IMG/VR virus record: IMGVR_UViG_3300021963_004854
Coordinates: 62,001-126,000 of that record
Length of the DNA stretch: 64,000 nt
Direction: 5' to 3' (one strand)
Origin: a virus
Shown: positions 1 to 64,000 of the stretch, one piece after another
How positions within the stretch are numbered: the stretch's first letter is position 1
Layout of the letters: every line of letters begins with the position of its first letter
Program-made: the position numbers and the translations under genes
The notes under the pieces: model-generated
What the model was told of the DNA's origin: nothing
Database searches by the model: none
The model's input: only the letters and a program-made list of their open reading frames with translations

Positions 1-1
1 T

Positions 2-70
2 TCCGGTTCTACTTCGGATTTACTCAAAGCATTGAAAGCAGAGAAAGCAAAAGTCATAGATCATGAGTGA
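2..70 (+). CDS. C-terminal end of small terminase subunit (partial)
   Basis: An open frame enters from the left edge and ends at TGA 68-70, giving about 22 charged residues ending KVIDHE. It overlaps the start of the large terminase gene by 8 bases, as expected for a translationally coupled upstream partner. In T4-type genomes the gene directly before gp17 is the small terminase gp16, which recognises DNA and regulates packaging. The visible tail is too short to prove homology, so the identity rests on position only. Confidence 0.5.
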   Translation, partial: SGSTSDLLKALKAEKAKVIDHE

Positions 71-1706
71 GGAATCCTCGTATCACGGTAATATTAACTT
101 AAAGCCGCTGGGTCACAAACATAATTTTACTTTAGAGCAACTGGCAGAAATTGAAAAGTGCCAGGAAGATCCAATTTATTTTATTGAGAACTACTGCCAG
201 ATTGTTACTCTTGACCACGGTCTACAGCTATTCAAGTTGTATGATTGTCAGAAAGAAAAAGTTCTTCACATTCTAAACAATCGTAAAGCTATCCTTATGG
301 AAGGTCGCCAGCAGGGTAAGACTATTACATCTGCGGCTTGTATTTTGTGGTATACTCTATTTCAAGACAGCAAGACAGTTGCTATTATGGCCAACAAGAC
401 AGCCGCTGCTAGAGAAGTTATGTCTCGTTATCAGGGCATGTATGAGAACTTGCCACTTTGGATGCAACAAGGCGTGAAGACCTGGAATAAAGGTGACGTA
501 GAACTAGAAAATGGTTCTAAGATTTTCACCGCTGCTACAACAGCATCTGGTATTCGTGGTAAGTCAGTTAACTGGCTATACATCGACGAAGCCGCAATCA
601 TTCCAAATACCGTTGCAGAACAGTTCTTCGCTTCTGTTTATCCTACGATTTCGGCTGGTCAAACTACTAAGATTCTATTGACTTCTACTCCGCTTGGCTA
701 TAATCACTTCTGGAAATTCTGGAACGAAGCAGAGAAGGGTCACAATGGCTTTGTGCCTATGTTCATTCCTTATCATAGAATTCCAGGTAGAGATGACGCA
801 TGGGCAGAAGAACAACTAAAACTTCTTGGTGAATTGAAATTCAATCAGGAAGTTCTTTGTGAGTTTCTTGGCTCAAGTAATACACTGATTAATGCCAAGA
901 CATTGGGTGCGATGAGTTCTATTGATCCCATCCACTCGAAAGATGGACTGGATATTTACGAAGAACCAGTCGATGGTCATATCTATGCAATGGGTGTAGA
1001 TACGGCGCGTGGTGTTGGCGGTGACTATTCTGCTTTTACCGTATTAGATGTTACAGAAACCCCATATAGATTGGTGGCCAAGTATCGTGATAATAAGATT
1101 GCGCCTATGTTGTTTCCAAACATCATAGCGAAAGTTGGTAATGACTATAACAAGGCATATATTCTAGTCGAAATCAATGATATTGGCCAACAAGTGGCTG
1201 ATATTCTCCACATGGAACTAGAATATGATAACATTTTAACAACTGTAAAGACGCAATTAAAACAGTATTTGTCACCGGGTTTTGGTACAAAGACACAGCG
1301 TGGCGTTAGAATGACTAAACAAGTTAAACGACAAGGCTGTTTTGCTTTGAAGTCCATACTTGAAGAGAATAAACTACTAGTATTTGATGCCGAGACTATT
1401 TCTGAGTTCTCTACTTTCATTGAAAAGCAGGGAAGTTGGATGGCGGATGAGGGTTATTTTGATGACCTTGTGATGAGTTTAGTTTTGTTTGCTTGGATGA
1501 CAAGCAATCCTTACTTTAAAGATATGACAAATGTGGACATTCGTGAGAAAATGTATAAAGACCAGATGGATAGTATCGAAGATGAGTTGACTCCATTTGG
1601 TGAAATAAATAGTGGATTTCAAGAAGATTATTTTGTGTCGAACGGCGACCTGTGGAAAGTATCACAAGATGATGAAGCGCCTGAACGTAAAAACTGGATG
1701 TTCTAA
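63..1706 (+). CDS. gp17: Terminase large subunit, packaging ATPase and nuclease (gp17)
   Basis: This is the motor ATPase that drives DNA into the prohead through the portal and cuts concatemers. The N-terminal ATPase domain shows a T4-type Walker A with GRQQGKT at residues 81-87, Walker B LYIDEAA at 172-178 and a TSTP coupling motif near 208. The C-terminal RNase H-fold nuclease has its metal-binding aspartates in GVDTARGVGGDYSAF (Asp313 and Asp321). At 547 aa it is somewhat shorter than T4 gp17 (610). The ATG at 63 overlaps the end of the preceding gene, a probable small terminase. Sheath, tube and portal genes follow in T4 order. Confidence 0.97.
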   Translation: MSEESSYHGNINLKPLGHKHNFTLEQLAEIEKCQEDPIYFIENYCQIVTLDHGLQLFKLYDCQKEKVLHILNNRKAILMEGRQQGKTITSAACILWYTLFQDSKTVAIMANKTAAAREVMSRYQGMYENLPLWMQQGVKTWNKGDVELENGSKIFTAATTASGIRGKSVNWLYIDEAAIIPNTVAEQFFASVYPTISAGQTTKILLTSTPLGYNHFWKFWNEAEKGHNGFVPMFIPYHRIPGRDDAWAEEQLKLLGELKFNQEVLCEFLGSSNTLINAKTLGAMSSIDPIHSKDGLDIYEEPVDGHIYAMGVDTARGVGGDYSAFTVLDVTETPYRLVAKYRDNKIAPMLFPNIIAKVGNDYNKAYILVEINDIGQQVADILHMELEYDNILTTVKTQLKQYLSPGFGTKTQRGVRMTKQVKRQGCFALKSILEENKLLVFDAETISEFSTFIEKQGSWMADEGYFDDLVMSLVLFAWMTSNPYFKDMTNVDIREKMYKDQMDSIEDELTPFGEINSGFQEDYFVSNGDLWKVSQDDEAPERKNWMF

Positions 1707-1723
1707 CTGTAACTTTCACATTT

Positions 1724-1731
1724 TATAAATA
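1724..1731 (+). promoter_or_regulatory. Late promoter TATAAATA upstream of sheath gene
   Basis: A perfect match to the T4 late-promoter box TATAAATA, read by gp55-containing RNA polymerase, lies 53 bases before the gp18 start in a short intergenic gap with no sigma70 -35 element. Confidence 0.8.
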
Positions 1732-1784
1732 AAAACATAAAAACGACAAGTGAATATTGTCTAGTTTACAACGAGGAGAAGAAT

Positions 1785-3470
1785 ATGGCTTTTCAATTAT
1801 CGCCTGGTGTTCTAGTAACTGAAAAGGATCTAACTAATGTTGTTCCTGCAGTTTCGTCATCGGCAGCCGCATTTTGCGGGGACTTCGCTTGGGGTCCAGT
1901 AAATACAGTTCAACTAGTTACATCTGAAAACGAACTGGTTAAAAAGTTTGGTAAGCCAGGCTTTAGAAACACAGTAGATTGGTTCTCGGCTGCTAACTTC
2001 CTAGGCTATGGCAACAACTTACAAGTTGTTCGTGCCGTTCCAGAAGATGCTGAAAACGCAACTTCCGATGGCAATGGTATCTTCATACCAAATGAAGAAA
2101 GCTATCTAGCAGTAAATGCTAGTGGCGATAACGGCGAAGGCGTATTTGCAGCCAAGCATCCAGGTGCTTTCGGTAACGGTCTGACCATTGAAATGGCAGA
2201 CAACAATACCTTTACTGGCTGGGATTATGCTGGCGAATTTTCAAAAGCCCCAGGTACATCAGGTTATGCTGATACGGCTGATGCAGTAGACGACGAACTA
2301 CACATTGTTGTTGTCGATACTCGCGGCGTTTTCAGTGGCGTAAAAGGTACTATTCTAGAAAAGTTTGCTTTCGTTTCTAAGGCATCGGATGCTAAGAATT
2401 CGGACGGCTCTTCTAACTACTACAAGAACGTTCTGAATGCTCAGTCAAAGTATGTTTGGTGGTTAGACCATCCAGCAGATGGCGATAACTGGGGTTCTGT
2501 AGCAAGCGGCGTAGTAGATGGTCAATTCGACAATCTTAACAGCCGCGTTGTGAACACTCTCGGTGGTGGATCAGATGGCACAGAAGCACCAGTTGCTGGT
2601 GATATCACAGCTGGTTATGCGTTGTTCAAGAATAAAGAACTTTATGACGTATCTCTGATCATCACTGGTGGTCATGGCTCAGTTGTTCAACAATATTGCA
2701 TTGACGATATTGCTCTAGACCGCCTAGACTGTGTAGTGTTCCTTTCACCAGATCTCGCATCTGTTCTAAACAATTCAAATGATGCGGCCGCGGACGTTGT
2801 TGCATACAGAACAACCACAGTAAATCGTGACACATCTTATGCTGTCATGGATTCTGGCTGGAAAGTTCAATATGACCGCTACAATGATGCATACGTTAAC
2901 ATTCCTCTGAACCCAGATACAGCTGGTCTTTGCGCCCGCACTGACAGAACGAATGATGCATGGTGGTCACCTGCTGGTCTGAACCGTGGTCAAATTAAGA
3001 ATATTGTAAAACTTCTTTGGTCGCCAAATCAAGCCGAGCGTGACGAATTGTATAAGAATGCAGTTAATCCTGTTGTTACCTTCCCAGGTCAAGGCACTGT
3101 TCTTTATGGTGATAAGACCCTTCGTTCTAAGCCATCTGCATTCGACCGCATCAATGTTCGTCGTCTGTTTATCGTGCTTGAGAAGGCAATTGCAACCGCT
3201 GCTAAGTATCAACTGTTCGAATTCAACGATGTATTCACTCGTTCGCAGTTCCGTTCGCTAGTCGAACCATTCCTGCGTGACGTTCGTGGTCGTCGCGGCA
3301 TCTATGACTTCCGCGTTGTTTGCGATGAAACAAACAACACCGGGGAAGTAATCGACCGTAATGAATTCGTTGCTGATATCTACATCAAGCCAGCGAAGTC
3401 GATCAACTTCATTTACCTAAACTTCATCGCGACCCGCACAAGCGTTTCGTTCGAAGAAGTTGGTGCCTAA
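1785..3470 (+). CDS. gp18: Contractile tail sheath protein (gp18)
   Basis: Forms the contractile sheath around the tail tube. The N-terminus (FQLSPGVLVTEKDLT) is the usual start of myovirus sheath proteins, and the C-terminal third has the conserved sheath region with RSLVEPFLRDVRGRRG and, near the end, YIKPAKSINFIYLNFIATRT. Its length, 561 aa, is about 100 residues below T4 gp18 (659), which suggests a smaller variable outer domain. A good AGGAG ribosome site precedes the ATG, and a late promoter lies upstream. The tube gene follows after 36 bases. Confidence 0.95.
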   Translation: MAFQLSPGVLVTEKDLTNVVPAVSSSAAAFCGDFAWGPVNTVQLVTSENELVKKFGKPGFRNTVDWFSAANFLGYGNNLQVVRAVPEDAENATSDGNGIFIPNEESYLAVNASGDNGEGVFAAKHPGAFGNGLTIEMADNNTFTGWDYAGEFSKAPGTSGYADTADAVDDELHIVVVDTRGVFSGVKGTILEKFAFVSKASDAKNSDGSSNYYKNVLNAQSKYVWWLDHPADGDNWGSVASGVVDGQFDNLNSRVVNTLGGGSDGTEAPVAGDITAGYALFKNKELYDVSLIITGGHGSVVQQYCIDDIALDRLDCVVFLSPDLASVLNNSNDAAADVVAYRTTTVNRDTSYAVMDSGWKVQYDRYNDAYVNIPLNPDTAGLCARTDRTNDAWWSPAGLNRGQIKNIVKLLWSPNQAERDELYKNAVNPVVTFPGQGTVLYGDKTLRSKPSAFDRINVRRLFIVLEKAIATAAKYQLFEFNDVFTRSQFRSLVEPFLRDVRGRRGIYDFRVVCDETNNTGEVIDRNEFVADIYIKPAKSINFIYLNFIATRTSVSFEEVGA

Positions 3471-3477
3471 TAACCCG

Positions 3478-3485
3478 AATAAATA
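3478..3485 (+). promoter_or_regulatory. Late-promoter-like box AATAAATA before tube gene
   Basis: One mismatch from the late consensus (A for the first T), located between gp18 and gp19, 22 bases before the gp19 start. Separate late transcription of the abundant tube protein is plausible, but the box is weaker than its neighbours. Confidence 0.45.
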
Positions 3486-3506
3486 AAATTATAGGAGAAA
3501 TCTAAT

Positions 3507-4040
3507 ATGGATATTTCAGCATTTAAGGGGTTACTAGGGGCTGGTGGTGCAAGACCAAACCAATTCAGAGTAACACTAAACACACCAGCAGGTGGTGGTG
3601 CCCTAGACCAGAAGTCTCTTCTGGTCACAGGTGCAGCAATGCCAGCATCAAACGTTAATCCAACAATCGTCCAATATCGTGGTCGTGAAGTCAAACTAGC
3701 TGGCGAACGTATCTTCGATCCGTGGACAGTTACGATTGTTAACGATTCCGAATTTTCACTCCATGCACCACTTATGCAGTGGATGAATTCGATTAATAAC
3801 GTTAATGACAATACCGGCGCTATTACTCCAAATGAGTATTATGCTCAGTTGGAAGTTGAACATCTTGATCGTAACGATTTCACAATCGCCAAGTATGTTC
3901 TTAGAGATGCTTTCCCAATTAACATTTCGGAAATCGCTCTAAACTACGGACAAAACGATGTGATTGAAGAATTCAGCGTTACGTTCCAATATCAAGATTA
4001 CGTCTACACTTCAAACAGCGGTTCTGTAGGGGCCGCTTAA
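3507..4040 (+). CDS. gp19: Tail tube protein (gp19)
   Basis: The inner tube subunit of the contractile tail. It has 177 aa against 163 in T4. Features of the gp19 family include an N-terminal RPNQFRVTL strand, the LVTGAAMPASNVN loop and a C-terminal IEEFSVTFQYQDYVY strand. An AGGAGA ribosome site sits before the ATG. It lies between sheath and portal exactly as in T4, and its strong translation signal suits a protein made in hundreds of copies per virion. Confidence 0.94.
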   Translation: MDISAFKGLLGAGGARPNQFRVTLNTPAGGGALDQKSLLVTGAAMPASNVNPTIVQYRGREVKLAGERIFDPWTVTIVNDSEFSLHAPLMQWMNSINNVNDNTGAITPNEYYAQLEVEHLDRNDFTIAKYVLRDAFPINISEIALNYGQNDVIEEFSVTFQYQDYVYTSNSGSVGAA

Positions 4041-4058
4041 TTGAAAGACTTTTAAATA

Positions 4059-5633
4059 ATGGAAATTTTTGGTTATAAAATTGAGAGATCCATGGCGCCA
4101 CAGACAGAGAAATCGTTTGTGGCGCCAACGGACGATGGTGGCGTAGAAACTATCAGAGCCGGTGGCTATTATGGCACATACATCGATATCGATGGCACCG
4201 CAAATAATGAAGTAGAATTGATTCGTAAGTATCGTGAAATCGCAATGATGGCAGATATTGATACTGCTATCGATGATATTGTAAACGATTCTATTGCAAA
4301 CTTAGATGACGAAGCACCAGTAAAGATTGATCTGGATGACGTTGAACTTTCACAGAATATCAAGAAATTAGTTCAGGAAGAATTCCAAACTATTCTTAAT
4401 ATGCTTGATTTTAATCTAAGAGCGCAAGATTACTTTAGACATTGGTATATCGACGGAAGACTATTCTTTCACAAGGTTGTTGATACTGCAAATCTAAAGA
4501 AGGGTCTAGCTGATATACGCTATATCGACCCAAGAAAAATTAAGAAGATGAGAGAGATCCTAAAAGAAAAGGATCCAAAAACTGGCGTAGAGTTTATTAA
4601 AGAAATCAAAGAATACTTTGTCTATAATGACAGAGGTCTTGTTCCTAATAAAACTTTTACACCAGCCGCATCACTCTCTTCTACTGCCGGTGCAACAATG
4701 CGCATCGAAAAGGATTCTATCTGCTTTGTTCCTTCTGGCTTGAAGGACATGGACAGAAACATGCCGCTTTCTTATTTGCACAAGGCTATTCGCCCAGCAA
4801 ATCAGTTGCGTATGATGGAAAATGCCGCAGTCATCTATCGTATCACTAGAGCACCAGAGCGCCGCGTATTCTATGTTGACGTTGGTAATCTTCCAAAGAT
4901 TAAAGCCGAACAGTATCTCAAGGGTATTATGAACCAGTATCGTAACAAGGTTGTTTACGATTCAAACACTGGTGAAATCCGCGACGATAAAAAGTTTATG
5001 TCAATGCTTGAAGATTTCTGGTTGCCACGCCGCGAAGGTGGTAGAGGCACACAGATTGAAACTCTACCTGGTGGTCAGGGTCTAGGCGAAATGGGAGACA
5101 TTGAATACTTCCAGCGCAAACTATATCAAGCGTTGAACGTTCCTATGTCAAGACTAGAACAACAGACTGGTCTAAACTTTGGTCGCGCCGCAGAAATTAA
5201 TAGAGACGAATGGAAATTTACCAAGTTCATTTCTAAACTGCGCCGCCGTTTCACACTTCTATTTGATGATCTACTAAAGACACAACTTATTCTCAAGGGC
5301 GTCATTACAGAGGCCGACTGGGAAAAGATGAAGTATGACATTAGATATGTTTTTGCAACCGATGCATTCTATACAGAATCCAAGGAACAGCAAATCCTAC
5401 AGTCAAGAGTTGAAATCTTGCAGGGTGTTGCACCGTTTATTGGCACAATGTATAGTAAAGAATATGTTCAAGAGAACATTCTTAAATTGTCGGATGACGA
5501 GATTAAAGAGATTAAAAAGCAAAATGATGCAAGTCCTCCTGAAGTTTCGCCGCCCGACTATTCACCACTAGAAGGCGAACCGCCAGCGGCGATTCAACAG
5601 CAAAACCAAGGACAAGATGATGGACAACAGTAA
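4059..5633 (+). CDS. gp20: Portal vertex protein (gp20)
   Basis: Dodecameric portal at the head vertex, nucleating prohead assembly and serving as the packaging channel. The 524-aa length equals T4 gp20. Typical portal stretches are visible: the N-terminal IRKYREIAMMADIDTAIDDI, YIDPRKIKKMRE in the middle, and LNVPMSRLEQQTGLNFGRA followed by EINRDEWKFTKFI. The C-terminus is a proline- and glutamine-rich tail (PPEVSPPDYSPLEGEPP). The last 17 bases overlap the next gene, an acidic core protein. Confidence 0.96.
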   Translation: MEIFGYKIERSMAPQTEKSFVAPTDDGGVETIRAGGYYGTYIDIDGTANNEVELIRKYREIAMMADIDTAIDDIVNDSIANLDDEAPVKIDLDDVELSQNIKKLVQEEFQTILNMLDFNLRAQDYFRHWYIDGRLFFHKVVDTANLKKGLADIRYIDPRKIKKMREILKEKDPKTGVEFIKEIKEYFVYNDRGLVPNKTFTPAASLSSTAGATMRIEKDSICFVPSGLKDMDRNMPLSYLHKAIRPANQLRMMENAAVIYRITRAPERRVFYVDVGNLPKIKAEQYLKGIMNQYRNKVVYDSNTGEIRDDKKFMSMLEDFWLPRREGGRGTQIETLPGGQGLGEMGDIEYFQRKLYQALNVPMSRLEQQTGLNFGRAAEINRDEWKFTKFISKLRRRFTLLFDDLLKTQLILKGVITEADWEKMKYDIRYVFATDAFYTESKEQQILQSRVEILQGVAPFIGTMYSKEYVQENILKLSDDEIKEIKKQNDASPPEVSPPDYSPLEGEPPAAIQQQNQGQDDGQQ

Positions 5634-5868
5634 CATTAGTGACTTAATAAATAACATTGAAAACGGCACTTTTGCAGATGCCGAGCAAGTTTTTAATGAT
5701 ATTATGGATCTTAAAGCAGGCGAACATCTAGATAACATGCGACAAGATATGGCAAATAGTGTGTTTAACGATACGCCAGATGAAGAAGATTTCGACCACT
5801 ACGAAATCACCGATGAGAATGACCACGGCGACCAGGAAGAGATAGAGGGAACAGATGAAGACCTATAA
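5617..5868 (+). CDS. Small acidic prohead core protein (gp67-like)
   Basis: An 83-aa very acidic protein (C-terminus GDQEEIEGTDEDL) placed directly after the portal gene. T4 gp67, a prohead core component of 80 aa, is equally short and acidic and sits in the same place. The homology claim rests on size, charge and position, since such short acidic proteins diverge fast. It overlaps the portal gene at its start and the next core protein gene at its end, so the three are probably translationally coupled. Confidence 0.7.
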   Translation: MMDNSNISDLINNIENGTFADAEQVFNDIMDLKAGEHLDNMRQDMANSVFNDTPDEEDFDHYEITDENDHGDQEEIEGTDEDL

Positions 5869-6313
5869 GCAACTTCAAGAGCGCATCAACATGGCGAAAG
5901 CCAAGATGGGTGATGTTATCAAGGACTTCCAGGATTCGGATGCTCCTCAATTCAAGGGCAAGTCGGCTGAAAAGCGCCGCCAGATGGCTATTGCTGCTAA
6001 GTTGTCAAACGAAGAAGTCGAACAGACCGACGAAGAGCTAAAGGGCGACCAACATAAGATTGACGCCAACAAGAATGGTAAGGTTGATGGACACGATTTT
6101 AAACTTCTTCGCTCTAAGAAGAAAGTTGAAGAGTCTTCTGATCTAAAACCATTCATCGTGGTTCACGCCAAGCATGGTAAATTTGAAACCCATGCAGGTT
6201 CTACATATGAAGCTGCTAAGAATGCCGCAGCACATTGGAAAACTAAAAAGGGTACTGCTGGCATGGATGTGCATCGTGCGGATATCACGCACTCAACACA
6301 ACACGTCGGCTAA
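5855..6313 (+). CDS. Prohead core / internal protein with EF-hand-like loop (gp68 position)
   Basis: A 152-aa lysine-rich protein in the T4 gp68 position between gp67-like and gp21. Residues 1-9 (MKTYKQLQE) resemble the capsid-targeting start of T4 internal proteins. Residues 17-50 carry the KMGDVIKDFQ..KRRQMAIAAKLS block that recurs in core proteins of T4-like marine phages. A degenerate calcium-loop-like segment, DANKNGKVDGHDF, lies around residue 70. The C-terminal half is a separate small domain (PFIVVHAKHGKFETHAG). Probably part of the scaffolding core and a substrate of protease gp21; the role is inferred from position and modules. Confidence 0.65.
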   Translation: MKTYKQLQERINMAKAKMGDVIKDFQDSDAPQFKGKSAEKRRQMAIAAKLSNEEVEQTDEELKGDQHKIDANKNGKVDGHDFKLLRSKKKVEESSDLKPFIVVHAKHGKFETHAGSTYEAAKNAAAHWKTKKGTAGMDVHRADITHSTQHVG

Positions 6314-6331
6314 AAGCAAAGGGAATAGCAA

Positions 6332-6721
6332 ATGGCAGCTACTGTTTCTGTCTTAAAATTAACACAAGTTCACGGGGTAGTAAAAGTCCGCGGCACTGGC
6401 GCTGGCACTATTGCTCTTGCTACAACCCTAAAGAAGTCAACTGAATCTGTTAGCACACCTAACGTTCATATTAAGTCAATCTATTATTCACTAGCAAGCG
6501 GTGCCTCTGCAACAATTGTTAGAAATAGCCAGACACTGTGGACATTAAACGATCAAGGTTCTGGATGGCTGGACTTTGCTGGGTGGTCAGACAATGAAGA
6601 AAGCACTTCCAATATTGTTGTTACATTCACTGGCGGTGATGGCACGGTAGTTTTAGAACTTACTAAGGTAGCTGGCTATGGTCCGCAGCAACATCAAGAC
6701 GCAGACGGGGATCTAGGCTAA
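6332..6721 (+). CDS. Putative virion structural protein
   Basis: A 129-aa beta-rich protein with Gly/Ser/Thr-rich strands and no membrane segment or catalytic motif. It sits between the core protein and protease genes inside the head block and ends in the TAATG that starts gp21, so it is translationally coupled to the protease. Related T4-like phages carry a protein of similar size here. I do not recognise a defined family; a head decoration or accessory structural role is only an inference from position. Confidence 0.6.
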   Translation: MAATVSVLKLTQVHGVVKVRGTGAGTIALATTLKKSTESVSTPNVHIKSIYYSLASGASATIVRNSQTLWTLNDQGSGWLDFAGWSDNEESTSNIVVTFTGGDGTVVLELTKVAGYGPQQHQDADGDLG

Positions 6722-7377
6722 TGAAACTTATCACAGAAGTAAACGAACAAGTTCGTTACATCACAGAAGAAAAGAATGGTAAAAAAGCACTCTATATCGA
6801 GGGCGTTTTTCTGCAATCAAATTTAAAGAACCGTAATGGTCGTATGTATCCTGCTGAAATCATGGAGAAAGAAATTTCTCGTTACATGAAAGAAGCGGTT
6901 GAGAACAACAGAGCATTCGGCGAACTAGGACACCCAGATGGTCCATCGATCAATCTGGATCGTGTATCGCATATCATCACAGAACTTCGCCGCGATGGTG
7001 ACAACTGGGTAGGTAAAGCGAAACTCACTGAAACACCAATGGGCAATATCGCTCGTGGTCTAATTGAGTCTGGTGGTCAACTTGGCGTTTCGTCAAGAGG
7101 CCTCGGTACTTTGAAGGAAAACAGAGACGGTGTTCAAGTTGTGCAAGATGACTTCCATCTAGCAACAGCGGCTGATATCGTAGCTGACCCCTCAGCACCA
7201 GATGCTTTCGTTCGTGGCATCATGGAAAATAAAGAATGGGTAGTTGTGAATGGTGTTTGGACCGAACAGCATTGCGATATGTCCAAAAAGTATATTAAGA
7301 AAGCAAGTAAGAAACAACTCGAAGAAGCAAAACTGCATGTCTTTGAACGTTTCTTGCGTCATCTTTCTTCAAAGTAA
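6721..7377 (+). CDS. gp21: Prohead core maturation protease (gp21)
   Basis: Serine-type protease of the T4 gp21 (herpesvirus-assemblin-like) family that degrades the core and trims capsid proteins after Glu in (L/I)xE-(A/G) sites. It has 218 aa, close to T4 gp21 (212). The likely catalytic His lies in GELGHPD (residues 67-73) and the likely nucleophile Ser in GVSSRG (122-127), the two best conserved blocks of the family. The start ATG overlaps the stop of the preceding gene. Candidate substrates in this window include gp22, gp23 and several internal proteins. Confidence 0.94.
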   Translation: MKLITEVNEQVRYITEEKNGKKALYIEGVFLQSNLKNRNGRMYPAEIMEKEISRYMKEAVENNRAFGELGHPDGPSINLDRVSHIITELRRDGDNWVGKAKLTETPMGNIARGLIESGGQLGVSSRGLGTLKENRDGVQVVQDDFHLATAADIVADPSAPDAFVRGIMENKEWVVVNGVWTEQHCDMSKKYIKKASKKQLEEAKLHVFERFLRHLSSK

Positions 7378-7383
7378 TATTTT

Positions 7384-7391
7384 TATAAATA
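7384..7391 (+). promoter_or_regulatory. Late promoter TATAAATA upstream of scaffold gene
   Basis: A perfect late consensus box in the 43-base gap between gp21 and gp22, 30 bases before the gp22 ATG. Confidence 0.8.
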
Positions 7392-7420
7392 AAATATAAA
7401 AATCCATTTAGGAGACGCAA

Positions 7421-8575
7421 ATGAGTGTAGAAAACAAAATCAGAGAGTTGCTGACTAAGAAGCAACTATCCGAAGAAGTTCTAGACGAAAAGGTTGCTGG
7501 AGACACAACCAACCCTAAGCAGGGTTCGTCAGAAGATGCTTCGCCTGAGGGCGAAATGGGTGCATCGAAGGGCAAAGATACTTCGATTCCAGGTAAGGTA
7601 GCGGGCGATCAAACTCAGCCTCGTCAAGGTTCATCGCAAGATGCAACAATTTCAGGCGAACGTGACGACGATACAGCAAATCCAGGTGCAAAAGAATCAT
7701 CATCTCTCAAGGTTGATGATCTAATGTCACATACTGGTACTGTTGGTGCTGCACCTAATTTCGTAACCCACAGCGATCCTGCTTCTGTAGTTAACCAACC
7801 TTCATCGAAGGGCAATGTAGCTCAGGAAGAAACAGAGGAAGATGGCGAAATGATCGAAGAAGATTTCACCGCTGATCTAGCAACACTGTTCGATGGTAAC
7901 GAAGAGCTATCAGAAGAATTTCGTGGCAAGGCTTCGTCGTTGTTTGAAGCGATGGTAACTGCCCGCGTAGCCAATCAAGTTCAAAGCATCGAAGAAAGCC
8001 TAATTTCAGAAGCGGCTGAATTGATGGAAGAATTTAAGGCTGACTTGACCGAGAAGGTCGATTCATATCTTAGCTATGTAATTGAAAAGTGGGTTGAAGA
8101 CAACCAACTGGCTGTCGATAATGGTCTCCGCAATGATATTGCAGAGTCGTTCATCAATGGCATGAAGAACCTGTTCGCAGAACATTATATCGATGTTCCC
8201 GAAGAGAAATATGATGTGCTTGGTGAAATGCAAGGCCAGATCGAAGAACTTTCGGCTAAGCTGGACGAGCAAATTGCTGCAAATGTAGAACTGCACAATA
8301 ACAATGTAGAACTAATGAAAGAAGGCGTTTTCGCCGTTGTTGCTGAGGACCTTGCTAAGACCGATGCAGAGAAGTTCAAGTCATTGGTGGCTGATGTAGA
8401 ATTCGAGAATGCAGGCATTTTTGAAGAAAAGTTAAACGTTATCAAGGAAAATTATTTCCCAGCTTCTAAGTCTACCATTGTGGAAGACAAGCTAGAAGAC
8501 GAAGGCGTTGAACTAGTAGACGAATCGACAGTCAATAAGTATGTTGAAGCACTCAACAAAATGGCTCAAAAGTAA
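7421..8575 (+). CDS. gp22: Prohead core scaffolding protein (gp22)
   Basis: Major scaffold of the prohead core, degraded by gp21 before packaging. The protein has 384 aa against 269 in T4. The extra length is a low-complexity N-terminal region of about 130 residues holding two imperfect copies of a VAGD.T.P.QGSS.DA unit. The remainder is acidic and strongly helical with coiled-coil character (AELMEEFKADLTEKVDSYL and onward), as expected of gp22, and ends NKYVEALNKMAQK. It is preceded by a late promoter and AGGAGA ribosome site and followed by gp23. Confidence 0.9.
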   Translation: MSVENKIRELLTKKQLSEEVLDEKVAGDTTNPKQGSSEDASPEGEMGASKGKDTSIPGKVAGDQTQPRQGSSQDATISGERDDDTANPGAKESSSLKVDDLMSHTGTVGAAPNFVTHSDPASVVNQPSSKGNVAQEETEEDGEMIEEDFTADLATLFDGNEELSEEFRGKASSLFEAMVTARVANQVQSIEESLISEAAELMEEFKADLTEKVDSYLSYVIEKWVEDNQLAVDNGLRNDIAESFINGMKNLFAEHYIDVPEEKYDVLGEMQGQIEELSAKLDEQIAANVELHNNNVELMKEGVFAVVAEDLAKTDAEKFKSLVADVEFENAGIFEEKLNVIKENYFPASKSTIVEDKLEDEGVELVDESTVNKYVEALNKMAQK

Positions 8576-8580
8576 TTTTT

Positions 8581-8588
8581 TATAAATA
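8581..8588 (+). promoter_or_regulatory. Late promoter TATAAATA upstream of major capsid gene
   Basis: Perfect late box in the gap between gp22 and gp23, 31 bases before the gp23 start codon. It provides the capsid gene with its own strong late transcript. Confidence 0.82.
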
Positions 8589-8618
8589 AAAGATATTGAA
8601 ACTCAAGGAGAAAACTAA

Positions 8619-9917
8619 ATGTTTCTTTCAGAATCACTACAAAAGAAGTGGGAACCAGTTCTAAATCATGAAGGTCTCGGCGCAATTGCTGACCCTTACA
8701 AGCGTTCGGTTACCGCAGTCGTTCTCGAAAACCAAGAAAAAGCACTACGCGAAGAAAAGGCTGCCCTTTTCGAAGACGCACCAGCAAATAACATTGCCGG
8801 TTCGGGTGCAGCAAACATCGACCGTTATGACCCAATCCTCATCTCGCTCGTTCGCCGCGCTCTTCCAAACCTGATGGCTTATGATGTTGCTGGCGTTCAG
8901 CCAATGACAGGTCCAACAGGCTTGATCTTCGCTATGAAGTCGCGCTATAGCACACAAGATGGTGCAGAAGCTCTCTTCAACGAAGCAGATACCGATTTCT
9001 CGGGTGACGCAAACGGCGCATCACACGACGGTTCGAACCCAGTTGATGGTACTTACACAACTGGTGTTGCAATGCCAACATCAACCGCAGAAGCTCTTGG
9101 CACTGACAACGGTGAATCGTTCGGCGAAATGGCATTCTCAATCGAGAAGACAACTGTTACTGCTAAGACACGCGCTCTAAAGGCAGAATACACAGTTGAA
9201 CTTGCACAGGATCTCAAGGCTATTCACGGTCTTGATGCTGAATCAGAACTCAGCAACATCCTTTCGCAAGAAATTCTTGCTGAAATCAACCGCGAAGTTA
9301 TTCGCACAATCTACAAGGTAGCTAAGACAGGTTCGGCTTCGACCGCAACTGCTGGTACTTTCGACCTTGACGTTGACTCAAACGGTCGTTGGAGCGTAGA
9401 ACGCTTCAAGGGTCTTCTGTTCAACATTGAACGTGACGCTAACGTAATCGCTCAAGATACCCGCCGTGGTAAGGGTAACTTCATCATCTGTTCGTCGGAC
9501 GTTGCCGCTGCTCTTGCAATGGCAGGTGTTCTTGACACAGGCCGCGCTCTACAGGGTTCGCCTGACCTGAACGTTGATGACACTGGCAACACATTTGCTG
9601 GTACTCTAAACGGTCGTTATAAGGTTTATGTTGATCCTTACTCAGCCAACACCGGCGCTGCTAGCCAGTTCTACGTTGTTGGTTATAAGGGTGCCAACGC
9701 TTATGACGCTGGTCTCTTCTACTGCCCATACGTTCCACTACAAATGGTTCGTGCTATCGATCCTAACAGCTTCCAGCCAAAGATTGGCTTCAAGACACGT
9801 TACGGCATGATTGCTAACCCATTCGTAACACAGTCGAACGGCACAACTGACGGTGATACATTCACTGCCAACCGCAACCAATACTATCGTCGCGTTAAGG
9901 TTACTAACCTTATGTAA
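8619..9917 (+). CDS. gp23: Major capsid protein precursor (gp23)
   Basis: HK97-fold hexameric capsid subunit. The 432-aa sequence follows T4 gp23 closely: RRALPNLMAYDVAGVQPM near residue 80, KAEYTVELAQDLKAIHGLDAE in the middle, EINREV, and the C-terminal GFKTRYGMIANPF with YYRRVKV. It is shorter than T4 gp23 (521), lacking part of the insertion domain. The N-terminal propeptide ends near residue 52, where ALFE-D resembles but does not perfectly match the gp21 cleavage consensus. Own late promoter upstream, terminator downstream, AAGGAG ribosome site. No gp24 vertex paralogue was seen in the window. Confidence 0.97.
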   Translation: MFLSESLQKKWEPVLNHEGLGAIADPYKRSVTAVVLENQEKALREEKAALFEDAPANNIAGSGAANIDRYDPILISLVRRALPNLMAYDVAGVQPMTGPTGLIFAMKSRYSTQDGAEALFNEADTDFSGDANGASHDGSNPVDGTYTTGVAMPTSTAEALGTDNGESFGEMAFSIEKTTVTAKTRALKAEYTVELAQDLKAIHGLDAESELSNILSQEILAEINREVIRTIYKVAKTGSASTATAGTFDLDVDSNGRWSVERFKGLLFNIERDANVIAQDTRRGKGNFIICSSDVAAALAMAGVLDTGRALQGSPDLNVDDTGNTFAGTLNGRYKVYVDPYSANTGAASQFYVVGYKGANAYDAGLFYCPYVPLQMVRAIDPNSFQPKIGFKTRYGMIANPFVTQSNGTTDGDTFTANRNQYYRRVKVTNLM

Positions 9918-9923
9918 TCGATA

Positions 9924-9942
9924 CCTTCCCATTAGAGGAAGG
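9924..9942 (+). terminator. Upstream small hairpin after gp23
   Basis: A 6-bp perfect stem (CCTTCC/GGAAGG) with a 7-base loop just after the gp23 stop, without its own T run. It precedes the stronger terminator hairpin and may protect the 3' end of the capsid mRNA. Confidence 0.45.
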
Positions 9943-9955
9943 GTTGCAAGAAACT

Positions 9956-9984
9956 GGGGGGAGCAGAAATGCTCTCCCCTTTTT
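9956..9984 (+). terminator. Rho-independent terminator of gp23
   Basis: A 10-bp G+C-rich stem (one G-U pair) closed by a GAAA tetraloop and followed by five T residues. It ends capsid transcription, and a new late promoter starts four bases further on. Confidence 0.9.
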
Positions 9985-9987
9985 CGT

Positions 9988-9995
9988 TATAAATA
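9988..9995 (+). promoter_or_regulatory. Late promoter TATAAATA after capsid terminator
   Basis: Perfect late box placed immediately after the gp23 terminator and 19 bases before the ATG of the gp3-like gene, restarting late transcription. Confidence 0.78.
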
Positions 9996-10013
9996 TTGCA
10001 TAAGGAGACACTC

Positions 10014-10598
10014 ATGGTATTAAAAACAGAATTAGGAGTGACAGAAGCTAACTGGGTAAATCAACAACCCAGCGATCTTGATTATCTAAAGCCTAATGGT
10101 TTCAAGTTTCAAATTCACAATCTACCCAATGTGTCATACTTTTGTCAGGCAGCAAACATACCTGCAATTCAAATTGGCTCACCTTCATTGGAAACGCCAC
10201 TGTCAAGAATACCTGTTCCTGGCGATAAACTAGGATACGGTGATTTGGTAATAAGATTTCTCGTTCAAGAAAATATGAGAAACTATATCGAACTCTATAA
10301 CTGGCTAATTGGATTAGGGTTTCCAAACAATCATGATGAATATAGAAGATGGAATGATTCTCAGAGATATAGATTCCCCGCGGTACCAGAAAAAAGATTG
10401 GGCGACTTAGGAAATTTCTCAGATGCAGATTTCTTCATTCTAGATTCCGACAATAATCCTAATGTCAAGATTACATATTATGACGTATTTCCTATAAGTC
10501 TAGAAGGTCTTGACTTTGATATTAGCACAGGTCGTGCCGATTTCTTACAGGGTATTGCAGCATTTAAATATAGACATTACGACATTACGGTTCTATAA
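10014..10598 (+). CDS. Tail completion protein, gp3-like by position
   Basis: A 194-aa protein between gp23 and uvsY. In T4-like cyanophages this place is taken by the gene annotated as gp3, the tail terminator that caps tube and sheath. The sequence has tube-like beta features (GFKFQIHNLPNVSYFCQAANIPAI, then strands around GDLVIRFLV and a C-terminal LEGLDFDIS), consistent with the tube/terminator fold. The ATG at 10014 is preferred because AAGGAG lies 7 bases before it; an upstream TTG at 9996 has no ribosome site. The name gp3 rests on synteny as much as sequence. Confidence 0.7.
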   Translation: MVLKTELGVTEANWVNQQPSDLDYLKPNGFKFQIHNLPNVSYFCQAANIPAIQIGSPSLETPLSRIPVPGDKLGYGDLVIRFLVQENMRNYIELYNWLIGLGFPNNHDEYRRWNDSQRYRFPAVPEKRLGDLGNFSDADFFILDSDNNPNVKITYYDVFPISLEGLDFDISTGRADFLQGIAAFKYRHYDITVL

Positions 10599-10621
10599 TA
10601 TTATTTTTAATTGAGGTTATT

Positions 10622-11062
10622 ATGAAATTATCAGAAGTCCAAGAAATGTGGACAAGTGACTCTAAGATTGATGAATTAAATCTGGGTCGAGAGTCCACAA
10701 AAACACCAGAACTTCACGCTAAGTATCTAAACATTTTATCCAATACTAAACTGCAATTGCGAAAAGCAGAAGCAGATTATTATCGTATGCGCAGAGATAA
10801 AGCAAAATACTTGCGCGGTGAGATGAGCCATGATGAGTTACAAGAACGTGGCTGGGACCAGTATCAAGGTCTAAAGCCATTGAAGCATGATATGGAAGAT
10901 CGTATCAATTGCGATGAAGATATCATTCGGTCAATGGACAAGGTAGAATATGTCAAAGCCATGCTCTATCAATTAGAGCAAATTATACGCTCACTAAATA
11001 GTAGAACATGGGACATTAAGAATGCCATTGAGTGGACTAAATTTACAAACGGGTTGATGTGA
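10622..11062 (+). CDS. uvsY: Recombination mediator UvsY
   Basis: Loads UvsX recombinase onto gp32-covered single-stranded DNA. The protein is 146 aa (T4 UvsY 137), highly charged and helical, with the family pattern of an N-terminal short helix, a central RKAEADYYRMRRDKAKYL basic helix and a C-terminal SRTWDIKNAIEWTKF that matches the end of T4 UvsY. Its stop overlaps the GTG start of uvsW, reproducing the uvsY-uvsW pairing of cyanophages. Confidence 0.85.
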   Translation: MKLSEVQEMWTSDSKIDELNLGRESTKTPELHAKYLNILSNTKLQLRKAEADYYRMRRDKAKYLRGEMSHDELQERGWDQYQGLKPLKHDMEDRINCDEDIIRSMDKVEYVKAMLYQLEQIIRSLNSRTWDIKNAIEWTKFTNGLM

Positions 11063-12540
11063 GTGATCTAAAAGTTTCCAAGAAAAATGAAGTGCATCTG
11101 ACGGTCGATTGTGACCCAGGAATTGCACAAGAACTAAATGATTACTTCACCTTTGAAGTCCCGGGCGCACGTTTCATGCCAACGTATCGCGCTAAACTTT
11201 GGGACGGCAAAGCAAGACTGTTCAATATCTGGACAAAAGAACTCTACGTTGGCCTTTTACCTTATCTCAGAGAGTTTGCAGAAAGACTTGACTATTCAGT
11301 AGACGTTGATATAGAAAGAATTGGTGACCCAGTAACTATAGAGGATGTGCAGAAGTTCGCGGAATCGTTGAACTTGCATAGTCAAGATAAACCAATTGAG
11401 ACTAGAGACTACCAGCTAGAGGCAGTCAAGTATGCTATTCGCATCGGCCGCACGTTGCTACTATCGCCCACCGCATCTGGTAAGTCTCTCATCATCTATC
11501 TGCTAATGCGTTACCATCAACAGTTTGGTCGCAAACAACTTATCATTGTTCCTACCACTTCACTTGTTGAACAGATGTATAAGGACTTTCAAGACTACGC
11601 ATCACACACGGAATGGTATGCATCTCAGAATTGTGCCAGAATTTATGCTGGGCATGAGAAAACAAATGAAGCGCAGATTGTAATTTCCACTTGGCAGTCT
11701 ATCTACAAACTACCGAAAAAATTCTTTGATGAGTTTGATGTTATCTATGGTGACGAAGCGCACTTGTTCAAAGCAAAGTCGCTAACGTCTATCTTTGATA
11801 AATGTGTCAATACAAAGTTTCGCATCGGCACCACTGGGACGCTAGACGGAACGAAGACACACAAACTTATTCTTGAGGGTCTTTTTGGTAAAGTCAAGAA
11901 AGTAATTTCCACAAAGGAACTTATGGACCAAGGGTCCGTGGCCGATCTAGATATTCATTGTATCGTGCTAGACTATACCGATGAAGAAAAGAAAGTCATG
12001 AAGGATTACAATTACCAGCAAGAAATGGACTGGTTAGTTGCACACCCTAAACGAAACAATGTGATTAAAAATCTGGCTACGACTCAGAAGGGTAATACCC
12101 TAGTGTTGTTTCAATTCGTAGAAAAGCACGGCCAAGTTTTGTATGACTTAATCAATAATAAGGTTGGAGATACTCGCCAAGTTTTCTTTGTCCACGGTGG
12201 AACTGATACGCAACAGCGAGAAGCCATTAGAGATATTACGGAAAAAGAAAAAGACGCCATCATTATAGCGTCCTACGGCACGTTTTCAACGGGCATAAAT
12301 ATAAGAAATCTGCACAACGTCATCTTTGCATCACCTTCCAAATCGCGCATCCGAAATTTACAGTCGATTGGTAGAGGTCTTAGAAAAGGTACCGACAAAA
12401 CAGCATGTAAACTGTTTGATATCGGTGATGACCTAACATGGAAAAGTAGAAAAAATTATACACTATCTCATATGATAGAACGAATTAAAATTTACAATGA
12501 AGAAAGTTTTAATTATAAACTAGTAAGGATTCAGTTATGA
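11059..12540 (+). CDS. uvsW: DNA/RNA helicase UvsW
   Basis: Superfamily 2 helicase that unwinds branched DNA and R-loops, ending origin-dependent replication and promoting recombination-dependent replication. At 493 aa it is close to T4 UvsW (503). Walker A SPTASGKS is near residue 140, the DEAH-type box reads GDEAHLF near 235, and the C-terminal helicase domain has QSIGRGLRKG (motif VI). Starts at GTG 11059, overlapping the uvsY stop; ends in an ATGA overlap with the next small gene. Confidence 0.93.
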   Translation: MSDLKVSKKNEVHLTVDCDPGIAQELNDYFTFEVPGARFMPTYRAKLWDGKARLFNIWTKELYVGLLPYLREFAERLDYSVDVDIERIGDPVTIEDVQKFAESLNLHSQDKPIETRDYQLEAVKYAIRIGRTLLLSPTASGKSLIIYLLMRYHQQFGRKQLIIVPTTSLVEQMYKDFQDYASHTEWYASQNCARIYAGHEKTNEAQIVISTWQSIYKLPKKFFDEFDVIYGDEAHLFKAKSLTSIFDKCVNTKFRIGTTGTLDGTKTHKLILEGLFGKVKKVISTKELMDQGSVADLDIHCIVLDYTDEEKKVMKDYNYQQEMDWLVAHPKRNNVIKNLATTQKGNTLVLFQFVEKHGQVLYDLINNKVGDTRQVFFVHGGTDTQQREAIRDITEKEKDAIIIASYGTFSTGINIRNLHNVIFASPSKSRIRNLQSIGRGLRKGTDKTACKLFDIGDDLTWKSRKNYTLSHMIERIKIYNEESFNYKLVRIQL

Positions 12541-12902
12541 AGAACGTGACCGTTCTAAGACTAAAGAATGGAGATACCCTTATTGCCGGAGTTAGAACTA
12601 CAGAAGAAGGAGAAATGCTCTGGCTAGACGACCCAATCGCAGTTATTCCTGTACCTGTTGTTCAGGGCGGAGTAAACGGTGAAACTTTTCTTTTGAAACC
12701 TTGGATAGGCATCGCCGAAGATAAAAGTTTTCTTTTGAGTGTAAGAGAGGTTCTCACCACCGGAACACTGAAGGACCACCTTCTTGAGCAATATAAAATG
12801 TATGTGGGTCACGACCCAATTGCTGCCGAGCCAGAAGAAGAATACGACGAACTCGAAATGCTTCAAGCAAGAATACTAAGAAGCAGAAACTTACTTAATT
12901 AG
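12537..12902 (+). CDS. Small Sm-like phage protein
   Basis: A 121-aa protein with an N-terminal beta-barrel pattern (VTVLRLKNGDTLIAGV..., strands ending in ALTT-like turns) and an acidic helical C-terminus. Similar Sm/LSm-like small proteins are common in T4-like marine phages, and a relative occurs at 28847-29146 in this genome. Translationally coupled to uvsW through an ATGA overlap. RNA binding would be expected for an Sm-like fold, but no residue evidence proves it here. Confidence 0.6.
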   Translation: MKNVTVLRLKNGDTLIAGVRTTEEGEMLWLDDPIAVIPVPVVQGGVNGETFLLKPWIGIAEDKSFLLSVREVLTTGTLKDHLLEQYKMYVGHDPIAAEPEEEYDELEMLQARILRSRNLLN

Positions 12903-12976
12903 ATTCATTCTTTAGGAGCTACACTCCTTTATACCACAAGAATCGCTACCTGTAAATACTTTTTTAAATAAAAACA

Positions 12977-13005
12977 TTGCAATAACCAAATTTTTATTGT
13001 ATAAC
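12977..13005 (+). promoter_or_regulatory. Sigma70-like promoter for gp55
   Basis: TTGCAA-N17-TATAAC, placing the transcript start near 13012, with GGAGGG before the gp55 ATG at 13031. The 128-base gap also holds a weak 5-bp hairpin (12915-12929) and a late-like TTTAAATA at 12963. Early or middle transcription suits a late sigma factor. Confidence 0.6.
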
Positions 13006-13030
13006 AAACTATGTAATATGTGGAGGGCAA

Positions 13031-13603
13031 ATGGCCAAGAATCGTAAAAATAATGTTCACTATGTGGACAACGCTTTATTTCTAGAAAGAATTACCGAGT
13101 ATAGAGAAAGTGTTCTGGCTGCAAAAGCTGAGGGTAAAGAGAAGCCTCGCGTCCCTAATTATCTGGGCGAATGCTTTCTCAAAATTGCCAATCACTTGGC
13201 ATATAAATCTAACTTCATCAACTATACATATCGTGAGGAGATGATCCTTGATGGAATTGAGAACTGCATTACTTACATCGATAACTTCGATCCTGCTAAG
13301 TCTAGGAATCCCTTTGCTTACTTCACACAGATTACCTATTATGCCTTCTTACGCCGTATTGCGAAAGAGAAGAAACAGCAAGCGGCCAAATATAGATACA
13401 TTCGAAATCTAGATGTTCATGATTTAATCACGCAAGACCACGATGGCGGCGATTATGGTAATGAGTTTATTGACTATCTTAAAAAGACTATTGACTTGGT
13501 AGAAGACTTTGATAAGCCTGCCGAAGTCAGTAATATTCCTAAGCGCCGACCAAAATATCTGGACAAACAAAAAACTGTTGACTCGGGACTAGATTTAGAG
13601 TAA
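13031..13603 (+). CDS. gp55: RNA polymerase sigma factor for late transcription (gp55)
   Basis: Replaces host sigma and directs core RNA polymerase to TATAAATA late promoters, coactivated by the sliding clamp gp45. The 190 aa match T4 gp55 (185) in size and in the conserved block YREEMILDGIENCITYIDNF followed by NPFAYFTQITYYAFLRRI, the sigma region-2-like core. The short C-terminus ending SGLDLE resembles the hydrophobic-acidic clamp-binding tail of T4 gp55. The presence of at least seven perfect late boxes in the window fits its role. Confidence 0.93.
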   Translation: MAKNRKNNVHYVDNALFLERITEYRESVLAAKAEGKEKPRVPNYLGECFLKIANHLAYKSNFINYTYREEMILDGIENCITYIDNFDPAKSRNPFAYFTQITYYAFLRRIAKEKKQQAAKYRYIRNLDVHDLITQDHDGGDYGNEFIDYLKKTIDLVEDFDKPAEVSNIPKRRPKYLDKQKTVDSGLDLE

Positions 13604-13636
13604 GATGTAAACATAACTCTAATTGAAAGGCTTATT

Positions 13637-13993
13637 ATGACTACTGAAAATACCCCACGCATTTTGACTGTCCCTGTGGCCAAGAGATTTCTTTCCGATA
13701 ATTGGTTCGCGCTCATCATGCTCGGTGTTGCGGGCACGGGCTTGGTTTCTGTGCTTTCTAATGTGGCAGAACATCGCGAACAAGTGCAGACAATTTCGGT
13801 ACAGAACGCGGGCTGCATCTATCTTGAATCTTCGAAGCTAGGTGAAGGCCAGCACTATATGATTTGTAATGGTCAGATTACACTAAAGCGAGTTGCTGAT
13901 GGTGAACAGACCGACCCCGAACAGGCTCTAGAAGAAGCCATTCCCGCAGAAGCGGCTGCCGAAGCCAACAAGGCTGCACCGCCTACGAAGTAA
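13637..13993 (+). CDS. Small membrane-anchored protein
   Basis: A 118-aa protein with one hydrophobic segment at about residues 24-41 (WFALIMLGVAGTGLVSVL) and a downstream soluble part containing two cysteines (AGCIYLE, MICNG), ending in an Ala/Glu-rich tail (EEAIPAEAAAEANKAAP). Most likely a single-pass inner-membrane protein with its C-terminus in the periplasm. Not recognised as a known family. Lies between gp55 and the DexA-like/gp47/gp46 group. Confidence 0.65.
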   Translation: MTTENTPRILTVPVAKRFLSDNWFALIMLGVAGTGLVSVLSNVAEHREQVQTISVQNAGCIYLESSKLGEGQHYMICNGQITLKRVADGEQTDPEQALEEAIPAEAAAEANKAAPPTK

Positions 13994-14001
13994 GGTGAAA
14001 T

Positions 14002-14178
14002 ATGAGTAAGGAACTATTGGTCCCTGCTATCGTCCAGCAGATGGTCGATGCTATGGCTGACAAGACAACGCCGACTAATATTCGGCATAATTATATGGTT
14101 AGTGTAGAGAACATTCGTGACTTTTGCGATTTGGCTCTAACAAAATATGCTAAAGATAATGGAATGAAAAAGAAGTGA
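14002..14178 (+). CDS. Hypothetical 58-aa protein
   Basis: Reads MSKELLVPAIVQQMVDAMAD... with a helical, lysine-rich end (MKKK). GGTGAAAT before the ATG gives a plausible ribosome site, and its TGA overlaps the GTG start of the exonuclease gene, which supports real expression. No recognised family. Confidence 0.6.
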   Translation: MSKELLVPAIVQQMVDAMADKTTPTNIRHNYMVSVENIRDFCDLALTKYAKDNGMKKK

Positions 14179-14714
14179 AAGTAACTGATCTTAATACCGT
14201 TCATGTAATGATTGACTTGGAAACTCTTTCGACAAGAGCCAATGCAACCATTCTATCTATTGGTGCTACTAAGTTCACTCTTGCTGAAGGTATTATCGAT
14301 AAGTTCTATTGCAACATTGATGCTAAATCTTGTAAGGCTGCGGGTCTTCATGTTGACAAGTCTACCATTGAATGGTGGATGCAGCAAAGCGCCGCGGCAA
14401 GAGACGCACTTCTTATCGACCAACTACCTCTTGCGGATGCACTACAAAGTTTTACTGACTGGATTGGTAAAGATAAGGTAATGCCGTGGGGTAATGGCGC
14501 ATCATTTGATATCACTATTTTGGAATCAGCTTATTACGCGGTCGGCCTTGTTTATCCTTGGCGCTACAGTAACATCATGTGTTATCGTACCGTTATGAAT
14601 CTCATGGGTCTAAGCAATGCTAAGATTCGTGCCAATGAAAATGATACACATCACCATGCCCTTGATGATGCTATCAGCCAGACCAATACTCTACTTGGAA
14701 TTTTGAAGTCATGA
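14175..14714 (+). CDS. dexA: DexA-like 3'-5' exonuclease (DEDD family)
   Basis: DEDDh exonuclease of the family that includes T4 DexA and bacterial 3'-5' exoribonucleases. The three motifs are visible: DLETLS near residue 14 (ExoI), GNGASFDITIL near 110 (ExoII) and HHALDDA near 162 (ExoIII with the catalytic His). It has 179 aa; T4 DexA is 227. Starts at GTG 14175, overlapping the preceding small gene, and ends in an ATGA overlap with gp47, so it is co-translated with the recombination nuclease. RNA rather than DNA as substrate cannot be excluded. Confidence 0.8.
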   Translation: MKVTDLNTVHVMIDLETLSTRANATILSIGATKFTLAEGIIDKFYCNIDAKSCKAAGLHVDKSTIEWWMQQSAAARDALLIDQLPLADALQSFTDWIGKDKVMPWGNGASFDITILESAYYAVGLVYPWRYSNIMCYRTVMNLMGLSNAKIRANENDTHHHALDDAISQTNTLLGILKS

Positions 14715-15766
14715 AGATTGCGTTGATTACTGACACTCACTTTGGTGCTAGGTCAGATTCCATTCCGTTTGATAACTTCTTTGCGAAGTTTTACACCGAA
14801 ACATTCTTCCCTCATCTAGAGCGAGAAGGTATCAAGACAATCATTCATCTTGGTGATGTTTTTGATAGGCGCAAGTTTATAAATTATAATACGTTGAAGA
14901 AGTGCCGTGAGTATTTCTTTGACAAGACCAGGGACCATGGAATTGACGTTCATATGATTGCTGGCAATCACGATACTTTCTTCAAGAATACTAATGATGT
15001 GAACTCTCTGGACCTTCTTCTCAGAGAATATGAAAACGTTCTTACATATTCGGAAGCGGAAGAAATTATCGTTGATGGTAAAAATTTGTTGCTTGTTCCT
15101 TGGATTTGTTCGGGCAACTATGAACAAACTATGGAGATTGTAAATGCCTCAAGCGCACAAGCCGTATTCGGACACTTCGAATTCGCTGGTTTCGAGATGT
15201 ATCGCGGCCACAAAAATGACCATGGGATGGATACGAAATCTTTCGATAAGTTCCCTCTTGTTTGTAGTGGGCATTTTCACCATCGTAGTCGTTCTGGCAA
15301 TATTGTCTATCTTGGTAACACTTATGAGTTTACTTGGAATGATTATAATGATCCAAGAGGCTATCACATCTACGATACGGAAACTAACGAGGTCGAATTT
15401 TATGAAAACCCGTTTAGGATATTTCATAAAATATACTATGACGATACTAATAGTGACCCTGCTAATATCGATCTTCTACCAATGGCTGGTTCTTGCGTCC
15501 GCTTGGTGGTCGTAAAGAAAACAGACTTCTATAAGTTCGATAGATTTGTCGATAAGTTGTATGACCTAAATCTCATCGAACTAAAAATCATCGAAGACTT
15601 TTCCGAGTTTGAAGCAGAAGCAATGGACGATGAAGAAATGAGTGTAGAAGATACTATGACTGTTCTTTCTGACTTCGTTGATACTATTCAAACCGACTTA
15701 GAAAAAAATCGAATTAAAAATATTCTCCAAGAACTTTATGTCGAGGCACAGAACGTTACTGTATGA
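14711..15766 (+). CDS. gp47: Recombination endonuclease subunit gp47 (Mre11-like)
   Basis: Nuclease partner of gp46 in end resection for recombination-dependent replication. The metallophosphoesterase motifs are in order: DTHFGAR (residues 8-14), HLGDVFDRRKF, MIAGNHDTFF, and CSGHFHHRS near 180. It has 351 aa (T4 gp47: 339). ATGA overlaps link it to the DexA-like gene upstream and gp46 downstream. Confidence 0.95.
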   Translation: MKIALITDTHFGARSDSIPFDNFFAKFYTETFFPHLEREGIKTIIHLGDVFDRRKFINYNTLKKCREYFFDKTRDHGIDVHMIAGNHDTFFKNTNDVNSLDLLLREYENVLTYSEAEEIIVDGKNLLLVPWICSGNYEQTMEIVNASSAQAVFGHFEFAGFEMYRGHKNDHGMDTKSFDKFPLVCSGHFHHRSRSGNIVYLGNTYEFTWNDYNDPRGYHIYDTETNEVEFYENPFRIFHKIYYDDTNSDPANIDLLPMAGSCVRLVVVKKTDFYKFDRFVDKLYDLNLIELKIIEDFSEFEAEAMDDEEMSVEDTMTVLSDFVDTIQTDLEKNRIKNILQELYVEAQNVTV

Positions 15767-17478
15767 TTATTTTCAACGCAATTCGTTGGAAGAACTTTCT
15801 TTCAACTGGCAACCAGTTCACCGAAATCAAGCTAGACCGCTCACCTAACACTCTGATTGTTGGTGAGAATGGTGGTGGTAAGTCAACGATGCTTGACGCA
15901 TTGTGCTTTAGCCTTTTCGGTAAGCCATTTCGTAACATCAACAAGCCTCAGTTGGTAAACTCAATCAATAAGAAGCAACTTCTGGTTGAGGTGGAATTTC
16001 AATCTGGACGCAAGTCGTATAAGATTGTTCGTGGCATAAAGCCAAATCTTTTTGAAATCTATGTAGACGGTGACCTGATTAACCAAGACGCAGCCGCTCG
16101 TGACTATCAGAAGTATCTTGAGGAATCCATTCTCAAGTTGAACTACAAGTCATTTACACAAATTGTTATTCTTGGGTCTGCCTCGTTCACGCCATTTATG
16201 CAGTTGCCGTCTGGTACCCGCCGTGAAATTATCGAAGACCTACTTGACATTCAAATCTTTACCACAATGAACGTGGTCCTAAAAGACAAGATGAATGAAT
16301 TGAAGGACAGATTACAAGACGCCGACGGTAAGTTGGAAGTTCTAAAGCAGAAGGCTTCGATTCAGAAGGAGTATGTTGATACTCTGGAAGCAAATAAGGA
16401 AAAGAGGGTCGATGAAATTATCTTTCGAATTGACGAAGGTGAATTATCCATCGCAAGTTTCCAAAATCTTGTTACTACACTCGAAGGTAAAAAGATTACG
16501 CAAGAAGAAGCCCGCGCTACCCTTGGCGACCTTGCAGCCAAACAAAAGAAACTCGATCAATTCAAGACAAAGTTTTCCACCCAACTCCGCGACCTCCAGA
16601 AGGAAGTGGCATTCTACAATGAGACAGACGAATGTCCGACATGCCAGCAGGGTATTGCTCACGACCATAAAGAAACCATCGTATCATCTCGGCAGGAGAA
16701 AATCGAAGAACTTTCTTCTGGTATGGCGAAACTCCAGGAAGAGTTTACAAAACTAGAAGAACTTATCGCTCAGGATAATGCTCTGGTTGAAAAGATACAA
16801 GAATTGAACAAGGAAATTCTCGCTAATAACAATGAGATTATTATCGTGCAACGTCTTGTTCAAGCACTTAATCTGGAATTAAATGATATTCAAACTAAGA
16901 CTGCCGACATTGATGTTGAAAAGACCAAGTTAAAATCTTATGCTAAGGAAGTTCTTACACAGAACGAAGAAAAGGCCAAGTTGAATGAAGAAAAGCATTA
17001 CATGGATGCTGTCTCCACTCTCCTCAAGGACACTGGTATTAAGACTAAGATTATTCGGCAGTATCTTCCAGTTATCAATAAACTGGTGAATAAATACCTA
17101 CAGTCCATGGACTTCTTTGTGCAGTTTAATCTGGACGAAAAGTTTGACGAGACTATCAAGTCTCGTCATCGCGATGATTTCAGTTATGCATCATTCTCGG
17201 AAGGCGAAAAGCAGCGCATCGACCTGGCTCTTCTGTTTACCTGGCGCACAATCGCTAAGATGAAGAACAGCGTGGCTACCAATCTTCTAATCTTGGATGA
17301 GGTATTTGATAGTTCGCTTGACAACAACGGTACCGATTATGTTATGTCTCTACTTGATACTCTAGGTGAAGAAACTAACGTATTTGTTATCAGCCACAAG
17401 GGCGACCAATTGTTTGATAAGTTCCGCAGTCTGATTAAGTTCGAAAAGAAAAACAACTACAGCGAACTGGTTGTATGA
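15763..17478 (+). CDS. gp46: Recombination endonuclease subunit gp46 (Rad50-like)
   Basis: SMC-like ATPase partner of gp47. Walker A is VGENGGGKST at residues 33-42. Two coiled-coil arms flank a zinc-hook CPTC at 291-294. The C-terminal ABC signature is FSEGEKQR, followed by the Walker B LLILDEVFDSSLD and a D-loop. At 571 aa it is close to T4 gp46 (560). The stop overlaps the start of the sulfotransferase-like gene, although that gene has a distinctly more AT-rich composition. Confidence 0.96.
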   Translation: MIIFNAIRWKNFLSTGNQFTEIKLDRSPNTLIVGENGGGKSTMLDALCFSLFGKPFRNINKPQLVNSINKKQLLVEVEFQSGRKSYKIVRGIKPNLFEIYVDGDLINQDAAARDYQKYLEESILKLNYKSFTQIVILGSASFTPFMQLPSGTRREIIEDLLDIQIFTTMNVVLKDKMNELKDRLQDADGKLEVLKQKASIQKEYVDTLEANKEKRVDEIIFRIDEGELSIASFQNLVTTLEGKKITQEEARATLGDLAAKQKKLDQFKTKFSTQLRDLQKEVAFYNETDECPTCQQGIAHDHKETIVSSRQEKIEELSSGMAKLQEEFTKLEELIAQDNALVEKIQELNKEILANNNEIIIVQRLVQALNLELNDIQTKTADIDVEKTKLKSYAKEVLTQNEEKAKLNEEKHYMDAVSTLLKDTGIKTKIIRQYLPVINKLVNKYLQSMDFFVQFNLDEKFDETIKSRHRDDFSYASFSEGEKQRIDLALLFTWRTIAKMKNSVATNLLILDEVFDSSLDNNGTDYVMSLLDTLGEETNVFVISHKGDQLFDKFRSLIKFEKKNNYSELVV

Positions 17479-18014
17479 TTTTTAATCAAACCAAAAAGAT
17501 TTTATTTTTTCATATTCCTAAAACTTCCGGCTCTTCAATACGAAAACTATTCACCGATGGTAAAGATTTAAGAATTGATTATAATATAAAAGACGGTCAT
17601 CCTTATCATGTAAAACAAAAACACGTTAGAAATTACCTTTCGCAGTTTGACATGACGGGATATAATGAGTTTACTATTGTCAGAGAACCTCTAGACCGAC
17701 TTATAAGCATGTATAATCATGGTAGAATAGAACTATTTGGAGATTTCTATAAGTTTGCTATTCATGTTTCAGTTTGTTATAATAATCCAGATACTAATCA
17801 CTTTTATCATAGTCAATTAGATTGGATTAAAGAACCAATAACAGACAGTATAAATGTTCATAAGTTTGAGGAGACAGTAGAAAATCTTTCCGTTCACGAA
17901 AGTAAAAACGAAAAGAAGTTCACTATCGAACAACTTACTGATAAAGAATATGAATTCTGTATGAATTTTTTGGCAGAAGAATATGAACTACTTGGATATA
18001 GTCGAAAGAAATAA
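17475..18014 (+). CDS. Sulfotransferase-family protein
   Basis: A 179-aa member of the sulfotransferase superfamily. The N-terminal FFHIPKTSGSSIRKLF is the 5'-phosphosulfate-binding loop typical of PAPS-dependent enzymes, and TIVREPLDRLISMYN near residue 75 matches the 3'-phosphate-binding motif. The substrate is unknown; host surface glycans or virion carbohydrate are possible. Codon use is markedly more AT-rich than gp46 before it or ClpP after it, which suggests horizontal acquisition. Start ATG overlaps the gp46 stop. Confidence 0.78.
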   Translation: MIFNQTKKILFFHIPKTSGSSIRKLFTDGKDLRIDYNIKDGHPYHVKQKHVRNYLSQFDMTGYNEFTIVREPLDRLISMYNHGRIELFGDFYKFAIHVSVCYNNPDTNHFYHSQLDWIKEPITDSINVHKFEETVENLSVHESKNEKKFTIEQLTDKEYEFCMNFLAEEYELLGYSRKK

Positions 18015-18016
18015 TT

Positions 18017-18532
18017 ATGGAACTACTAAAATTTACTGACCCACAACTTCGAGTTGAACCCACTCAATTTGATTTTGATAAAGAAGATGCTAAACAATTA
18101 TCTGACAAACTATGGCTTAAATGTAGAGAACTACATGGTCTGGGGCTATCAGCTAATCAGGTAGGAATTGATGCTAAAGTTTTTGTTATGGGGTCAGATG
18201 ATGCTACCCGGAAAAATGTATTCAACCCTAGAATTGTTGCAATGTCAAAAGAAACCACATTGGCTAAAGAGGGCTGTCTAAGTTATCCTGGTCTGTGGTT
18301 AACGGTTAGTAGACCTTCTTCGATTACTATTTCATACCAGAATGTTGATGGTGAATATATAGTAGAAGAACTTAATGGTCTACCCGCCAGGATCTTTCAA
18401 CATGAATATGACCATATGATTGGCGTAAATTTTTCTGATCATGTATCCAAATTGAAATTGGATATGGCACTAAAATCTCTAGAAAAACGAGCAAAAAGGT
18501 ACGTTAGAAAATATGTCCAACACAACGTATGA
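18017..18532 (+). CDS. def: Peptide deformylase
   Basis: Removes the formyl group from nascent proteins. All three deformylase motifs are present: GLGLSANQ (residues 41-48, with Ser for the usual Ala), EGCLS (85-89, metal ligand Cys87) and QHEYDH (128-133, ligands His129 and His133, catalytic Glu130). It has 171 aa and a complete fold, so it is probably active. Phage deformylases are known from marine T4-like phages. The region is AT-rich like the sulfotransferase gene 2 bases upstream; its end overlaps the next gene by 20 bases. Confidence 0.93.
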   Translation: MELLKFTDPQLRVEPTQFDFDKEDAKQLSDKLWLKCRELHGLGLSANQVGIDAKVFVMGSDDATRKNVFNPRIVAMSKETTLAKEGCLSYPGLWLTVSRPSSITISYQNVDGEYIVEELNGLPARIFQHEYDHMIGVNFSDHVSKLKLDMALKSLEKRAKRYVRKYVQHNV

Positions 18533-18887
18533 TTTCGGATTTACATTCGAAGACCCAACCGAAACTGTAATTCATGTCCAAGAGCCGTATAGTTCTCAAT
18601 CGATAGATACTGACGACCTAAAAGATGAGATTATGGCCAAGCTCTATGACCTTGAAGCCAGACTTCTCACTGTAGACCAGTCAACTCTTATCACAGAGCA
18701 TAAGAGACTTGTGGAAATGGAAGTTGCAGAAAAATTGAAGCAGGTAGAAGATTTAATTTTACCTTTATTATATAACCTGATGAAAAATCCTGAAAAGGAA
18801 TACATCCACTGGCCGAATAGGACACCCATAATTGATAACCAAATTGAAAAGATCACCGCAATCACACGATTCTATGAACGAGTTTGA
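18513..18887 (+). CDS. Conserved T4-like phage protein of unknown function
   Basis: A 124-aa helical protein with an acidic N-terminal half and the block NLMKNPEKEYIHWPNRT near residue 90, a pattern I recall from small proteins of many T4-like phages. No catalytic or membrane features. It overlaps deformylase upstream and the ClpP-like gene downstream (14 bases), so it belongs to the same polycistronic message. Confidence 0.7.
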   Translation: MSNTTYDFGFTFEDPTETVIHVQEPYSSQSIDTDDLKDEIMAKLYDLEARLLTVDQSTLITEHKRLVEMEVAEKLKQVEDLILPLLYNLMKNPEKEYIHWPNRTPIIDNQIEKITAITRFYERV

Positions 18888-19467
18888 AAGTCCTTCGAAA
18901 GCTAGATTCTTTGCGCAGCCAGTAGCTACCGCAGTAAATCTATATCTTTGCGGCGAAATCAAAGCCGCAGAAGAATATGTAGAGTGGTTTCAGTTGTTCC
19001 GTGCTGCGGGTGAAAATGATATCATTTACATTCGTATCAACAGTGAGGGTGGCGACTTGTTTGCCGCTCTACAGATAGTAAGAGCAATTCAAGAATCGAA
19101 TGCTACTATTGTCTGTTCGGTAGAAGGCATTTGTATGTCGGCTGCAACTCTTATCTTCCTTAGTGCGGACCGCTTCGAACTCTCTGACCACACTATGTTC
19201 ATGTTCCACAACTATTCGAGTGGTACCATTGGCAAAGGTGGTGAAATGTATGACCAAATCACCCACTTCCGGTCATGGTCTGAGAAACTATTCACTTCAT
19301 TCTATAAGGACTTCCTGACGCCAGAAGAAATCAAATCGATGCTTGACAACAAGGATATCTGGCTTGACGCGGAAGAAGTTGCGAAGCGTTTGAAGAACCG
19401 CATCGAAGCAGACGCGGGAGAAGCTCCTAAGCCTAAAAAGACAAGGAAGAAAGCCGTTCCTGCATAA
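18874..19467 (+). CDS. ClpP-like serine protease
   Basis: A 197-aa Clp/crotonase-fold peptidase. The nucleophile Ser89 lies in GICMSAATL, the catalytic His112 in MFMFHNYSSG, and an Asp is available in the NKDIWLDAEEV segment near residue 155; the oxyanion GG precedes at 59-60 (INSEGGD). ATG 18874 is chosen over the in-frame TTG at 18832, which lies deeper inside the upstream gene. The C-terminus is a lysine-rich tail. It may work with host Clp ATPases, replace host ClpP specificity, or act in head maturation alongside gp21; none of these is shown. Confidence 0.85.
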   Translation: MNEFESPSKARFFAQPVATAVNLYLCGEIKAAEEYVEWFQLFRAAGENDIIYIRINSEGGDLFAALQIVRAIQESNATIVCSVEGICMSAATLIFLSADRFELSDHTMFMFHNYSSGTIGKGGEMYDQITHFRSWSEKLFTSFYKDFLTPEEIKSMLDNKDIWLDAEEVAKRLKNRIEADAGEAPKPKKTRKKAVPA

Positions 19468-19474
19468 ATACTAC

Positions 19475-19503
19475 TTGACATTCATTCACGAATCGAGTAG
19501 TAT
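19475..19503 (+). promoter_or_regulatory. Early promoter 1 of the CGAATCG family
   Basis: TTGACA-N17-TAGTAT with CGAATCG in the 3' half of the spacer. The predicted start, 6-7 bases past the -10, falls on the ATG at 19510, so the message would be leaderless. Confidence 0.75.
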
Positions 19504-19509
19504 ATAAAC

Positions 19510-20115
19510 ATGATTGGTTTTAAACAGTTTCTAAGTGAGTCGCAAGACGGTGCCGGGTTAACTATCTGGGACATTGACGAAACTTTATTTAAGACCACCG
19601 CCCGCGTCCACATCATCAAAGATGGTAAGATTATCAAGACGCTAGGCAACAAACAATATAATACATATCATTTACAGCCGGGTGAGTCCTTCGACTTTAG
19701 AGAGTTTAGGGACGCCCGGCATTTTCAATCTACCAGCGAACCCATCGCAAAAGCGATTCGCAAACTGATAGCAATGCATAAGAATATCAAGGCCAAAGGT
19801 AGCAAGATGGTTGTCATTACAGCCCGCTCCGACTTTGATGACCGTGATATTTTTCTAGACACATTCCGTAAGCAAGGCATTGATATCGATGATATCCATG
19901 TCCATCGTGCTGGCAATCTTGGTGCCATGCCCTCTGCGGCTGCTAAGAAAATCTACATCAAACAATACCTTGACACTGGTAAATATACTCGCGCCCGTCT
20001 CTTTGATGACGCGGTGTCCAATCTCCAGATGTTCAAGGACTTGGCTCATGAATATCCAAACGTGAAGTTTGAGCCTTTCCTGGCTCACGAAGATGGTTCA
20101 ATGACTCGTTTTTAA
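19510..20115 (+). CDS. HAD-superfamily phosphatase
   Basis: A 201-aa HAD hydrolase. Motif I is WDIDET at residues 20-25 (Asp21 nucleophile, Asp23 acid), motif II Thr lies in VVITARSD near 100, and motif IV is LFDDAVSNL near 165. The first residues, MIGFKQFLSES, look like the capsid-targeting tails of T4 internal proteins. No Shine-Dalgarno is present before the ATG; together with promoter spacing this suggests leaderless translation. Substrate unknown; polynucleotide 3'-phosphatase or nucleotide phosphatase are options. Confidence 0.82.
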   Translation: MIGFKQFLSESQDGAGLTIWDIDETLFKTTARVHIIKDGKIIKTLGNKQYNTYHLQPGESFDFREFRDARHFQSTSEPIAKAIRKLIAMHKNIKAKGSKMVVITARSDFDDRDIFLDTFRKQGIDIDDIHVHRAGNLGAMPSAAAKKIYIKQYLDTGKYTRARLFDDAVSNLQMFKDLAHEYPNVKFEPFLAHEDGSMTRF

Positions 20116-20116
20116 C

Positions 20117-20144
20117 TTGACATTACCATCGATTCGTCTATACT
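20117..20144 (+). promoter_or_regulatory. Early promoter 2 of the CGAATCG family
   Basis: TTGACA-N16-TATACT; the spacer has CGATTCG, the reverse complement of the motif in its sister promoters. Start expected near 20151, followed by AAGGAG and the ATG at 20166. Confidence 0.75.
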
Positions 20145-20165
20145 AATAATAGAAGGAGAATGATT

Positions 20166-20507
20166 ATGATTAAGTCTATTGTTTCTAGTTTGATTGCTGT
20201 TAGTGTTCTTGCTACGCCTGTAGCCGCCGAGGCTCGTGGTCGGGACCATCAGCGCACCGAACATCGCCAGCGCGGTTTGAATACCGGCGAAGCGATTGCT
20301 CTAGGTGTCGGTGCTTTTATTCTTGGTGCTGCTATTAAAAGTGATAGGAACCGAGAGCGCGAAGTCGAACGTGAAGTTTATGACCGCGAGTATGACTACC
20401 ATATCCGCCGCCGCGAATACACTCGCACTTGCTATGAGTATCGGTCACCCGTTTATGACCGTTATGGTCGTTTTGTTTATAATGAAATTTACACCCGCTG
20501 CAATTAA
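20166..20507 (+). CDS. Secreted basic protein with signal peptide
   Basis: A 113-aa protein starting with a clear signal peptide (MIKSIVSSLIAVSVLATPVAAEA, cleavage likely after AEA or VAA). The mature part is rich in Arg, Tyr and Glu, with a glycine-rich hydrophobic stretch (AIALGVGAFILGAAI) that could insert in a membrane, and two Cys near the C-terminus. ATG 20166 is preferred over ATG 20160 because AAGGAG then has 7-base spacing. It has its own early promoter. Function unknown; envelope modification or superinfection exclusion are guesses. Confidence 0.7.
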   Translation: MIKSIVSSLIAVSVLATPVAAEARGRDHQRTEHRQRGLNTGEAIALGVGAFILGAAIKSDRNREREVEREVYDREYDYHIRRREYTRTCYEYRSPVYDRYGRFVYNEIYTRCN

Positions 20508-20516
20508 ACGAATCAC

Positions 20517-20545
20517 TTGACATTTGGTCGCGAATCGACTATAGT
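20517..20545 (+). promoter_or_regulatory. Early promoter 3 of the CGAATCG family
   Basis: TTGACA-N17-TATAGT with CGCGAATCG in the spacer and GAATCAC directly upstream of the -35, nearly identical to promoter 4. Drives the HExxH+VWA gene (ATG 20581). Confidence 0.85.
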
Positions 20546-20580
20546 AAATAATGTGATTGATTGATTGAAGAGGTGTTGTT

Positions 20581-22800
20581 ATGTCCCAGTTTGCTGAAAA
20601 GTCGATTCTCGCCAAGTTGTTGGCGACCGAAAACGTTCACGTTGAACACCAGAAGGTAAGCACCGCTTACTTCAATCTTGAAAGCCGCACGGTCGTGTTG
20701 CCGATTTTCAAAGAAATGTCGGCTGACCTTTACGACCTGCTGATCGGCCACGAAGTCGGTCACGCTCTCGAAACACCCGCACAGGGCTGGCACTCCAGCA
20801 TTTCTGAAAAAGGTCAGGGCTTCAAGTCTTTCCTTAATATCATTGAAGACGCCCGTATTGAGCGCAAGATGAAGACCCGTTATCCTGGTCTTCGTCGGTC
20901 GTTCTACAATGGCTACAAGGAGTTGTTCGAACAGAACTTCTTCGGTGTAGAAGGTATGGACGTTAACAAGTTGAAGTTTATCGACCGCATCAACCTCAAC
21001 GCTAAGGTTGGTTCGTTCCTCAACATCAAGTTCTCGCCTGAGGAACAGGTAATCGTTGATCGCCTCGACACCCTCGAAACGTGGGATGATGTGGTCGCTC
21101 TCGCTACCGAACTCTACGACCGTGCCGACCAATCGACCGAAGAATATGACTTCGAACAGTTCCTCAACCAGTTCCAGATGGACGGTGATGACGACGGCGA
21201 GTTTGATCCTACGGCTGAATATATCGAAGTTCCTTCTGATGGTCAAGCTAATACTGATAAGCCTGAACGTCAAGCGCCTCCTTCTAAGGGTCAGAAGTCC
21301 GAAGATAAGAAGGAAGATGAATCGAAGTCTTCCTCGTCGGACAGCACCGATGAGAAGACCGATGAAAAGAGCGATGACTCGACCGAAGATAGCAATTCTG
21401 ACGGTGAAAAGCAAGAGAAAATTGAACCAACTTCGTTCACCGACGAAAACTTCCGTGAGAACGAGGACAGCCTCGTGGATCAAAGCGCCCGTGAGACGTT
21501 TTATGCCAAGCTCCCTGTTCTGAACCCTGCTGATTATGTTATCGGCATCAACACCGTCGAGAAGATGATGACCTTCTCTGTCGGTGGCACTGCTAGCCGC
21601 ACTGGCAAGACTGCCGACCAGGTCAAGATGGAACTCTACAAAGAGTTTCTGGCTAAGAACGGCAAGTATCTGTCTGCCATGGCACAAGATTTCGAACGTA
21701 AGAAGAAAGCCCAGTCGCTTATGCGCGCCCAGACTTCTAAGACTGGTCGCATCAACATGGACAAGGTATGGGCTTACAAGATTACCGAAGACCTGTTCCT
21801 TCAGAACACGGTTGTTCCAAATGGTCAGAACCATGGTATGCTTCTGTACCTCGATATGTCGGGTAGTATGAACTCAAACATGGCTGGTACCATGGAGCAG
21901 CTGGTTCTTCTGGCTTCGTTCTGCCAGAAAGTCCGTATCCCATTCGAAGTTTATGGTTTCATTTCTTCCAATGGTGTTCCTCATGATTATTACAACTCGG
22001 TTCGTGGGCGTAATAATTACTCAGATGACAAGAACCTGGTCATCGCAGACGGTAGTTTCCGTCTGCTCCAGCTTGTGGCTACTGGCGTTTCTGGTGGTAA
22101 GTTCAAGACCCAGATGGCAAACCTTCTGGCCCTTGGCAAGTCTTATGACCGTAATTTCTATGACCTCTATCTAGATGGCGATGCTGCTAACGCTTTCAGT
22201 CTTGGTAGCACTCCGCTAGAAGAAGCCATTCTGATCGGTCGCTATATCGCTGAAGGCTTCAAGACTCGTAACCGCATTGAAGTTCTCTCATCGGTGTTCC
22301 TGACTGACGGTGAAGGTGATTGCAACTTCGAAACTGCTGGTAGCAATGATGCCTATCGTAAGAACCTTGCGATTGTTGATACCAAGACTCGTCGCACCTT
22401 TACGCAGCCCTATGACGGCAGTGGTAGCTATCGTAGCAAGTCTTATTGCAAGGCTCTTCTTGACTTGTACCGTGAAACTACTGGTTCGCGAGTGATTAAT
22501 TTTTACCTGATTAATCCATATGAATTCAAGTATTTTCTTAATCGTTCGCTTGTCTTTGGTGCAGATGCAGAAGTTGCTCGTAAGACTTTTCGTAAGGAAA
22601 GTGCCGCACTTCTAAAGAATATCAATGGCTTTGATGACCTGTTTGTGATTAAGGCTGGCCGCGACCTTCAAGTTACCGAAGATACTCTCACGGTAGACTC
22701 GACCGACAAGAAGGAACTGACCAAGGCTTTCAAGGCGTTTCAAGATAAGAAAGCAATTGGTCGTGTGATTCTTACAAAAATGGTTGAGGCTGTGGCGTAA
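20581..22800 (+). CDS. Putative metallopeptidase with VWA domain (CobT-like)
   Basis: A 739-aa multidomain protein. The N-terminal region has a zinc-peptidase HEVGH motif at residues 57-61 with acidic candidates for a third ligand downstream (IEDARIERK, 88-96). Residues about 218-290 are a highly acidic, Ser/Lys/Asp-rich linker. A von Willebrand factor A domain follows with MIDAS DMSGS (Asp425, Ser427, Ser429), and TDGEGD further on. The partner AAA+ gene lies immediately downstream, giving the MoxR/CobS-ATPase plus VWA arrangement. A chelatase-like or protein-remodelling role is possible; the peptidase motif makes proteolysis of a host target an alternative. Confidence 0.75.
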   Translation: MSQFAEKSILAKLLATENVHVEHQKVSTAYFNLESRTVVLPIFKEMSADLYDLLIGHEVGHALETPAQGWHSSISEKGQGFKSFLNIIEDARIERKMKTRYPGLRRSFYNGYKELFEQNFFGVEGMDVNKLKFIDRINLNAKVGSFLNIKFSPEEQVIVDRLDTLETWDDVVALATELYDRADQSTEEYDFEQFLNQFQMDGDDDGEFDPTAEYIEVPSDGQANTDKPERQAPPSKGQKSEDKKEDESKSSSSDSTDEKTDEKSDDSTEDSNSDGEKQEKIEPTSFTDENFRENEDSLVDQSARETFYAKLPVLNPADYVIGINTVEKMMTFSVGGTASRTGKTADQVKMELYKEFLAKNGKYLSAMAQDFERKKKAQSLMRAQTSKTGRINMDKVWAYKITEDLFLQNTVVPNGQNHGMLLYLDMSGSMNSNMAGTMEQLVLLASFCQKVRIPFEVYGFISSNGVPHDYYNSVRGRNNYSDDKNLVIADGSFRLLQLVATGVSGGKFKTQMANLLALGKSYDRNFYDLYLDGDAANAFSLGSTPLEEAILIGRYIAEGFKTRNRIEVLSSVFLTDGEGDCNFETAGSNDAYRKNLAIVDTKTRRTFTQPYDGSGSYRSKSYCKALLDLYRETTGSRVINFYLINPYEFKYFLNRSLVFGADAEVARKTFRKESAALLKNINGFDDLFVIKAGRDLQVTEDTLTVDSTDKKELTKAFKAFQDKKAIGRVILTKMVEAVA

Positions 22801-22807
22801 GAATCAC

Positions 22808-22836
22808 TTGACATTTACCCGCGAATCGCTTATAGT
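22808..22836 (+). promoter_or_regulatory. Early promoter 4 of the CGAATCG family
   Basis: TTGACA-N17-TATAGT with CGCGAATCG in the spacer and GAATCAC before the -35, matching promoter 3 at almost every conserved position. Drives the AAA+ gene. Confidence 0.85.
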
Positions 22837-22884
22837 AGTATTTGTTGATTGATGATGTTTGTTTATGAAAAAGGTGATTTTATT

Positions 22885-24057
22885 ATGATTAATACCCGTG
22901 AAGCCATGCTGGCTGCTCTTCGTGCCGCTGATACTAATAGTGGCGTTTTCCGTAAGCGCGATGTGATCGCTGTGTCAAATGCTCTCGGCTTCAAGAGCCG
23001 TGCTGCCGACAAAATCATGGAAGAAGGCCTTAAGGTCTCCCGTGGCGTTTATGACCTCTCGCCTCTGATGGCGGGCATCTCGCCTGTCGCCGCTCCAGTA
23101 ACTCAGCCAGTTGCTGAGATTATCACGAAGCCCACTGCAAAGATTGTTACCCAGGCTAAGATGGAAGTCACTGTCGATAATCTGGTTCCTCGTCTTGACC
23201 CGACTTTCGTTCCGTTCGGTTTCTACCGCGACCTTATCAAGGTTCTCAAGGCGGAAGCCTTCTATCCCACGTTCATCTCTGGTCTGTCTGGTAACGGTAA
23301 GACCACGATGGTCGAACAGGCTTGCGCTAAGTTGAAGCGTGAATGCCTCCGTGTCAACATCTCGGTCGAAACGGACGAGGATGACCTGATTGGTGGCAAT
23401 ACCCTTGTCGATGGCAACGTGGTGTACCGCGAAGGCCCTGTTCTCACTGCCATGAAGCGTGGTGCAATTCTTATTCTTGATGAAATCGACCGCGGTTCGA
23501 ACAAGATGATGTGCCTTCAGGCAATTCTCGAAGGTAAGCCTTACTTCAATAAGAAGACTGGTGAGACAATCTTCCCTGCTAAGGGCTTCAACGTGATTGC
23601 CACGGCTAACACTAAGGGTCGTGGTTCCGACGATGGTAAATTCATCTCGGCCCAGATTCTTGATGACGCCTTCCTTGAGCGTTTCGCCATCACGGTTGAA
23701 CAAGAATATCCTTCTGCAAAGATTGAAAAGCAGATTGTCATGAACAAGATGGAAAAGGTTGCTGCGGTTGATGAAGAATTCGCCGACAACCTGGTGACTT
23801 GGGCTGAAATCATCCGTAAGACTTTCTACGATGGTGGTATTGACGACCTGATTTCTACTCGCCGTCTTGAACATATTGTCAACGCCTTTGCCATGTTCAA
23901 GTCGCGCCAGAAGGCAGTCGAACTCTGCGTTAACCGCTTTGATGCTGATACAAAGTCGGCATTCCTCGACCTCTACACCAAGGTCGATGCTAAGGTAGAC
24001 ACTGGTCCTACCGATAACGTCAATGAAGACGCATTTTTTGAAGAAACCCCTTTCTAA
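22885..24057 (+). CDS. CobS/MoxR-like AAA+ ATPase
   Basis: A 390-aa AAA+ protein. The first 65 residues form a small helical, winged-helix-like domain. Walker A is GNGKT at 136-140, Walker B LILDEID with Asp199 and Glu200, and sensor 1 is in NVIATANTKG. It resembles the CobS-type ATPases common in T4-like cyanophages. The ATG at 22885 follows AAGGTG; in-frame starts further upstream at 22849-22852 lack a ribosome site. The VWA-protein gene upstream is its natural partner, since this family works through VWA cofactors. Cobalt chelation is unlikely to be proven from sequence alone. Confidence 0.85.
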   Translation: MINTREAMLAALRAADTNSGVFRKRDVIAVSNALGFKSRAADKIMEEGLKVSRGVYDLSPLMAGISPVAAPVTQPVAEIITKPTAKIVTQAKMEVTVDNLVPRLDPTFVPFGFYRDLIKVLKAEAFYPTFISGLSGNGKTTMVEQACAKLKRECLRVNISVETDEDDLIGGNTLVDGNVVYREGPVLTAMKRGAILILDEIDRGSNKMMCLQAILEGKPYFNKKTGETIFPAKGFNVIATANTKGRGSDDGKFISAQILDDAFLERFAITVEQEYPSAKIEKQIVMNKMEKVAAVDEEFADNLVTWAEIIRKTFYDGGIDDLISTRRLEHIVNAFAMFKSRQKAVELCVNRFDADTKSAFLDLYTKVDAKVDTGPTDNVNEDAFFEETPF

Positions 24058-24066
24058 GGAGAACCT

Positions 24067-24588
24067 ATGACAATTGATTATAAGTATAACGAGGGTGACC
24101 TGCTTCGGCAGGTCACCGAGTATGTCAACGCCACTTATGGCCAGCACTACTCGCAGAACAAGTACCAAGCCACCGAGTTTATCATTGATGGTGGACATGG
24201 TGTAGGCTTCACGATTGGAAACATCATGAAGTATGCCCAGCGTTACAGTCATAAGGGAACACCCGAAGAATGGCGTAAAGACCTCATGAAGGTTGTTCAC
24301 TATGCCATCATTGCTCTTTATGTTCATGACAAGACCTATGGACCTAAAGAGATTAATCTAACAGACCTTCTCAAGGAAGTCAAGATTCCTACCACGGACT
24401 TTTCTGAATTGAATCCAGCTAGATTGAAGACTTCCCTTTCTACTGTAGACACTATTAATATTCGTCCAGAAGATACAATTGTTCCTAATTGGCACGATTA
24501 CAATATGGGTACCACTTCTCTCTTGACTTCCGATGAAAGTTCTAGTATAACAATTACTGGTACTAAGACCAAAAAGAAAAAAGGTTAA
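24067..24588 (+). CDS. DUF3310-like protein
   Basis: A 173-aa protein whose middle (IGNIMKYAQRYSHKG..EEWRKDLMKVVHYAIIAL, residues about 56-92) matches the DUF3310 pattern G.n.iKYl.Ry..K....DL.Ka..Y found in many phages. The C-terminal part is Thr/Ser-rich and ends in a KKKKG tail. An AAGGAG site precedes the ATG. The function of DUF3310 is not established; association with nucleotide metabolism has been suggested by neighbours. Confidence 0.7.
   Translation: MTIDYKYNEGDLLRQVTEYVNATYGQHYSQNKYQATEFIIDGGHGVGFTIGNIMKYAQRYSHKGTPEEWRKDLMKVVHYAIIALYVHDKTYGPKEINLTDLLKEVKIPTTDFSELNPARLKTSLSTVDTINIRPEDTIVPNWHDYNMGTTSLLTSDESSSITITGTKTKKKKG
24523..24551 (+). promoter_or_regulatory. Sigma70-like promoter for the sliding clamp gene
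   Basis: TTGACT-N17-TATAAC inside the 3' end of the upstream coding region, with a predicted start near 24558, 37 bases before the gp45 ATG. T4 gene 45 also has its own early/middle promoter. Confidence 0.55.
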
Positions 24589-24594
24589 TATATT

Positions 24595-25254
24595 ATGAAA
24601 ATTTCCAACGAAACACTTTCCCTTCTCAAGAACTACGCTGGCATCAATACAAATATTCTGTTTCGGCAGGGTAATGTTATTGGTACTGTAAGTCCTGGGA
24701 AGAACATCTTTTCACGCGCCACGGTCACCGAAACCTTTCCGCGTGAAATTGCCGTCTATGACCTGAACAGCCTTCTGGCACTTCTGACCCTCATGGAAGA
24801 TCAGGACGTAGATTTTGGCGAGAACAGCATCAAGGTTAGTAAGGATGGGTCGAAGTTCGAATACTTCTATTCTGATCCTGGCACCGTGACCGCTGCTCCC
24901 GACAAGAACCTTGAGATTGAACCTGTGTGGTCGTTCGATCTTTCGTCGGATGAAATCAGTATGATTCTCCGCGCCGCATCAATCACCTCGGCACCAATCA
25001 TCAGCATTGTATCGGATGGCGCCCAGGTTCAACTCAAGGTTGGCGACCCCACCAATTCATCGGCAAACTCATACACTAAGACTATCAGCACCGATGCTGC
25101 TCCTGTGTTTGATTGCCGAGTGAAGACCGAGAACCTCAAGGTCCTGTCTGATAACTACACTGTCACGCTTGGTAAGAAGCGCGCCATGGAGTTTAAGAGC
25201 AAGGGTCGTGAACTCGTTTATTATATTGCCATGGACCCTGCGTCCTCTATCTAA
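24595..25254 (+). CDS. gp45: DNA polymerase sliding clamp (gp45)
   Basis: Trimeric clamp giving processivity to gp43 and acting as the mobile enhancer of gp55-dependent late transcription. The protein has 219 aa (T4: 228). Family features are the N-terminal MKISNETLSLLKNYAGIN, with which most T4-like clamps begin, FPREIAVYDLNSLLALL and the C-terminal GRELVYYIAMDP. It heads the replisome block and is separated from the clamp-loader genes by three small or accessory genes. Confidence 0.93.
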   Translation: MKISNETLSLLKNYAGINTNILFRQGNVIGTVSPGKNIFSRATVTETFPREIAVYDLNSLLALLTLMEDQDVDFGENSIKVSKDGSKFEYFYSDPGTVTAAPDKNLEIEPVWSFDLSSDEISMILRAASITSAPIISIVSDGAQVQLKVGDPTNSSANSYTKTISTDAAPVFDCRVKTENLKVLSDNYTVTLGKKRAMEFKSKGRELVYYIAMDPASSI

Positions 25255-25265
25255 GGTGATATAAT

Positions 25266-25496
25266 ATGATTGTGACCTATCTGCCATGGCTAATGTCTTG
25301 TCTGACAATTTGGATGACACTACTTGCTGGAAACAACCATCCAGGTGCCTGGGCAGTAGGTCTAGTCAATCAAGTGTTCTGGGTGACATGGATTATTGCT
25401 AGTCAAACTTGGGGATTAATTCCTATGAGTATTGCACTAGGTATTGTTTATGCCCGTAATCACTTCAAGTGGAATCCCACAGAAGATATTAAATAA
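25266..25496 (+). CDS. Small integral membrane protein
   Basis: A 76-aa protein with three hydrophobic stretches rich in Trp (WLMSCLTIWMTLLAG, VGLVNQVFWVTWIIAS, LIPMSIALGIVYA) and a short polar C-terminus. Similar small Trp-rich membrane proteins occur in many T4-like marine phages. AAGGTG precedes the ATG. Function unknown. Confidence 0.7.
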   Translation: MIVTYLPWLMSCLTIWMTLLAGNNHPGAWAVGLVNQVFWVTWIIASQTWGLIPMSIALGIVYARNHFKWNPTEDIK

Positions 25497-25514
25497 AATT
25501 TAAGGAGATATAAT

Positions 25515-25682
25515 ATGACAAAGCTAGAATTCACTCTTAACGCCCGTGTTCCCTATGATGCCGAAGAAGATGCTCGGTCGGTAGACATTTCGTTTACTAC
25601 TGCCGATGCCGCAGAAGTTATTCGCCAGTTCAATAAGTTTCTTATTCTTAATGATCTAGATATTCAGGTTACGGTAGCATAA
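25515..25682 (+). CDS. Hypothetical 55-aa protein
   Basis: Encodes MTKLEFTLNARVPYDAEEDA... ending QVTVA, predicted as a small alpha/beta protein. AAGGAG lies 7 bases before the ATG, and the stop overlaps the ATG of the peroxiredoxin gene (TAATG), both supporting expression. Not recognised. Confidence 0.65.
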   Translation: MTKLEFTLNARVPYDAEEDARSVDISFTTADAAEVIRQFNKFLILNDLDIQVTVA

Positions 25683-26263
25683 TGGTAGAAACAGTTTCCT
25701 ATTTGTCAAAGTGGGACACTGAGCCACAGGAAGTAAAACTTCCTGGGGTAGTCCCTGCCGAAGTCTTTAAGACTCGCGTCCGTGACAATTCGATTGAAGG
25801 TCCAAATCCTTTCCGTTGGGAAGATAAGACCACTTATGATTACTTCTCTGGTAAGCGGGTGGTTCTCTTCTCTCTTCCGGGTGCTTTCACTCCAACTTGT
25901 TCGACCTACCAGTTGCCAGGTTTTGAAAGCAACTTTGCGGAATTTAAGGCACTAGGTATCAAAGACATTTATTGTGTGTCCGTGAATGATGCCTTTGTTA
26001 TGAATTGCTGGGCCAAGGATCAGAAGATCAAGAAGGTCAAGATGATTCCTGATGGTTCGGCTAAGTTTACTCGCCAGATGGGAATGTTGGTAGAGAAAGA
26101 CAATCTTGGTTTTGGTTTTCGCTCTTGGCGCTATGCATGTGTTGTCAATAACGGCCTTATTGAGAAGTGGTTTGTTGAACCTGGTATGGAAGATAACTGC
26201 GAAACTGATCCTTACGGTGAAACTTCGCCTGAAAACATTCTTGACTGGTTGCGCAACAACTGA
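25682..26263 (+). CDS. Peroxiredoxin (Prx5-type)
   Basis: Thioredoxin-fold peroxidase reducing peroxides. The peroxidatic Cys73 sits in GAFTPTCSTYQLPGF, the Prx5/PrxII active-site signature, followed by the family segment VSVNDAFVMNCWAKDQ near 100-115. It has 193 aa with about 40 residues N-terminal to the usual core. The phage glutaredoxin (55899) or host thioredoxins could recycle it. Lies between clamp and clamp-loader genes. An accessory gene that could shield phage or host enzymes such as ribonucleotide reductase from oxidative stress. Confidence 0.88.
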   Translation: MVETVSYLSKWDTEPQEVKLPGVVPAEVFKTRVRDNSIEGPNPFRWEDKTTYDYFSGKRVVLFSLPGAFTPTCSTYQLPGFESNFAEFKALGIKDIYCVSVNDAFVMNCWAKDQKIKKVKMIPDGSAKFTRQMGMLVEKDNLGFGFRSWRYACVVNNGLIEKWFVEPGMEDNCETDPYGETSPENILDWLRNN

Positions 26264-26269
26264 TATAGT
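26241..26269 (+). promoter_or_regulatory. Promoter for gp44-gp62-regA inside peroxiredoxin 3' end
   Basis: TTGACT-N17-TATAGT, the same hexamers as the primase promoter. Predicted start near 26276, leaving a 5' leader of about 70 bases before the gp44 ATG. Confidence 0.65.
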
Positions 26270-26347
26270 GAATGCTGGTCACTAAGCCAGAGTTCGTGGA
26301 TGCACTAACATCGCGACGGACATTTTATTTTATTATGGAGAATGAAT

Positions 26348-27280
26348 ATGCGTGAAGACTTCCTCTGGGTTGAGAAGTATCGTCCTCGTAAGCTGGACGA
26401 TTGTATCCTTCCCGACGAACAACTGAATACCTTTCGCCAGTTTGTGGCGACTGGTGAAATTCCCAATATGCTCCTCTGTGGTTCGGCTGGTGTAGGTAAG
26501 ACTACTATCGCCCGTGCCATTTGTGAGGAACTTGGTTGTGACTATATCGTTATCAACGGTTCAGAAGAATCTGGTATCGATGTTCTCCGCACCAAGATTC
26601 GAGAGTTTGCATCCTCTGTCTCGTTTAGCGGCAAGACTAAGGTTGTCATTCTAGACGAAGCCGATTACCTGAATCCAAACTCTACGCAGCCAGCCCTTCG
26701 TGCCTTCATTGAAGAGTTTGCTAACAACTGCCGCTTCATCTTTACCTGCAACTTCAAGAACCGCATCATTGCACCTCTGCATAGTCGGACTGCGGTGATT
26801 GAATTCAAGTTGACTAAGGCTGACCGACCCAAGATGGCTGGTCGTTTCATGAAGCGCCTTGGCGACATTCTTGAAGCCGAGAATGTGCAATATGATGACA
26901 AGGTTGTAGCGGAAGTCCTTAAGAAGCACTTCCCAGATTATCGCCGTGTTCTTAATGAACTCCAGAGATACAGCGTAGGCGGTGTTATCGATGCTGGCAT
27001 TCTAGCCAACGTCCAAGAAATCAACATGAAAGAACTTGTTGATGCCCTTCGTGGCAAAGACTTCCGCAAGGTGCGCCAGTGGGTCGTAGATAATATCGAC
27101 AACGATCCTGGTATCATCTTCCGTAAGATTTACGATACACTCCTGGATGATGTGAAGTATCCATCGGCTCTGATTATTCTTCTGGCCGATTATCAATACA
27201 AGTCTGCTTTTGCTGCTAACCAAGAAATCAATCTCGTGGCCTGTTTGGTTGAGATTATGGCTGGGGTGGAGTGGAAGTAA
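26348..27280 (+). CDS. gp44: Clamp loader large subunit (gp44)
   Basis: AAA+ ATPase subunit that opens and loads gp45. Walker A GSAGVGKTT is at residues 45-53, Walker B ILDEADYL at 101-108, and sensor 1 in FIFTCNFKNRI. The length of 310 aa is near T4 gp44 (319). ATG 26348 is chosen over ATG 26342 for the correct distance (7 bases) from GGAG. The stop overlaps the gp62 start. Confidence 0.96.
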   Translation: MREDFLWVEKYRPRKLDDCILPDEQLNTFRQFVATGEIPNMLLCGSAGVGKTTIARAICEELGCDYIVINGSEESGIDVLRTKIREFASSVSFSGKTKVVILDEADYLNPNSTQPALRAFIEEFANNCRFIFTCNFKNRIIAPLHSRTAVIEFKLTKADRPKMAGRFMKRLGDILEAENVQYDDKVVAEVLKKHFPDYRRVLNELQRYSVGGVIDAGILANVQEINMKELVDALRGKDFRKVRQWVVDNIDNDPGIIFRKIYDTLLDDVKYPSALIILLADYQYKSAFAANQEINLVACLVEIMAGVEWK

Positions 27281-27735
27281 TGGATGGTATTCTAGAGGGT
27301 CTTGGTGATCCGAAGGTAGAATACAAGCCAGAAGACTTTGTAGAGAAGAAAGCCAAAATCTCTCCCTTCGATTTCATCAACGATATCAATCACAAAAAAT
27401 CTAATCTCATTGTAGATGACTGGGCCGAGAAGCAATACAATCCTTGGATAATCAATCGCGGTTTGAGTTTCGCTATAGACACGGTGATTCCAGCCAATGA
27501 GATGAACTGTCGACCACACCTAGATAAAGCATTACAAAACTCTTTTCTTATAAATACAATACGCGCAAAGAAGCGATTTGATAAATGGATCAAAATCGAA
27601 GACGATGCCGAAATTGAGATGATTAAAGAGTATTATGGTTATAGCAATGACAAGGCTCGCCAGGCTCTTACAATTCTCTCGGAAGAACAAAAGAAAATAA
27701 TAAAAGAGAAATTGTATAAAGGTGGTAGAAAATGA
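27280..27735 (+). CDS. gp62: Clamp loader small subunit (gp62)
   Basis: Non-ATPase subunit of the loader, with 151 aa against 187 in T4. Similarity within this family is low, but it occupies the strict T4 order gp44-gp62-regA, is coupled at both ends (TAATG with gp44, ATGA with regA), and has the family segment SPFDFINDINHKKSNL near residue 28 and a lysine-rich C-terminus. Confidence 0.85.
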   Translation: MDGILEGLGDPKVEYKPEDFVEKKAKISPFDFINDINHKKSNLIVDDWAEKQYNPWIINRGLSFAIDTVIPANEMNCRPHLDKALQNSFLINTIRAKKRFDKWIKIEDDAEIEMIKEYYGYSNDKARQALTILSEEQKKIIKEKLYKGGRK

Positions 27736-28148
27736 GCGAAGATTTTTTTGACATTGACTTTCCTGGTTACGCACCACTGGAAGTCAAACTAAAGAATCCT
27801 GATGACTTTCTTAAGGTTCGCGAAACACTTTCGCGTATTGGCGTTGCGTCTCGGAAAGATAAGGTTCTTTATCAATCGTGTCATATTCTACACAAGCAAG
27901 GTAGATACTTTATTGTTCACTTTAAGGAACTCTTTGCCCTAGATGGTAAGGATGCTGACTTTAGTGATAACGATCTACAGCGTAGAAATACAGTGGCACA
28001 CCTACTCTCTGATTGGGGTCTGATTACTATTCTCAATCCAGAAATCCATGAGGACAAAGCTCCTCTAAATCAAATCAAGGTCATTGCTTATAAAGAAAAA
28101 GGCGAATGGGAACTAGTTCAAAAGTATAACATTGGTCGCAAAAAGTAA
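27732..28148 (+). CDS. regA: Translational repressor RegA
   Basis: RNA-binding repressor that competes with ribosomes at start regions of early messages, in T4 including its own and gp44/gp45. Alignment with T4 RegA is strong, e.g. KNPDDFLKVRETLSRIGVAS and KDKVLYQSCHILHKQGRYF, then SDWGLITI and a C-terminal EKGEWELVQKYNIG. It has 138 aa (T4: 122), with a short acidic N-terminal extension. It is the last gene before a terminator. Confidence 0.95.
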   Translation: MSEDFFDIDFPGYAPLEVKLKNPDDFLKVRETLSRIGVASRKDKVLYQSCHILHKQGRYFIVHFKELFALDGKDADFSDNDLQRRNTVAHLLSDWGLITILNPEIHEDKAPLNQIKVIAYKEKGEWELVQKYNIGRKK

Positions 28149-28179
28149 TTGACATAATATAAAAATTGGTGTATAAATA
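28149..28179 (+). promoter_or_regulatory. Overlapping sigma70 and late promoter for hsp20
   Basis: TTGACA at 28149-28154, a 17-base spacer and TATAAA at 28172-28177; the same bases form a perfect late box TATAAATA at 28172-28179. Both polymerase forms would start near 28184-28186, within the following terminator stem. Confidence 0.75.
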
Positions 28180-28181
28180 AA

Positions 28182-28211
28182 GGGTGCTATGCTTCGGATA
28201 GCACCCTTTTT
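28182..28211 (+). terminator. Terminator of the gp44-gp62-regA operon
   Basis: A 9-bp perfect stem (GGGTGCTAT/ATAGCACCC), 7-base loop GCTTCGG and a run of five T. It ends transcripts arriving from regA; those starting at the overlapping promoter would lack most of the 5' arm. Confidence 0.9.
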
Positions 28212-28237
28212 ATTACTCGCTTAATAGGAGAACAATT

Positions 28238-28726
28238 ATGAAATTTGATACTACAAGTTTACCAAACATCGACCGTTATTTCGTTGGCGCAGACCGCGTT
28301 ATGAAAAGGTTAGCAGATATTGCTGACCAATCTGCGCACATGATGCCAGTTAAATATCCTCCATACAATATCAAGAAAGTTGATGAAAATCGCTACGTTA
28401 TCGAAATGGCAGTTGCTGGTTTCGGTAAGACGGATATTGATATTGAACTACAAGAGGGCATGTTGTCCATCCAAGGGAAGTGCGAAACGCCTGACCCGGA
28501 GCAATATCTCTACAAGGGAATTGCTGAACGAGGATTCAAGCGCGAATTTACTCTTGCTGACAACGTTGAAGTAAAAAGTTCCACACTGGTCAATGGTATG
28601 CTGAAAATTTGGCTGGAAGCATTGATTCCAGAAGAAAAGAAGCCAAAGAAAATCGACATTACCGACGGTGATAATGAATATCCATCGGAAGCTGCCGAAT
28701 TCTTGGCAGAAGGTAAAACTAAGTAA
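28238..28726 (+). CDS. Small heat-shock protein Hsp20
   Basis: ATP-independent chaperone of the alpha-crystallin family, 162 aa. The crystallin domain spans about residues 47-135, with YPPYNIKKVDENRYVIEMAVAGF, the ERGFKREFTL strand and the closing GMLKIWLEALIPEE, the last containing the usual I/L-x-I/L-like C-terminal anchor region. Hsp20 genes are widespread in T4-like cyanophages. It has a combined early and late promoter and an AGGAG ribosome site, suggesting use throughout infection, perhaps for virion assembly. Confidence 0.92.
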   Translation: MKFDTTSLPNIDRYFVGADRVMKRLADIADQSAHMMPVKYPPYNIKKVDENRYVIEMAVAGFGKTDIDIELQEGMLSIQGKCETPDPEQYLYKGIAERGFKREFTLADNVEVKSSTLVNGMLKIWLEALIPEEKKPKKIDITDGDNEYPSEAAEFLAEGKTK

Positions 28727-28824
28727 TGTTTAATCACAAGTATGTTTTACCCGTCTCTCGTGCAGCCCATATCACAGTAGCAAGTTTGCTAATGATTATG
28801 GGTTATGCAATTCTAACAATCTAA
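28726..28824 (+). CDS. Putative 32-aa membrane peptide
   Basis: The ATG overlaps the hsp20 stop (TAATG). The product has a polar start (MFNHKYVLPVSRAAH) and a single hydrophobic helix (ITVASLLMIMGYAILTI). Size and lack of a separate ribosome site leave real doubt. Confidence 0.4.
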   Translation: MFNHKYVLPVSRAAHITVASLLMIMGYAILTI

Positions 28825-28846
28825 ATAATTTAAAAAGGTGACTGTT

Positions 28847-29146
28847 ATGTCCAATGTCAAATGTGTAAAGCTAATCAGCGGCGAGGAAATCATTGCTGAT
28901 ATTGATGAAGGTATTGAAGGCCTCGTTATTCTGAAAAAGCCTCTACTGATTATGATGGTGCCAAACCAGAACAATCAATTTGGCATTGGACTAGCACCCT
29001 TCTGTCCGTATGCCCAGGACGGAGATATTCCTGTTCGTTCTGGTGCCGTAATTTCAATTTTCGAACCTGATACTGGTATGAAGAATGAGTATAATGTTCG
29101 ATTTGGTAGTGGCATTGTAATGCCGGAAAGCAAGATTATCGTATGA
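28847..29146 (+). CDS. Sm-like phage protein
   Basis: A 99-aa beta-rich protein beginning MSNVKCVKLISGEEIIADI, the Sm-like strand pattern also seen in the protein at 12537-12902. ATG 28847 is chosen over GTG 28838 because AAGGTG lies 6 bases before it. The stop overlaps the start of the nuclease gene (ATGA). Probably a small oligomeric RNA- or protein-binding barrel; function not established. Confidence 0.65.
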   Translation: MSNVKCVKLISGEEIIADIDEGIEGLVILKKPLLIMMVPNQNNQFGIGLAPFCPYAQDGDIPVRSGAVISIFEPDTGMKNEYNVRFGSGIVMPESKIIV

Positions 29147-29565
29147 AACTATTCACAGCATTTTTAGCCGCTTCTCTAATTGCGACTCCCGCTCTAGCAG
29201 TAGAGCATTCGTGGAAGGTAACAAGAGTTATGGACGGCGACACAATCGAAGTCGAAGCTCCATGGGTACCAGCTCCAATTCCTCCGGTAATTAAAATCCG
29301 TGTATTGGGTGTTGATACTCCTGAAAAAGGTGGACGCGCACAGTGTCCTAAGGAAGCAGCGGCAGGTGAAGCAGCAACAAACTTTACTAAGTCTGTAATC
29401 AAACCCGGACAGGTTATTCAGGTTGACCTTAAAGAATGGGACAAGTTTGGTGGTCGTGTTCTTGGTTATGTAAAGTATAACGGCAAGGATTTGTCGGCTG
29501 AACTTATCAAGGGCGGACTTGCTCGTGCCTATATGGGCGAAAAGAAAGCATCATGGTGTAACTAA
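29143..29565 (+). CDS. Secreted Staphylococcal-nuclease-like protein
   Basis: A 140-aa thermonuclease-fold protein with an N-terminal signal peptide (MKLFTAFLAASLIATPALA, residues 1-19, cleavage after ALA). SNase motifs are VMDGDTIEV (29-37), IRVLGVDTPEK (52-62, catalytic-region Asp and Glu) and DKFGGRVLGYV near 100, which holds the catalytic Arg. Two Cys (68 and 139) could pair in the periplasm. It lies directly before DNA polymerase, and its stop codon forms the left edge of an inverted repeat over the polymerase ribosome site. Confidence 0.88.
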   Translation: MKLFTAFLAASLIATPALAVEHSWKVTRVMDGDTIEVEAPWVPAPIPPVIKIRVLGVDTPEKGGRAQCPKEAAAGEAATNFTKSVIKPGQVIQVDLKEWDKFGGRVLGYVKYNGKDLSAELIKGGLARAYMGEKKASWCN

Positions 29566-29624
29566 AACCTCTTTACTTTTGTCATGTTTTATAGTATATT
29601 AGTATTTGAATTGAAAAGAGGTTT
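29565..29624 (+). promoter_or_regulatory. Inverted repeat sequestering the gp43 ribosome site
   Basis: AAACCTCTTT at 29565-29574 and its exact complement AAAGAGGTTT at 29615-29624 form a 10-bp helix. The right arm contains the gp43 Shine-Dalgarno AGAGG, 5 bases before the ATG at 29627. A -10-like TATAGT lies between the arms at 29590. Confidence 0.65.
29590..29595 (+). promoter_or_regulatory. Possible -10 element (TATAGT) for gp43
   Basis: TATAGT matches the -10 of other early promoters here, but no good -35 sits at 17 bases. An alternative pairing is TTTACT (29572) with TATATT (29595). A start near 29602 would leave the left arm of the inverted repeat out of the transcript. Confidence 0.4.
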
Positions 29625-29626
29625 AC

Positions 29627-32152
29627 ATGAAGTTTTATACCAGCGCACACCAATATGGCTCCAAGATTCTCGTTCGAGGTGTTCATAATGGTGTGCGCTT
29701 CAATCGTAGGGAAGACTTCTCTCCCACTCTCTATGTGAAGAGTAAAGAAGAAAGCATCCACAAGTCGCTGTATGGTGAGAACCTTCAGCCGATTGATTTC
29801 GAAACCAATAACGAAGCCAAAGAGTTTGTCCAAACATATGGTGAAGTCGATAACTTTGCCATCTATGGTCAGACTAACTTTGGCTATCAGTATATCACTC
29901 GCACTTTTCCCAAAGAAATTCAATGGGATATGAATGCGCTAAAGATACAGACTGTAGATATCGAAACGAAAACCGAGTTTGGTTTTCCTGATATCAATAA
30001 TCCCATCGAAGAGATTCTCCTCATCACGGTCAAGGACCTAGTTTCCCGTCAAATTATTACCTATGGTTGCGGAGACTTTGATGATAAGAACTCTGAAATT
30101 ATCAATAACCTTCGAGCTAGTGGTAATAAGTTTCTGTATGTCAAGTGTGACAATGAACGTGACCTATTAGAAACCTATGTCCGTTTCCATTCTGATAATC
30201 ATCCAGATATCATTACTGGTTGGAACGTTGAACTGTTCGATATTGCATATCTGATTGCCCGTGTAGAGCGACTGTTCAATGATGAAAATGCCACTAAGAA
30301 GAAGTTTTCTCCTTGGGGTCTTGTGCAGCGCAAGAACATGAACGTCATGGGTCGCGAGATGTTCACCTATGAAATGAAGGGTATTGCTGTTCTAGATTAC
30401 TTAGACCTCTTTAAGAAGTTCACATATTCTAACCAAGAGTCCTATAAGCTAGACCACATTGCTTCCGTAGAACTTGGTAAGAACAAGCTGGAAAATCCGT
30501 ATGAAAGTTTCCGTGAGTTTTATACCAAAGATTGGCAGCGGTTCGTTGAATACAACGTTGTTGACGTTGAAATTGTGGACGAACTTGAACGTAAGTTAAA
30601 GTTGATTGAACTTATTCTCACTATGGCATATGACGCCAAGTGTAATTACAATGACGTTTTCTCACAGGTTCGAACTTGGGATTGTATTATCTACAATCAC
30701 TTGTATGCCAAGAACATTCACATTCCACAGAAGCGTGACCAACAGGGCCGCGGCATCGAGGGTGCATTCGTCAAAGAACCTAAGCCAGGTAAGTATGACT
30801 GGGTTGTTTCGTTTGACGCAACTTCGCTATATCCTTCCATCATTATGCAGTATAACCAATCGCCCGAAACATTGGTGAATGGTACTGTATACGATACTAC
30901 TGTAAAGGGTCTTCTAAATCGTCAACATGATTTGTCTAGTCTTCAGGACCAAGACTATTGTATGACTGCGAATGGTTATTGTTATACTCGCACTAAGCAG
31001 GGTATCTTTCCTGAGATTGTTGAAAAGTTCTTTGATGACCGTCAACGCTACAAGAAGTTGATGATTGCGGCTCAGAAGGAATACGAGAGCACCAAGAATG
31101 AAAAGCTAAGAAACGATATTTCTAAATATAATAACTTCCAGATGGCAAGAAAGATTCAGTTGAACTCTCTCTTTGGTGCCATGGGTAATGAATACTTCCG
31201 TTACTATGATGCCCGCGTAGCAGAGGGTATCACCATGACTGGCCAGTTTATCATTCAAGAGGTTGGCAATGCTCTAAATGAATACCTTAATAAGGTTGTA
31301 GGTACCGAGAACCATGACTACTCTTTCTACTCTGATACTGATTCTTGTTACATTTCCTTGGACCCTCTTGTTCGTAAGTTTTATCCTAATGTGGACCGCG
31401 ATAAGCTCATTGATATTCTCGATAAAATCTGCGAAGAGAAAATCACAGAGGCAATCAACAAGAGTTGTGATCGACTTGCGAACTACACGAATGCATTTCA
31501 GAAGAAAATTATCTTCAAGCGTGAAGCAATCGCGGAACGTGGCATCTGGGTTGCAAAGAAACGGTATGCACTTAATGTCTATGACAACGAAGGCGTCCGT
31601 TACAAAGATCCGAAGCTCAAGGTCATGGGTCTCGAAATCGTTAGGTCATCGACGCCCGCGCCCGTTCGCACGAGTCTCAAAGAAGCCGTCAGACTCTGCC
31701 TGACTACAGATGAAGAGACACTACAGAAGTTCATTGAAGTTACCCGCGAGAACTTCAACAGACTTTCACCAGAAGAGATTGCGTTCCCTCGTGGTGTAAA
31801 TGGCCTACAGAAGTATACATCAACATCGGACATTTATGCCAAAGGTACACCGATGCATGTTCGTGGCGCCCTGATGTATAACCATCTAATCGCCAAGCAG
31901 AAACTTGATAAGAAGTATGAACTTATTCAAGAAGGTGAGAAGATTAAATTTCTTTATCTTAAAGAGCCAAATACAATTCGTGAAAATTGTATCGCTTTTC
32001 TTGGAACTATGCCAAAAGAACTTGACATTCACAAGTATATAGATTATAAGATGATGTTCCAGAAAGCATTTCTTGACCCACTTAATATGATTGTTGACGG
32101 CTTAGGCTGGTCGACCGAACCTAAAGCAACATTGGAGGACTTATTCGCATGA
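29627..32152 (+). CDS. gp43: DNA polymerase, family B (gp43)
   Basis: Replicative polymerase with proofreading. The 3'-5' exonuclease ExoI is DIET at residues 111-114. Polymerase motif A is DATSLYPSI starting at Asp397, and motif C YSDTDS at 568-573 (catalytic Asp570 and Asp572). Motif B contains KIQLNSLFGAMGN. The protein is 841 aa, against 898 in T4, and undivided. The end overlaps uvsX (ATGA). Translation may be controlled by the inverted repeat over its ribosome site, an arrangement comparable to the T4 gp43 operator hairpin. Confidence 0.98.
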   Translation: MKFYTSAHQYGSKILVRGVHNGVRFNRREDFSPTLYVKSKEESIHKSLYGENLQPIDFETNNEAKEFVQTYGEVDNFAIYGQTNFGYQYITRTFPKEIQWDMNALKIQTVDIETKTEFGFPDINNPIEEILLITVKDLVSRQIITYGCGDFDDKNSEIINNLRASGNKFLYVKCDNERDLLETYVRFHSDNHPDIITGWNVELFDIAYLIARVERLFNDENATKKKFSPWGLVQRKNMNVMGREMFTYEMKGIAVLDYLDLFKKFTYSNQESYKLDHIASVELGKNKLENPYESFREFYTKDWQRFVEYNVVDVEIVDELERKLKLIELILTMAYDAKCNYNDVFSQVRTWDCIIYNHLYAKNIHIPQKRDQQGRGIEGAFVKEPKPGKYDWVVSFDATSLYPSIIMQYNQSPETLVNGTVYDTTVKGLLNRQHDLSSLQDQDYCMTANGYCYTRTKQGIFPEIVEKFFDDRQRYKKLMIAAQKEYESTKNEKLRNDISKYNNFQMARKIQLNSLFGAMGNEYFRYYDARVAEGITMTGQFIIQEVGNALNEYLNKVVGTENHDYSFYSDTDSCYISLDPLVRKFYPNVDRDKLIDILDKICEEKITEAINKSCDRLANYTNAFQKKIIFKREAIAERGIWVAKKRYALNVYDNEGVRYKDPKLKVMGLEIVRSSTPAPVRTSLKEAVRLCLTTDEETLQKFIEVTRENFNRLSPEEIAFPRGVNGLQKYTSTSDIYAKGTPMHVRGALMYNHLIAKQKLDKKYELIQEGEKIKFLYLKEPNTIRENCIAFLGTMPKELDIHKYIDYKMMFQKAFLDPLNMIVDGLGWSTEPKATLEDLFA

Positions 32153-33213
32153 ATGCGCTACTAGATAAATTGAAGAAGAACAGCACCATTAAAGAAACAA
32201 ATGTGCTATCAGAAAGCAAACTCTTTAGCACTAAGGATCTTATCCAGACCTCAGTGCCTGCCTTAAACGTGGCACTGTCAGGTAAGTTAGACGGTGGTCT
32301 GACTCCCGGGTTGACTGTCTTTGCGGGGCCATCGAAGCACTTCAAGACTGCCTTTGCCATGATGCTGGCTAAGAGTTTTCAGACAAAGTATCCCGATGGC
32401 ATCATTCTGTTCTATGACTCCGAGTTTGGTGCACCACAGTCATACTTTGAAAACTTTGGCATCGATACGGGTAAGGTTATCCATACACCTATCACCGACA
32501 TTGAACAGTTGAAGCATGATGTTATGAAACAGATTAATGAGATTGAACGTAAAGATAACGTCATGATCATTGTTGACTCTGTTGGCAACCTTGCTTCTAA
32601 GAAAGAAGTTGATGATGCCCTAGATGGTAAGTCGGTTGCAGATATGACTCGCGCCAAGCAGATGAAGTCTCTGTTCCGTATGATTACACCACATCTTACC
32701 ATCAAGGATCTCCCGATGGTAGTTGTCAATCATACTTACATGGAAATCGGTATGTTCCCCAAGGCAATCGTCTCTGGTGGCACTGGCATCTACTACTCTG
32801 CCGACAATATCTTTATCATTGGTCGCCAGCAAGAGAAGCAGGGTACCGAGATTGTTGGTTATAACTTTATCATCAACGTTGAAAAGTCTCGCTACGTTCG
32901 TGAGAAGTCCAAGATTCCTATCGAAGTTACCTTCGAAGGTGGTATCAGTAAGTGGTCTGGTCTGCTAGACATTGCACTAGAATCCGGTCACGTTATTAAG
33001 CCATCGAATGGTTGGTATCAGATTGCAACCGATGAGAAGAAGTATCGTCTTGCTGATACATACAACAAGGAATTCTGGATGCCTGTATTGACAGATCCTA
33101 CCTTTGGTGAATGGATTGAAAAGAGATACCGCATGGCAGGTGGGCAAATGATGGAGGGTGAAAATGTGGACATTTCTGACGAAGATATTTCAGAGGAATA
33201 CGAAAACCTGTGA
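32149..33213 (+). CDS. uvsX: Recombinase UvsX (RecA-like)
   Basis: Strand-exchange protein of phage recombination and recombination-dependent replication. The ATPase P-loop reads FAGPSKHFKTAF near residues 62-73, a T4-UvsX type variant, with Walker B MIIVDSVGNL near 140 and the DNA-binding loop following. It has 354 aa (T4: 391) and an acidic C-terminal tail (DISDEDISEEYENL). It starts in the gp43 stop and overlaps the next small gene by about 50 bases. Confidence 0.95.
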   Translation: MNALLDKLKKNSTIKETNVLSESKLFSTKDLIQTSVPALNVALSGKLDGGLTPGLTVFAGPSKHFKTAFAMMLAKSFQTKYPDGIILFYDSEFGAPQSYFENFGIDTGKVIHTPITDIEQLKHDVMKQINEIERKDNVMIIVDSVGNLASKKEVDDALDGKSVADMTRAKQMKSLFRMITPHLTIKDLPMVVVNHTYMEIGMFPKAIVSGGTGIYYSADNIFIIGRQQEKQGTEIVGYNFIINVEKSRYVREKSKIPIEVTFEGGISKWSGLLDIALESGHVIKPSNGWYQIATDEKKYRLADTYNKEFWMPVLTDPTFGEWIEKRYRMAGGQMMEGENVDISDEDISEEYENL

Positions 33214-33385
33214 GCATTGCGGTTGCGGCATCAATCCTAAGAAAGATGCCGCAATCTGCCTACACGGTGAAGAGCATGGCATTGTTTTCGAACAGTGGGT
33301 ATGCGAAGATTGCTGTATGAAAATCGCTTATGAATACGAAGCATATTATGAACTAGAGGACTCCGCAGTTGTCGAAGAAAATTGA
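33164..33385 (+). CDS. Small putative zinc-binding protein
   Basis: A 73-aa protein with CEHCGCG near residue 18 and CEDCC near 51, spaced as a zinc-ribbon-like pair, and an acidic C-terminus. ATG 33164 follows GGAGGG inside the uvsX 3' end, so about 50 bases are read in two frames; its own end overlaps the gp41 start. Role unknown; the position suggests a small replication or recombination accessory factor. Confidence 0.6.
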   Translation: MWTFLTKIFQRNTKTCEHCGCGINPKKDAAICLHGEEHGIVFEQWVCEDCCMKIAYEYEAYYELEDSAVVEEN

Positions 33386-34757
33386 AACGATTATCCTGAG
33401 TAAGTTGATTTCGGATGAGGATTACCTGCGTAAGGTAATCCCATTCATTAAAGATGAATATTTTACTGACAATGCCGAGAAGTTAATCTATCGGTATATC
33501 AATGAGTTTGTAGCCAAATATAATTCTCTTCCGACAATTGATGCTATCAACATTGCTCTACAGAATGACCGTAAGGTGAATGAAAAAGAGTATCAACATG
33601 TTACTGAAACTCTAACTGCACTTGATGATGAAGTAGATGCCAATGAGAAGTGGCTTCTAGACCAGACTGAAAAGTTCTGTAAAGACCGAGCCGTGTATAA
33701 CGCCATCATGCAATCTATTCAGATTATCGATGGGGAAGACAAGGTGCATTCGCAAGACGGCATCCCTTCTATTCTTCAAGATGCGCTATCAGTTGGCTTT
33801 GATAACAACGTGGGTCATGACTATATCGATAACGCCGACAATCGTTTTGACTTCTATCATCGGTCAGAAACCAAGCTACCGTTTGACCTTGAGATGTTCA
33901 ACAAGATTACCAATGGTGGTCTGCCAAATAAGACATTGAATATTGCTCTTGCTGGTACTGGTGTTGGTAAGTCGCTGTTCATGTGCCACATGGCAGCCGG
34001 TGCTTTGGGTCAGAACAAGAACGTTCTCTATATTACTCTTGAAATGGCCGAAGAACGTATCGCAGAACGTATCGATGCCAATTTGATGAACGTCAACATC
34101 CAAGAACTCAAAGACCTTTCGAAGTCCATGTTTGACCAACGCATTGCCAAGATTCGCTCAAAGACAGAAGGTCGTTTGATTGTCAAAGAATATCCAACTG
34201 CATCTGCCCACGTCGGACATTTCAAGGCACTATTGAACGAACTCCAGTTAAAGCGAAACTTCAAGCCAGATGTTATCTTCATTGACTACCTAAACATCTG
34301 TGCCTCTAGTCGATACAAAGCATCCTCTGGTGCCAACTCCTACACTGTCATTAAGGGTATCGCAGAAGAACTTCGTGGTCTGGCAGTAGAGTTTGATTTG
34401 CCTATCGTCTCCGCCACTCAGACAACCCGTAGTGGTTATGCCAACTCGGACGTTGAACTGACTGACACCTCAGAATCATTCGGTCTGCCAGCAACGGCTG
34501 ACTTGATGTTTGCTCTTATCGCAACAGAAGAACTTGACAAAATGGGTCAGTTGATGGTGAAGCAGTTGAAGAACCGATACAATGACCCTGCAATGAACAA
34601 GCGTTTCATGGTAGGTATTGACCGCGGTAAGATGAAACTCTATGATTTAGAAGACTCTGCCCAGGCTGGTATTACGGACTCAGGTCAAGATGATGTTCCT
34701 GTGTTTGAAAATACTACTATTGGAAAGCGTAGAGATTTTTCTAAATTTGATTTTTGA
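33369..34757 (+). CDS. gp41: Replicative DNA helicase (gp41)
   Basis: DnaB-family hexameric helicase of the primosome. Walker A is AGTGVGKS near residue 197, Walker B VIFIDYLNIC near 308, and the arginine-finger region MVKQLKNRYNDP near 395. It has 462 aa (T4: 475). The likely start is TTG at 33369, with a GAGGA ribosome site upstream and 17 bases overlap with the preceding gene. Its T4 partner, primase gp61, lies about 15 kb downstream here. Confidence 0.94.
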   Translation: MSKKIETIILSKLISDEDYLRKVIPFIKDEYFTDNAEKLIYRYINEFVAKYNSLPTIDAINIALQNDRKVNEKEYQHVTETLTALDDEVDANEKWLLDQTEKFCKDRAVYNAIMQSIQIIDGEDKVHSQDGIPSILQDALSVGFDNNVGHDYIDNADNRFDFYHRSETKLPFDLEMFNKITNGGLPNKTLNIALAGTGVGKSLFMCHMAAGALGQNKNVLYITLEMAEERIAERIDANLMNVNIQELKDLSKSMFDQRIAKIRSKTEGRLIVKEYPTASAHVGHFKALLNELQLKRNFKPDVIFIDYLNICASSRYKASSGANSYTVIKGIAEELRGLAVEFDLPIVSATQTTRSGYANSDVELTDTSESFGLPATADLMFALIATEELDKMGQLMVKQLKNRYNDPAMNKRFMVGIDRGKMKLYDLEDSAQAGITDSGQDDVPVFENTTIGKRRDFSKFDF

Positions 34758-34758
34758 G

Positions 34759-34787
34759 TTGACAAACTCTTATAAATGTAGTATACA
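34759..34787 (+). promoter_or_regulatory. Promoter of tRNA-Arg
   Basis: TTGACA-N17-TATACA, start predicted near 34794, two bases before the mature tRNA 5' end, so little or no 5' processing would be needed. Confidence 0.75.
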
Positions 34788-34795
34788 ATAGTTAT

Positions 34796-34872
34796 GCGCC
34801 GTTAGCTCATCTGGATAGAGCGCGAGACTTCTAATCTTGAGGCAGCAGGTTCGAGTCCTGCACGGCGCACCA
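34796..34872 (+). tRNA. tRNA-Arg (anticodon TCT)
   Basis: A 77-base cloverleaf: acceptor GCGCCGT/ACGGCGC, D stem GCTC/GAGC, anticodon stem CGAGA/TCTTG with loop CTTCTAA, T arm GCAGG-TTCGAGT-CCTGC, CCA encoded. Reads AGA, a codon frequent in AT-rich phage genes. Confidence 0.96.
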
Positions 34873-34888
34873 GTTTTTAGGAAATAAT

Positions 34889-35239
34889 ATGGACGAATTG
34901 AATCTGAAACTTGTAGTATCCTCATTTGTTTGGGCAAATGTAGGAAGCGCCGACCTTCCATTATGGAAGACTGTTGGTGCAAAAGAATATATCGTCAAGT
35001 ATTTTACTGGTGACCCTACTTTTGAAATGATAAATGAAGAACTTGATAAGGTAGCTCATATGTTCGAGGGCGGCGATAACTCAGTTAGAGAAACTGTTGC
35101 TGGCTTCGAAGTATATTTTGCCGATGCTCCTACCAATTCAGAAATGTTTCAAATAAATTTAAACGGCGCTATTGACTTTCCTCCTATTGATCTTACTATG
35201 ATTGATGTTACAGAAGAAATGCAAACCATACTGCCCTAA
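34889..35239 (+). CDS. Hypothetical protein
   Basis: A 116-aa acidic protein (for example FTGDPTFEMINEELDKVAHMFEGG), mixed alpha/beta, no membrane segments or known motifs. Lies between tRNA-Arg and a late promoter and may share the tRNA transcript, since no terminator is evident after the tRNA. TTTAGGA before the ATG gives a fair ribosome site. Not recognised. Confidence 0.6.
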   Translation: MDELNLKLVVSSFVWANVGSADLPLWKTVGAKEYIVKYFTGDPTFEMINEELDKVAHMFEGGDNSVRETVAGFEVYFADAPTNSEMFQINLNGAIDFPPIDLTMIDVTEEMQTILP

Positions 35240-35242
35240 TAT

Positions 35243-35250
35243 TATAAATA
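35243..35250 (+). promoter_or_regulatory. Late promoter TATAAATA before the ligase-like gene
   Basis: Perfect late box 28 bases before the ATG at 35278, consistent with expression of this gene together with head proteins. Confidence 0.78.
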
Positions 35251-35277
35251 TAGGGTACACTATAGAGATGGACCCTT

Positions 35278-36411
35278 ATGTTATCACTTACACAATTCAT
35301 TACAGAGGCAACACACACCGGTGGTATTGCTCATATTGAGCATCCCTCTGATAGATCATTTGATAGTCAAGACGCTGCACACCACGCATTGGAAACTCTG
35401 CGTGGTGTTGCGCATGGGAAAACTCCTATCACTCGTAAGATTGATGATAGAATGTCCTTTCATGCTATTCGAACAGCGGACGGTAAGATCGGTGTAAAGT
35501 ATAAGGGTGCAGGTTCTCACTATAACTATTCTGCCTCAGATATTGAAAAGCAGCACGGCCATAAACCATATCTTGTTGGTCCTCTAAAGGCACTTCATGC
35601 CCATCTGGGTAAAGTTCTTCCTAAAAAGTCCGGTGAATATCAGGGTGGATATATGAGTGAACCTTCTGGAAGATCGGAATACTCCTCGCATATCTCACAC
35701 ACTCCTAACACAATTGAATATCGTGCAACTGCGGGTAGTGAAGAAGCGAAGAAGTTGAAGAGGTCTAAGGTCAGTGCCACTATTCATACGGAGCTAAAGG
35801 GTCCAGAAAGAACTGCACATCCTATCACGGACATGTCGCACTTTCAATCACATCCTGATGTTCATATGGTACAACATCTGGTATCAGATGAAGAGCGCAA
35901 ACTTCCTGCCGCTGTTAGGTCAAAAGCCACGGAGCATTTAGATGCCGCCGAGAAATTAATGAAGGGTCATACATATGACCATCTATCTGGTCATGAAATA
36001 CATCTAAGAACTTACATCAATAGAACAGTCACGAGTGGTGAAAAACCTTCTGTTGAAGGATACAGAAAGCATTTACAGGCGGCACACCAGAAACTAATAG
36101 ATGCCGTCAAGACTCCAGCCGCTAAAGAGCGCAAGACTGCTACTATGAATACTCATCTATATCAGGTAGATGCCAACAAAAAACAATTCGAAAGATCATT
36201 TCAAATTCACCACCATCTACAACAGGCAACAAATCATCTTGCTAGAGGATTAGACCGTGCTGGTGGGGGTGGGTTCTCGACACATATTAATGGTGCAGCC
36301 GCTGGCGGCGAAGGCTATGTCGCACATGGTCTTAAAGTTGTTGACCGTGAAGGCTTCTCGAAAGCTAATAGAGAACGTAGTGCAATTCTAAGAGCAAGCA
36401 AGGGTAAATAA
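35278..36411 (+). CDS. Nucleotidyltransferase/ligase-like internal protein (DUF6267-like)
   Basis: A 377-aa protein similar, from memory, to the DUF6267 family of T4-like cyanophages. It shares the order of segments GIAHIEHPSDR (16-26), a ligase motif I-like TRKIDDR with Lys54 and Asp56 (family: VKWDG), a middle block HTPNTIEYRATA (141-152), EGYV at 345-348 (motif IV-like) and LKVVDREGFSKAN (353-365, motif V-like with Lys353). The first 11 residues, MLSLTQFITEA, resemble a T4 capsid-targeting sequence with a perfect gp21 site ITE-A. The motif I glycine is replaced by Asp, so catalysis is uncertain. Its stop overlaps the next gene. Confidence 0.72.
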   Translation: MLSLTQFITEATHTGGIAHIEHPSDRSFDSQDAAHHALETLRGVAHGKTPITRKIDDRMSFHAIRTADGKIGVKYKGAGSHYNYSASDIEKQHGHKPYLVGPLKALHAHLGKVLPKKSGEYQGGYMSEPSGRSEYSSHISHTPNTIEYRATAGSEEAKKLKRSKVSATIHTELKGPERTAHPITDMSHFQSHPDVHMVQHLVSDEERKLPAAVRSKATEHLDAAEKLMKGHTYDHLSGHEIHLRTYINRTVTSGEKPSVEGYRKHLQAAHQKLIDAVKTPAAKERKTATMNTHLYQVDANKKQFERSFQIHHHLQQATNHLARGLDRAGGGGFSTHINGAAAGGEGYVAHGLKVVDREGFSKANRERSAILRASKGK

Positions 36412-37019
36412 TGGCTGACGTTCATCATCATATCACACAAGGTAGAATGAATCCGATTACAGTTGGACATGAAGCCGTTGTTAATCAGGTTCGTAGGGCT
36501 GCTGGTACACATGGGCATACGATTGTTCTTACTGGCACCCATGATGCTAAGAAGAATCCTTTGTCACCGGAACAGAAGTTGAAACATGCTAAGAGGGCAT
36601 TTCCAGGTGCGAATGTTCGTCTACTAGACAAAGAACATCCAACCCTTTTACATCAACTGTCAAGACTTCATAGCGAAGGTGTTACTCACTTACACTTACA
36701 TGTTGGTTCAGACCGCGCACACGAATTCCATGCACTCACACACAAGTATAATGGTAAAGAAGGCCGTCACGGCTATTACAAGTTTAAGAAGATTACCATT
36801 CATACGGTAGGTAAAGAACGTTCGGATGAGGACACTGGTGTAGCAGGTGCTTCCGGCACAAAGATGCGCCAACATGCAGTCGCTGGTAACGAAAAAGAAT
36901 TCCATAAGATGGCACCAAGTGCCATGTCAACTAAGCATAAACACGAACTCTATAAAGATGTTCGCCGTGGTATGGGGCTCCATGAAGCAATGTCCTTCAA
37001 AACGTTTTTAGGAGTCTAA
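36411..37019 (+). CDS. Cytidylyltransferase-like (NMNAT-type) nucleotidyltransferase
   Basis: A 202-aa HxGH-superfamily protein. The nucleotide-binding motif is GRMNPITVGH (residues 11-20, the first His replaced by Thr as in some NMNATs) and the second signature is SGTKMR at 148-153, equivalent to ISSTxxR. The C-terminus LHEAMSFKTFLGV contains a gp21-like site (LHE-A, 190-193) followed by an FKTFL tail resembling capsid-targeting peptides, here at the C-terminal end. Coupled to the ligase-like gene by one-base stop/start overlap; the pair recurs in T4-like marine phages. Reaction unknown. Confidence 0.75.
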   Translation: MADVHHHITQGRMNPITVGHEAVVNQVRRAAGTHGHTIVLTGTHDAKKNPLSPEQKLKHAKRAFPGANVRLLDKEHPTLLHQLSRLHSEGVTHLHLHVGSDRAHEFHALTHKYNGKEGRHGYYKFKKITIHTVGKERSDEDTGVAGASGTKMRQHAVAGNEKEFHKMAPSAMSTKHKHELYKDVRRGMGLHEAMSFKTFLGV

Positions 37020-37020
37020 T

Positions 37021-37866
37021 ATGGCACAATGGAAAGTAGATGATCAAGAAATGGAATCTCCACATCGTCTGGAGACCATGGCTATTGGCCTGAAAGATGG
37101 TTCTATTGTTGAAGAAACCAATCCTTTTCCAGTAACGCTTGCAGGTGGCGCCGCGGTATCTGAAAATAGCACCTTCGGATTGAATGTTGCTCGTGGTCTT
37201 GTTCCTGGTATGTCAGGGGTGTTCAAGGCAGGATACAACGCAGCGTTTGCCAATGGCACAGAAGAAAGTTTCTGGTCGCACTCTGAAATATATCCTTGGT
37301 CGGCATGGTCGACACCAGGAACGTTAAGTCTTGTTAGTTCCTCTACCAGTGATACAGGAACAATTCTTATTCAGGGATTGAATGCATCTACATTTGCATC
37401 ACAAACTGAAACCATAACTCTTAACGGCACAACTCCTGTTGTCACCTCTCTTTCTTATGCTCGTTTGAATTACCTACATTACAGTGAAACATCGAATACA
37501 AATGTTGGTGAAATCCATGCTAACAGAAATGGAACCTGCGTGGGTCATATTGCACCGCAAACAGGTATTGCGCAGGGCGCACAATATACAATCCCTGCTG
37601 GATATACTGGATACATGTTGCAAGGTACTGCGAATATCGGTAAGGGTAATGACGGCAAAGGATACTTCAAGTATCGTCCATATGGTTCGTCGTTTCAACA
37701 TGCAATGACATTCTTATTATATCAGTCAACCTTTGATTATACATTTGCTGTTCCACTTCCTCTACCTGAAAAGACCGATTTAGATGTTACGATGATTTCA
37801 TCAAACTCTGGCACTGCGGCAACCTGCGAATATAGTTTACTATTAATTCAAAACCCGGTGGAATAA
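37021..37866 (+). CDS. Putative virion structural protein
   Basis: A 281-aa beta-rich, Ser/Thr/Gly-rich protein lacking cysteine clusters and membrane segments apart from a mildly hydrophobic C-terminus. The segment SYARLNYLHYSETSNTNVG and the later IPAGYTGYMLQGTANIGKG are typical of beta-structured phage structural proteins. AGGAG lies before the ATG, one base after the preceding stop. Likely a minor capsid, neck or fibre component; exact role not recognised. Confidence 0.65.
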   Translation: MAQWKVDDQEMESPHRLETMAIGLKDGSIVEETNPFPVTLAGGAAVSENSTFGLNVARGLVPGMSGVFKAGYNAAFANGTEESFWSHSEIYPWSAWSTPGTLSLVSSSTSDTGTILIQGLNASTFASQTETITLNGTTPVVTSLSYARLNYLHYSETSNTNVGEIHANRNGTCVGHIAPQTGIAQGAQYTIPAGYTGYMLQGTANIGKGNDGKGYFKYRPYGSSFQHAMTFLLYQSTFDYTFAVPLPLPEKTDLDVTMISSNSGTAATCEYSLLLIQNPVE

Positions 37867-38115
37867 ATGACTGGACTATTATCATATATAAAAGATATGA
37901 TGAGCGACGGTGGTAATCCATCGACTAAGCGTTGGGTTGCAGTTGTATCTACTCTGCTTATCGCCATAGGCTACATCGCAAATCTATTCTGGGACTACAC
38001 TATCGAAGAGTTTATCTTCAACGGTGTAATGTATATTGTTATCGGCACTCTTGGTATTACTGGTGTAGAAAAGTTTGCACCTAAAAAACCTACTAAGAAG
38101 TCAGAAGAAGAATAA
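37867..38115 (+). CDS. Putative holin
   Basis: An 82-aa protein with two predicted membrane helices (WVAVVSTLLIAIGYIANLFW near residue 23 and FIFNGVMYIVIGTLGITGV near 48) and a lysine-rich cytoplasmic tail (KKPTKKSEEE), the topology of small class II holins. It lies directly before an Rz/Rz1 spanin pair, while the endolysin is 7.5 kb downstream. The motif GNPSTKRW at the N-terminus recurs in holin-like proteins of T4-like marine phages. Confidence 0.72.
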   Translation: MTGLLSYIKDMMSDGGNPSTKRWVAVVSTLLIAIGYIANLFWDYTIEEFIFNGVMYIVIGTLGITGVEKFAPKKPTKKSEEE

Positions 38116-38125
38116 GGAATTAAAT

Positions 38126-38638
38126 ATGTTCGGTATGATCCCTCTACCATATAAATTATTAGCAGGCGCTGCCCTAATACTTGGTGTATTTGTATTCGGT
38201 TACATGAAGGGTTCAGCATATGCCGAAGCAGAACTTCAACGATTTTCTGCAAAACAAAGTAAAGTTATTGCCGCCCTTGAAAAGAAGAACAGTGAAATAT
38301 CAAACACAGTAGTAACAGAATATGTTGACCGTGTTAATACTATTAAGGAAAAAGAATATGTCTATCGTAACCTCGCTCAAACTAGTGTTCCTAGCCAGCA
38401 CGATATGTCTAACGGCTGGGTGTTCACGCACGACTCTAGTGCCAGTGCCAGTGATGCCGACCCCACCAGAGCTTCTGATGCGTCCCCCTCAGGAATTACA
38501 GACACTACGGCCCTCCTCGCCATCATCGGCAACTACTCCAGATGCCTGCAAAACAGTCAACAACTTGAAGGTTTGCAAAGATGGGTCAACGACAATAAAC
38601 GGGCAGTAGACGAAGCCGCAGCAAAATCTAAGAAGTAA
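38126..38638 (+). CDS. Inner-membrane spanin (Rz-like)
   Basis: A 170-aa i-spanin for disruption of the outer membrane at lysis. It has an N-terminal signal-anchor (KLLAGAALILGVFVFGYM, residues 10-27), then a helical periplasmic region and the block SVPSQHDMSNGWVFTHD followed by a Ser/Asp-rich stretch and LLAIIGNYSRCLQNSQQLEGLQ. Many alphaproteobacterial phages have the same C-terminal pattern. Start ATG 38126 follows AAGGAAT. The o-spanin gene is embedded in the +1 frame within it. Confidence 0.85.
   Translation: MFGMIPLPYKLLAGAALILGVFVFGYMKGSAYAEAELQRFSAKQSKVIAALEKKNSEISNTVVTEYVDRVNTIKEKEYVYRNLAQTSVPSQHDMSNGWVFTHDSSASASDADPTRASDASPSGITDTTALLAIIGNYSRCLQNSQQLEGLQRWVNDNKRAVDEAAAKSKK
38358..38609 (+). 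CDS. Outer-membrane spanin lipoprotein (Rz1-like), embedded
   Basis: An 83-aa protein entirely within the Rz-like gene in another frame. Its signal peptide ends in the lipobox LTAGC with Cys22 as the lipidated residue, and the mature part is proline-rich (PVPVMPTPPELLMRPP), the diagnostic traits of Rz1. The start ATG 38358 has AAGGAAAAAG upstream; an in-frame ATG at 38322 would give a longer, less typical signal peptide. Acts with the i-spanin across the periplasm. Confidence 0.85.
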   Translation: MSIVTSLKLVFLASTICLTAGCSRTTLVPVPVMPTPPELLMRPPQELQTLRPSSPSSATTPDACKTVNNLKVCKDGSTTINGQ

Positions 38639-38642
38639 ATAT

Positions 38643-38650
38643 TATAAATA
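38643..38650 (+). promoter_or_regulatory. Late promoter TATAAATA before the internal polyprotein
   Basis: Perfect late box in the 44-base gap after the spanins, 33 bases before the ATG at 38683. Confidence 0.8.
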
Positions 38651-38682
38651 GGGGTATAGAGTTTAAACTTGGAGACCCCTAC

Positions 38683-41292
38683 ATGAAGAATGATCCTTGC
38701 TGGAAAGGCTATGAAATGGTTGGCAAAAAGAAGAAGGGTGGTAAAGAAGTCCCTAACTGTGTGCCTGTGAAAGAAGCCGCTAAAGCTATTATTGAAAAAG
38801 CAAAAGCCAAGTCTAAGAAAGACTGGACCGGGGCTAAGGTTAGTAAAGACCGCTTCATTCTCCCAGAAGAAAGTCACGACAACTGCGGCACTCCTGATTG
38901 CTGTGGCACATGCGACACGGCAGTAACAGAAGCCCGTGGCTCGGACTACACTTTGTATCACAAGTCATACACCGATGCAATCAATCACGCTCTTTCACAC
39001 CACGAAAAGTCGGGTCTAAAAGTTTCAGAAGATGACCGCTTCCAACATGTTAGTGTAGGTTCGAAGAAGCCAAGTGAAGGTAATACAACCTCGCTTCATA
39101 TTCCAGCCACTCATTCAAATGGTAAGAAGCATGTTCTCCATGTTCAAGTATTCAACAAGGGCGGAACTCATCCTTACGAACTAAACACTTACTCAAGTGG
39201 TATGGGTCGTAGCGTAAAAGAAGAAGCCGAACTTGAAGAAGGCTATGGTATGTGGAAGGTAGAGTTTCCTAAGCAGCATGTAGGTAAGCCAGTTGCCGCT
39301 GGCTCTGTGCATGTTAAGGCTCAGAACACCGCCCATGCCCATAAAGTAGCGGCAAAGAGAGTGGGTGTTGACCACAAGGTATTCAAGTCTAAGGTAACTA
39401 AGTCTTCTATTCTTCCTGAAGAACTAGAAGATATTAATGAAATGGGTGGCGACCAACATTATGGCGACACTAAGGGCGCATGGTCTGCTGGTGCAAAAGC
39501 AACTCCTGTAAAAGCAAAGAAACTTACTGACTTTGCTCTAAAGGGATTAGAAAAAGAATTAAAAGCTACCCGTCAAACAAGCAAGTCTGTGGCTGATGCC
39601 AAGAAAAAGTATGGCGTCAAGGAAGAAATCGAAGATATCATGGAACGTGGTGAAGACTCTAAGGGTCACTACCGCGCAACAGAAGATGGTGCTGGTTTAA
39701 CTCGTAAGGGTGCCAAGGCCATGGGTATTAAGACCGCCGTTACAACTCCTCCTAGTAAGCTAGATCCAAAAGGCGAAGCTGCAGGTCGTCGCAAATCATT
39801 CTGCGCCCGTATGGGTGGCATGAAAGGTCCTATGAAGGATGAGAAGGGACGCCCAACTCGCAAAGCTATGTCACTTCGTCGCTGGAATTGCAACGAAGCA
39901 GCATTCGATGCCGAATCGAAAATGCATGATGCTCACTACGAAAAGCAAACGGATCAAGTAAAGAATGCACTTGATAATTATGCTCGTCGTGGAATGACAT
40001 ATAAACAAGCATATAATAAGATTCGTCATAGTAACACTCATACTTTGCGTAATCAAATCACTGCGATGCATGAAGAAACACAACTAGACGAAGTTCTGGG
40101 TAAAGAAAACGAATGGGGTCGCCCAGAACTTCGTAAGAAGTTTGCTGCTATCACACCTGGACAAGAGGGTATGACAGCCGATGAGATTCCTGAAATGAAT
40201 CCATTTTCTGGTGATGCTATCCATGAAGGTGGTCTATGGGATAACATTCATGCAAAGCGTAAGCGTATCAAAGCTGGTTCGGGTGAACGTATGCGTAAGC
40301 CCGGTTCAGAAGGTGCACCTACCGATGCAGACTTTAATAATTCTAGAAACGAAGAAACTATCAATGAAATCTCGGCCCTAGGTGCCAAGAAGCGTTCTGA
40401 ATTTGCTGCCAAACTACAAAAGACACTTGCCGACCCGAAAAAAATCGCAAAGGCCAAGAAAGAAATTGCAAAGAAAAAGGCAGTCCAGAAAGCAGAAGAA
40501 CCTAAGCACCTCGTTATGCAACTTCGCAAAGCATCTTCGATTGGCTCCAAGGTTAAGTTCTATGATGGCTCAGAACATCATGTAGCACCTAACCATGTAG
40601 AAAAGTTCAATGATCGTTATCATTCATTGAAGTCTTCTATCGAAAAGGAAAGCCTAGTCAAGAGAGCGCATAAGTCACATGCAGATTTCATGAGAGCAAT
40701 CTCAGAAGAAACTGAAATGGGCCAGCCAATGGCGCCTTGCACATGCGATATTACTCCTGCTAATTATCCAACACCGTCGCAACTATCACCTGAACCGCAA
40801 CTCGGTGATATGAATAGTGATGGTATGACAAATGAGTGGGACGAAGCTGTAATTGAGGCAGAAGTTACACATGAAATTGAAACATCCGATTGGGATGAAT
40901 TACAGAAGTATTATGACAGCGAACAAGAAGACGATGATGAGGAATCAGAATCGATTGATGAAGCTATCACACCACAAGGTCGCCTCAAGAAAAGATTTGC
41001 CGCAATGCGTAACAAGACACGCCGTAATATGGCAAAGAATATGGCACTAAAGCGGATTGCAACACCAGACCGTATCAAGTCGCGTTCTATTCGCGCCGCT
41101 CGTAGAATGGTTTATAAGCGCATTCTTCGTAACCGCGATCCATCTTCTGTATCCCCAGCCGAAAAGGCACGTTTGGAAGATCAAGTAAAGCGCATGGCTC
41201 CTATGGTATCTAGAATTTCTATGAGACTTCAACAGTCTGAAAGAAAGCGTGATATGATGCGCGTTCAAAACGCTAGAACGAGAAAGAAATAA
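38683..41292 (+). CDS. Mosaic basic internal head protein, probable gp21 polyprotein
   Basis: An 869-aa lysine- and arginine-rich protein built from modules that I recall as parts of different T4-like phage proteins. They are PCWKGYEMVGKKKKGGKEVP..C (5-26), a Cys-rich CGTPDCCGTCD (68-77), GYGMWKVEFP.. (187-232), a GRRKSFCARMGGMKG block (368-382), GRPELRKKFAAITPGQ (479-494), an Ala/Lys helix (570-605) and a very basic C-terminal domain (762-869). Sequences matching the gp21 consensus occur at LEE-G (186/187), IHE-G (515/516) and IDE-A (760/761), each at a module edge. Expression from a late promoter fits a packaged DNA-binding protein. No enzymatic motif seen. Confidence 0.7.
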   Translation: MKNDPCWKGYEMVGKKKKGGKEVPNCVPVKEAAKAIIEKAKAKSKKDWTGAKVSKDRFILPEESHDNCGTPDCCGTCDTAVTEARGSDYTLYHKSYTDAINHALSHHEKSGLKVSEDDRFQHVSVGSKKPSEGNTTSLHIPATHSNGKKHVLHVQVFNKGGTHPYELNTYSSGMGRSVKEEAELEEGYGMWKVEFPKQHVGKPVAAGSVHVKAQNTAHAHKVAAKRVGVDHKVFKSKVTKSSILPEELEDINEMGGDQHYGDTKGAWSAGAKATPVKAKKLTDFALKGLEKELKATRQTSKSVADAKKKYGVKEEIEDIMERGEDSKGHYRATEDGAGLTRKGAKAMGIKTAVTTPPSKLDPKGEAAGRRKSFCARMGGMKGPMKDEKGRPTRKAMSLRRWNCNEAAFDAESKMHDAHYEKQTDQVKNALDNYARRGMTYKQAYNKIRHSNTHTLRNQITAMHEETQLDEVLGKENEWGRPELRKKFAAITPGQEGMTADEIPEMNPFSGDAIHEGGLWDNIHAKRKRIKAGSGERMRKPGSEGAPTDADFNNSRNEETINEISALGAKKRSEFAAKLQKTLADPKKIAKAKKEIAKKKAVQKAEEPKHLVMQLRKASSIGSKVKFYDGSEHHVAPNHVEKFNDRYHSLKSSIEKESLVKRAHKSHADFMRAISEETEMGQPMAPCTCDITPANYPTPSQLSPEPQLGDMNSDGMTNEWDEAVIEAEVTHEIETSDWDELQKYYDSEQEDDDEESESIDEAITPQGRLKKRFAAMRNKTRRNMAKNMALKRIATPDRIKSRSIRAARRMVYKRILRNRDPSSVSPAEKARLEDQVKRMAPMVSRISMRLQQSERKRDMMRVQNARTRKK

Positions 41293-41294
41293 TC

Positions 41295-41732
41295 ATGGAT
41301 GAATTGAAAACTGCCGTGAAAATTGTCATGGCTAACACATATGCAATGTATTTTAAAGCACATGGCTTTCACTGGAACGTAGAAGGTAAAGACTTCTCAC
41401 AATTCCATGATTTCTTTTCTGGTATATACGAGGAGCTATTTGCTGCCGTAGATACTATTGCAGAAGAACTTAGAGCATTAGATGAATATGCGCCATATAA
41501 TATGACAGAGATTGCAAAAATCACCACTGTTACTGAGTCCTCAATCTATGGTGTAGATGTAGGCAAGATGTTAGCTGACCTTATGTCTGCGAATGCCGCT
41601 GTCATCGAAGCATTGAATTCGGCTCATAGATTGGCCGAAGCAGAAAATAATAGAGGTCTAGTCAATCTAATCGAAGAGCGTCTAGATGTTCACGCAAAGC
41701 ACGGTTGGATGATCCGTGCATCCTCTAAGTAA
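41295..41732 (+). CDS. Dps-like ferritin-fold protein
   Basis: A 145-aa member of the Dps/ferritin family. The ferroxidase signature is largely intact: HGFHWNVEGKDF (23-34) with His26-Trp27, then His38, Asp53 and Glu57 in AVDTIAEELRALDEY. Dps proteins form 12-mers that oxidise and store iron and may coat DNA. It starts 2 bases after the internal polyprotein gene, inside the late region, so it may be made late or even packaged. Protecting replicating or packaged DNA from Fenton damage is one possible role. Confidence 0.88.
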   Translation: MDELKTAVKIVMANTYAMYFKAHGFHWNVEGKDFSQFHDFFSGIYEELFAAVDTIAEELRALDEYAPYNMTEIAKITTVTESSIYGVDVGKMLADLMSANAAVIEALNSAHRLAEAENNRGLVNLIEERLDVHAKHGWMIRASSK

Positions 41733-41738
41733 TAAATA
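41731..41738 (+). promoter_or_regulatory. Late-promoter-like AATAAATA
   Basis: One mismatch from the late consensus, overlapping the Dps stop codon and 21 bases before the next ATG, with AAGGAG between. Confidence 0.5.
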
Positions 41739-41758
41739 TAGAGGATAAGGAGATAACA

Positions 41759-42622
41759 ATGTCTTTAGAGAAAACAATTAAAGATACATTAATTGCAGAG
41801 TCGGTCGATCTAGATGCTCGTTTACAGGCTCTTGTTCGCGCTGGTCTAATGCCAGCTAATACTATTCCAATTCTTCGTAAAGCTATTGCGAAGACACAGG
41901 GTGGTATGGCCTTACAGGGTGCCGAGCGTGATGTTATGGCAAACTTCCTCAACTCTATGATGTTTATTGTTCTTGGTGATGATACCATTTTCAACAAAGC
42001 TAGAGCTACTGCTAAGTCTGTTCCACATCACCCGTATGTGCAATACGCCACAGAGGCAAAAGAAAAGCAAGAGTATGACTACGAAGGTGACATGGCTATG
42101 TCCCAACTAAAGTCAATCATTGCCAACTCGCAAAAGATGCACGACATGCTCAGTGCCGACACAAATATTCCTGAGTGGGTTCAATCAAAGATTACTCTCG
42201 CAGAAGATTATATCTCAACCGCTGCTAACTATATGCAGGGTGAGATGAACGAAGAAGTCGAATCAATCGATGAACTTTCAAGGGCAACTGTTGGGAGCTA
42301 TGCTCGAAAAGCAAAGGCAGAAGCAGATAATCTAGGTGGTTTTGACGATCATCGTGCTAAGGGCCGCGAACTTGCTGGTCGTAAGCGTTGGGGTGGCACA
42401 ATGAAAGGCGTTAAGAAGGCAAAGGTTATGGCAACTGAATCTCGTCGCGGTGAGGCACTTGCTGATATCGCAGCCATCACACAGATGAATGAGTCATATA
42501 AGTCCACATTTAATGCGGCACTCACACAGTATGGCATCAAGTCTCCCTCGGAACTTGATGAAGAAAAGAGAAAAGAATTCTTTAATTTCGTAGATCAAAA
42601 CTATAAACAGGGAGACAATTAA
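41759..42622 (+). CDS. Modular internal/core-type protein
   Basis: A 287-aa protein with two widely reused T4-like phage modules: YEGDMAMSQLKSIIANSQKM...WVQSKITLAEDYISTAANY (residues about 108-158) and LSRATVGSYARKAKAEAD...GRKRWGGTMKGVKKA (173-220). Residues 1-15 include LIAE-S, close to the gp21 consensus, and SIDE-L marks the border between modules at 172. The last 60 residues form a small helical domain ending in NYKQGDN. Probably a head-internal or core component that gp21 trims; no enzymatic motif. Confidence 0.65.
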   Translation: MSLEKTIKDTLIAESVDLDARLQALVRAGLMPANTIPILRKAIAKTQGGMALQGAERDVMANFLNSMMFIVLGDDTIFNKARATAKSVPHHPYVQYATEAKEKQEYDYEGDMAMSQLKSIIANSQKMHDMLSADTNIPEWVQSKITLAEDYISTAANYMQGEMNEEVESIDELSRATVGSYARKAKAEADNLGGFDDHRAKGRELAGRKRWGGTMKGVKKAKVMATESRRGEALADIAAITQMNESYKSTFNAALTQYGIKSPSELDEEKRKEFFNFVDQNYKQGDN

Positions 42623-43896
42623 TGTCCGCATGGGGTAAATACGACGACAAAACATCCGCGGGAACTATTTCCATCGCATCTGATGGTGTAGTAACGGGTG
42701 TTGGTACTAACTTTAATCCAGAACTTTCGACTGGCGATTTCATTAAAACTGCCGACGGCAAGTCATATATCTGCATTAGTGTCACAAGCGACACCGTTGC
42801 AAAGGTAATCAATGCTGATCCAGAACTGGGTGCAATCACAACACAGTCTGGCGTAGAATATACAATCAGCGAAAAACCAACTGCTATTGCTTCCGATCCT
42901 AACACACTAGCATCGCAAGTATTCGGTGTTGACCGTTACGAAATCCACGGTGACCAAAATGGTGGTTACGTTTCGGCAGTTGCGCTTGTTCAAGGTGGAA
43001 CAAGATATCTAGAAGCGCCTGCAGTAGCCTTCTCAGGTGGTGGTGGTTCAGGTGCTGCGGCAACTGCAACTATTGCTGCTGGTTCTGTTACTGCAATCGC
43101 TGTGACAAACAACGGTTCTTCATACGAGACTGCTCCTGCAGTAAATCTTTCGGTTCCACGCAGAACTGTTACTACTGCTAATGTCAACACTACAACAAAT
43201 GTCCTCACTTATGCTAATCACGGATTAACTGCTGGTGAGCACCTTAAGTATTATCATAATGGTGGTACTGCTATTGCTGGCCTAACAAATGCTGCATCCT
43301 ATTATCCAGGTCGAGTATCTACAAATACTTTCATGCTGTATAACAGTGCCGCTCGTGGACAAACTGCGGTTGCTACTATGACAATTGCTACTACTAATGT
43401 TAATACCACAAGCAATACTTTCACATCAACTGCCCATGGTCTAGTTAATGGTGCAGAACTTAACTACAGCAACCAAGGTGGTACTACAATCACTGGTCTG
43501 ACTTCGGGTAATGATTACTTTGTTGTTAATAAGACTAACGATACATTCCAACTAGCACTGACTTTGGGTGGTAATGCTATCGATATCAGCGGCACAGGTA
43601 ACAACTCGCAGACGTTTGCATCAACTGGTCAACTCGACCTAACTGGTACTGGTAATAACAATCAGTATTTCGACCTTCAGACGGCAACAACTGCTACGGC
43701 AGAAGCTGCACTCGGTGTAAACCAAGGTGTTGACAATGCAGATTCGGGTGGCGTTGCTCACACTGGTTGGGTAAAGCGTAAGGTTCTAACTGGACAACAT
43801 GCTGGTCGTATCCAGTATGAAGTTCTGGTAGCACAATCGAAGAATGCTGGTATCGTTTCAGATGCCGCAGACGATATTGAATTCCCAGAGGACTAA
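42622..43896 (+). CDS. Virion structural protein with beta repeats
   Basis: A 424-aa Gly/Thr/Asn-rich protein. The N-terminal part (about 1-95) is a beta domain with GTISIASDGVVTGVGTNF, common at the start of phage structural and adhesion proteins. A Gly-rich turn (FSGGGGSGAAATATI) near 135 precedes two tandem units of about 65 residues with the shared pattern NVNTT.N....AHGL..G..L.Y...GGT.I.GLT, around 190-320. Likely a tail fibre, whisker or head decoration component. It starts one base into the preceding stop (TAATG). Confidence 0.7.
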   Translation: MSAWGKYDDKTSAGTISIASDGVVTGVGTNFNPELSTGDFIKTADGKSYICISVTSDTVAKVINADPELGAITTQSGVEYTISEKPTAIASDPNTLASQVFGVDRYEIHGDQNGGYVSAVALVQGGTRYLEAPAVAFSGGGGSGAAATATIAAGSVTAIAVTNNGSSYETAPAVNLSVPRRTVTTANVNTTTNVLTYANHGLTAGEHLKYYHNGGTAIAGLTNAASYYPGRVSTNTFMLYNSAARGQTAVATMTIATTNVNTTSNTFTSTAHGLVNGAELNYSNQGGTTITGLTSGNDYFVVNKTNDTFQLALTLGGNAIDISGTGNNSQTFASTGQLDLTGTGNNNQYFDLQTATTATAEAALGVNQGVDNADSGGVAHTGWVKRKVLTGQHAGRIQYEVLVAQSKNAGIVSDAADDIEFPED

Positions 43897-43902
43897 TAGA
43901 AA

Positions 43903-44355
43903 ATGGCAGATAGCAAAGTAACCTCGATGCAACCAGCGACCGACGCGGCGTCGGCTGATGTGTTGTATCTAGTGAAACCAAATACAAGTCCATATGATCA
44001 TAAGATTACTATTGCTAATCTGTTCGGGGGCATTCCTGTTCCCGTAGTCCTAGAAGACAAACTAATATTGAGTGGCACTCCGCAGACTTTATCCTCTGCG
44101 GGTGCCATTTCAATCACTTCGACTGTTACAAAGATTACATCACCTGATAATAATGGCACACTTACCATTGCTGACGGCGTTGACGGACAAATCAAAACAA
44201 TTATTATGGTATCAAATTCGGCTGGTCATACACTAAGTATTACATCCAATATCGGTCACTCAAGTATTGTTTTTAATAGCGCAGGAGATACCGCGACACT
44301 TATGTTCCAAGGAACAGTCTGGTATTTCATTGGGGGAACGGCGACAGTATCATAA
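43903..44355 (+). CDS. Putative virion structural protein
   Basis: A 150-aa beta-rich protein, Thr/Ser/Ile-rich throughout, ending FQGTVWYFIGGTATVS. The last 100 residues resemble the beta domain at the tip of many phage fibre or decoration proteins (TLTIADGVDGQIKTIIMV...GHTLSITSNIG...TLMFQGTVWYF). It follows the repeat-containing structural protein by 6 bases and is probably expressed with it. Confidence 0.65.
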   Translation: MADSKVTSMQPATDAASADVLYLVKPNTSPYDHKITIANLFGGIPVPVVLEDKLILSGTPQTLSSAGAISITSTVTKITSPDNNGTLTIADGVDGQIKTIIMVSNSAGHTLSITSNIGHSSIVFNSAGDTATLMFQGTVWYFIGGTATVS

Positions 44356-44356
44356 T

Positions 44357-44719
44357 ATGTTTGAATTAAATGATGATAATTTTTTGATCTTTGCTATTAA
44401 GAACTATGACAACCGGGGATGCCTTGGTATGTCAGACTTAGAAGAAGATTTAAAACGATTTAAATATATCAAACGATTATTTCGTAGATATGAAACAACA
44501 GATGTTTTAAGTGAAAGATTAATACTCAATCACTTAATAGTTTTATACAATGTATTTGGTAATGACACCTCTTTGATGCTTTTATATAAAGTAGAAAAGA
44601 AGTATTGGTCATATTTAAAGACTTTTCTGGTCTATCTAAATAGGATGACCATGGATGATATACCAGATATATCTTTAGATTTGAATGTTGCAGCCGCTCT
44701 AAGGAAAATTAATGTCTAG
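44357..44719 (+). CDS. Conserved T4-like protein (DUF7207-like)
   Basis: A 120-aa helical protein matching, from memory, a family common in T4-like cyanophages: FELNDDNFLIFAIKNYDN, then EDLKRFKYIKRLFRRYE and RLILNHLIVLYNVFG. ATG 44357 is preferred over an upstream in-frame ATG at 44267, which lies inside the preceding gene. It ends overlapping the next gene (8 bases), and the two are neighbours in related phages. Function unknown. Confidence 0.75.
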   Translation: MFELNDDNFLIFAIKNYDNRGCLGMSDLEEDLKRFKYIKRLFRRYETTDVLSERLILNHLIVLYNVFGNDTSLMLLYKVEKKYWSYLKTFLVYLNRMTMDDIPDISLDLNVAAALRKINV

Positions 44720-45248
44720 ATATGTAGATAACATTGTAACTATGCGCATATTGTATATGCTGACAACTCCGTTTGAACAGACGGATGCGTATCGTTTGGG
44801 CATTGTTGATGCACAGGGCAAAGAACTGCGACCAATATCTAAACTATATAGCGTGGAAGAAAAAGAAGCATACACATATCTTCACCGTCTTATTTTTAGG
44901 CTAAAGAGAATTATTAATAAGGTGCCGCTTGAAAATAAAAACTTTCTTTCATTTGCTGCCGCTTGGGCATTAATTAAAGAGAACGTCGAATACGACGATG
45001 ATATTTTAGAGGAACTATTTTATATGGCACATGAAGATCCAGAAGCAAAAGAACTAGCAGAAGAGCTAGAAAATAAGACACTAAGTTTTAGACAGTTTGT
45101 TGAAGAAATGGGTGTTGCTGGTGGTGCCATTGCTGGTATTGGTATCAACAATCCAAATATTCCAAATCAGGCAGAACCTGGTGTTTCTAAGAAAGCCCAG
45201 AAGAATTATAAAAAGAAAAATAAAATGTTTAGAAGGAATGCACAATGA
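44712..45248 (+). CDS. Conserved T4-like phage structural-region protein
   Basis: A 178-aa protein. The N-terminal DNIVTMRILYMLTTPFEQTDAY and the block AYTYLHRLIFRLKRIINK (residues 53-70) are conserved among T4-like marine phages; the C-terminal part has FRQFVEEMGVAGG, a short Gly/Asn/Pro-rich IGINNPNIPNQAEPGVSKKA and a basic end. The FRQFVEE piece resembles capsid-targeting tails. Coupled with genes on both sides by overlaps. Function unknown; association with the virion is an inference. Confidence 0.65.
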   Translation: MSRYVDNIVTMRILYMLTTPFEQTDAYRLGIVDAQGKELRPISKLYSVEEKEAYTYLHRLIFRLKRIINKVPLENKNFLSFAAAWALIKENVEYDDDILEELFYMAHEDPEAKELAEELENKTLSFRQFVEEMGVAGGAIAGIGINNPNIPNQAEPGVSKKAQKNYKKKNKMFRRNAQ

Positions 45249-45697
45249 GTTTGCTATCATTTTTAACCAAAGAGGAGCCAATCACTTCTCTTGAACAACT
45301 TGAACTTGCAAAGGGCAAGATTCAACTTACTATCATGAAGCTGGCCGCATTCGTGCTTGGTCTTATCATGGTATCAGTTGTTCTTGTCATGATGGTAGGC
45401 TTGTTTGTTCCCAATGAAACCGTCGATAACAATGAAATCTTCAAGATTATTGGCCCAGCGTTCTCGACCATCGTCGGTGCGTTTGTTGGTGCATTCGCTA
45501 CTATGATGGGCATGAAGACTGCCGACTTTGACCCTAATGTCAAGGTTCAAGAGCTAGGTAAGACTGACCATAAGGCTCTAGCTGAGGCACATGTTATCAA
45601 TGCCCAGGCAGAATCAATTGAAGCCGATACAGAAATCAAATTGATGGCTGCTATCGATAAGTATAAAGATTCAGACGAAGATCACGGACCATTCTAA
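45245..45697 (+). CDS. Membrane protein upstream of endolysin (possible second holin)
   Basis: A 150-aa protein with two hydrophobic helices (IMKLAAFVLGLIMVSVVLVMMVGLFV near 30-55 and FSTIVGAFVGAFATMMGM near 75-92) and an acidic, helical C-terminal half. The stop codon touches the endolysin ATG (TAATG). The topology and coupling to the endolysin fit a holin or antiholin, but the long soluble tail is unusual; a membrane anchor for another process is possible. Confidence 0.6.
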   Translation: MSLLSFLTKEEPITSLEQLELAKGKIQLTIMKLAAFVLGLIMVSVVLVMMVGLFVPNETVDNNEIFKIIGPAFSTIVGAFVGAFATMMGMKTADFDPNVKVQELGKTDHKALAEAHVINAQAESIEADTEIKLMAAIDKYKDSDEDHGPF

Positions 45698-46872
45698 TGA
45701 CACAGCTAACAGAACATTTCACCCTAGAAGAACTAACAGTTTCTCCTACCGCTAAGAAGCTGGGCCTTCCTAACACACCAACAGCCGAGCATATTGAAAA
45801 TATGCGCTACTGTTGCGAGAAGATCCTTGAGCCTGTTCGTGCTAAGTTTGGTCCAGTTACAGTCAACTCTTCATATCGTGCGCCTCTTGTTAACAAGGCT
45901 GTTGGTGGTTCGAAGACCTCGCAACACGTTAACGGTCAAGCAATTGACTTTGAAGTTAAGGGTGTTGACAACAAGAAGGTTGCTGACTGGGTTGCTGACA
46001 ACCTAGAGTTTGACCAAGTTATTCTGGAGTTTTATTCTTCGGGTGATAAGAACTCCGGCTGGGTTCACGCTTCTATCAAGAAAGAAGGTGGCAACCGCAA
46101 GCAACGCTTAGTCGCTACAAAGTCTAAGGCTGGTGGTACAAAGTATACACCTGTTGCAGATTTTGATCCAAGCACAACTAAGGAAGCTGGTGCACCTGTA
46201 GTAGAAGCTGTAGCACAGGTTGCTAAAGCTGCCGCGCAGACAACATCACCCGCTGGTCTTGGACCAATGGCCGCACTTCAAGCTAAGTGTGGTCTGCCTG
46301 CAGACGGCAAGTGGGGTCCAGGCACATTCAAGGGTGCCAAGGATTACTACAAGCTGTCAACTGCACAGGCGGCTCACTTCTTCGGTCAATGCGCCCACGA
46401 GTCAGGCAACTTCAAGGTGTTCTCGGAAAATCTAAACTATTCGGCGGATGGTTTGACTAAGATTTTCAAGAAGTATTTCCCAAGTCTGGCTGCGGCACAA
46501 GGCTACGCTCGTAAGCCAGAAAAGATTGCTAACAAAGTATACGCCAATCGTATGGGTAATGGCCCAGAAGCCTCGGGTGATGGTTGGAAGTTCCGCGGTC
46601 GTGGTCCAATCCAACTAACTGGCAAGGATAACTACACTGCATTCGCACAATCAATCAAGCGCCCAGATATTCTAACAAATCCTGATATCGTAGCAACAGA
46701 ACTTGCTTTCGAATCCGCTCTATGGTTCTTCAATAAGAATGGTCTATTCGCAATCGCTGATAAGGGTGTAACAGATGCAGTCATCGGGCAAATTACTCGC
46801 CGCGTAAACGGTGGTACGCATGGTCTTGATGACCGCATTAAGAAAACTAAGCAATACGCAAACTGGGGATAA
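45697..46872 (+). CDS. Two-domain endolysin: M15 peptidase plus GH19
   Basis: Peptidoglycan-degrading enzyme of 391 aa. The N-terminal peptidase M15A-like domain (1-130) has the zinc motif SQHVNGQAIDF (His77, Asp84) and WVHAS (His124), as in D-Ala-D-Ala or L,D-cleaving peptidases. After an Ala-rich linker (160-188) comes a glycoside hydrolase family 19 domain with catalytic Glu235 in CAHESGNF, a second acid near 244 and the signature FRGRGPIQLTGKDNY near 305. GH19 in phage lysins usually cuts glycan strands. No signal peptide is visible, so it depends on a holin. Confidence 0.92.
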   Translation: MTQLTEHFTLEELTVSPTAKKLGLPNTPTAEHIENMRYCCEKILEPVRAKFGPVTVNSSYRAPLVNKAVGGSKTSQHVNGQAIDFEVKGVDNKKVADWVADNLEFDQVILEFYSSGDKNSGWVHASIKKEGGNRKQRLVATKSKAGGTKYTPVADFDPSTTKEAGAPVVEAVAQVAKAAAQTTSPAGLGPMAALQAKCGLPADGKWGPGTFKGAKDYYKLSTAQAAHFFGQCAHESGNFKVFSENLNYSADGLTKIFKKYFPSLAAAQGYARKPEKIANKVYANRMGNGPEASGDGWKFRGRGPIQLTGKDNYTAFAQSIKRPDILTNPDIVATELAFESALWFFNKNGLFAIADKGVTDAVIGQITRRVNGGTHGLDDRIKKTKQYANWG

Positions 46873-46878
46873 TAAATA
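46871..46878 (+). promoter_or_regulatory. Weak late-like AATAAATA at the endolysin end
   Basis: Overlaps the endolysin stop and the first base of the next ATG. If used, the start would fall inside the small EF-hand gene and serve only the downstream fibre gene. Confidence 0.3.
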
Positions 46879-47054
46879 TGCTCAATCAAATCAAAGATGC
46901 ACTGAAAAAACTTTTTGGTTTTGTAGACGCTAACAAAGACGGCAAGATTGATCTCGCTGAGGTTACTGCCGCAGTTGATACGGCAGAAGCAAAGGTTGAA
47001 GAAGTTAAGGCAGTGGTAAAGAAAACACGCGCTCGTAAGCCAAAAGCAAAGTAA
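46878..47054 (+). CDS. 58-aa EF-hand protein
   Basis: Encodes MLNQIKDALKKLFGFV, then DANKDGKIDLAE (residues 17-28), a fully canonical EF-hand calcium loop (Asp1, Asn3, Asp5, Gly6, Ile8, Asp9, Glu12), a helix and a basic tail (KKTRARKPKAK). A single EF-hand would bind calcium weakly unless paired. It sits between endolysin and a tail-fibre gene, 5 bases from the former. It may be a small virion or lysis accessory; nothing more can be inferred. Confidence 0.7.
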   Translation: MLNQIKDALKKLFGFVDANKDGKIDLAEVTAAVDTAEAKVEEVKAVVKKTRARKPKAK

Positions 47055-47063
47055 GGGAATTAA

Positions 47064-48533
47064 ATGTCAAGCAACACTATCCATAGAGCCTTAGTTGAAA
47101 AGTTAGGCGGTCGTAATGTAAGTGAATATGTTGGTAATGCTGGTGATCTCTTCTGGGATCCAGATACTGGTAACATGCGCATCTCCGACGGTGAAACTGT
47201 TGGCGGTCTTAGTGTTGCTGAATCATCGCCTTGGGCAGAAGATATCTTCGTTGGTCCATGGGTAAACTTTGTTCGCCCACCAGATTCACCAGAAGTTGTA
47301 GATGAAATCATCCCAGAAGTCCTTGCTATCGCTAGAAACCCATCCGGCGAAGGTAATGGGTCGATCTACAATGCTCTTAGAGAAGGCGAAGACGGATCGG
47401 TAAGCACACCGTATTTCACTTCATGGAACACCGATGGTTGGGGCGACCTAACAAACATCAAGTCACGTTACTACGAAGACCTGCAATCTGCATGGGATGG
47501 TAGTGGTCCAAAGACGGTTCACTTCGAATGGATCATGAAGGTTTCGGATTACGATGGACCTGAACGTTACTTCCTCGTTCGTTTCTTCAACTGGGATTCG
47601 GGTGGTGTTGATGGCGCTAACGGTGCATTCTCTTGGACTCGCCGTGAAATCAATGCTAATGCATTCTTCTCTCGCGTTGATACAAACGATGAAGAAGAAG
47701 CATATGTAACTGGTGATGTAATTGCACCACACCTTGTTCTTACTCGTGAAAACAATGGATTCCTGTTCAACTACGGTTATGATGCCGCAGAAGATGATTA
47801 CTATGAAACAAACTACAACGAAGATCGTTCACCAAAGAATACTCTTTGGAACTGGGAAGGTTGGGACAATCTCCAGAACCTGAAGTCGCGTCAATTCTCA
47901 CTCTTCGGTGACCTTGTTTACGCTGAAAACTGGTACGGTAAGCAAATCGTTGGTCGCGAATTCATCATGTGGGATACGGTTGCAGATGAATACTATGCAA
48001 TCAAGTTTACTCGCTGGAACAATAACAGCAACTACAACTATCCTGGTTTCTCTTACATCCGTCGCAAGATTGATCAAGAAAAACTATCTCACGGTCTGAC
48101 ATTCGAAGACGGCACAACTCAAAGAACTGCCTACTCGACTAAGATTGGTGGCACAATTCCACAAGCACCTGCCATCACTTCTAAGAACCTTGATATGACA
48201 CGTTGGATCAACTCAGATGATATTGGTAAACTTATCATCGTAGATGGCGATACTCCAAACTCTGTCACCATTCCCGACACATCAACTCTACAATGGCCAA
48301 TTGGTGGTGTAGTTACCATTCTTAATATGTCTGGTAATACTCTCTACATCTACAAGGACAATGATGATGAGAACGGAACCATCTATGGTAACGGAACAGG
48401 TGATAGTTCTACTGGATGGCAAGTTCCTGATACTGGCGGTTACAATCTGGTAACTCTCATGAAGATCAAGCAGGGTATGGATAACTATTTCAACGACTAC
48501 ATCCTTACGGGTGTTGGCATTGAGGTAGACTAA
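47064..48533 (+). CDS. Tail fibre/adhesin-type protein with internal duplication
   Basis: A 489-aa protein. The N-terminal NAGDLFWDPDTGNMRISDG (residues 25-43) is the short beta motif often found at the base of phage fibres. Two related units of about 110 residues follow (near 98-200 and 232-340): each has W...GW..L.N.KSR, then a strand pair ending RFFNW or KFTRWNN, then F.W.RR.I or FSYIRRKI. The C-terminal domain (360-489) is beta-rich. Probably a receptor-binding or fibre component. Confidence 0.7.
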   Translation: MSSNTIHRALVEKLGGRNVSEYVGNAGDLFWDPDTGNMRISDGETVGGLSVAESSPWAEDIFVGPWVNFVRPPDSPEVVDEIIPEVLAIARNPSGEGNGSIYNALREGEDGSVSTPYFTSWNTDGWGDLTNIKSRYYEDLQSAWDGSGPKTVHFEWIMKVSDYDGPERYFLVRFFNWDSGGVDGANGAFSWTRREINANAFFSRVDTNDEEEAYVTGDVIAPHLVLTRENNGFLFNYGYDAAEDDYYETNYNEDRSPKNTLWNWEGWDNLQNLKSRQFSLFGDLVYAENWYGKQIVGREFIMWDTVADEYYAIKFTRWNNNSNYNYPGFSYIRRKIDQEKLSHGLTFEDGTTQRTAYSTKIGGTIPQAPAITSKNLDMTRWINSDDIGKLIIVDGDTPNSVTIPDTSTLQWPIGGVVTILNMSGNTLYIYKDNDDENGTIYGNGTGDSSTGWQVPDTGGYNLVTLMKIKQGMDNYFNDYILTGVGIEVD

Positions 48534-48534
48534 T

Positions 48535-49251
48535 ATGAGTGTTGTTCAAATCCTTCAAGGAATCATTGCTGCCGCTGCCTCTGGTAGCGGTGGCGGTGGT
48601 GGCGGAGGTGGCGGAGGTGCCACCTACCGCTCGTGGACCATTCAATGGTGGATGAAAAAATTAAGTCCACAATCTGTTGCCAGTCCTAGAGTATTTTCAG
48701 TTGGTGTAGACACCTCAGCATCAATTGGATATTCAAATGAATCTGGTGGCGACTATGTTTGGACAGGAGGAAGTGCTCCTCCTGGACTTGGACCTATTAC
48801 AGTTGGTTCAATTGCTAACTCTTGGCATCATTTTTCTATCAATTCAGATGGTACCAATTTGTATTTCTTCAAGAACGGACAACTATTGAGTTCCGCTCCT
48901 AGAACGGGCAATGCAATTACAGATGCAACAACTCAATTCTGGTTGGGTGGTGATAATAACTTCCACTGGAAGGGTCGTATTGCGGACTTTAACATTGTAA
49001 AAGGTAATTGTCTGTATACCAGTACCTATACTCCACCGACCAGAATAACAACTGCACCTTCTGGAACAGTTTTCATGCAGGTTTGCGATCCAAGCGTTCA
49101 AACTGGTCCAGGAATGTCTGGTTCATCTAACTACAGCAGTGTAGCAGATGATCCATGGGGCGACGGAATCGATTCAGTAGAATTTACAGGACAAACTTTC
49201 TCATATATTCGCTGGGATGGTAATTTAATCTTTGCGCTAGACGTTGCATAA
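48535..49251 (+). CDS. LamG/concanavalin-like adhesin with polyglycine hinge
   Basis: A 238-aa protein. A short hydrophobic start (VVQILQGIIAAAASGS) runs into a stretch of glycines at residues 17-29, then a jelly-roll lectin-like domain: WTIQWWMKK, SWHHFSINSDGTNLYFFKNGQLL, FWLGGDNNFHWKGRIADFNIVKGNCLYTSTYTPP. This is the LamG/concanavalin pattern seen in carbohydrate-binding domains. Adjacent to the fibre-type gene, so probably a tail tip or head-surface adhesin binding host glycans. Confidence 0.75.
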   Translation: MSVVQILQGIIAAAASGSGGGGGGGGGGATYRSWTIQWWMKKLSPQSVASPRVFSVGVDTSASIGYSNESGGDYVWTGGSAPPGLGPITVGSIANSWHHFSINSDGTNLYFFKNGQLLSSAPRTGNAITDATTQFWLGGDNNFHWKGRIADFNIVKGNCLYTSTYTPPTRITTAPSGTVFMQVCDPSVQTGPGMSGSSNYSSVADDPWGDGIDSVEFTGQTFSYIRWDGNLIFALDVA

Positions 49252-49254
49252 TAA

Positions 49255-49728
49255 ATGGAATCTCTGGAAACCAAAGTCGCGGTAATCGAACATGACCTGA
49301 AACAAATTCAGGTTGTGTTCGGTCGCCTTGACTTAGCAATCGAAAAGATTGGGGATGTTTCCAACTGTATCAATAAAATGTTAGCTGTGCATGATACTAA
49401 ACTTGAAGCACAAGAAAATGTCAATGAAGATATCTATCAGAGTTTAGAAGTGCATAGAAATGAAACTAAGGCCAGCAATGCCGAATTGCATTCCAGAATT
49501 ACTACCATCACTAGAGAACTGGAATCTAAAATTCAAACCACAGAAGACAAACTTCTTGATGCCATCAAAGACTTGAAAAAGTCGGTTGAAAAAGAAGAAG
49601 AAAAAAACAAAGAACGTATTGACAAACTAGAAAAAGCCAAGTATCTATTTGTAGGTGGTGGTCTAGTTGTCGGTGCTATTCTAACTAAAATTCTACCCGC
49701 ACTATCAAAATTTATACAAATAGGTTGA
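49255..49728 (+). CDS. Coiled-coil protein with C-terminal membrane anchor
   Basis: A 157-aa protein, almost wholly helical: heptad-like repeats from residue 1 to about 128 (ITTITRELESKIQTTEDKLLDAIKDLKKSVEKEEEK), then a single hydrophobic segment YLFVGGGLVVGAILTKILPAL. It is tail-anchored rather than secreted. Similar proteins occur at this place in T4-like marine phages. Function unknown; lysis timing or membrane-associated assembly are possibilities. Confidence 0.65.
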   Translation: MESLETKVAVIEHDLKQIQVVFGRLDLAIEKIGDVSNCINKMLAVHDTKLEAQENVNEDIYQSLEVHRNETKASNAELHSRITTITRELESKIQTTEDKLLDAIKDLKKSVEKEEEKNKERIDKLEKAKYLFVGGGLVVGAILTKILPALSKFIQIG

Positions 49729-49753
49729 CTTTCACCCACTAGGGGTGTATAGT
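49725..49753 (+). promoter_or_regulatory. Promoter of primase gene
   Basis: TTGACT-N17-TATAGT; the predicted start falls at about 49760, the A of the primase ATG, suggesting a leaderless message. Confidence 0.75.
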
Positions 49754-49759
49754 GAATCT

Positions 49760-50800
49760 ATGAGTGCATATATTGATATTCAGTTTCTCCATGCCATTTC
49801 GTATCGCCTGGAGAACTTCAAGAAAAAATCTAGTGATCTTTGGAACTGCAGGTGTCCTATCTGTGGTGACTCCTCGCGTAATAAAAGAAAGTCGCGGGGT
49901 TATTTCTTCCTGGGAAAGAATGACCTAAACTATAAGTGCCATAACTGTGGCGTATCTATGGGCTTTGGTAACTTTCTAAAGCAGTTTGATGACAACCAAT
50001 ATAAACAATATGTCATTCAACGCTATGCAGATACGGCCAAAGTTGGACCTGCAAAGTCACATAAGAAAATCCAAGACGTTCTAGATTTTTCTGAGCCAGT
50101 CTTCAATAAGAAGCCTGACCCTAAACTGATCGATCAGATTATGGATCGACTAGACACACTGCCAGATGACCATGAGGTAATTCAATATGTTACTGACCGC
50201 AAAATCCCTCGCGATGCTTTTAGTCGGCTGTATTTCATTCCTAATGTTAAAGATATCGTTCAACTTAATGCCAAATACAAAGACTCCATCATCACCTCCG
50301 AGCCGCGCCTCGCGATTCCTTTTTTTGATGGCTCTGGCAAACTCCTTGTTGTTAGCCTTCGCGGAATCAGAGGCGAGTCGCTACGTTATATTAATGTTAA
50401 AGTAGATGAAGATGCGCCATCGATTTTCGGTCTGGATCAGGTCGATACTACAAAAGAAATACTTGTCGTCGAAGGGCCTCTTGACTCCCTTTTTCTTGAT
50501 AATGCTATCGCTTGTGCTGGAACATCATTCGGAAAAATCGACCAACTCCCGATACCAAAAGAAAAGATAACAATTATTTTCGATAATCAACCTAAAAACC
50601 GAGAAGTCGGTAAGTTGATGAATAAGTATATAGAGATGGGTTACAAGATGGTAATCTGGCCAGACAGTGTTCCTGGTAAAGATATTAATGAGATGATTGA
50701 AAATGGGTTGACTTCTGGTGAAATCCATAGTATTATAAATGATAATACTTTTCAAGGACTAGCAGCAAAGGCAAGATATGCCATGTGGAGAAAGATATGA
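49760..50800 (+). CDS. gp61: DNA primase (gp61)
   Basis: Makes RNA primers with helicase gp41. The N-terminal zinc-binding domain has CPICGD near residue 33 and CHNCG near 59. The Toprim-like catalytic core contains VVEGPLDSLFL near 230 (invariant Glu and Asp-x region) and IIFDNQPKNRE near 270. Its 346 aa match T4 gp61 (342). ATG 49760 is used; GTG 49745 would place the start within the -10 promoter element. No Shine-Dalgarno is apparent at the ATG. The stop overlaps the next start (ATGA). Confidence 0.93.
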   Translation: MSAYIDIQFLHAISYRLENFKKKSSDLWNCRCPICGDSSRNKRKSRGYFFLGKNDLNYKCHNCGVSMGFGNFLKQFDDNQYKQYVIQRYADTAKVGPAKSHKKIQDVLDFSEPVFNKKPDPKLIDQIMDRLDTLPDDHEVIQYVTDRKIPRDAFSRLYFIPNVKDIVQLNAKYKDSIITSEPRLAIPFFDGSGKLLVVSLRGIRGESLRYINVKVDEDAPSIFGLDQVDTTKEILVVEGPLDSLFLDNAIACAGTSFGKIDQLPIPKEKITIIFDNQPKNREVGKLMNKYIEMGYKMVIWPDSVPGKDINEMIENGLTSGEIHSIINDNTFQGLAAKARYAMWRKI

Positions 50801-51063
50801 GCGAATTGGTCGCGAATGAATATGGTATTGAGTTTGACCATATTCGCATCACAAAGTTACGCATACATCGCACAGACGGTAAGTGGCTTGTAGAATATCG
50901 TAGAGAACCTCGTTGGTTTCTAGGTCTAGATCGCTGGTGGTGGTTCGATGACGGCACATACATTGATTATGCCGATGCATCTGCTAGAGTAGACCATCTA
51001 TTGGGTATTGGTTTCGTAAGTAAGACGCAGTTCCAGACAGTTAAGGAGTTTGAAGTTGAGTGA
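50797..51063 (+). CDS. Hypothetical 88-aa protein
   Basis: Starts at ATG 50797 in the primase stop and ends overlapping thyX. The product has a beta-type core with a cluster of tryptophans (REPRWFLGLDRWWWFDDGTYIDY) and no cysteines or membrane segment. Not recognised. Coupled expression with primase and thymidylate synthase hints at a replication or nucleotide role, without further support. Confidence 0.6.
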   Translation: MSELVANEYGIEFDHIRITKLRIHRTDGKWLVEYRREPRWFLGLDRWWWFDDGTYIDYADASARVDHLLGIGFVSKTQFQTVKEFEVE

Positions 51064-51760
51064 AGTAAATTTGATTGGCATTACTAAGCCTAGTGCCTAC
51101 ACAGAATGTAATACAGCTAATGAACTTGTGGCATGGGCAGCTAGAGTATCTAATCCTTCAAACCAAAATAACACAGCAACAGCACCTAAGTTAGTTCGAT
51201 ATCTAATTCAGAACCAACATTGGTCACCTTTGGAGATGGTTCATGTATCTATGGAAATTAAAACAACTCGTGATATCGCTCGGCAAATTCTACGCCATCG
51301 CTCCTTTGCATTCCAGGAATACTCTCAACGTTACGCCGATCCAACTAAGGACCTCGGGTTCGTAACCAGGGAAGCTCGTCTACAGGACGCCAAGAATCGT
51401 CAAAACTCAGTTGAACTAACGCCAGATGAAAATCGTCTAGCAGAAGAGTGGAATGTTATGCAGACGCAAGCCACTAACGCCGCAAAAATGGCATACAACT
51501 GGGCAATCGAACGTGGCATCGCCAAGGAACAGGCCCGTGCTGTTCTACCCGAGGGTAATACGGAGTCCGTGATGATTATGTCCGGGTCTCTTCGTAGCTG
51601 GGTTCACTATTGTCAGTTGCGCATGGATAAGGCGACACAGAAAGAACACCGTATTGTGGCAGAACAATGCTGGGAGATTATCGGTCAACACTTCCCCGAT
51701 GTAATCAAAGCACTTGATGACATGGCAGCATGGGCAGAGTTCGAAAGAAAACTACCTTGA
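51056..51760 (+). CDS. thyX: Flavin-dependent thymidylate synthase ThyX
   Basis: Makes dTMP from dUMP using FAD and methylenetetrahydrofolate. The ThyX signature RHRSFAFQEYSQRY (RHRxxSxxxxSxR type, with Ala/Phe in place of one Ser) is near residue 80, and the C-terminal VLPEGNTESVMIMSGSLRSWVHYCQLR carries the conserved Arg and substrate-binding region. It has 234 aa from TTG 51056, preferred because AAGGAG lies 7 bases before it; another TTG at 51050 is too close. Part of the nucleotide-supply cluster with MazG-like, NrdA/NrdB and glutaredoxin. Confidence 0.94.
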   Translation: MSEVNLIGITKPSAYTECNTANELVAWAARVSNPSNQNNTATAPKLVRYLIQNQHWSPLEMVHVSMEIKTTRDIARQILRHRSFAFQEYSQRYADPTKDLGFVTREARLQDAKNRQNSVELTPDENRLAEEWNVMQTQATNAAKMAYNWAIERGIAKEQARAVLPEGNTESVMIMSGSLRSWVHYCQLRMDKATQKEHRIVAEQCWEIIGQHFPDVIKALDDMAAWAEFERKLP

Positions 51761-51809
51761 CCAAAATCTGGAACACTTTTGATTCGCAGGTGGTCGCATT
51801 TTTTTCGCG

Positions 51810-51821
51810 CCAAAATTTTGG
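51810..51821 (+). repeat. 12-bp perfect palindrome before the epimerase gene
   Basis: CCAAAATTTTGG in the 85-base thyX-epimerase gap; a related half ACCAAAAT overlaps the end of thyX at 51760. The gap contains no clear promoter. Could be an operator. Confidence 0.4.
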
Positions 51822-51845
51822 TTCGGAAAAGTCGGGTGGAGAATA

Positions 51846-52565
51846 ATGAGAATTCTTATTACTGGCCATGAGGGATTTATCGGTAGAAATGTCTCTCGCA
51901 TACTATCAGATGAATTTGAAATAATTCCTTATGAAGGTGATATTAGAGACTTTAAGATTTCAGAATATTATTATGCAGTATTACATTTAGCCGCTCTAGC
52001 TGGTGTTAGAAAGAGTTGGTTGAATCCTGACGAATATTGGGATGTAAATGTTACTGGCTCAAATAAAGTTTTTGAAGAATGTAAACGTTTAAATCTTCGG
52101 TGTGTATATGCATCTTCTTCATCGATTTACGAATGGTGGAAAAATCCATATGCAGCTAGTAAAAAAGCGATGGAAGAACTTGCACCCAAGTATTCCGTTG
52201 GTATGAGATTTCATACAGTATATGGTCCAGACTCTCGACCAGACATGTTCTATGATATGATGCTTAATGACAAGATAGAATATCTTACAACACATAAACG
52301 AGACTGGACACATGTTGAAGATGTTGCATCTGCTATAAGAATTATCTTGACAGACACTAGAATTTCTGGTAAGTTTGATATTGGCTCTGGTAATCCAGTT
52401 CCAGTTGTAGATGTTGCCAATGCATATGGCTACAGAGATGTTCCTATTAAAGAAGTTAGTGGAGAAAGAGAGGAAACTAATGCCGACATTTCACTACTAA
52501 AAAGTTATGGTTGGGAACCAAAGTTCAACATTCTAGAGGAAGCGAAAAATGCCAGAAACAGTTAA
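51846..52565 (+). CDS. NAD-dependent sugar epimerase/dehydratase
   Basis: Extended short-chain dehydrogenase of 239 aa. The Rossmann glycine motif is GHEGFIGRN (residues 7-15), the active-site segment SSSSIYEWWKNPYAASKKAME contains catalytic YxxxK, and DWTHVEDVASAI marks the substrate domain. It is shorter than typical UDP-sugar epimerases (about 310). The AT-rich codon use matches the glycosyltransferase gene at 54881, suggesting joint acquisition for sugar metabolism. Confidence 0.87.
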   Translation: MRILITGHEGFIGRNVSRILSDEFEIIPYEGDIRDFKISEYYYAVLHLAALAGVRKSWLNPDEYWDVNVTGSNKVFEECKRLNLRCVYASSSSIYEWWKNPYAASKKAMEELAPKYSVGMRFHTVYGPDSRPDMFYDMMLNDKIEYLTTHKRDWTHVEDVASAIRIILTDTRISGKFDIGSGNPVPVVDVANAYGYRDVPIKEVSGEREETNADISLLKSYGWEPKFNILEEAKNARNS

Positions 52566-53091
52566 GATACAATATGATGCAGTTTCAGACGAACATTATA
52601 TCGCTTGGGATGGACTAGAAGAAGAGACGGGTTGGAAGCCCGGCGACACAATAATTTGGGTAGACAATGAAGATGGGAGTTATACGTTGACTAAGAAGAA
52701 TAATAATTATCAGGATGATGTTGAACAGTTTATGGCCGCAGCCGACCAGTATATCGGCGCTACTCCTCATCTAAATGAAAATAATGAGGCTCAAGCCAAG
52801 CTATATATTGATCTAATTGATGAAGAATTTCGTGAACTTTGTGATGGATTTCTTCGTCGCCACATCGGAGATGTTGCTGACGGCGGCGCCGACCTGGTAT
52901 GGGTCGTTAAGGGGTTGTTTACCACACTGGGCATTAACTTTGATGCTGTATGGGAAGAAGTCCGTGCGTCCAATATGAGTAAGGTTTCCGAGGGCGGAAA
53001 GATTAAGAAGCGGGCAGACGGTAAGATTCTCAAGCCAGATACTTACTTTAAGCCAAACATCGAAAAAGTTTTGAAGGATCAGGGTCTATAA
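52549..53091 (+). CDS. MazG-like NTP pyrophosphohydrolase with AbrB-like N-terminus
   Basis: A 180-aa protein with two parts. Residues 1-50 (KPGDTIIWVDNEDGSYTLTKK) look like an AbrB/SpoVT swapped-hairpin domain. From about 58 the all-alpha NTP-pyrophosphatase fold follows: KLYIDLIDEEFRELCDGF (EExxE-type) and DVADGGADLVWVVKGLF (ExxD-type metal site with Asp), ending in KPDTYFKPNIEKVL, typical of MazG-like phage proteins. Probably cleans up (d)NTPs or lowers alarmone; followed directly by nrdA. Confidence 0.82.
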   Translation: MPETVKIQYDAVSDEHYIAWDGLEEETGWKPGDTIIWVDNEDGSYTLTKKNNNYQDDVEQFMAAADQYIGATPHLNENNEAQAKLYIDLIDEEFRELCDGFLRRHIGDVADGGADLVWVVKGLFTTLGINFDAVWEEVRASNMSKVSEGGKIKKRADGKILKPDTYFKPNIEKVLKDQGL

Positions 53092-54891
53092 ATGGCAAAA
53101 GAAAACTATCTCGGAATTGAAATTGATTTATCACGCGACAACTTGTTTGACAAGTTGGGTATTCAGCGGCTGCAGGAATCATATATGCGAGATGATGAAA
53201 CATCTCCGCAGCATAGATTTGCTTTTGTATCGAAGACTTTTGGTTCCAATCCAGAACATGCCCAGCGCCTTTACGAATATGCGTCAAAGCACTGGCTTTC
53301 GTATGCGACTCCCATTCTCTCGTTTGGCCGTTCCAAGCGCGGTATGCCTATTAGTTGCTTCCTTAACTTCATTGACGATACTGCGGAGGGACTAGTTGAC
53401 AATCTTTCAGAAACCAATTGGCTGTCTATGCTTGGGGGTGGCGTTGGTATTGGTTTTGGCATTCGCGCCGCAGATGATAAGTCTACTGGCGTTATGCCTC
53501 ATCTTCGCACTTATGATGCTTCTAGTATGGCTTACCGTCAAGGTCGCACTCGCCGTGGCTCTTATGCTGCTTATCTGGATATTTCTCACCCTGATGTTGG
53601 GCTTTTTCTAGAAATGAGAAAGCCTACGGGTGACCCGAATATGCGGGCGCTCAACTTGCACCACGGAATCAACATTACCGACGATTTCATGCAAATCATC
53701 GAACGTTGTATGGCAGACGGTGATGCCGATGATAGCTGGAATCTAACTGACCCCAAATCAGGTGAAGTTCGCGATACTGTTTCTGCTAAGGAACTTTGGC
53801 AGAAGATTCTCGAATTGCGTATGATGACTGGTGAACCCTATCTACACTTCATTGATACGTCAAATCGGGCAATGCCAGATTTCCAGAAGGCGCTGGGTCT
53901 AAAGATTCATCAATCGAATCTTTGTTCGGAAATTATTCTTCCTACCGATAGAAAACGCACGGCTGTTTGTTGTCTATCTTCTGTCAATCTAGAATACTAT
54001 GATGCATGGTCAAAGGATTCCATGTTCTTGAAGGACATGGCAGAAATGCTTGACAACGTTCTACAGTATTTTATTGATAACGCTCCTAAGCAAGTTTCCA
54101 GAGCAATCTACTCAGCCAAGCGAGAACGTTCAATTGGTATTGGCGCACTGGGCTTTCACGCTTATCTCCAGCGCAAGGGCATTGCATGGGAATCGGCTGT
54201 TGCTAAGGGTACCAATATGCGTATCTTTAAGCACATCAAGAACCGCCTAGATACTGCGAATCTGGAACTTGGCGCAGAACGTGGTGAGGCACCCGATGCT
54301 GCTGGCACAGGTCGTCGGTTCTCTCATATGCAGGCGATTGCACCAAATGCATCTTCATCAATTATCATGGGTAACACAAGTCCTTCGATTGAGCCATGGA
54401 GAGCAAATGCATATCGTCAAGATACTCTATCTGGTGCGTTTCTAAACAAGAACAAGTATCTTGATAAGATTATTATGGACGAAGCCGCTAATCACAAAGA
54501 TGGTTGGTATGATGAAACATGGTCATCAATTATTGCAAATGATGGCTCTGTTCAACACCTTTCATGGATGGACGAAATCACAAAAGAAGTTTATAAGACT
54601 TCCATGGAAATCGATCAACGATGGGTGATTGAACATGCCGCAGATAGACAGAAGTTTATTGACCAGGCACAATCTCTCAACATTTTCTTCCGTCCTGATG
54701 CAAACATCAAGTATCTCCATGCTGTTCACTATCTTGCATGGAAACAGGGCTTGAAAACTCTATACTACTGCCGCTCAGAAAAGATCGGCAAGGCAGATAA
54801 GGTTTCCAAGAAGATTGAACGAGAAGCGATTAAAGAAATTGACTTCAAAGCAATGATTGATGGTGATACCTGTGTCGCATGTGAAGGTTAA
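53092..54891 (+). CDS. nrdA: Ribonucleotide reductase large subunit NrdA
   Basis: Class Ia reductase catalytic subunit turning NDPs into dNDPs. Active-site residues are Cys89 (PISCF), the radical Cys278 in NLCSE with Asn276 and Glu280, Cys293/294 in AVCCLSS, and the C-terminal redox pair in CVACEG (594 and 597). At 599 aa it is about 150 residues shorter than E. coli and T4 NrdA; the N-terminal ATP-cone allosteric domain appears to be absent. Starts directly after the MazG-like stop. Glutaredoxin and NrdB follow, interrupted by a glycosyltransferase gene. Confidence 0.95.
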   Translation: MAKENYLGIEIDLSRDNLFDKLGIQRLQESYMRDDETSPQHRFAFVSKTFGSNPEHAQRLYEYASKHWLSYATPILSFGRSKRGMPISCFLNFIDDTAEGLVDNLSETNWLSMLGGGVGIGFGIRAADDKSTGVMPHLRTYDASSMAYRQGRTRRGSYAAYLDISHPDVGLFLEMRKPTGDPNMRALNLHHGINITDDFMQIIERCMADGDADDSWNLTDPKSGEVRDTVSAKELWQKILELRMMTGEPYLHFIDTSNRAMPDFQKALGLKIHQSNLCSEIILPTDRKRTAVCCLSSVNLEYYDAWSKDSMFLKDMAEMLDNVLQYFIDNAPKQVSRAIYSAKRERSIGIGALGFHAYLQRKGIAWESAVAKGTNMRIFKHIKNRLDTANLELGAERGEAPDAAGTGRRFSHMQAIAPNASSSIIMGNTSPSIEPWRANAYRQDTLSGAFLNKNKYLDKIIMDEAANHKDGWYDETWSSIIANDGSVQHLSWMDEITKEVYKTSMEIDQRWVIEHAADRQKFIDQAQSLNIFFRPDANIKYLHAVHYLAWKQGLKTLYYCRSEKIGKADKVSKKIEREAIKEIDFKAMIDGDTCVACEG

Positions 54892-55891
54892 TAATAATAT
54901 TTTTATTAGTATTGCTAGTTATCGTGATCCTCTTTTGAAGTTCACGATAACAGAAGCATACAAAAATGCAAAAAATAAAGAAAATTTAATCTTCGGTGTT
55001 GTCGAACAGAACGACCTAGAAAATTCTTTAAACTTAGATGACTTTACTTTTAAAGAACAAATTAGATATGTTAGAGTAAACGCCGAACAGAGTCGAGGAT
55101 GCTGCTGGGCAAGAAATCTTGTTCAATCATTGTATCAAGATGAAAACTATTATTTTCAAATTGACTCACATACCGCGTTTGATAAAAAGTGGGATGAAAC
55201 TTTAATTTTTGCATTAGAAGAATTGAAGCGATATCATTCTAAGCCTATCATTTCACAATATCCAGATGCATTGGAATTTGAAGATGATAAGCCAATTAAG
55301 AAACGCCATAATCCTGAGATTGATAAGATTCCATTTCTTTCTCCCCCGCCAGAAAATGAACCAACGTGGGCTGGGGAGAATACTTGCCATATTATAGCAA
55401 GAGGAACTTTTCAGCATTCATTTCAGCCATATACTCATGGTTATATGATATCTGCTGGATGCCTATTTACCTATGGTAACTTTGTGAATGAAGTTCCTTA
55501 TGACCCACGATTGTTTTTCCAGGGCGAAGAAACAACATTAGCACTAAGAGCGTGGACAAGAGGCTGGAATATTTTTCATGCGAAAACAACACCAATATAT
55601 CATTTCTACACAGATCATGAAAAAAGAACAAGAAAATTATTTTGGGACGAAGACCAGAATGAAGACAGAAACTTTCAATGGGGAACAATTGATAGTAATT
55701 CTGTTATAAGAACTAATTCAGTTTTAACAGGATGTGACGTTGGACCATATGGAATTGGCGAAAAAAGAACTTTAGACCAATTTCAATCTTTTACTGGTAT
55801 AGACTATCGAAATAAGATATATACTCCTAGAGAAAGTCTTCATCGTCACGATTATAAAAAGTCTCCAGAAGATTATATCAGAAAGCAATAG
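54881..55891 (+). CDS. Glycosyltransferase (GlcNAc-transferase-like)
   Basis: A 336-aa AT-rich gene inserted between nrdA and the glutaredoxin gene. The sequence fits the GlcNAc-transferase family: IFISIASYRDP at the N-terminus, RYVRVNAEQSRGCCWARN, then YYFQIDSHTAFDKKWDE with the metal-binding DxH/D motif, and FQGEETTLALRAWTRGWNIFH near the C-terminal half. GTG 54881 is taken as the start, overlapping nrdA by 11 bases; ATG 54860 is an alternative. Target unknown: virion protein, DNA base or host surface. Confidence 0.82.
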   Translation: MKVNNNIFISIASYRDPLLKFTITEAYKNAKNKENLIFGVVEQNDLENSLNLDDFTFKEQIRYVRVNAEQSRGCCWARNLVQSLYQDENYYFQIDSHTAFDKKWDETLIFALEELKRYHSKPIISQYPDALEFEDDKPIKKRHNPEIDKIPFLSPPPENEPTWAGENTCHIIARGTFQHSFQPYTHGYMISAGCLFTYGNFVNEVPYDPRLFFQGEETTLALRAWTRGWNIFHAKTTPIYHFYTDHEKRTRKLFWDEDQNEDRNFQWGTIDSNSVIRTNSVLTGCDVGPYGIGEKRTLDQFQSFTGIDYRNKIYTPRESLHRHDYKKSPEDYIRKQ

Positions 55892-55898
55892 GAAAAGC

Positions 55899-56135
55899 AT
55901 GACACAATTTTTTGCACAAATAGTAACTAAGCCAGACTGTCCGTATTGCGTAAAGGCTAAAGAGTTCATGGTAGGCATGGACATTCAATATACTGAAATG
56001 GTAGTCGGAAAGGACTGCCTTTGGGAAGACGTTACGGCGCAACTTCCTAATGTAACAACTGTTCCACAGATTTGGATCAATGGTGAGCATGTTGGTGGTT
56101 ATGATGATCTAGTAAATTGGGCAGCGGAGGTATAA
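55899..56135 (+). CDS. Glutaredoxin
   Basis: A 78-aa thioredoxin-fold protein with CPYC at residues 14-17, the cis-proline in VPQIW near 56 and the glycine pair GGYDD after it. It supplies electrons to ribonucleotide reductase and perhaps to the phage peroxiredoxin. The stop shares bases with the nrdB ATG (TAATG), so the reductase partners are co-translated. Confidence 0.92.
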   Translation: MTQFFAQIVTKPDCPYCVKAKEFMVGMDIQYTEMVVGKDCLWEDVTAQLPNVTTVPQIWINGEHVGGYDDLVNWAAEV

Positions 56136-57109
56136 TGTCTAATCTTTTGAGCGAACGCTCGTATTTTAAACCGTTTAATTATCCATGGGCATATGATGCC
56201 TGGTTGAAGCATGAACAATCACATTGGCTTCATACCGAAGTCCCAATGATTGAAGATGTTAACGATTGGAAGAAGCGCCTCACCGATGGTGAAAAGCACT
56301 TTCTCACAAATATTTTCCGCTTCTTTACACAAGGCGATATCGATGTTGCGGGTGGTTATGTAAAGAATTATCTACCGTATTTCCCTCAGCCAGAAATCCG
56401 TATGATGCTGATGGGCTTTGCAGCAAGGGAGGCTCTCCATGTGGCAGCCTATTCACACCTTATTGAAACGCTTGGGATGCCAGAGTCAACGTATCAAGAA
56501 TTCCTTGAATACGACTCAATGCGGGCCAAGCACGACTACTTTACAGATTTGTCGAATTCAAATGGAACGCCTGAATCAGTCGCGACCAATATCGCCGCGT
56601 TTAGTGCATTCACTGAGGGTATGCAACTGTTCTCGTCCTTCATCATGCTCCTCAACTTCCCTCGTCACGGAAAAATGAAGGGTATGGGACAGATTGTTAC
56701 TTGGTCTATTGTTGATGAAACGCAACATGCCGAGTCGATGATTAAGTTGTTCCGTGCATATGTTGAAGAGAATAGAGATATCTGGAACGATGAATTGAAG
56801 TCCAGCATCTATACCATCGCAGAAAAGATGGTAGAACTTGAAGACAAGTTTATCGAACTTTCATTCTCTATGGGAGAAATGGAAGACCTTACTCAAGAAG
56901 ATGTTAAGAAATATATTCGATATATTTGTGACCGCCGACTAATTAGCCTCGGCATGAAGGGCATTTTTAAAGTCAAGAAAAATCCACTGCCTTGGGTCGA
57001 AGAAATGATTAATGCCCCGACCCACACCAACTTCTTTGAAAATAGAGCTACTGACTATGCGAAGGGTGCCTTATCCGGCAGTTGGGAAAACGTTTGGGGA
57101 ACTGCATAG
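56135..57109 (+). CDS. nrdB: Ribonucleotide reductase small subunit NrdB
   Basis: Ferritin-like diiron subunit holding the tyrosyl radical. The iron ligands appear in EALHVAAYSH (Glu...His), ETQHAESM and the earlier Asp/Glu helix (FTQGDIDVAGGY), as in class Ia beta subunits. The protein is 324 aa against 388 in T4. GGAGG lies 4 bases before the ATG at 56135; an upstream in-frame TTG at 56117 lies inside the glutaredoxin gene. Pairs with NrdA. Confidence 0.94.
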   Translation: MSNLLSERSYFKPFNYPWAYDAWLKHEQSHWLHTEVPMIEDVNDWKKRLTDGEKHFLTNIFRFFTQGDIDVAGGYVKNYLPYFPQPEIRMMLMGFAAREALHVAAYSHLIETLGMPESTYQEFLEYDSMRAKHDYFTDLSNSNGTPESVATNIAAFSAFTEGMQLFSSFIMLLNFPRHGKMKGMGQIVTWSIVDETQHAESMIKLFRAYVEENRDIWNDELKSSIYTIAEKMVELEDKFIELSFSMGEMEDLTQEDVKKYIRYICDRRLISLGMKGIFKVKKNPLPWVEEMINAPTHTNFFENRATDYAKGALSGSWENVWGTA

Positions 57110-57264
57110 TGGAAGAACAAGAATGTTTTTCATGTGATGCCGTGTTTTTGGTAGAACATGAATTAGATGAAGAATACTACAAAACTAAATTTTGTCCGTT
57201 TTGTGGTACTAAGATAGCCGAAGAAGAAGACCTTGACTGGGAAGACTGGGACGAAGACTCATAA
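57109..57264 (+). CDS. 51-aa zinc-ribbon protein
   Basis: Starts at GTG 57109 in the nrdB stop (TAGTG). Product has CFSC (residues 6-9) and CPFCG (32-36), a classical zinc ribbon, and a very acidic, Trp-containing C-terminus (DLDWEDWDEDS). Probably a small protein-binding adaptor; not recognised further. Confidence 0.65.
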   Translation: MEEQECFSCDAVFLVEHELDEEYYKTKFCPFCGTKIAEEEDLDWEDWDEDS

Positions 57265-57267
57265 ATA
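57260..57267 (+). promoter_or_regulatory. Late-like box CATAAATA
   Basis: One mismatch from the late consensus, overlapping the end of the zinc-ribbon gene and 22 bases before the next ATG at 57289, with GGAG between. Confidence 0.4.
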
Positions 57268-57288
57268 GTTCACTTTGGAGTGAACTTG

Positions 57289-57642
57289 ATGGCTATTAAA
57301 AAGAAGAAGCCGTCGCCAAAGAAAGTGCATAGAGTCTATTGCACCTACTTTGACGACGGCAAATACTATATTGGGTATTCATGTAAGACAGAAAAATTAT
57401 TTGAAAAATATTTCGGTAGTTCTTCTTATGTGACTAATTATGAAGGCGAAATGCGTAAAGAAGTTGTTGCCGAATTTGACAGCAAATCTCACGCTAAAGC
57501 GGTCGAACACTTACTACAGTGGGAATATCGTTTAGATGATAGATGTATTAACGACATGTGGAATGTTCGACTACGACTATCGCACTTGAAAGAATTAAAG
57601 TTACCGGACTGGAGACCAGGATGTTTTTCGCCGCCCTCTTAA
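57289..57642 (+). CDS. GIY-YIG-like nuclease domain protein
   Basis: A 117-aa protein. The N-terminal HRVYCTYFDDGKYYIGYSC (residues 14-32) resembles the first two strands of GIY-YIG nucleases, and EKYFGSSSYV followed by EFDSKSHAKAVEHLLQWEY supplies the expected helix with Arg/Glu positions. No separate DNA-binding tail is present, so it may be a free-standing homing endonuclease remnant or a structure-specific nuclease. ATG 57289 is preferred over GTG 57280 because GGAG lies 9 bases upstream. Overlaps the next gene by 22 bases. Confidence 0.6.
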   Translation: MAIKKKKPSPKKVHRVYCTYFDDGKYYIGYSCKTEKLFEKYFGSSSYVTNYEGEMRKEVVAEFDSKSHAKAVEHLLQWEYRLDDRCINDMWNVRLRLSHLKELKLPDWRPGCFSPPS

Positions 57643-58610
57643 TGCTAGTAGCCCTAGCTATTACAGGTGTAGCTGGCTACTTTTCGATTTTGGGATTGAT
57701 GGCTATCTTTCCTGCATCACCTATTGCAGTAGCTGCCATGGGTATTGTATTAGAACTTGCTAAGTTGGTTACAGCCAGCTGGGTGTATCGTAATTGGAAA
57801 ACAGCGAATCGATTGCTGAAAACCTATTTTACGATTGCAGTCATCGTTCTTTCGTTCATCACAAGTATGGGCGTATTTGGTTATCTAAGTAAAGCCCACA
57901 TCGAACACACCACTGTCGGTGGTTCGTCACAACTACAAATTGCCCAGCTAGAAAGCCAAAAGGCTATAGCGGAAAGGAGACTAAAGAATGCACAAACATC
58001 TTTGGATACTCTGGACAGACTCACTACTGGCGAAAATATCCTTGATGCTAATTTCATTAGAAATCGACAGAAGCGAGAACGTGCGGCCCTTAATAAGGAA
58101 ATTGAGGGTGCGACTACAGACATTCAGACTATTGAGACTAATCTCATACCGCTCAAAACAGAAACCCTCAAACTCGAAGCGGAAGTAGGCCCTATCAAAT
58201 ATGTAGCGGAACTGTTCTACGGTAGTGGTGATAACGCCACTATCGATAAGGCTGTTCGCATGATGATTATCATTCTTATCTTTGTTTTCGACCCATTGGC
58301 AATTCTTTTGATTATTGCGGCGAATATGACCTTTTTAGGGTTGACAAAGAGAGAAGAATCAGATACAATAGACAATGTTCCCGTTGAAGTTTATGTGCCA
58401 GCACCGGCTCCAACAGAGACACTAAAAGAAGTTGTAAGAAAAGCAAAGAACAATCGTAAGAAGAAACCGAAAGCACCCACACCAGAAGTTCCTGACTTCT
58501 TTAAGTTTGAGAAGCACGGGTCTACTCATGATGTTCCGATGCCCGACCCCCCTCGCAAAAATGCAAGGGGTCAAATCATAGTTGATGAAAAAAATATTAG
58601 GAGAATGTGA
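57621..58610 (+). CDS. Membrane protein with periplasmic or cytoplasmic coiled coil
   Basis: A 329-aa protein with three N-terminal hydrophobic helices (first 75 residues plus the one ending FITSMGVFGYLSKAH), a long coiled coil (QLESQKAIAERRLKNAQ...IETNLIPLKTETLKLEAEVG) and a further helix (MMIIILIFVFDPLAILLIIAANM), then a Pro-rich basic tail. The block ITSMGVFGYLSKAHIEHT is conserved in similar T4-like phage membrane proteins. ATG 57621 follows GGAG; function unknown, perhaps membrane remodelling or superinfection immunity. Confidence 0.7.
   Translation: MFFAALLMLVALAITGVAGYFSILGLMAIFPASPIAVAAMGIVLELAKLVTASWVYRNWKTANRLLKTYFTIAVIVLSFITSMGVFGYLSKAHIEHTTVGGSSQLQIAQLESQKAIAERRLKNAQTSLDTLDRLTTGENILDANFIRNRQKRERAALNKEIEGATTDIQTIETNLIPLKTETLKLEAEVGPIKYVAELFYGSGDNATIDKAVRMMIIILIFVFDPLAILLIIAANMTFLGLTKREESDTIDNVPVEVYVPAPAPTETLKEVVRKAKNNRKKKPKAPTPEVPDFFKFEKHGSTHDVPMPDPPRKNARGQIIVDEKNIRRM
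58341..58369 (+). promoter_or_regulatory. Possible internal promoter
   Basis: TTGACA-N17-TACAAT inside the membrane-protein gene. It could drive the small WYL_2-like gene 240 bases downstream. Coding-sequence location lowers confidence. Confidence 0.4.
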
Positions 58611-58891
58611 TGACTTTATTTTATGAGAAAAACGGCCCAGACCAAGACTGGCGCTCTAGTGTGCGTGATACTCTGACTAAGGGAGTGGCGCATGTTGAAT
58701 TTGAAAAAAATGATGGTCAAATTCGGCATATGAAATGCACTCTTGATCCAACTGTTGTTCCGCCATACCAAGAACTTGGTAAGACTACGAAGATTCCTAG
58801 CGATGATGTTCAAGCCGTCTGGGATATTGAAAAGGCTGCATGGCGGTCATTTAGATTCGATAGAGTTCGAAATATTCGTTTTGAGGGTTGA
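58610..58891 (+). CDS. Small SH3-barrel protein (DUF2693/WYL_2-like)
   Basis: A 93-aa protein whose core VAHVEFEKNDGQIRHMKCTLDP and closing VWDIEKAAWRSFRFDRVRNIRFE match the pattern of the Sm-like SH3-barrel family DUF2693/WYL_2, common in phages. ATG 58610 is chosen over GTG 58607 for its distance from AGGAG. It may bind ligand or nucleic acid; function not known. Confidence 0.75.
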   Translation: MTLFYEKNGPDQDWRSSVRDTLTKGVAHVEFEKNDGQIRHMKCTLDPTVVPPYQELGKTTKIPSDDVQAVWDIEKAAWRSFRFDRVRNIRFEG

Positions 58892-58916
58892 CAAACGACT
58901 CGATATATCGTATAGT
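58888..58916 (+). promoter_or_regulatory. Sigma70-like promoter with palindromic spacer
   Basis: TTGACA-N17-TATAGT. The spacer ends in the perfect palindrome CGATATATCG (58901-58910) abutting the -10, a possible operator. Start near 58923, then AAGGAG and ATG 58941. Confidence 0.8.
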
Positions 58917-58940
58917 AAGATATATTGAGAAGGAGATATT

Positions 58941-60059
58941 ATGTATAAACTTAAGGTACCTATCGCCGAGTCGAAGTATGTTGGTGTTGAGCCTATCTGG
59001 GCTGATGGTTATGAACCAGAAGATTACCAGCGTGAATATGGCAACGCCCTCAATTGGTACAACTACATTGTAGACGCCAAAGACTGCCGTGCATTTCTAG
59101 TTGACTATTATAAGAGCGACAAAGAAAAGCTAAAGGCTCTGAGCCAGGTACCTGACAAGTTTATTCCTCGAACGTATGCAAATACCGCTCGTATTGCAAT
59201 GCGTGGCTTTCCTGTAACTGAGGTTCATATGAATCGCATTTGGGAAAAGGTCGAGGAAGTTGTGAATAAGCGTATCAAGTCCGACGAAGATGAACCTGAC
59301 ACCACTACACCTGTAGTCAAGGTCGTCAAGCCACCCAAACTAGCTTCCACATATATTCTTGCCCTCGTCAATGACGAAATCGAAAATCTTATCGAAGGTG
59401 AAGACCCGAAAACTATGGGTCAAATTCTAATGCCGTATAAGATGAGTGATAAGCAATATTCAGACTGCGCTGAAAAGTTGCAGCCTTTGCTGGCAGAATA
59501 TGCAGAAGTTCTAGAACTTCGTCGGACTGACCGCAAGACACTTACCGAAGAACAAATTGAATTCATGGACTCGTTCAAGTTCTCTGGTATCACAATCATT
59601 AAGAAGATTGTCCAGCTTATCGAAGGTTATGTCAACGACCTCAAGAAGTCTTACATTAGCAAGCAGGTTGCTAAGGTTCGTAAGAAGAAGCCTAAAGATA
59701 AGACAAAGCTGGTAAGAGGTATCAAATTCCTTGCCGAAGATGAAAAGTTCGGTAAGAGTATCGACCCAGTTAACCTTCTAAATTGTAGTGAAGTATGGAC
59801 CTTCGATACTAAGACGCGGAAACTGTCTAAGTATTACAGTCCTGTTGGTGGTGGCATCACAGTGAAGGGTGCGGCACTCGTTGGCTATGAAGAAACAATG
59901 TCTAGTTGTAAATTGCTTCGAAAGCCCGAAGAACAGATTCCTGCATTTTCTGCTACTGCTAAAAAAGACTTGACAAAATGGTATTCTTCTGTTAAAAGTA
60001 AGAATGCGAATGTGCGACCGCGGCTTACCGCGACGACTCTGATTTTGAAAGTATTTTAA
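58941..60059 (+). CDS. Conserved phage protein of unknown function
   Basis: A 372-aa protein. Its C-terminal third (EVWTFDTKTRKLSKYYSP...GITVKGAALVGYEETMSSCKLLRKPEEQI) is a pattern seen in hypothetical proteins of T4-like marine phages; the N-terminal half is mixed and charged, with a basic middle (KQVAKVRKKKPKDKTK) suggestive of nucleic-acid binding. It has its own early promoter and a strong ribosome site. The stop overlaps the next ATG. Not assigned. Confidence 0.7.
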   Translation: MYKLKVPIAESKYVGVEPIWADGYEPEDYQREYGNALNWYNYIVDAKDCRAFLVDYYKSDKEKLKALSQVPDKFIPRTYANTARIAMRGFPVTEVHMNRIWEKVEEVVNKRIKSDEDEPDTTTPVVKVVKPPKLASTYILALVNDEIENLIEGEDPKTMGQILMPYKMSDKQYSDCAEKLQPLLAEYAEVLELRRTDRKTLTEEQIEFMDSFKFSGITIIKKIVQLIEGYVNDLKKSYISKQVAKVRKKKPKDKTKLVRGIKFLAEDEKFGKSIDPVNLLNCSEVWTFDTKTRKLSKYYSPVGGGITVKGAALVGYEETMSSCKLLRKPEEQIPAFSATAKKDLTKWYSSVKSKNANVRPRLTATTLILKVF

Positions 60060-60382
60060 TGGCAGATAATGACAATGTAACATATCTTAGAATGCAACCT
60101 AAGAACCCTGATAACGAATCATACTCTTATTTTCTAGAGGGTGCAGCGCAACATGCTGCATATCAGGATGCGGAAGCTATGGCTGCCGCGTGTATAAATG
60201 GCATCTTAGCGGTCATCAATAAGAAGGTCGGTGGGATTAAAAACGATAATATTCATCGGGACGCGGCCGTGGTTGCTGTTCTCATTCAAGGTATGTTTAT
60301 GCGTCAAGTTGACGTTCATTGCCCAGAAATAAACCTTCTAGATGATATCAGTGAAATTTTGAGTGGGAAGGAACACAGCTAA
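60059..60382 (+). CDS. Hypothetical 107-aa protein
   Basis: A mostly helical protein with an Ala-rich central helix (GAAQHAAYQDAEAMAAACINGILAVI) and an acidic end. The start lies in the preceding stop (TAATG) and the end joins the RNase H ATG in the same way, so it is co-translated between these two. No family recognised. Confidence 0.6.
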   Translation: MADNDNVTYLRMQPKNPDNESYSYFLEGAAQHAAYQDAEAMAAACINGILAVINKKVGGIKNDNIHRDAAVVAVLIQGMFMRQVDVHCPEINLLDDISEILSGKEHS

Positions 60383-61263
60383 TGATAGTGGTAGACTTTA
60401 ACCAAGTTGCAATTAGTAACATGATGGCTGAACTTGGTGGTCGTCGCGATGTGGAGGTCAATCTTCCTCTCATTCGTCATATGATTATCAATTCAATTCG
60501 TTCATATAAGCGTAAGTTCGGTGCAGAATTTGGCGATATCATCATTGCATGTGATAATCGAAACTACTGGCGCCGCCAGTTCTTCCCTAACTACAAGGCT
60601 AATCGTAAGAAAAGCCGCGCAGACAGTGGCTTTGACTGGAATTCAATCTTCGAAGCCCTGCATCAGGTCCGTGCCGAGTTGCAAGAGCATTTTCCATATC
60701 CTGTGATTGATGTTGATGGCGCAGAAGCAGATGATGTAATCGCCGCGCTTGCAGAATATAGTCAGACTTCGAATGTTGATGGCCTTATTCCTAGTGCAGA
60801 GCCTTTCCTCGTTCTCTCTGGCGACCATGACTTCAATCAGTTGCAGAAGTGGTCCAACGTAAAGCAGTATGCACCAGTGCAGAAGAAGTTTGTTAAGCTG
60901 ACTGATAAGCCAGAAGTTGTTCTGATGGAACACATTATCACCGGCGATAAGGGCGATGGTGTTCCTAACATCCTGTCAGATGATGATACGTTTGTCACTG
61001 GTTCACGCCAGCGTCCCATGAAGAAGGATAAGGTTGCAGAGTGGAAGCACCAGAAGCCAGAAGACTTCATCACCAGTGATGAAATGTGGCGTAACTTCCA
61101 ACGCAATCGTGAACTGGTTGACTTGTCGCGCATTCCCCAAGATATCAAGGATGCAGTTATTGATAGTTACGAGAAGCAAAAGGGTGGTGACCGCAGTGGT
61201 CTCCTGAATTACTTCATTGCGAATCGTATGAAGCAGATGATTGAGTTGATCGATGAATTTTAA
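60382..61263 (+). CDS. rnh: RNase H / 5'-3' exonuclease (T4 Rnh type)
   Basis: FEN-1-family nuclease that removes RNA primers from lagging strands. Metal-binding positions are Asp4 (VVDFNQV), IIIACDNRNYWRR near 53, VDGAEADDVIAALAEY near 112 (three acids), LSGDHDFNQL near 146 and GDKGDGVPNI near 190. Its 293 aa match T4 RNase H (305). It overlaps the cytidylyltransferase gene by 11 bases. Confidence 0.94.
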   Translation: MIVVDFNQVAISNMMAELGGRRDVEVNLPLIRHMIINSIRSYKRKFGAEFGDIIIACDNRNYWRRQFFPNYKANRKKSRADSGFDWNSIFEALHQVRAELQEHFPYPVIDVDGAEADDVIAALAEYSQTSNVDGLIPSAEPFLVLSGDHDFNQLQKWSNVKQYAPVQKKFVKLTDKPEVVLMEHIITGDKGDGVPNILSDDDTFVTGSRQRPMKKDKVAEWKHQKPEDFITSDEMWRNFQRNRELVDLSRIPQDIKDAVIDSYEKQKGGDRSGLLNYFIANRMKQMIELIDEF

Positions 61264-61693
61264 TAGTTCCACTGAAAGAGTAGGCATTACAGCCAGTTGC
61301 TTTGACCTGTTCCACGCGGGTCATGTTCTTATGCTACAGGAAGCTAAAGAACAGTGCGACCGATTGGTAGTAGCATTACAGACTGACCCAACGATTGACC
61401 GACCAGAGAAGAACAAGCCCGTTCAATCTCTGGTAGAACGGTATATTCAGTTGCAAGCATGTAAGTATGTGGACGAAATCATTCCATACACGACAGAAGA
61501 AGACTTGCTAAATATACTACAATGTTATGACTGGGATGTTCGCATTATTGGCGAAGATTATTACAATAAGCGATTTACTGGTGACGAACTAGGAATCGAA
61601 GTTTATTACAATAGTCGCAGGCATAGCTTTAGCACTACTGAATTGAGAAGGAGAATTGGCGATGGCAACAAGATTACCACCAAAGAAGTTTAA
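61253..61693 (+). CDS. TagD/RfaE-like cytidylyltransferase
   Basis: A 146-aa nucleotidyltransferase of the HxGH superfamily: FDLFHAGHVLML with His21 and His24, WDVRIIGEDYY in the middle and FSTTELRRRI near residue 130 (equivalent of the RTxGISTT signature). The closest functional analogues are glycerol-3-phosphate cytidylyltransferase and the RfaE adenylyltransferase, so it may make a CDP- or ADP-activated sugar alcohol. Second HxGH protein in the genome beside that at 36411, but without capsid-targeting tails. Confidence 0.85.
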   Translation: MNFNSSTERVGITASCFDLFHAGHVLMLQEAKEQCDRLVVALQTDPTIDRPEKNKPVQSLVERYIQLQACKYVDEIIPYTTEEDLLNILQCYDWDVRIIGEDYYNKRFTGDELGIEVYYNSRRHSFSTTELRRRIGDGNKITTKEV

Positions 61694-62174
61694 ACAAATT
61701 GATCAGGCTCTAGATTGGGCGACCGAAGTCAAGGACATTGATGAACTACGGGAACGAGTTCGTGCAATCTCCACTGGTAACTCCGTTCTTATGCGTTTCT
61801 TGGCATGGGGCGTAGGCTACGAACAGGGACCTCACAAACTACCAGAGGGTAGAACACCGACTAAGAACGAAGAACTACCTGTTGATATGGGTGATACTAA
61901 TATCACGCAAGAGTTCCGTAGACTTCTAACTCTACTACCGGGTGGCAGTGCAGACCGAGTTCCTCAGTGGCGCCGCGAAGAAATCTGGATGCAGATTTGT
62001 CAGGGTGTTCACCAGAACGAAGCTAAATTGCTGGATTCTGTAAAAGACCAGAAAATACTCGATTTGTATCCTTCTTTGGCAGATGTTCTTGAAACTTTTC
62101 TTGTTGGTTGGAAAAAGCCCGAGGTTAAGAAGAAGAAGGTGTCAAAAAAGCCCGCGAGTATCTCCGAGGAATAA
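61662..62174 (+). CDS. Conserved T4-like protein (DUF6433-like)
   Basis: A 170-aa protein with the pattern SVLMRFLAWGVGYEQGPHKLPEG...PVDMGDTN and RREEIWMQICQGVHQNEAKLLDSVKDQ, which I recall from the DUF6433 family of T4-like cyanophages. It ends in a Lys-rich tail (KKKKVSKKPAS). ATG 61662 has AAGGAG 8 bases upstream. Function unknown. Confidence 0.75.
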   Translation: MATRLPPKKFKQIDQALDWATEVKDIDELRERVRAISTGNSVLMRFLAWGVGYEQGPHKLPEGRTPTKNEELPVDMGDTNITQEFRRLLTLLPGGSADRVPQWRREEIWMQICQGVHQNEAKLLDSVKDQKILDLYPSLADVLETFLVGWKKPEVKKKKVSKKPASISEE

Positions 62175-62189
62175 TTAAATTATTCGTAA

Positions 62190-62269
62190 GAGAACAGAAG
62201 ATACCCATAAAATGGGGTGTTAAGCGACCTTGGGGTCTGTAATTAAAACACTAATAAATAACTGTTCTC
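62190..62269 (+). promoter_or_regulatory. Possible structured leader (three-way junction) before speD-like gene
   Basis: An 8-bp perfect helix GAGAACAG (62190-62197) with CTGTTCTC (62262-62269) encloses a CCCAT-AAA-ATGGG hairpin (62204-62216) and a GTGTT/AACAC helix (62217-62221 with 62247-62251) capped by GACC-TTGG-GGTC (62226-62237). It ends 24 bases before the ATG at 62294. Confidence 0.45.
62253..62260 (+). promoter_or_regulatory. Late-like box AATAAATA
   Basis: One mismatch from the late consensus, located between helices of the possible structured leader; start would be near 62266. Late transcripts would lack the 5' half of that structure. Confidence 0.4.
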
Positions 62270-62293
62270 GAACTTTCAAACGGAGATACTTTG

Positions 62294-62698
62294 ATGGGCG
62301 CAATTCTGGAACATAAGCATCTAATCATTCGTGCAGAACTTAAAAATCCGCCTAAGTGCGCGGAAGCAATTCAAGACTGGATGAAAATCTTGGTCGATAA
62401 AATTGGAATGAAGATACTTATGGGCCCATATGCGATTTACTCGGATATGGTAGGCAATCAAGGGTTGACAGCGGTTACAATTATTGAAACCAGCCATATT
62501 GCTATGCATGTATGGGATGAAGTTGACCCTGCATTGATGCAGCTGGACGTTTACACTTGCTCTACTCTGAATATTGATGATGTATTTCTGGCACTTAGCG
62601 ATTTTGCACCTGTTAATGTTCAATTCAAATATATTGATCGGGAACATGACTTGACATTGCTAGATAAAGGTGTTATAAGTGAGATACTTCCTCTTTAA
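62294..62698 (+). CDS. speD: S-adenosylmethionine decarboxylase-like protein (SpeD)
   Basis: A 134-aa protein of the bacterial AdoMetDC family, which makes decarboxylated AdoMet for spermidine. The self-processing Ser67 lies in IETSH (usual ESH), the proton donor His72 in AMHVWDE and the catalytic Cys89 in DVYTCST. These match the family order Ser-His-Cys. ATG 62294 has GGAG 8 bases upstream. No spermidine synthase was seen in the window; host or off-window enzymes would complete the pathway. Confidence 0.8.
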   Translation: MGAILEHKHLIIRAELKNPPKCAEAIQDWMKILVDKIGMKILMGPYAIYSDMVGNQGLTAVTIIETSHIAMHVWDEVDPALMQLDVYTCSTLNIDDVFLALSDFAPVNVQFKYIDREHDLTLLDKGVISEILPL

Positions 62699-63185
62699 AC
62701 ACAAGAACGAAATCTGGTTAGTCAAAAATCCTGAACAAGTTCCAAAGCCTAGAGAGTTATTGCTTCAAAACTCTAATATTGAATATATAAGAGATAAAGC
62801 AAATTCTTTAGGAAAAGGCTTGACATTTCGTGATAAAGTTAGTAGAAAGAAGATACCGGCTTTAACGACAGAACATAAAGCAAAAATTGCTCTAGCGTTA
62901 AGTGGTAGCAACAACCCCAACTGGGGTGGCTTGAAAGAAGAAACCAAAGCCAAAATTCGTCGCAAGATGCGAGGAACAAGGCGCAATGAAAACAATCCTA
63001 TGTATGGCAGACGCCAATCATGGGAAACTCGCAATCTCATAGCGATGAAGGCGAGACATAGAAGACGAAAGTGGTGTGTCGACCCAAGCGGTAAAACGCA
63101 TTTGGTAGACCCACTTACTTTCATACTACCTTCTGGCTGGATGTGGGGAAGATTTTACGACCCATATCGACCAGAAGATTTTTAA
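62679..63185 (+). CDS. NUMOD3-containing protein lacking a nuclease domain
   Basis: A 168-aa very basic protein. Residues about 70-112 hold two NUMOD3-type motifs (SGSNNPNWGG..KEETKAKIRRKMRG and NNPMYGRR), DNA-binding elements of homing endonucleases; the N-terminal 60 residues are not a recognisable GIY-YIG or HNH domain. Starts at GTG 62679, overlapping speD by 20 bases. It may be an eroded homing endonuclease or a DNA-binding protein derived from one. The AT-rich, high-basic composition differs from its neighbours. Confidence 0.7.
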   Translation: MRYFLFKHKNEIWLVKNPEQVPKPRELLLQNSNIEYIRDKANSLGKGLTFRDKVSRKKIPALTTEHKAKIALALSGSNNPNWGGLKEETKAKIRRKMRGTRRNENNPMYGRRQSWETRNLIAMKARHRRRKWCVDPSGKTHLVDPLTFILPSGWMWGRFYDPYRPEDF

Positions 63186-63193
63186 AAAAACTG

Positions 63194-63222
63194 TTGATAA
63201 ATGTCAAAAACTGTTATATATA
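63194..63222 (+). promoter_or_regulatory. Promoter of the Ser-Leu-Gln tRNA cluster
   Basis: TTGATA-N17-TATATA in the 73-base gap before tRNA-Ser, start near 63230. A second -10-like TATAGT overlaps at 63219. Confidence 0.6.
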
Positions 63223-63258
63223 GTATTCTGTTCTTTGACATTGTTAGAAGTTTTTATT

Positions 63259-63346
63259 GGAAGCGTGGGTGAGTGGTTGAAACCTACAGTCTTGAAAACT
63301 GTCGTACCGCAAGGTACCGTGGGTTCGAATCCCACCGCTTCCTCCA
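63259..63346 (+). tRNA. tRNA-Ser (anticodon TGA)
   Basis: An 88-base class II tRNA: acceptor GGAAGCG/CGCTTCC, anticodon stem ACAGT/ACTGT with loop CTTGAAA, extra arm around GTACC-GCAA-GGTAC, T arm GTGGG-TTCGAAT-CCCAC, encoded CCA. Confidence 0.96.
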
Positions 63347-63350
63347 GTTT

Positions 63351-63426
63351 GGGGATGTAGTCCAATGGCAGAGACAGAGGACTTAAAATCCTTCCAGTGT
63401 GGGTTCGAGTCCCACCATCCCTACCA
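63351..63426 (+). tRNA. tRNA with anticodon TAA (Leu) lacking a long variable arm
   Basis: A 76-base cloverleaf: acceptor GGGGATG/CATCCCT (one G-U), D stem GTC/GAC, anticodon stem GAGGA/TCCTT with loop CTTAAAA, 5-base variable loop, T arm GTGGG-TTCGAGT-CCCAC, discriminator A, encoded CCA. The anticodon reads UUA, but bacterial tRNA-Leu normally has a class II extra arm, so charging identity is unproven. Confidence 0.9.
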
Positions 63427-63427
63427 A

Positions 63428-63503
63428 TGCCCCTTGGTGTAATTGGCAACACGTCGGATTTTGATTCCGAAAAGTCCAGGTTCGAGCCCTGGAGGGGCAT
63501 CCA
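63428..63503 (+). tRNA. tRNA-Gln (anticodon TTG)
   Basis: A 76-base cloverleaf: acceptor TGCCCCT/AGGGGCA, anticodon stem TCGGA/TCCGA with loop TTTTGAT, T arm CCAGG-TTCGAGC-CCTGG, encoded CCA. Starts two bases after the previous tRNA, so the three form one transcript. Confidence 0.95.
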
Positions 63504-63522
63504 TTCTTAGAAAGGTTATATA

Positions 63523-63759
63523 ATGAGTGATGTTGTAGCAGTAGACCAACTTCGTCTGTTTATTGAACGTATTGAAAACATCGAAGTGGAAATTGATGCG
63601 AAGAAGACTGACCGCAAGGAAGTCTATTCAGAATTGAAGGGTGAAGGCTTTGATGCCAAGGCAGTTCGTGCTATTGTGCGCCTCCGTAAGAAGGAAGCAC
63701 ATATCCGTCAAGAAGAAGATATGATTCTTGATACATATCGAAATGCAATTGGCGTTTAA
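63523..63759 (+). CDS. GapR-like nucleoid-associated protein (DUF2312)
   Basis: A 78-aa coiled-coil protein matching the alphaproteobacterial GapR/DUF2312 family along its full length: QLRLFIERIENIEVEIDAKK, then DRKEVYSELKGEGFDAKAVRAIVRLRKKEA and RQEEDMILDTYRNAIG. GapR of Caulobacter binds overtwisted AT-rich DNA and stimulates type II topoisomerases ahead of forks. The phage copy has the complete basic KAVRAIVRLRKK helix. It follows the tRNA cluster by 19 bases with an AAAGG ribosome site, and ends 1 base from the converging queC gene. Confidence 0.9.
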   Translation: MSDVVAVDQLRLFIERIENIEVEIDAKKTDRKEVYSELKGEGFDAKAVRAIVRLRKKEAHIRQEEDMILDTYRNAIGV

Positions 63760-64000
63760 TTAAAAAGTTCCGGGGTCTATCAACCCAACTTCTTTAAATG
63801 CCCATGCTCTTTCGTTGCATTGCCAACAAGAGCCACAACGTTCTCCTGTAGTTTCAGTGCAACTATGAGAGAGTTTAGATATATCTTCTAAAATTCCCGC
63901 CTGATGTGCTAACTTGACTGTTTCGCTTTTATCTATTTTTGCAAATGGAAAATGCCAGCCAGTATAGTTCGCATCAGGCGGAATTCTTACTGGCTCTGTT
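63760..64000 (-). CDS. queC: 7-cyano-7-deazaguanine synthase QueC (C-terminal part)
   Basis: The only minus-strand gene visible, running in from the right edge and ending at 63760. The 79 visible residues contain HFPFAKIDKSETVKLA and a zinc-site pattern with Cys in HSCTETTGERCGSCWQCNERAWAF (C-x8-C-x2-C-x2-C), followed by EVGLIDPGTF. These are the C-terminal signatures of QueC, which makes preQ0 from 7-carboxy-7-deazaguanine. In phages preQ0 supports deazaguanine modification of DNA or queuosine tRNA modification. Confidence 0.88.
   Translation of the reverse strand, partial: TEPVRIPPDANYTGWHFPFAKIDKSETVKLAHQAGILEDISKLSHSCTETTGERCGSCWQCNERAWAFKEVGLIDPGTF

What the first reader, a model, noticed from the sequence alone, without database searches (positions are those of the whole stretch)
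35278..37019. Ligase-like and NMNAT-like pair with capsid-targeting-type tails
Two coupled late genes encode a DUF6267-like protein with ligase-type motifs and an HxGH nucleotidyltransferase. The first begins with FITE-A and the second ends with LHE-A followed by FKTFL, both resembling the peptides that send T4 internal proteins into the prohead for gp21 trimming. The pair may be an enzymatic payload injected with DNA, in the manner of T4 Alt, and able to modify host RNA, NAD or protein at once on entry. A system of this kind is, to my knowledge, undescribed.
Basis: partly seen in the sequence, partly recalled or inferred. Interest (0 to 1): 0.76.

Follow-up and report, generated by a model that had tools for sequence, protein, structure and literature searches.

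The report
Capsid-tagged ligase-like and NMNAT-like enzymes
Two neighbouring late genes of a T4-like phage encode a ligase-like and an NMNAT-like enzyme, each with a short end tag that in T4 sends proteins into the new virus head, so both are probably packaged and injected with the DNA.

Summary
35278-36411 is a full-length DUF6267 protein and 36411-37019 an NMNAT/PPAT-type nucleotidyltransferase. They overlap by one base behind a T4-type late promoter (TATAAATA). The first starts MLSLTQFITE|A, in register with the T4 IPII/IPIII capsid-targeting sequence MKTYQEFIAE|A. The second ends LHE|AMSFKTFLGV.

The tags are conserved well beyond chance. When the two proteins are fused, only the N-terminal tag is present. 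When they are split, the NMNAT carries a tag at one end, never both. The C-terminal version matches the conserved C-tail of this phage group's own prohead protease. A third tagged protein in the genome, a HAD phosphatase (19510-20115), forms an operon with the pair in other phages. Published mass spectrometry found tagged NMNATs in CsCl-purified virions of three cyanophages. DUF6267 has not been seen in virions.

AlphaFold models are confident. The NMNAT fold is clear. DUF6267 is ligase-like, but weakly by fold score (best PDB E 0.056), and its motif I is KIDD instead of KxDG.

Packaging is likely. What the enzymes do after entry is inferred; RNA or nucleic-acid end repair is my leading guess. 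NMNATs in virions were already reported, so 'undescribed' is only partly right.

The parts
35243..35250 (+). T4-type late promoter TATAAATA, 28 nt before the DUF6267 start codon
   Evidence: Exact match; 8 in the window, all on the + strand, the others mostly just upstream of sheath, scaffold, major capsid and other genes
35278..36411 (+). DUF6267 protein (377 aa), ligase-like fold with an inserted helical domain
   Evidence: Pfam PF19782 5.5e-35; AlphaFold mean pLDDT 89.5, pTM 0.84; PDB Foldseek list led by DNA and RNA ligases, best E 0.056
35278..35307 (+). N-terminal capsid-targeting-like tag MLSLTQFITE, predicted cut E10|A11
   Evidence: Same length and same residues 7, 8, 10 and 11 as T4 IPII/IPIII MKTYQEFIAE|A; residues 1-18 pLDDT <50; conserved in relatives
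35437..35448 (+). Motif I K54-I-D-D (KxDG in distant relatives)
   Evidence: K54 and D56 invariant in 31 aligned members; KxDD goes with [YW]QGG and KxDG with [YF]QGD, no mixed case
36310..36336 (+). Motif IV-like E345-G346-x-V and motif V-like K353
   Evidence: Invariant columns of alignment A1
36411..37019 (+). NMNAT/PPAT-type nucleotidyltransferase (202 aa)
   Evidence: PHROG 3041 9e-47; AlphaFold mean pLDDT 89.8; PDB Foldseek PPAT, NadD, NadM, NMNAT, best E 2e-5, 59 chains at E <= 0.001
36459..36470 (+). Active-site motif T17-V-G-H20 in GRMNPITVGH
   Evidence: Alignment A2: R12, P15, G19, H20 invariant
36978..37016 (+). C-terminal tag LHE|AMSFKTFLGV, predicted cut E192|A193
   Evidence: Conserved in close relatives (LHEAxSFKxFLG); low model confidence at this end; resembles the C-tail of the prohead protease
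19510..20115 (+). Third tagged protein: HAD phosphatase, MIGFKQFLSE|S
   Evidence: PHROG 415 'polynucleotide kinase' 1.4e-13; tag conserved in most relatives; operon with DUF6267 and NMNAT in other phages
6721..7377 (+). gp21-like prohead protease, C-tail LEEAKLHVFERFLRHLSSK
   Evidence: PHROG 207 2e-80; 39% identity with T4 gp21 over 147 aa; C-tail largely conserved in relatives

Best explanation
The two genes encode a two-subunit enzyme that is packed into the phage head and injected with the DNA. Made late, each subunit is drawn into the prohead core by a short helix (FxxF[IL]) at one of its ends. The gp21-like protease then cuts at the adjoining LxE or IxE and removes ten residues: the first ten of DUF6267 and the last ten of the NMNAT-like protein. 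The freed enzymes stay in the head and enter the next cell with the genome. The DUF6267 subunit is a ligase-like covalent nucleotidyltransferase and its partner an NMNAT-like nucleotidyltransferase. Together with a co-packaged HAD phosphatase and, in other phages, a fused P-loop kinase, they most likely mend or cap nucleic-acid ends, probably RNA broken by host defence, at the moment of entry. Shown by sequence or models: genes, folds, tags, conservation, operon, late promoter. Inferred: packaging here (about 0.85), injection, trimming, joint action, and RNA-end repair as the function (about 0.35).
For: Tag equals the T4 capsid-targeting sequence at residues 7, 8, 10 and 11; relatives also have the aromatic residue 4; in T4 residues 4 and 7 govern targeting and 8 and 10 processing (PMC9026906). 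N-tag on 35/48 DUF6267 and 13/14 fusions against 10% of controls. In short-tailed NMNATs and fusions N-tag and C-tag never coincide: 17 N only, 5 C only, 4 neither, Fisher p 0.002, not corrected for relatedness. C-tag resembles the conserved C-tail of the prohead protease, and T4 Alt is itself trimmed at its C-end at LTE (PMC5694885). The three NMNATs reported in purified cyanophage virions that I could read start with the tag: MKSFLQFLKE|A, MKNFSSFLTE|A, MRFRQFIIE|A. In S-CREM2 the only three annotated genes with the strict tag are its three virion-detected 'regulatory' proteins. Late promoter. Fusion of the two proteins in many phages. HAD-DUF6267-NMNAT operons and NMNAT-kinase fusions. Ligases lead the fold list.
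Against: No virion proteomics for this phage or for any DUF6267 protein. Detection in CsCl-purified cyanophage samples could be carry-over, as those authors say. In the three cyanophages 5 of 8 strictly tagged proteins were detected, not all (expected 1.5, p 0.007). The ligase assignment rests on weak Foldseek scores and three motifs; the window's clade lost the motif I glycine and the motif III acid. Some relatives (S-SZBM1_141, S-MbCM7) have an untagged DUF6267 protein. Function after entry is untested.
Confidence: 0.6

Rival explanations
1. Packaged as above, but the job is to keep or rebuild NAD+ in the new host, for example against NAD-depleting defences. The NMNAT-like subunit makes NAD+ from NMN and ATP and the ligase-like subunit is an accessory.
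For: Clear NMNAT/PPAT fold; authors of the virion studies proposed NAD control; phage NAD+ rebuilding is a known counter-defence (NARP1, PMC12774641).
Against: Partner is DUF6267, not a phosphoribosyltransferase; substrate cannot be told from sequence (PPAT and NMNAT score alike); the fused kinase matches Zeta toxin and AAA_33 families, with no NadR-type kinase model among the matches; companion HAD phosphatase is unexplained.
Confidence: 0.22
2. The proteins enter the prohead core but serve assembly, as scaffold-like core parts, and have no role after injection.
For: The tag is a core-binding signal; T4 core proteins are tagged, cut and partly lost (PMC9026906).
Against: Likely catalytic residues of both enzymes are conserved across members only 31-37% identical to the window proteins, as expected of working enzymes.
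Confidence: 0.1
3. Ordinary intracellular enzymes; the tag-like ends are chance or serve something else, and virion detection in relatives is carry-over.
For: Abundant late proteins can stick to particles; untagged members exist (S-SZBM1_141, S-MbCM7).
Against: Tag enrichment, register with T4, one tag per chain, same tag on unrelated folds (HAD, SAM hydrolase, kinase), match with the protease C-tail. In S-SZBM1 the tagged NMNAT was detected and the untagged DUF6267 protein beside it was not (one case).
Confidence: 0.1
4. Alt-like payload that transfers AMP or another nucleotide to host proteins.
For: T4 Alt precedent of an injected, gp21-trimmed transferase; both subunits resemble nucleotidyltransferase folds.
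Against: Neither fold family is known chiefly for protein modification; no similarity to AMPylators or ADP-ribosyltransferases in the family searches.
Confidence: 0.07

Closest known systems
T4 internal proteins IPI-IPIII and Alt (capsid-targeting sequence, gp21 trimming, injection)
   Same: Ten-residue N-terminal tag with the same key positions, gp21-like protease, late promoter
   Different: Different proteins; here the second subunit carries the tag at its C-end, next to LxE, like the prohead protease itself
NMNAT-like / cytidylyltransferase proteins in cyanophage virions (S-SCSM1, S-CREM2, S-SZBM1, S-CBWM1)
   Same: Same family (38% identity over 93% of the protein for S-SZBM1); the three checked here (not S-CBWM1) are detected in virions and carry the N-tag
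   Different: Published as lone enzymes without a targeting explanation; the DUF6267 neighbour of S-SZBM1 is not in its virion list
T4 Pnkp plus RNA ligase repair of host-cleaved tRNA
   Same: Ligase-like, phosphatase and (in relatives) kinase parts occur together
   Different: DUF6267 is not in the known RNA ligase families; T4 makes its enzymes after infection instead of bringing them; the NMNAT part has no counterpart
NARP1 NAD+ reconstitution (Adps, Namat)
   Same: Phage NAD-type chemistry as possible counter-defence
   Different: Different enzymes; no capsid tag mentioned in the passages read

Membership tests
T4-type CTS-bearing internal proteins | N-terminal ~10-residue tag with aromatic/hydrophobic 4 and 7, I/L 8, E 10 | tested here: met
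   MLSLTQFITE|A against MKTYQEFIAE|A; residue 4 is L here, F in most relatives. Met for DUF6267; the NMNAT-like protein has the elements at its C-end instead
T4-type CTS-bearing internal proteins | gp21-like prohead protease in the same genome | tested here: met
   Window 6721-7377, PHROG 207 and 39% identity with gp21
T4-type CTS-bearing internal proteins | Late expression | tested here: met
   TATAAATA at 35243-35250; sequence evidence only
T4-type CTS-bearing internal proteins | Present and trimmed in the virion, ejected into the host | not testable with these tools
   Only relatives of the NMNAT subunit detected in virions in the literature
DUF6267 (PF19782) | Match over the curated cut-off | tested here: met
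   121.9 bits against 27
Covalent nucleotidyltransferases (DNA/RNA ligases, capping enzymes) | Ligase fold | tested here: inconclusive
   Foldseek PDB list dominated by ligases but best E 0.056; viral library RNA ligase E 1.2e-3
Covalent nucleotidyltransferases (DNA/RNA ligases, capping enzymes) | KxDG motif I | tested here: not met
   KIDD in the window protein and its clade; KxDG in the distant relatives
Covalent nucleotidyltransferases (DNA/RNA ligases, capping enzymes) | Motif IV and V residues (EG, K) | tested here: met
   E345, G346, K353 invariant; the assignment to motifs IV and V is mine
HIGH-type nucleotidyltransferases (NMNAT, PPAT) | [HT]xGH and SxTxxR-like motifs, Rossmann-type fold | tested here: met
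   TVGH, SGTKMR; PPAT/NMNAT structures at E 2e-5 to 1e-3
NMNAT in the strict sense | Makes NAD+ or NaAD | not testable with these tools
   PPAT and NMNAT models score equally weakly
Pnkp/Rnl-type RNA repair | Known RNA ligase family member | tested here: not met
   No PF09414 match in the genome with positive controls; the PF09511 search had no positive control

The most novel reading that the evidence does not exclude
Many environmental T4-like phages bring along a ready-made nucleic-acid repair kit (ligase-like DUF6267, NMNAT-like enzyme, HAD phosphatase, in some a P-loop kinase), sorted into the head by a targeting code that works at either end of a protein: an FxxF[IL] helix beside an LxE cut site, shared with the prohead protease. 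The kit acts before any phage gene is expressed and so undoes RNA- or NAD-directed host defences from time zero.
Probability: 0.25. Interest if true: 0.85.

Novelty: new variant of a known kind. Interest (0 to 1): 0.7.

Why it matters
If right, it explains why NMNAT-like enzymes turn up in cyanophage virions, gives a role to a widespread family of unknown function, and shows that the T4 capsid-targeting signal can be read from sequence in uncultured phages and can sit at the C-terminus. That would make injected phage enzymes predictable from genomes.

Tried and rejected
Sequence searches of DUF6267 against PDB, NCBIfam and PADLOC gave nothing useful; the weak profile match to amyloid-like protein 1 is taken as a helical chance match. 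A first tag count was wrong through a coordinate slip in my script and was replaced. The looser tag pattern occurs in 27% of control ORFs, so the 27 NMNATs that match only it are weak evidence. In one search the one 'KHDSS' entry (L063) is a pattern-matching slip: the alignment shows KYDG there. NadR-like reading (NMNAT plus ribosylnicotinamide kinase) set aside because the fused kinase matches Zeta toxin and AAA_33. No paper names DUF6267. The PA5oct virion paper is not held.

Full report
What is there. The window is bases 62001-126000 of a 171,566-base virus record with T4-type terminase, sheath, tube, portal, prohead protease, scaffold and major capsid protein. At 35278-36411 lies a 377-residue DUF6267 protein and at 36411-37019 a 202-residue cytidylyltransferase-like protein. 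The stop of the first and the start of the second share one base. TATAAATA, the T4 late promoter -10 box, stands 28 bases before the first gene; all eight exact copies in the window are on the + strand, against 3.3 expected on both strands, and others precede the sheath, scaffold and capsid genes.

The two proteins belong together. They are adjacent in IMG/VR relatives and fused into one chain of about 600 residues in many others. PHROG 455 spans both. In T4-like cyanophages such as S-MbCM7 and S-SZBM1 they are neighbours too.

The tags. T4 IPII and IPIII begin MKTYQEFIAE|A. T4 genetics found residues 4 and 7 important for targeting and 8 and 10 for processing, with gp21 cutting after L/I-x-E (PMC9026906). 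The DUF6267 protein begins MLSLTQFITE|A. In 48 non-redundant relatives 35 have the strict pattern and 7 a looser one; 13 of 14 fusions have the strict one; 865 other ORFs of the same loci have it in 10%, and many of those look like tagged proteins themselves. NMNATs of more distant phages carry the tag at the N-terminus; those close to the window carry LHE|AxSFKxFLG at the C-terminus. Among chains that end at the NMNAT domain, 17 have only an N-tag, 5 only a C-tag, 4 neither and none both. These counts are not independent, because the C-tagged ones are related. In the models the tagged ends are the low-confidence ends: residues 1-18 below 50, and the last dozen of the partner near 53-60.

A C-terminal signal with a precedent. 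A scan of the whole record for a terminal LxE...FxxF[LI] found two proteins only: this one and the prohead protease, which ends LEEAKLHVFERFLRHLSSK. That tail is largely conserved in relatives of the protease at 62-97% identity. S-SCSM1 shows the same: its protease and a 69-residue protein labelled virion protein, ending FKEFLEYIE. T4 Alt is cut near its C-end at LTE (PMC5694885). I read this as one core-binding helix that can be placed at either end, next to a cut site that removes it; T4 gp21 itself does not show the FxxFL pattern at its C-end.

Virion evidence in relatives. NMNAT-like proteins were found by mass spectrometry in CsCl-purified S-SCSM1 (PMC9602691), S-CREM2 (PMC10665884) and S-SZBM1 (PMC9146016). 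All three begin with the tag. In S-CREM2 only three annotated genes have the strict tag, and they are the SAM hydrolase, kinase and cytidylyltransferase listed as virion regulatory proteins. Over the three phages 5 of 8 strictly tagged annotated genes were detected, 1.5 expected (p 0.007; the S-SCSM1 base rate uses the 48 labels I counted in the record, the paper says 45). In S-SZBM1 the DUF6267 protein has no tag and is not in the list, while the tagged partner is. No DUF6267 protein has been shown in a virion in the papers read, and the authors themselves allow for carry-over.

Folds. The NMNAT-like model (pLDDT 89.8) matches phosphopantetheine and nicotinate/nicotinamide nucleotide adenylyltransferases, 59 chains at E <= 0.001; its motif is TVGH. 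The DUF6267 model (pLDDT 89.5, pTM 0.84) gives no PDB match at E <= 0.001, but DNA ligase IV, T4 RNA ligase 1, DNA ligase 1, Naegleria RNA ligase and NAD-dependent ligases dominate the list, and the first viral match named as something other than a DUF6267-type or uncharacterised protein is an RNA ligase at 1.2e-3. K54, D56, E345, G346 and K353 are invariant, which fits motifs I, IV and V of that superfamily. The window's clade has KxDD with [YW]QGG; all others with a readable motif III have KxDG with [YF]QGD; no mixed case was seen. This looks like one event with an acid moved from one motif to the other; whether catalysis survives is unknown.

A third member. The only other long ORF of the record with a convincing strict tag is a HAD phosphatase at 19510-20115, whose tag is conserved in most relatives. 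In L063, L077, L236, L238, L239, L241 and before the fusions in L198, L222 and L073 it lies beside DUF6267 and NMNAT genes, usually with its own tag. In many phages the NMNAT is fused to a P-loop kinase with Zeta-toxin, AAA_33 and weak polynucleotide-kinase matches. Phosphatase, kinase and ligase-like parts recall T4 Pnkp and RNA ligase, which is why I lean to end repair; this is inference. The record has a separate DNA ligase, a separate AAA_33 kinase and no PF09414 RNA ligase.

Verdict. Observation confirmed with two motif corrections. Packaging is likely, the enzymatic role open, the claim of complete novelty too strong.

Noticed in passing
window 6721-7377: The gp21-like prohead protease has a conserved C-tail LEEAK..VFE.FL that resembles the C-terminal tag of the NMNAT-like protein.
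   Followed up: yes
window 19510-20115: HAD phosphatase with a T4-like capsid-targeting tag MIGFKQFLSE|S, in an operon with DUF6267 and NMNAT genes in other phages.
   Followed up: partly
window 38683-41292: 869-residue protein behind a late promoter, with DUF6321 and many LxE/IxE sites, possibly a head polyprotein cut by the prohead protease.
   Followed up: no
window 61253-61693: A second nucleotidyltransferase of the same superfamily, like heptose 1-phosphate adenylyltransferase (PHROG 7878), without a tag.
   Followed up: no
L478 (S-SZBM1 122311-122628) and L157 (S-SCSM1 44215-44535): Homologous small proteins starting MK[ST]FK[SQ]F[LM]SESVNISGDFNGNLY, strictly tagged but not reported in the virions.
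   Followed up: no
window 34796-34872 and 63259-63503: tRNA genes for Arg(tct), just upstream of the pair's region, and for Ser, Leu and Gln.
   Followed up: no
L065 5944-8772 and similar loci: NMNAT-like domain fused to a P-loop kinase of Zeta-toxin/AAA_33 type in chains of up to 942 residues.
   Followed up: partly
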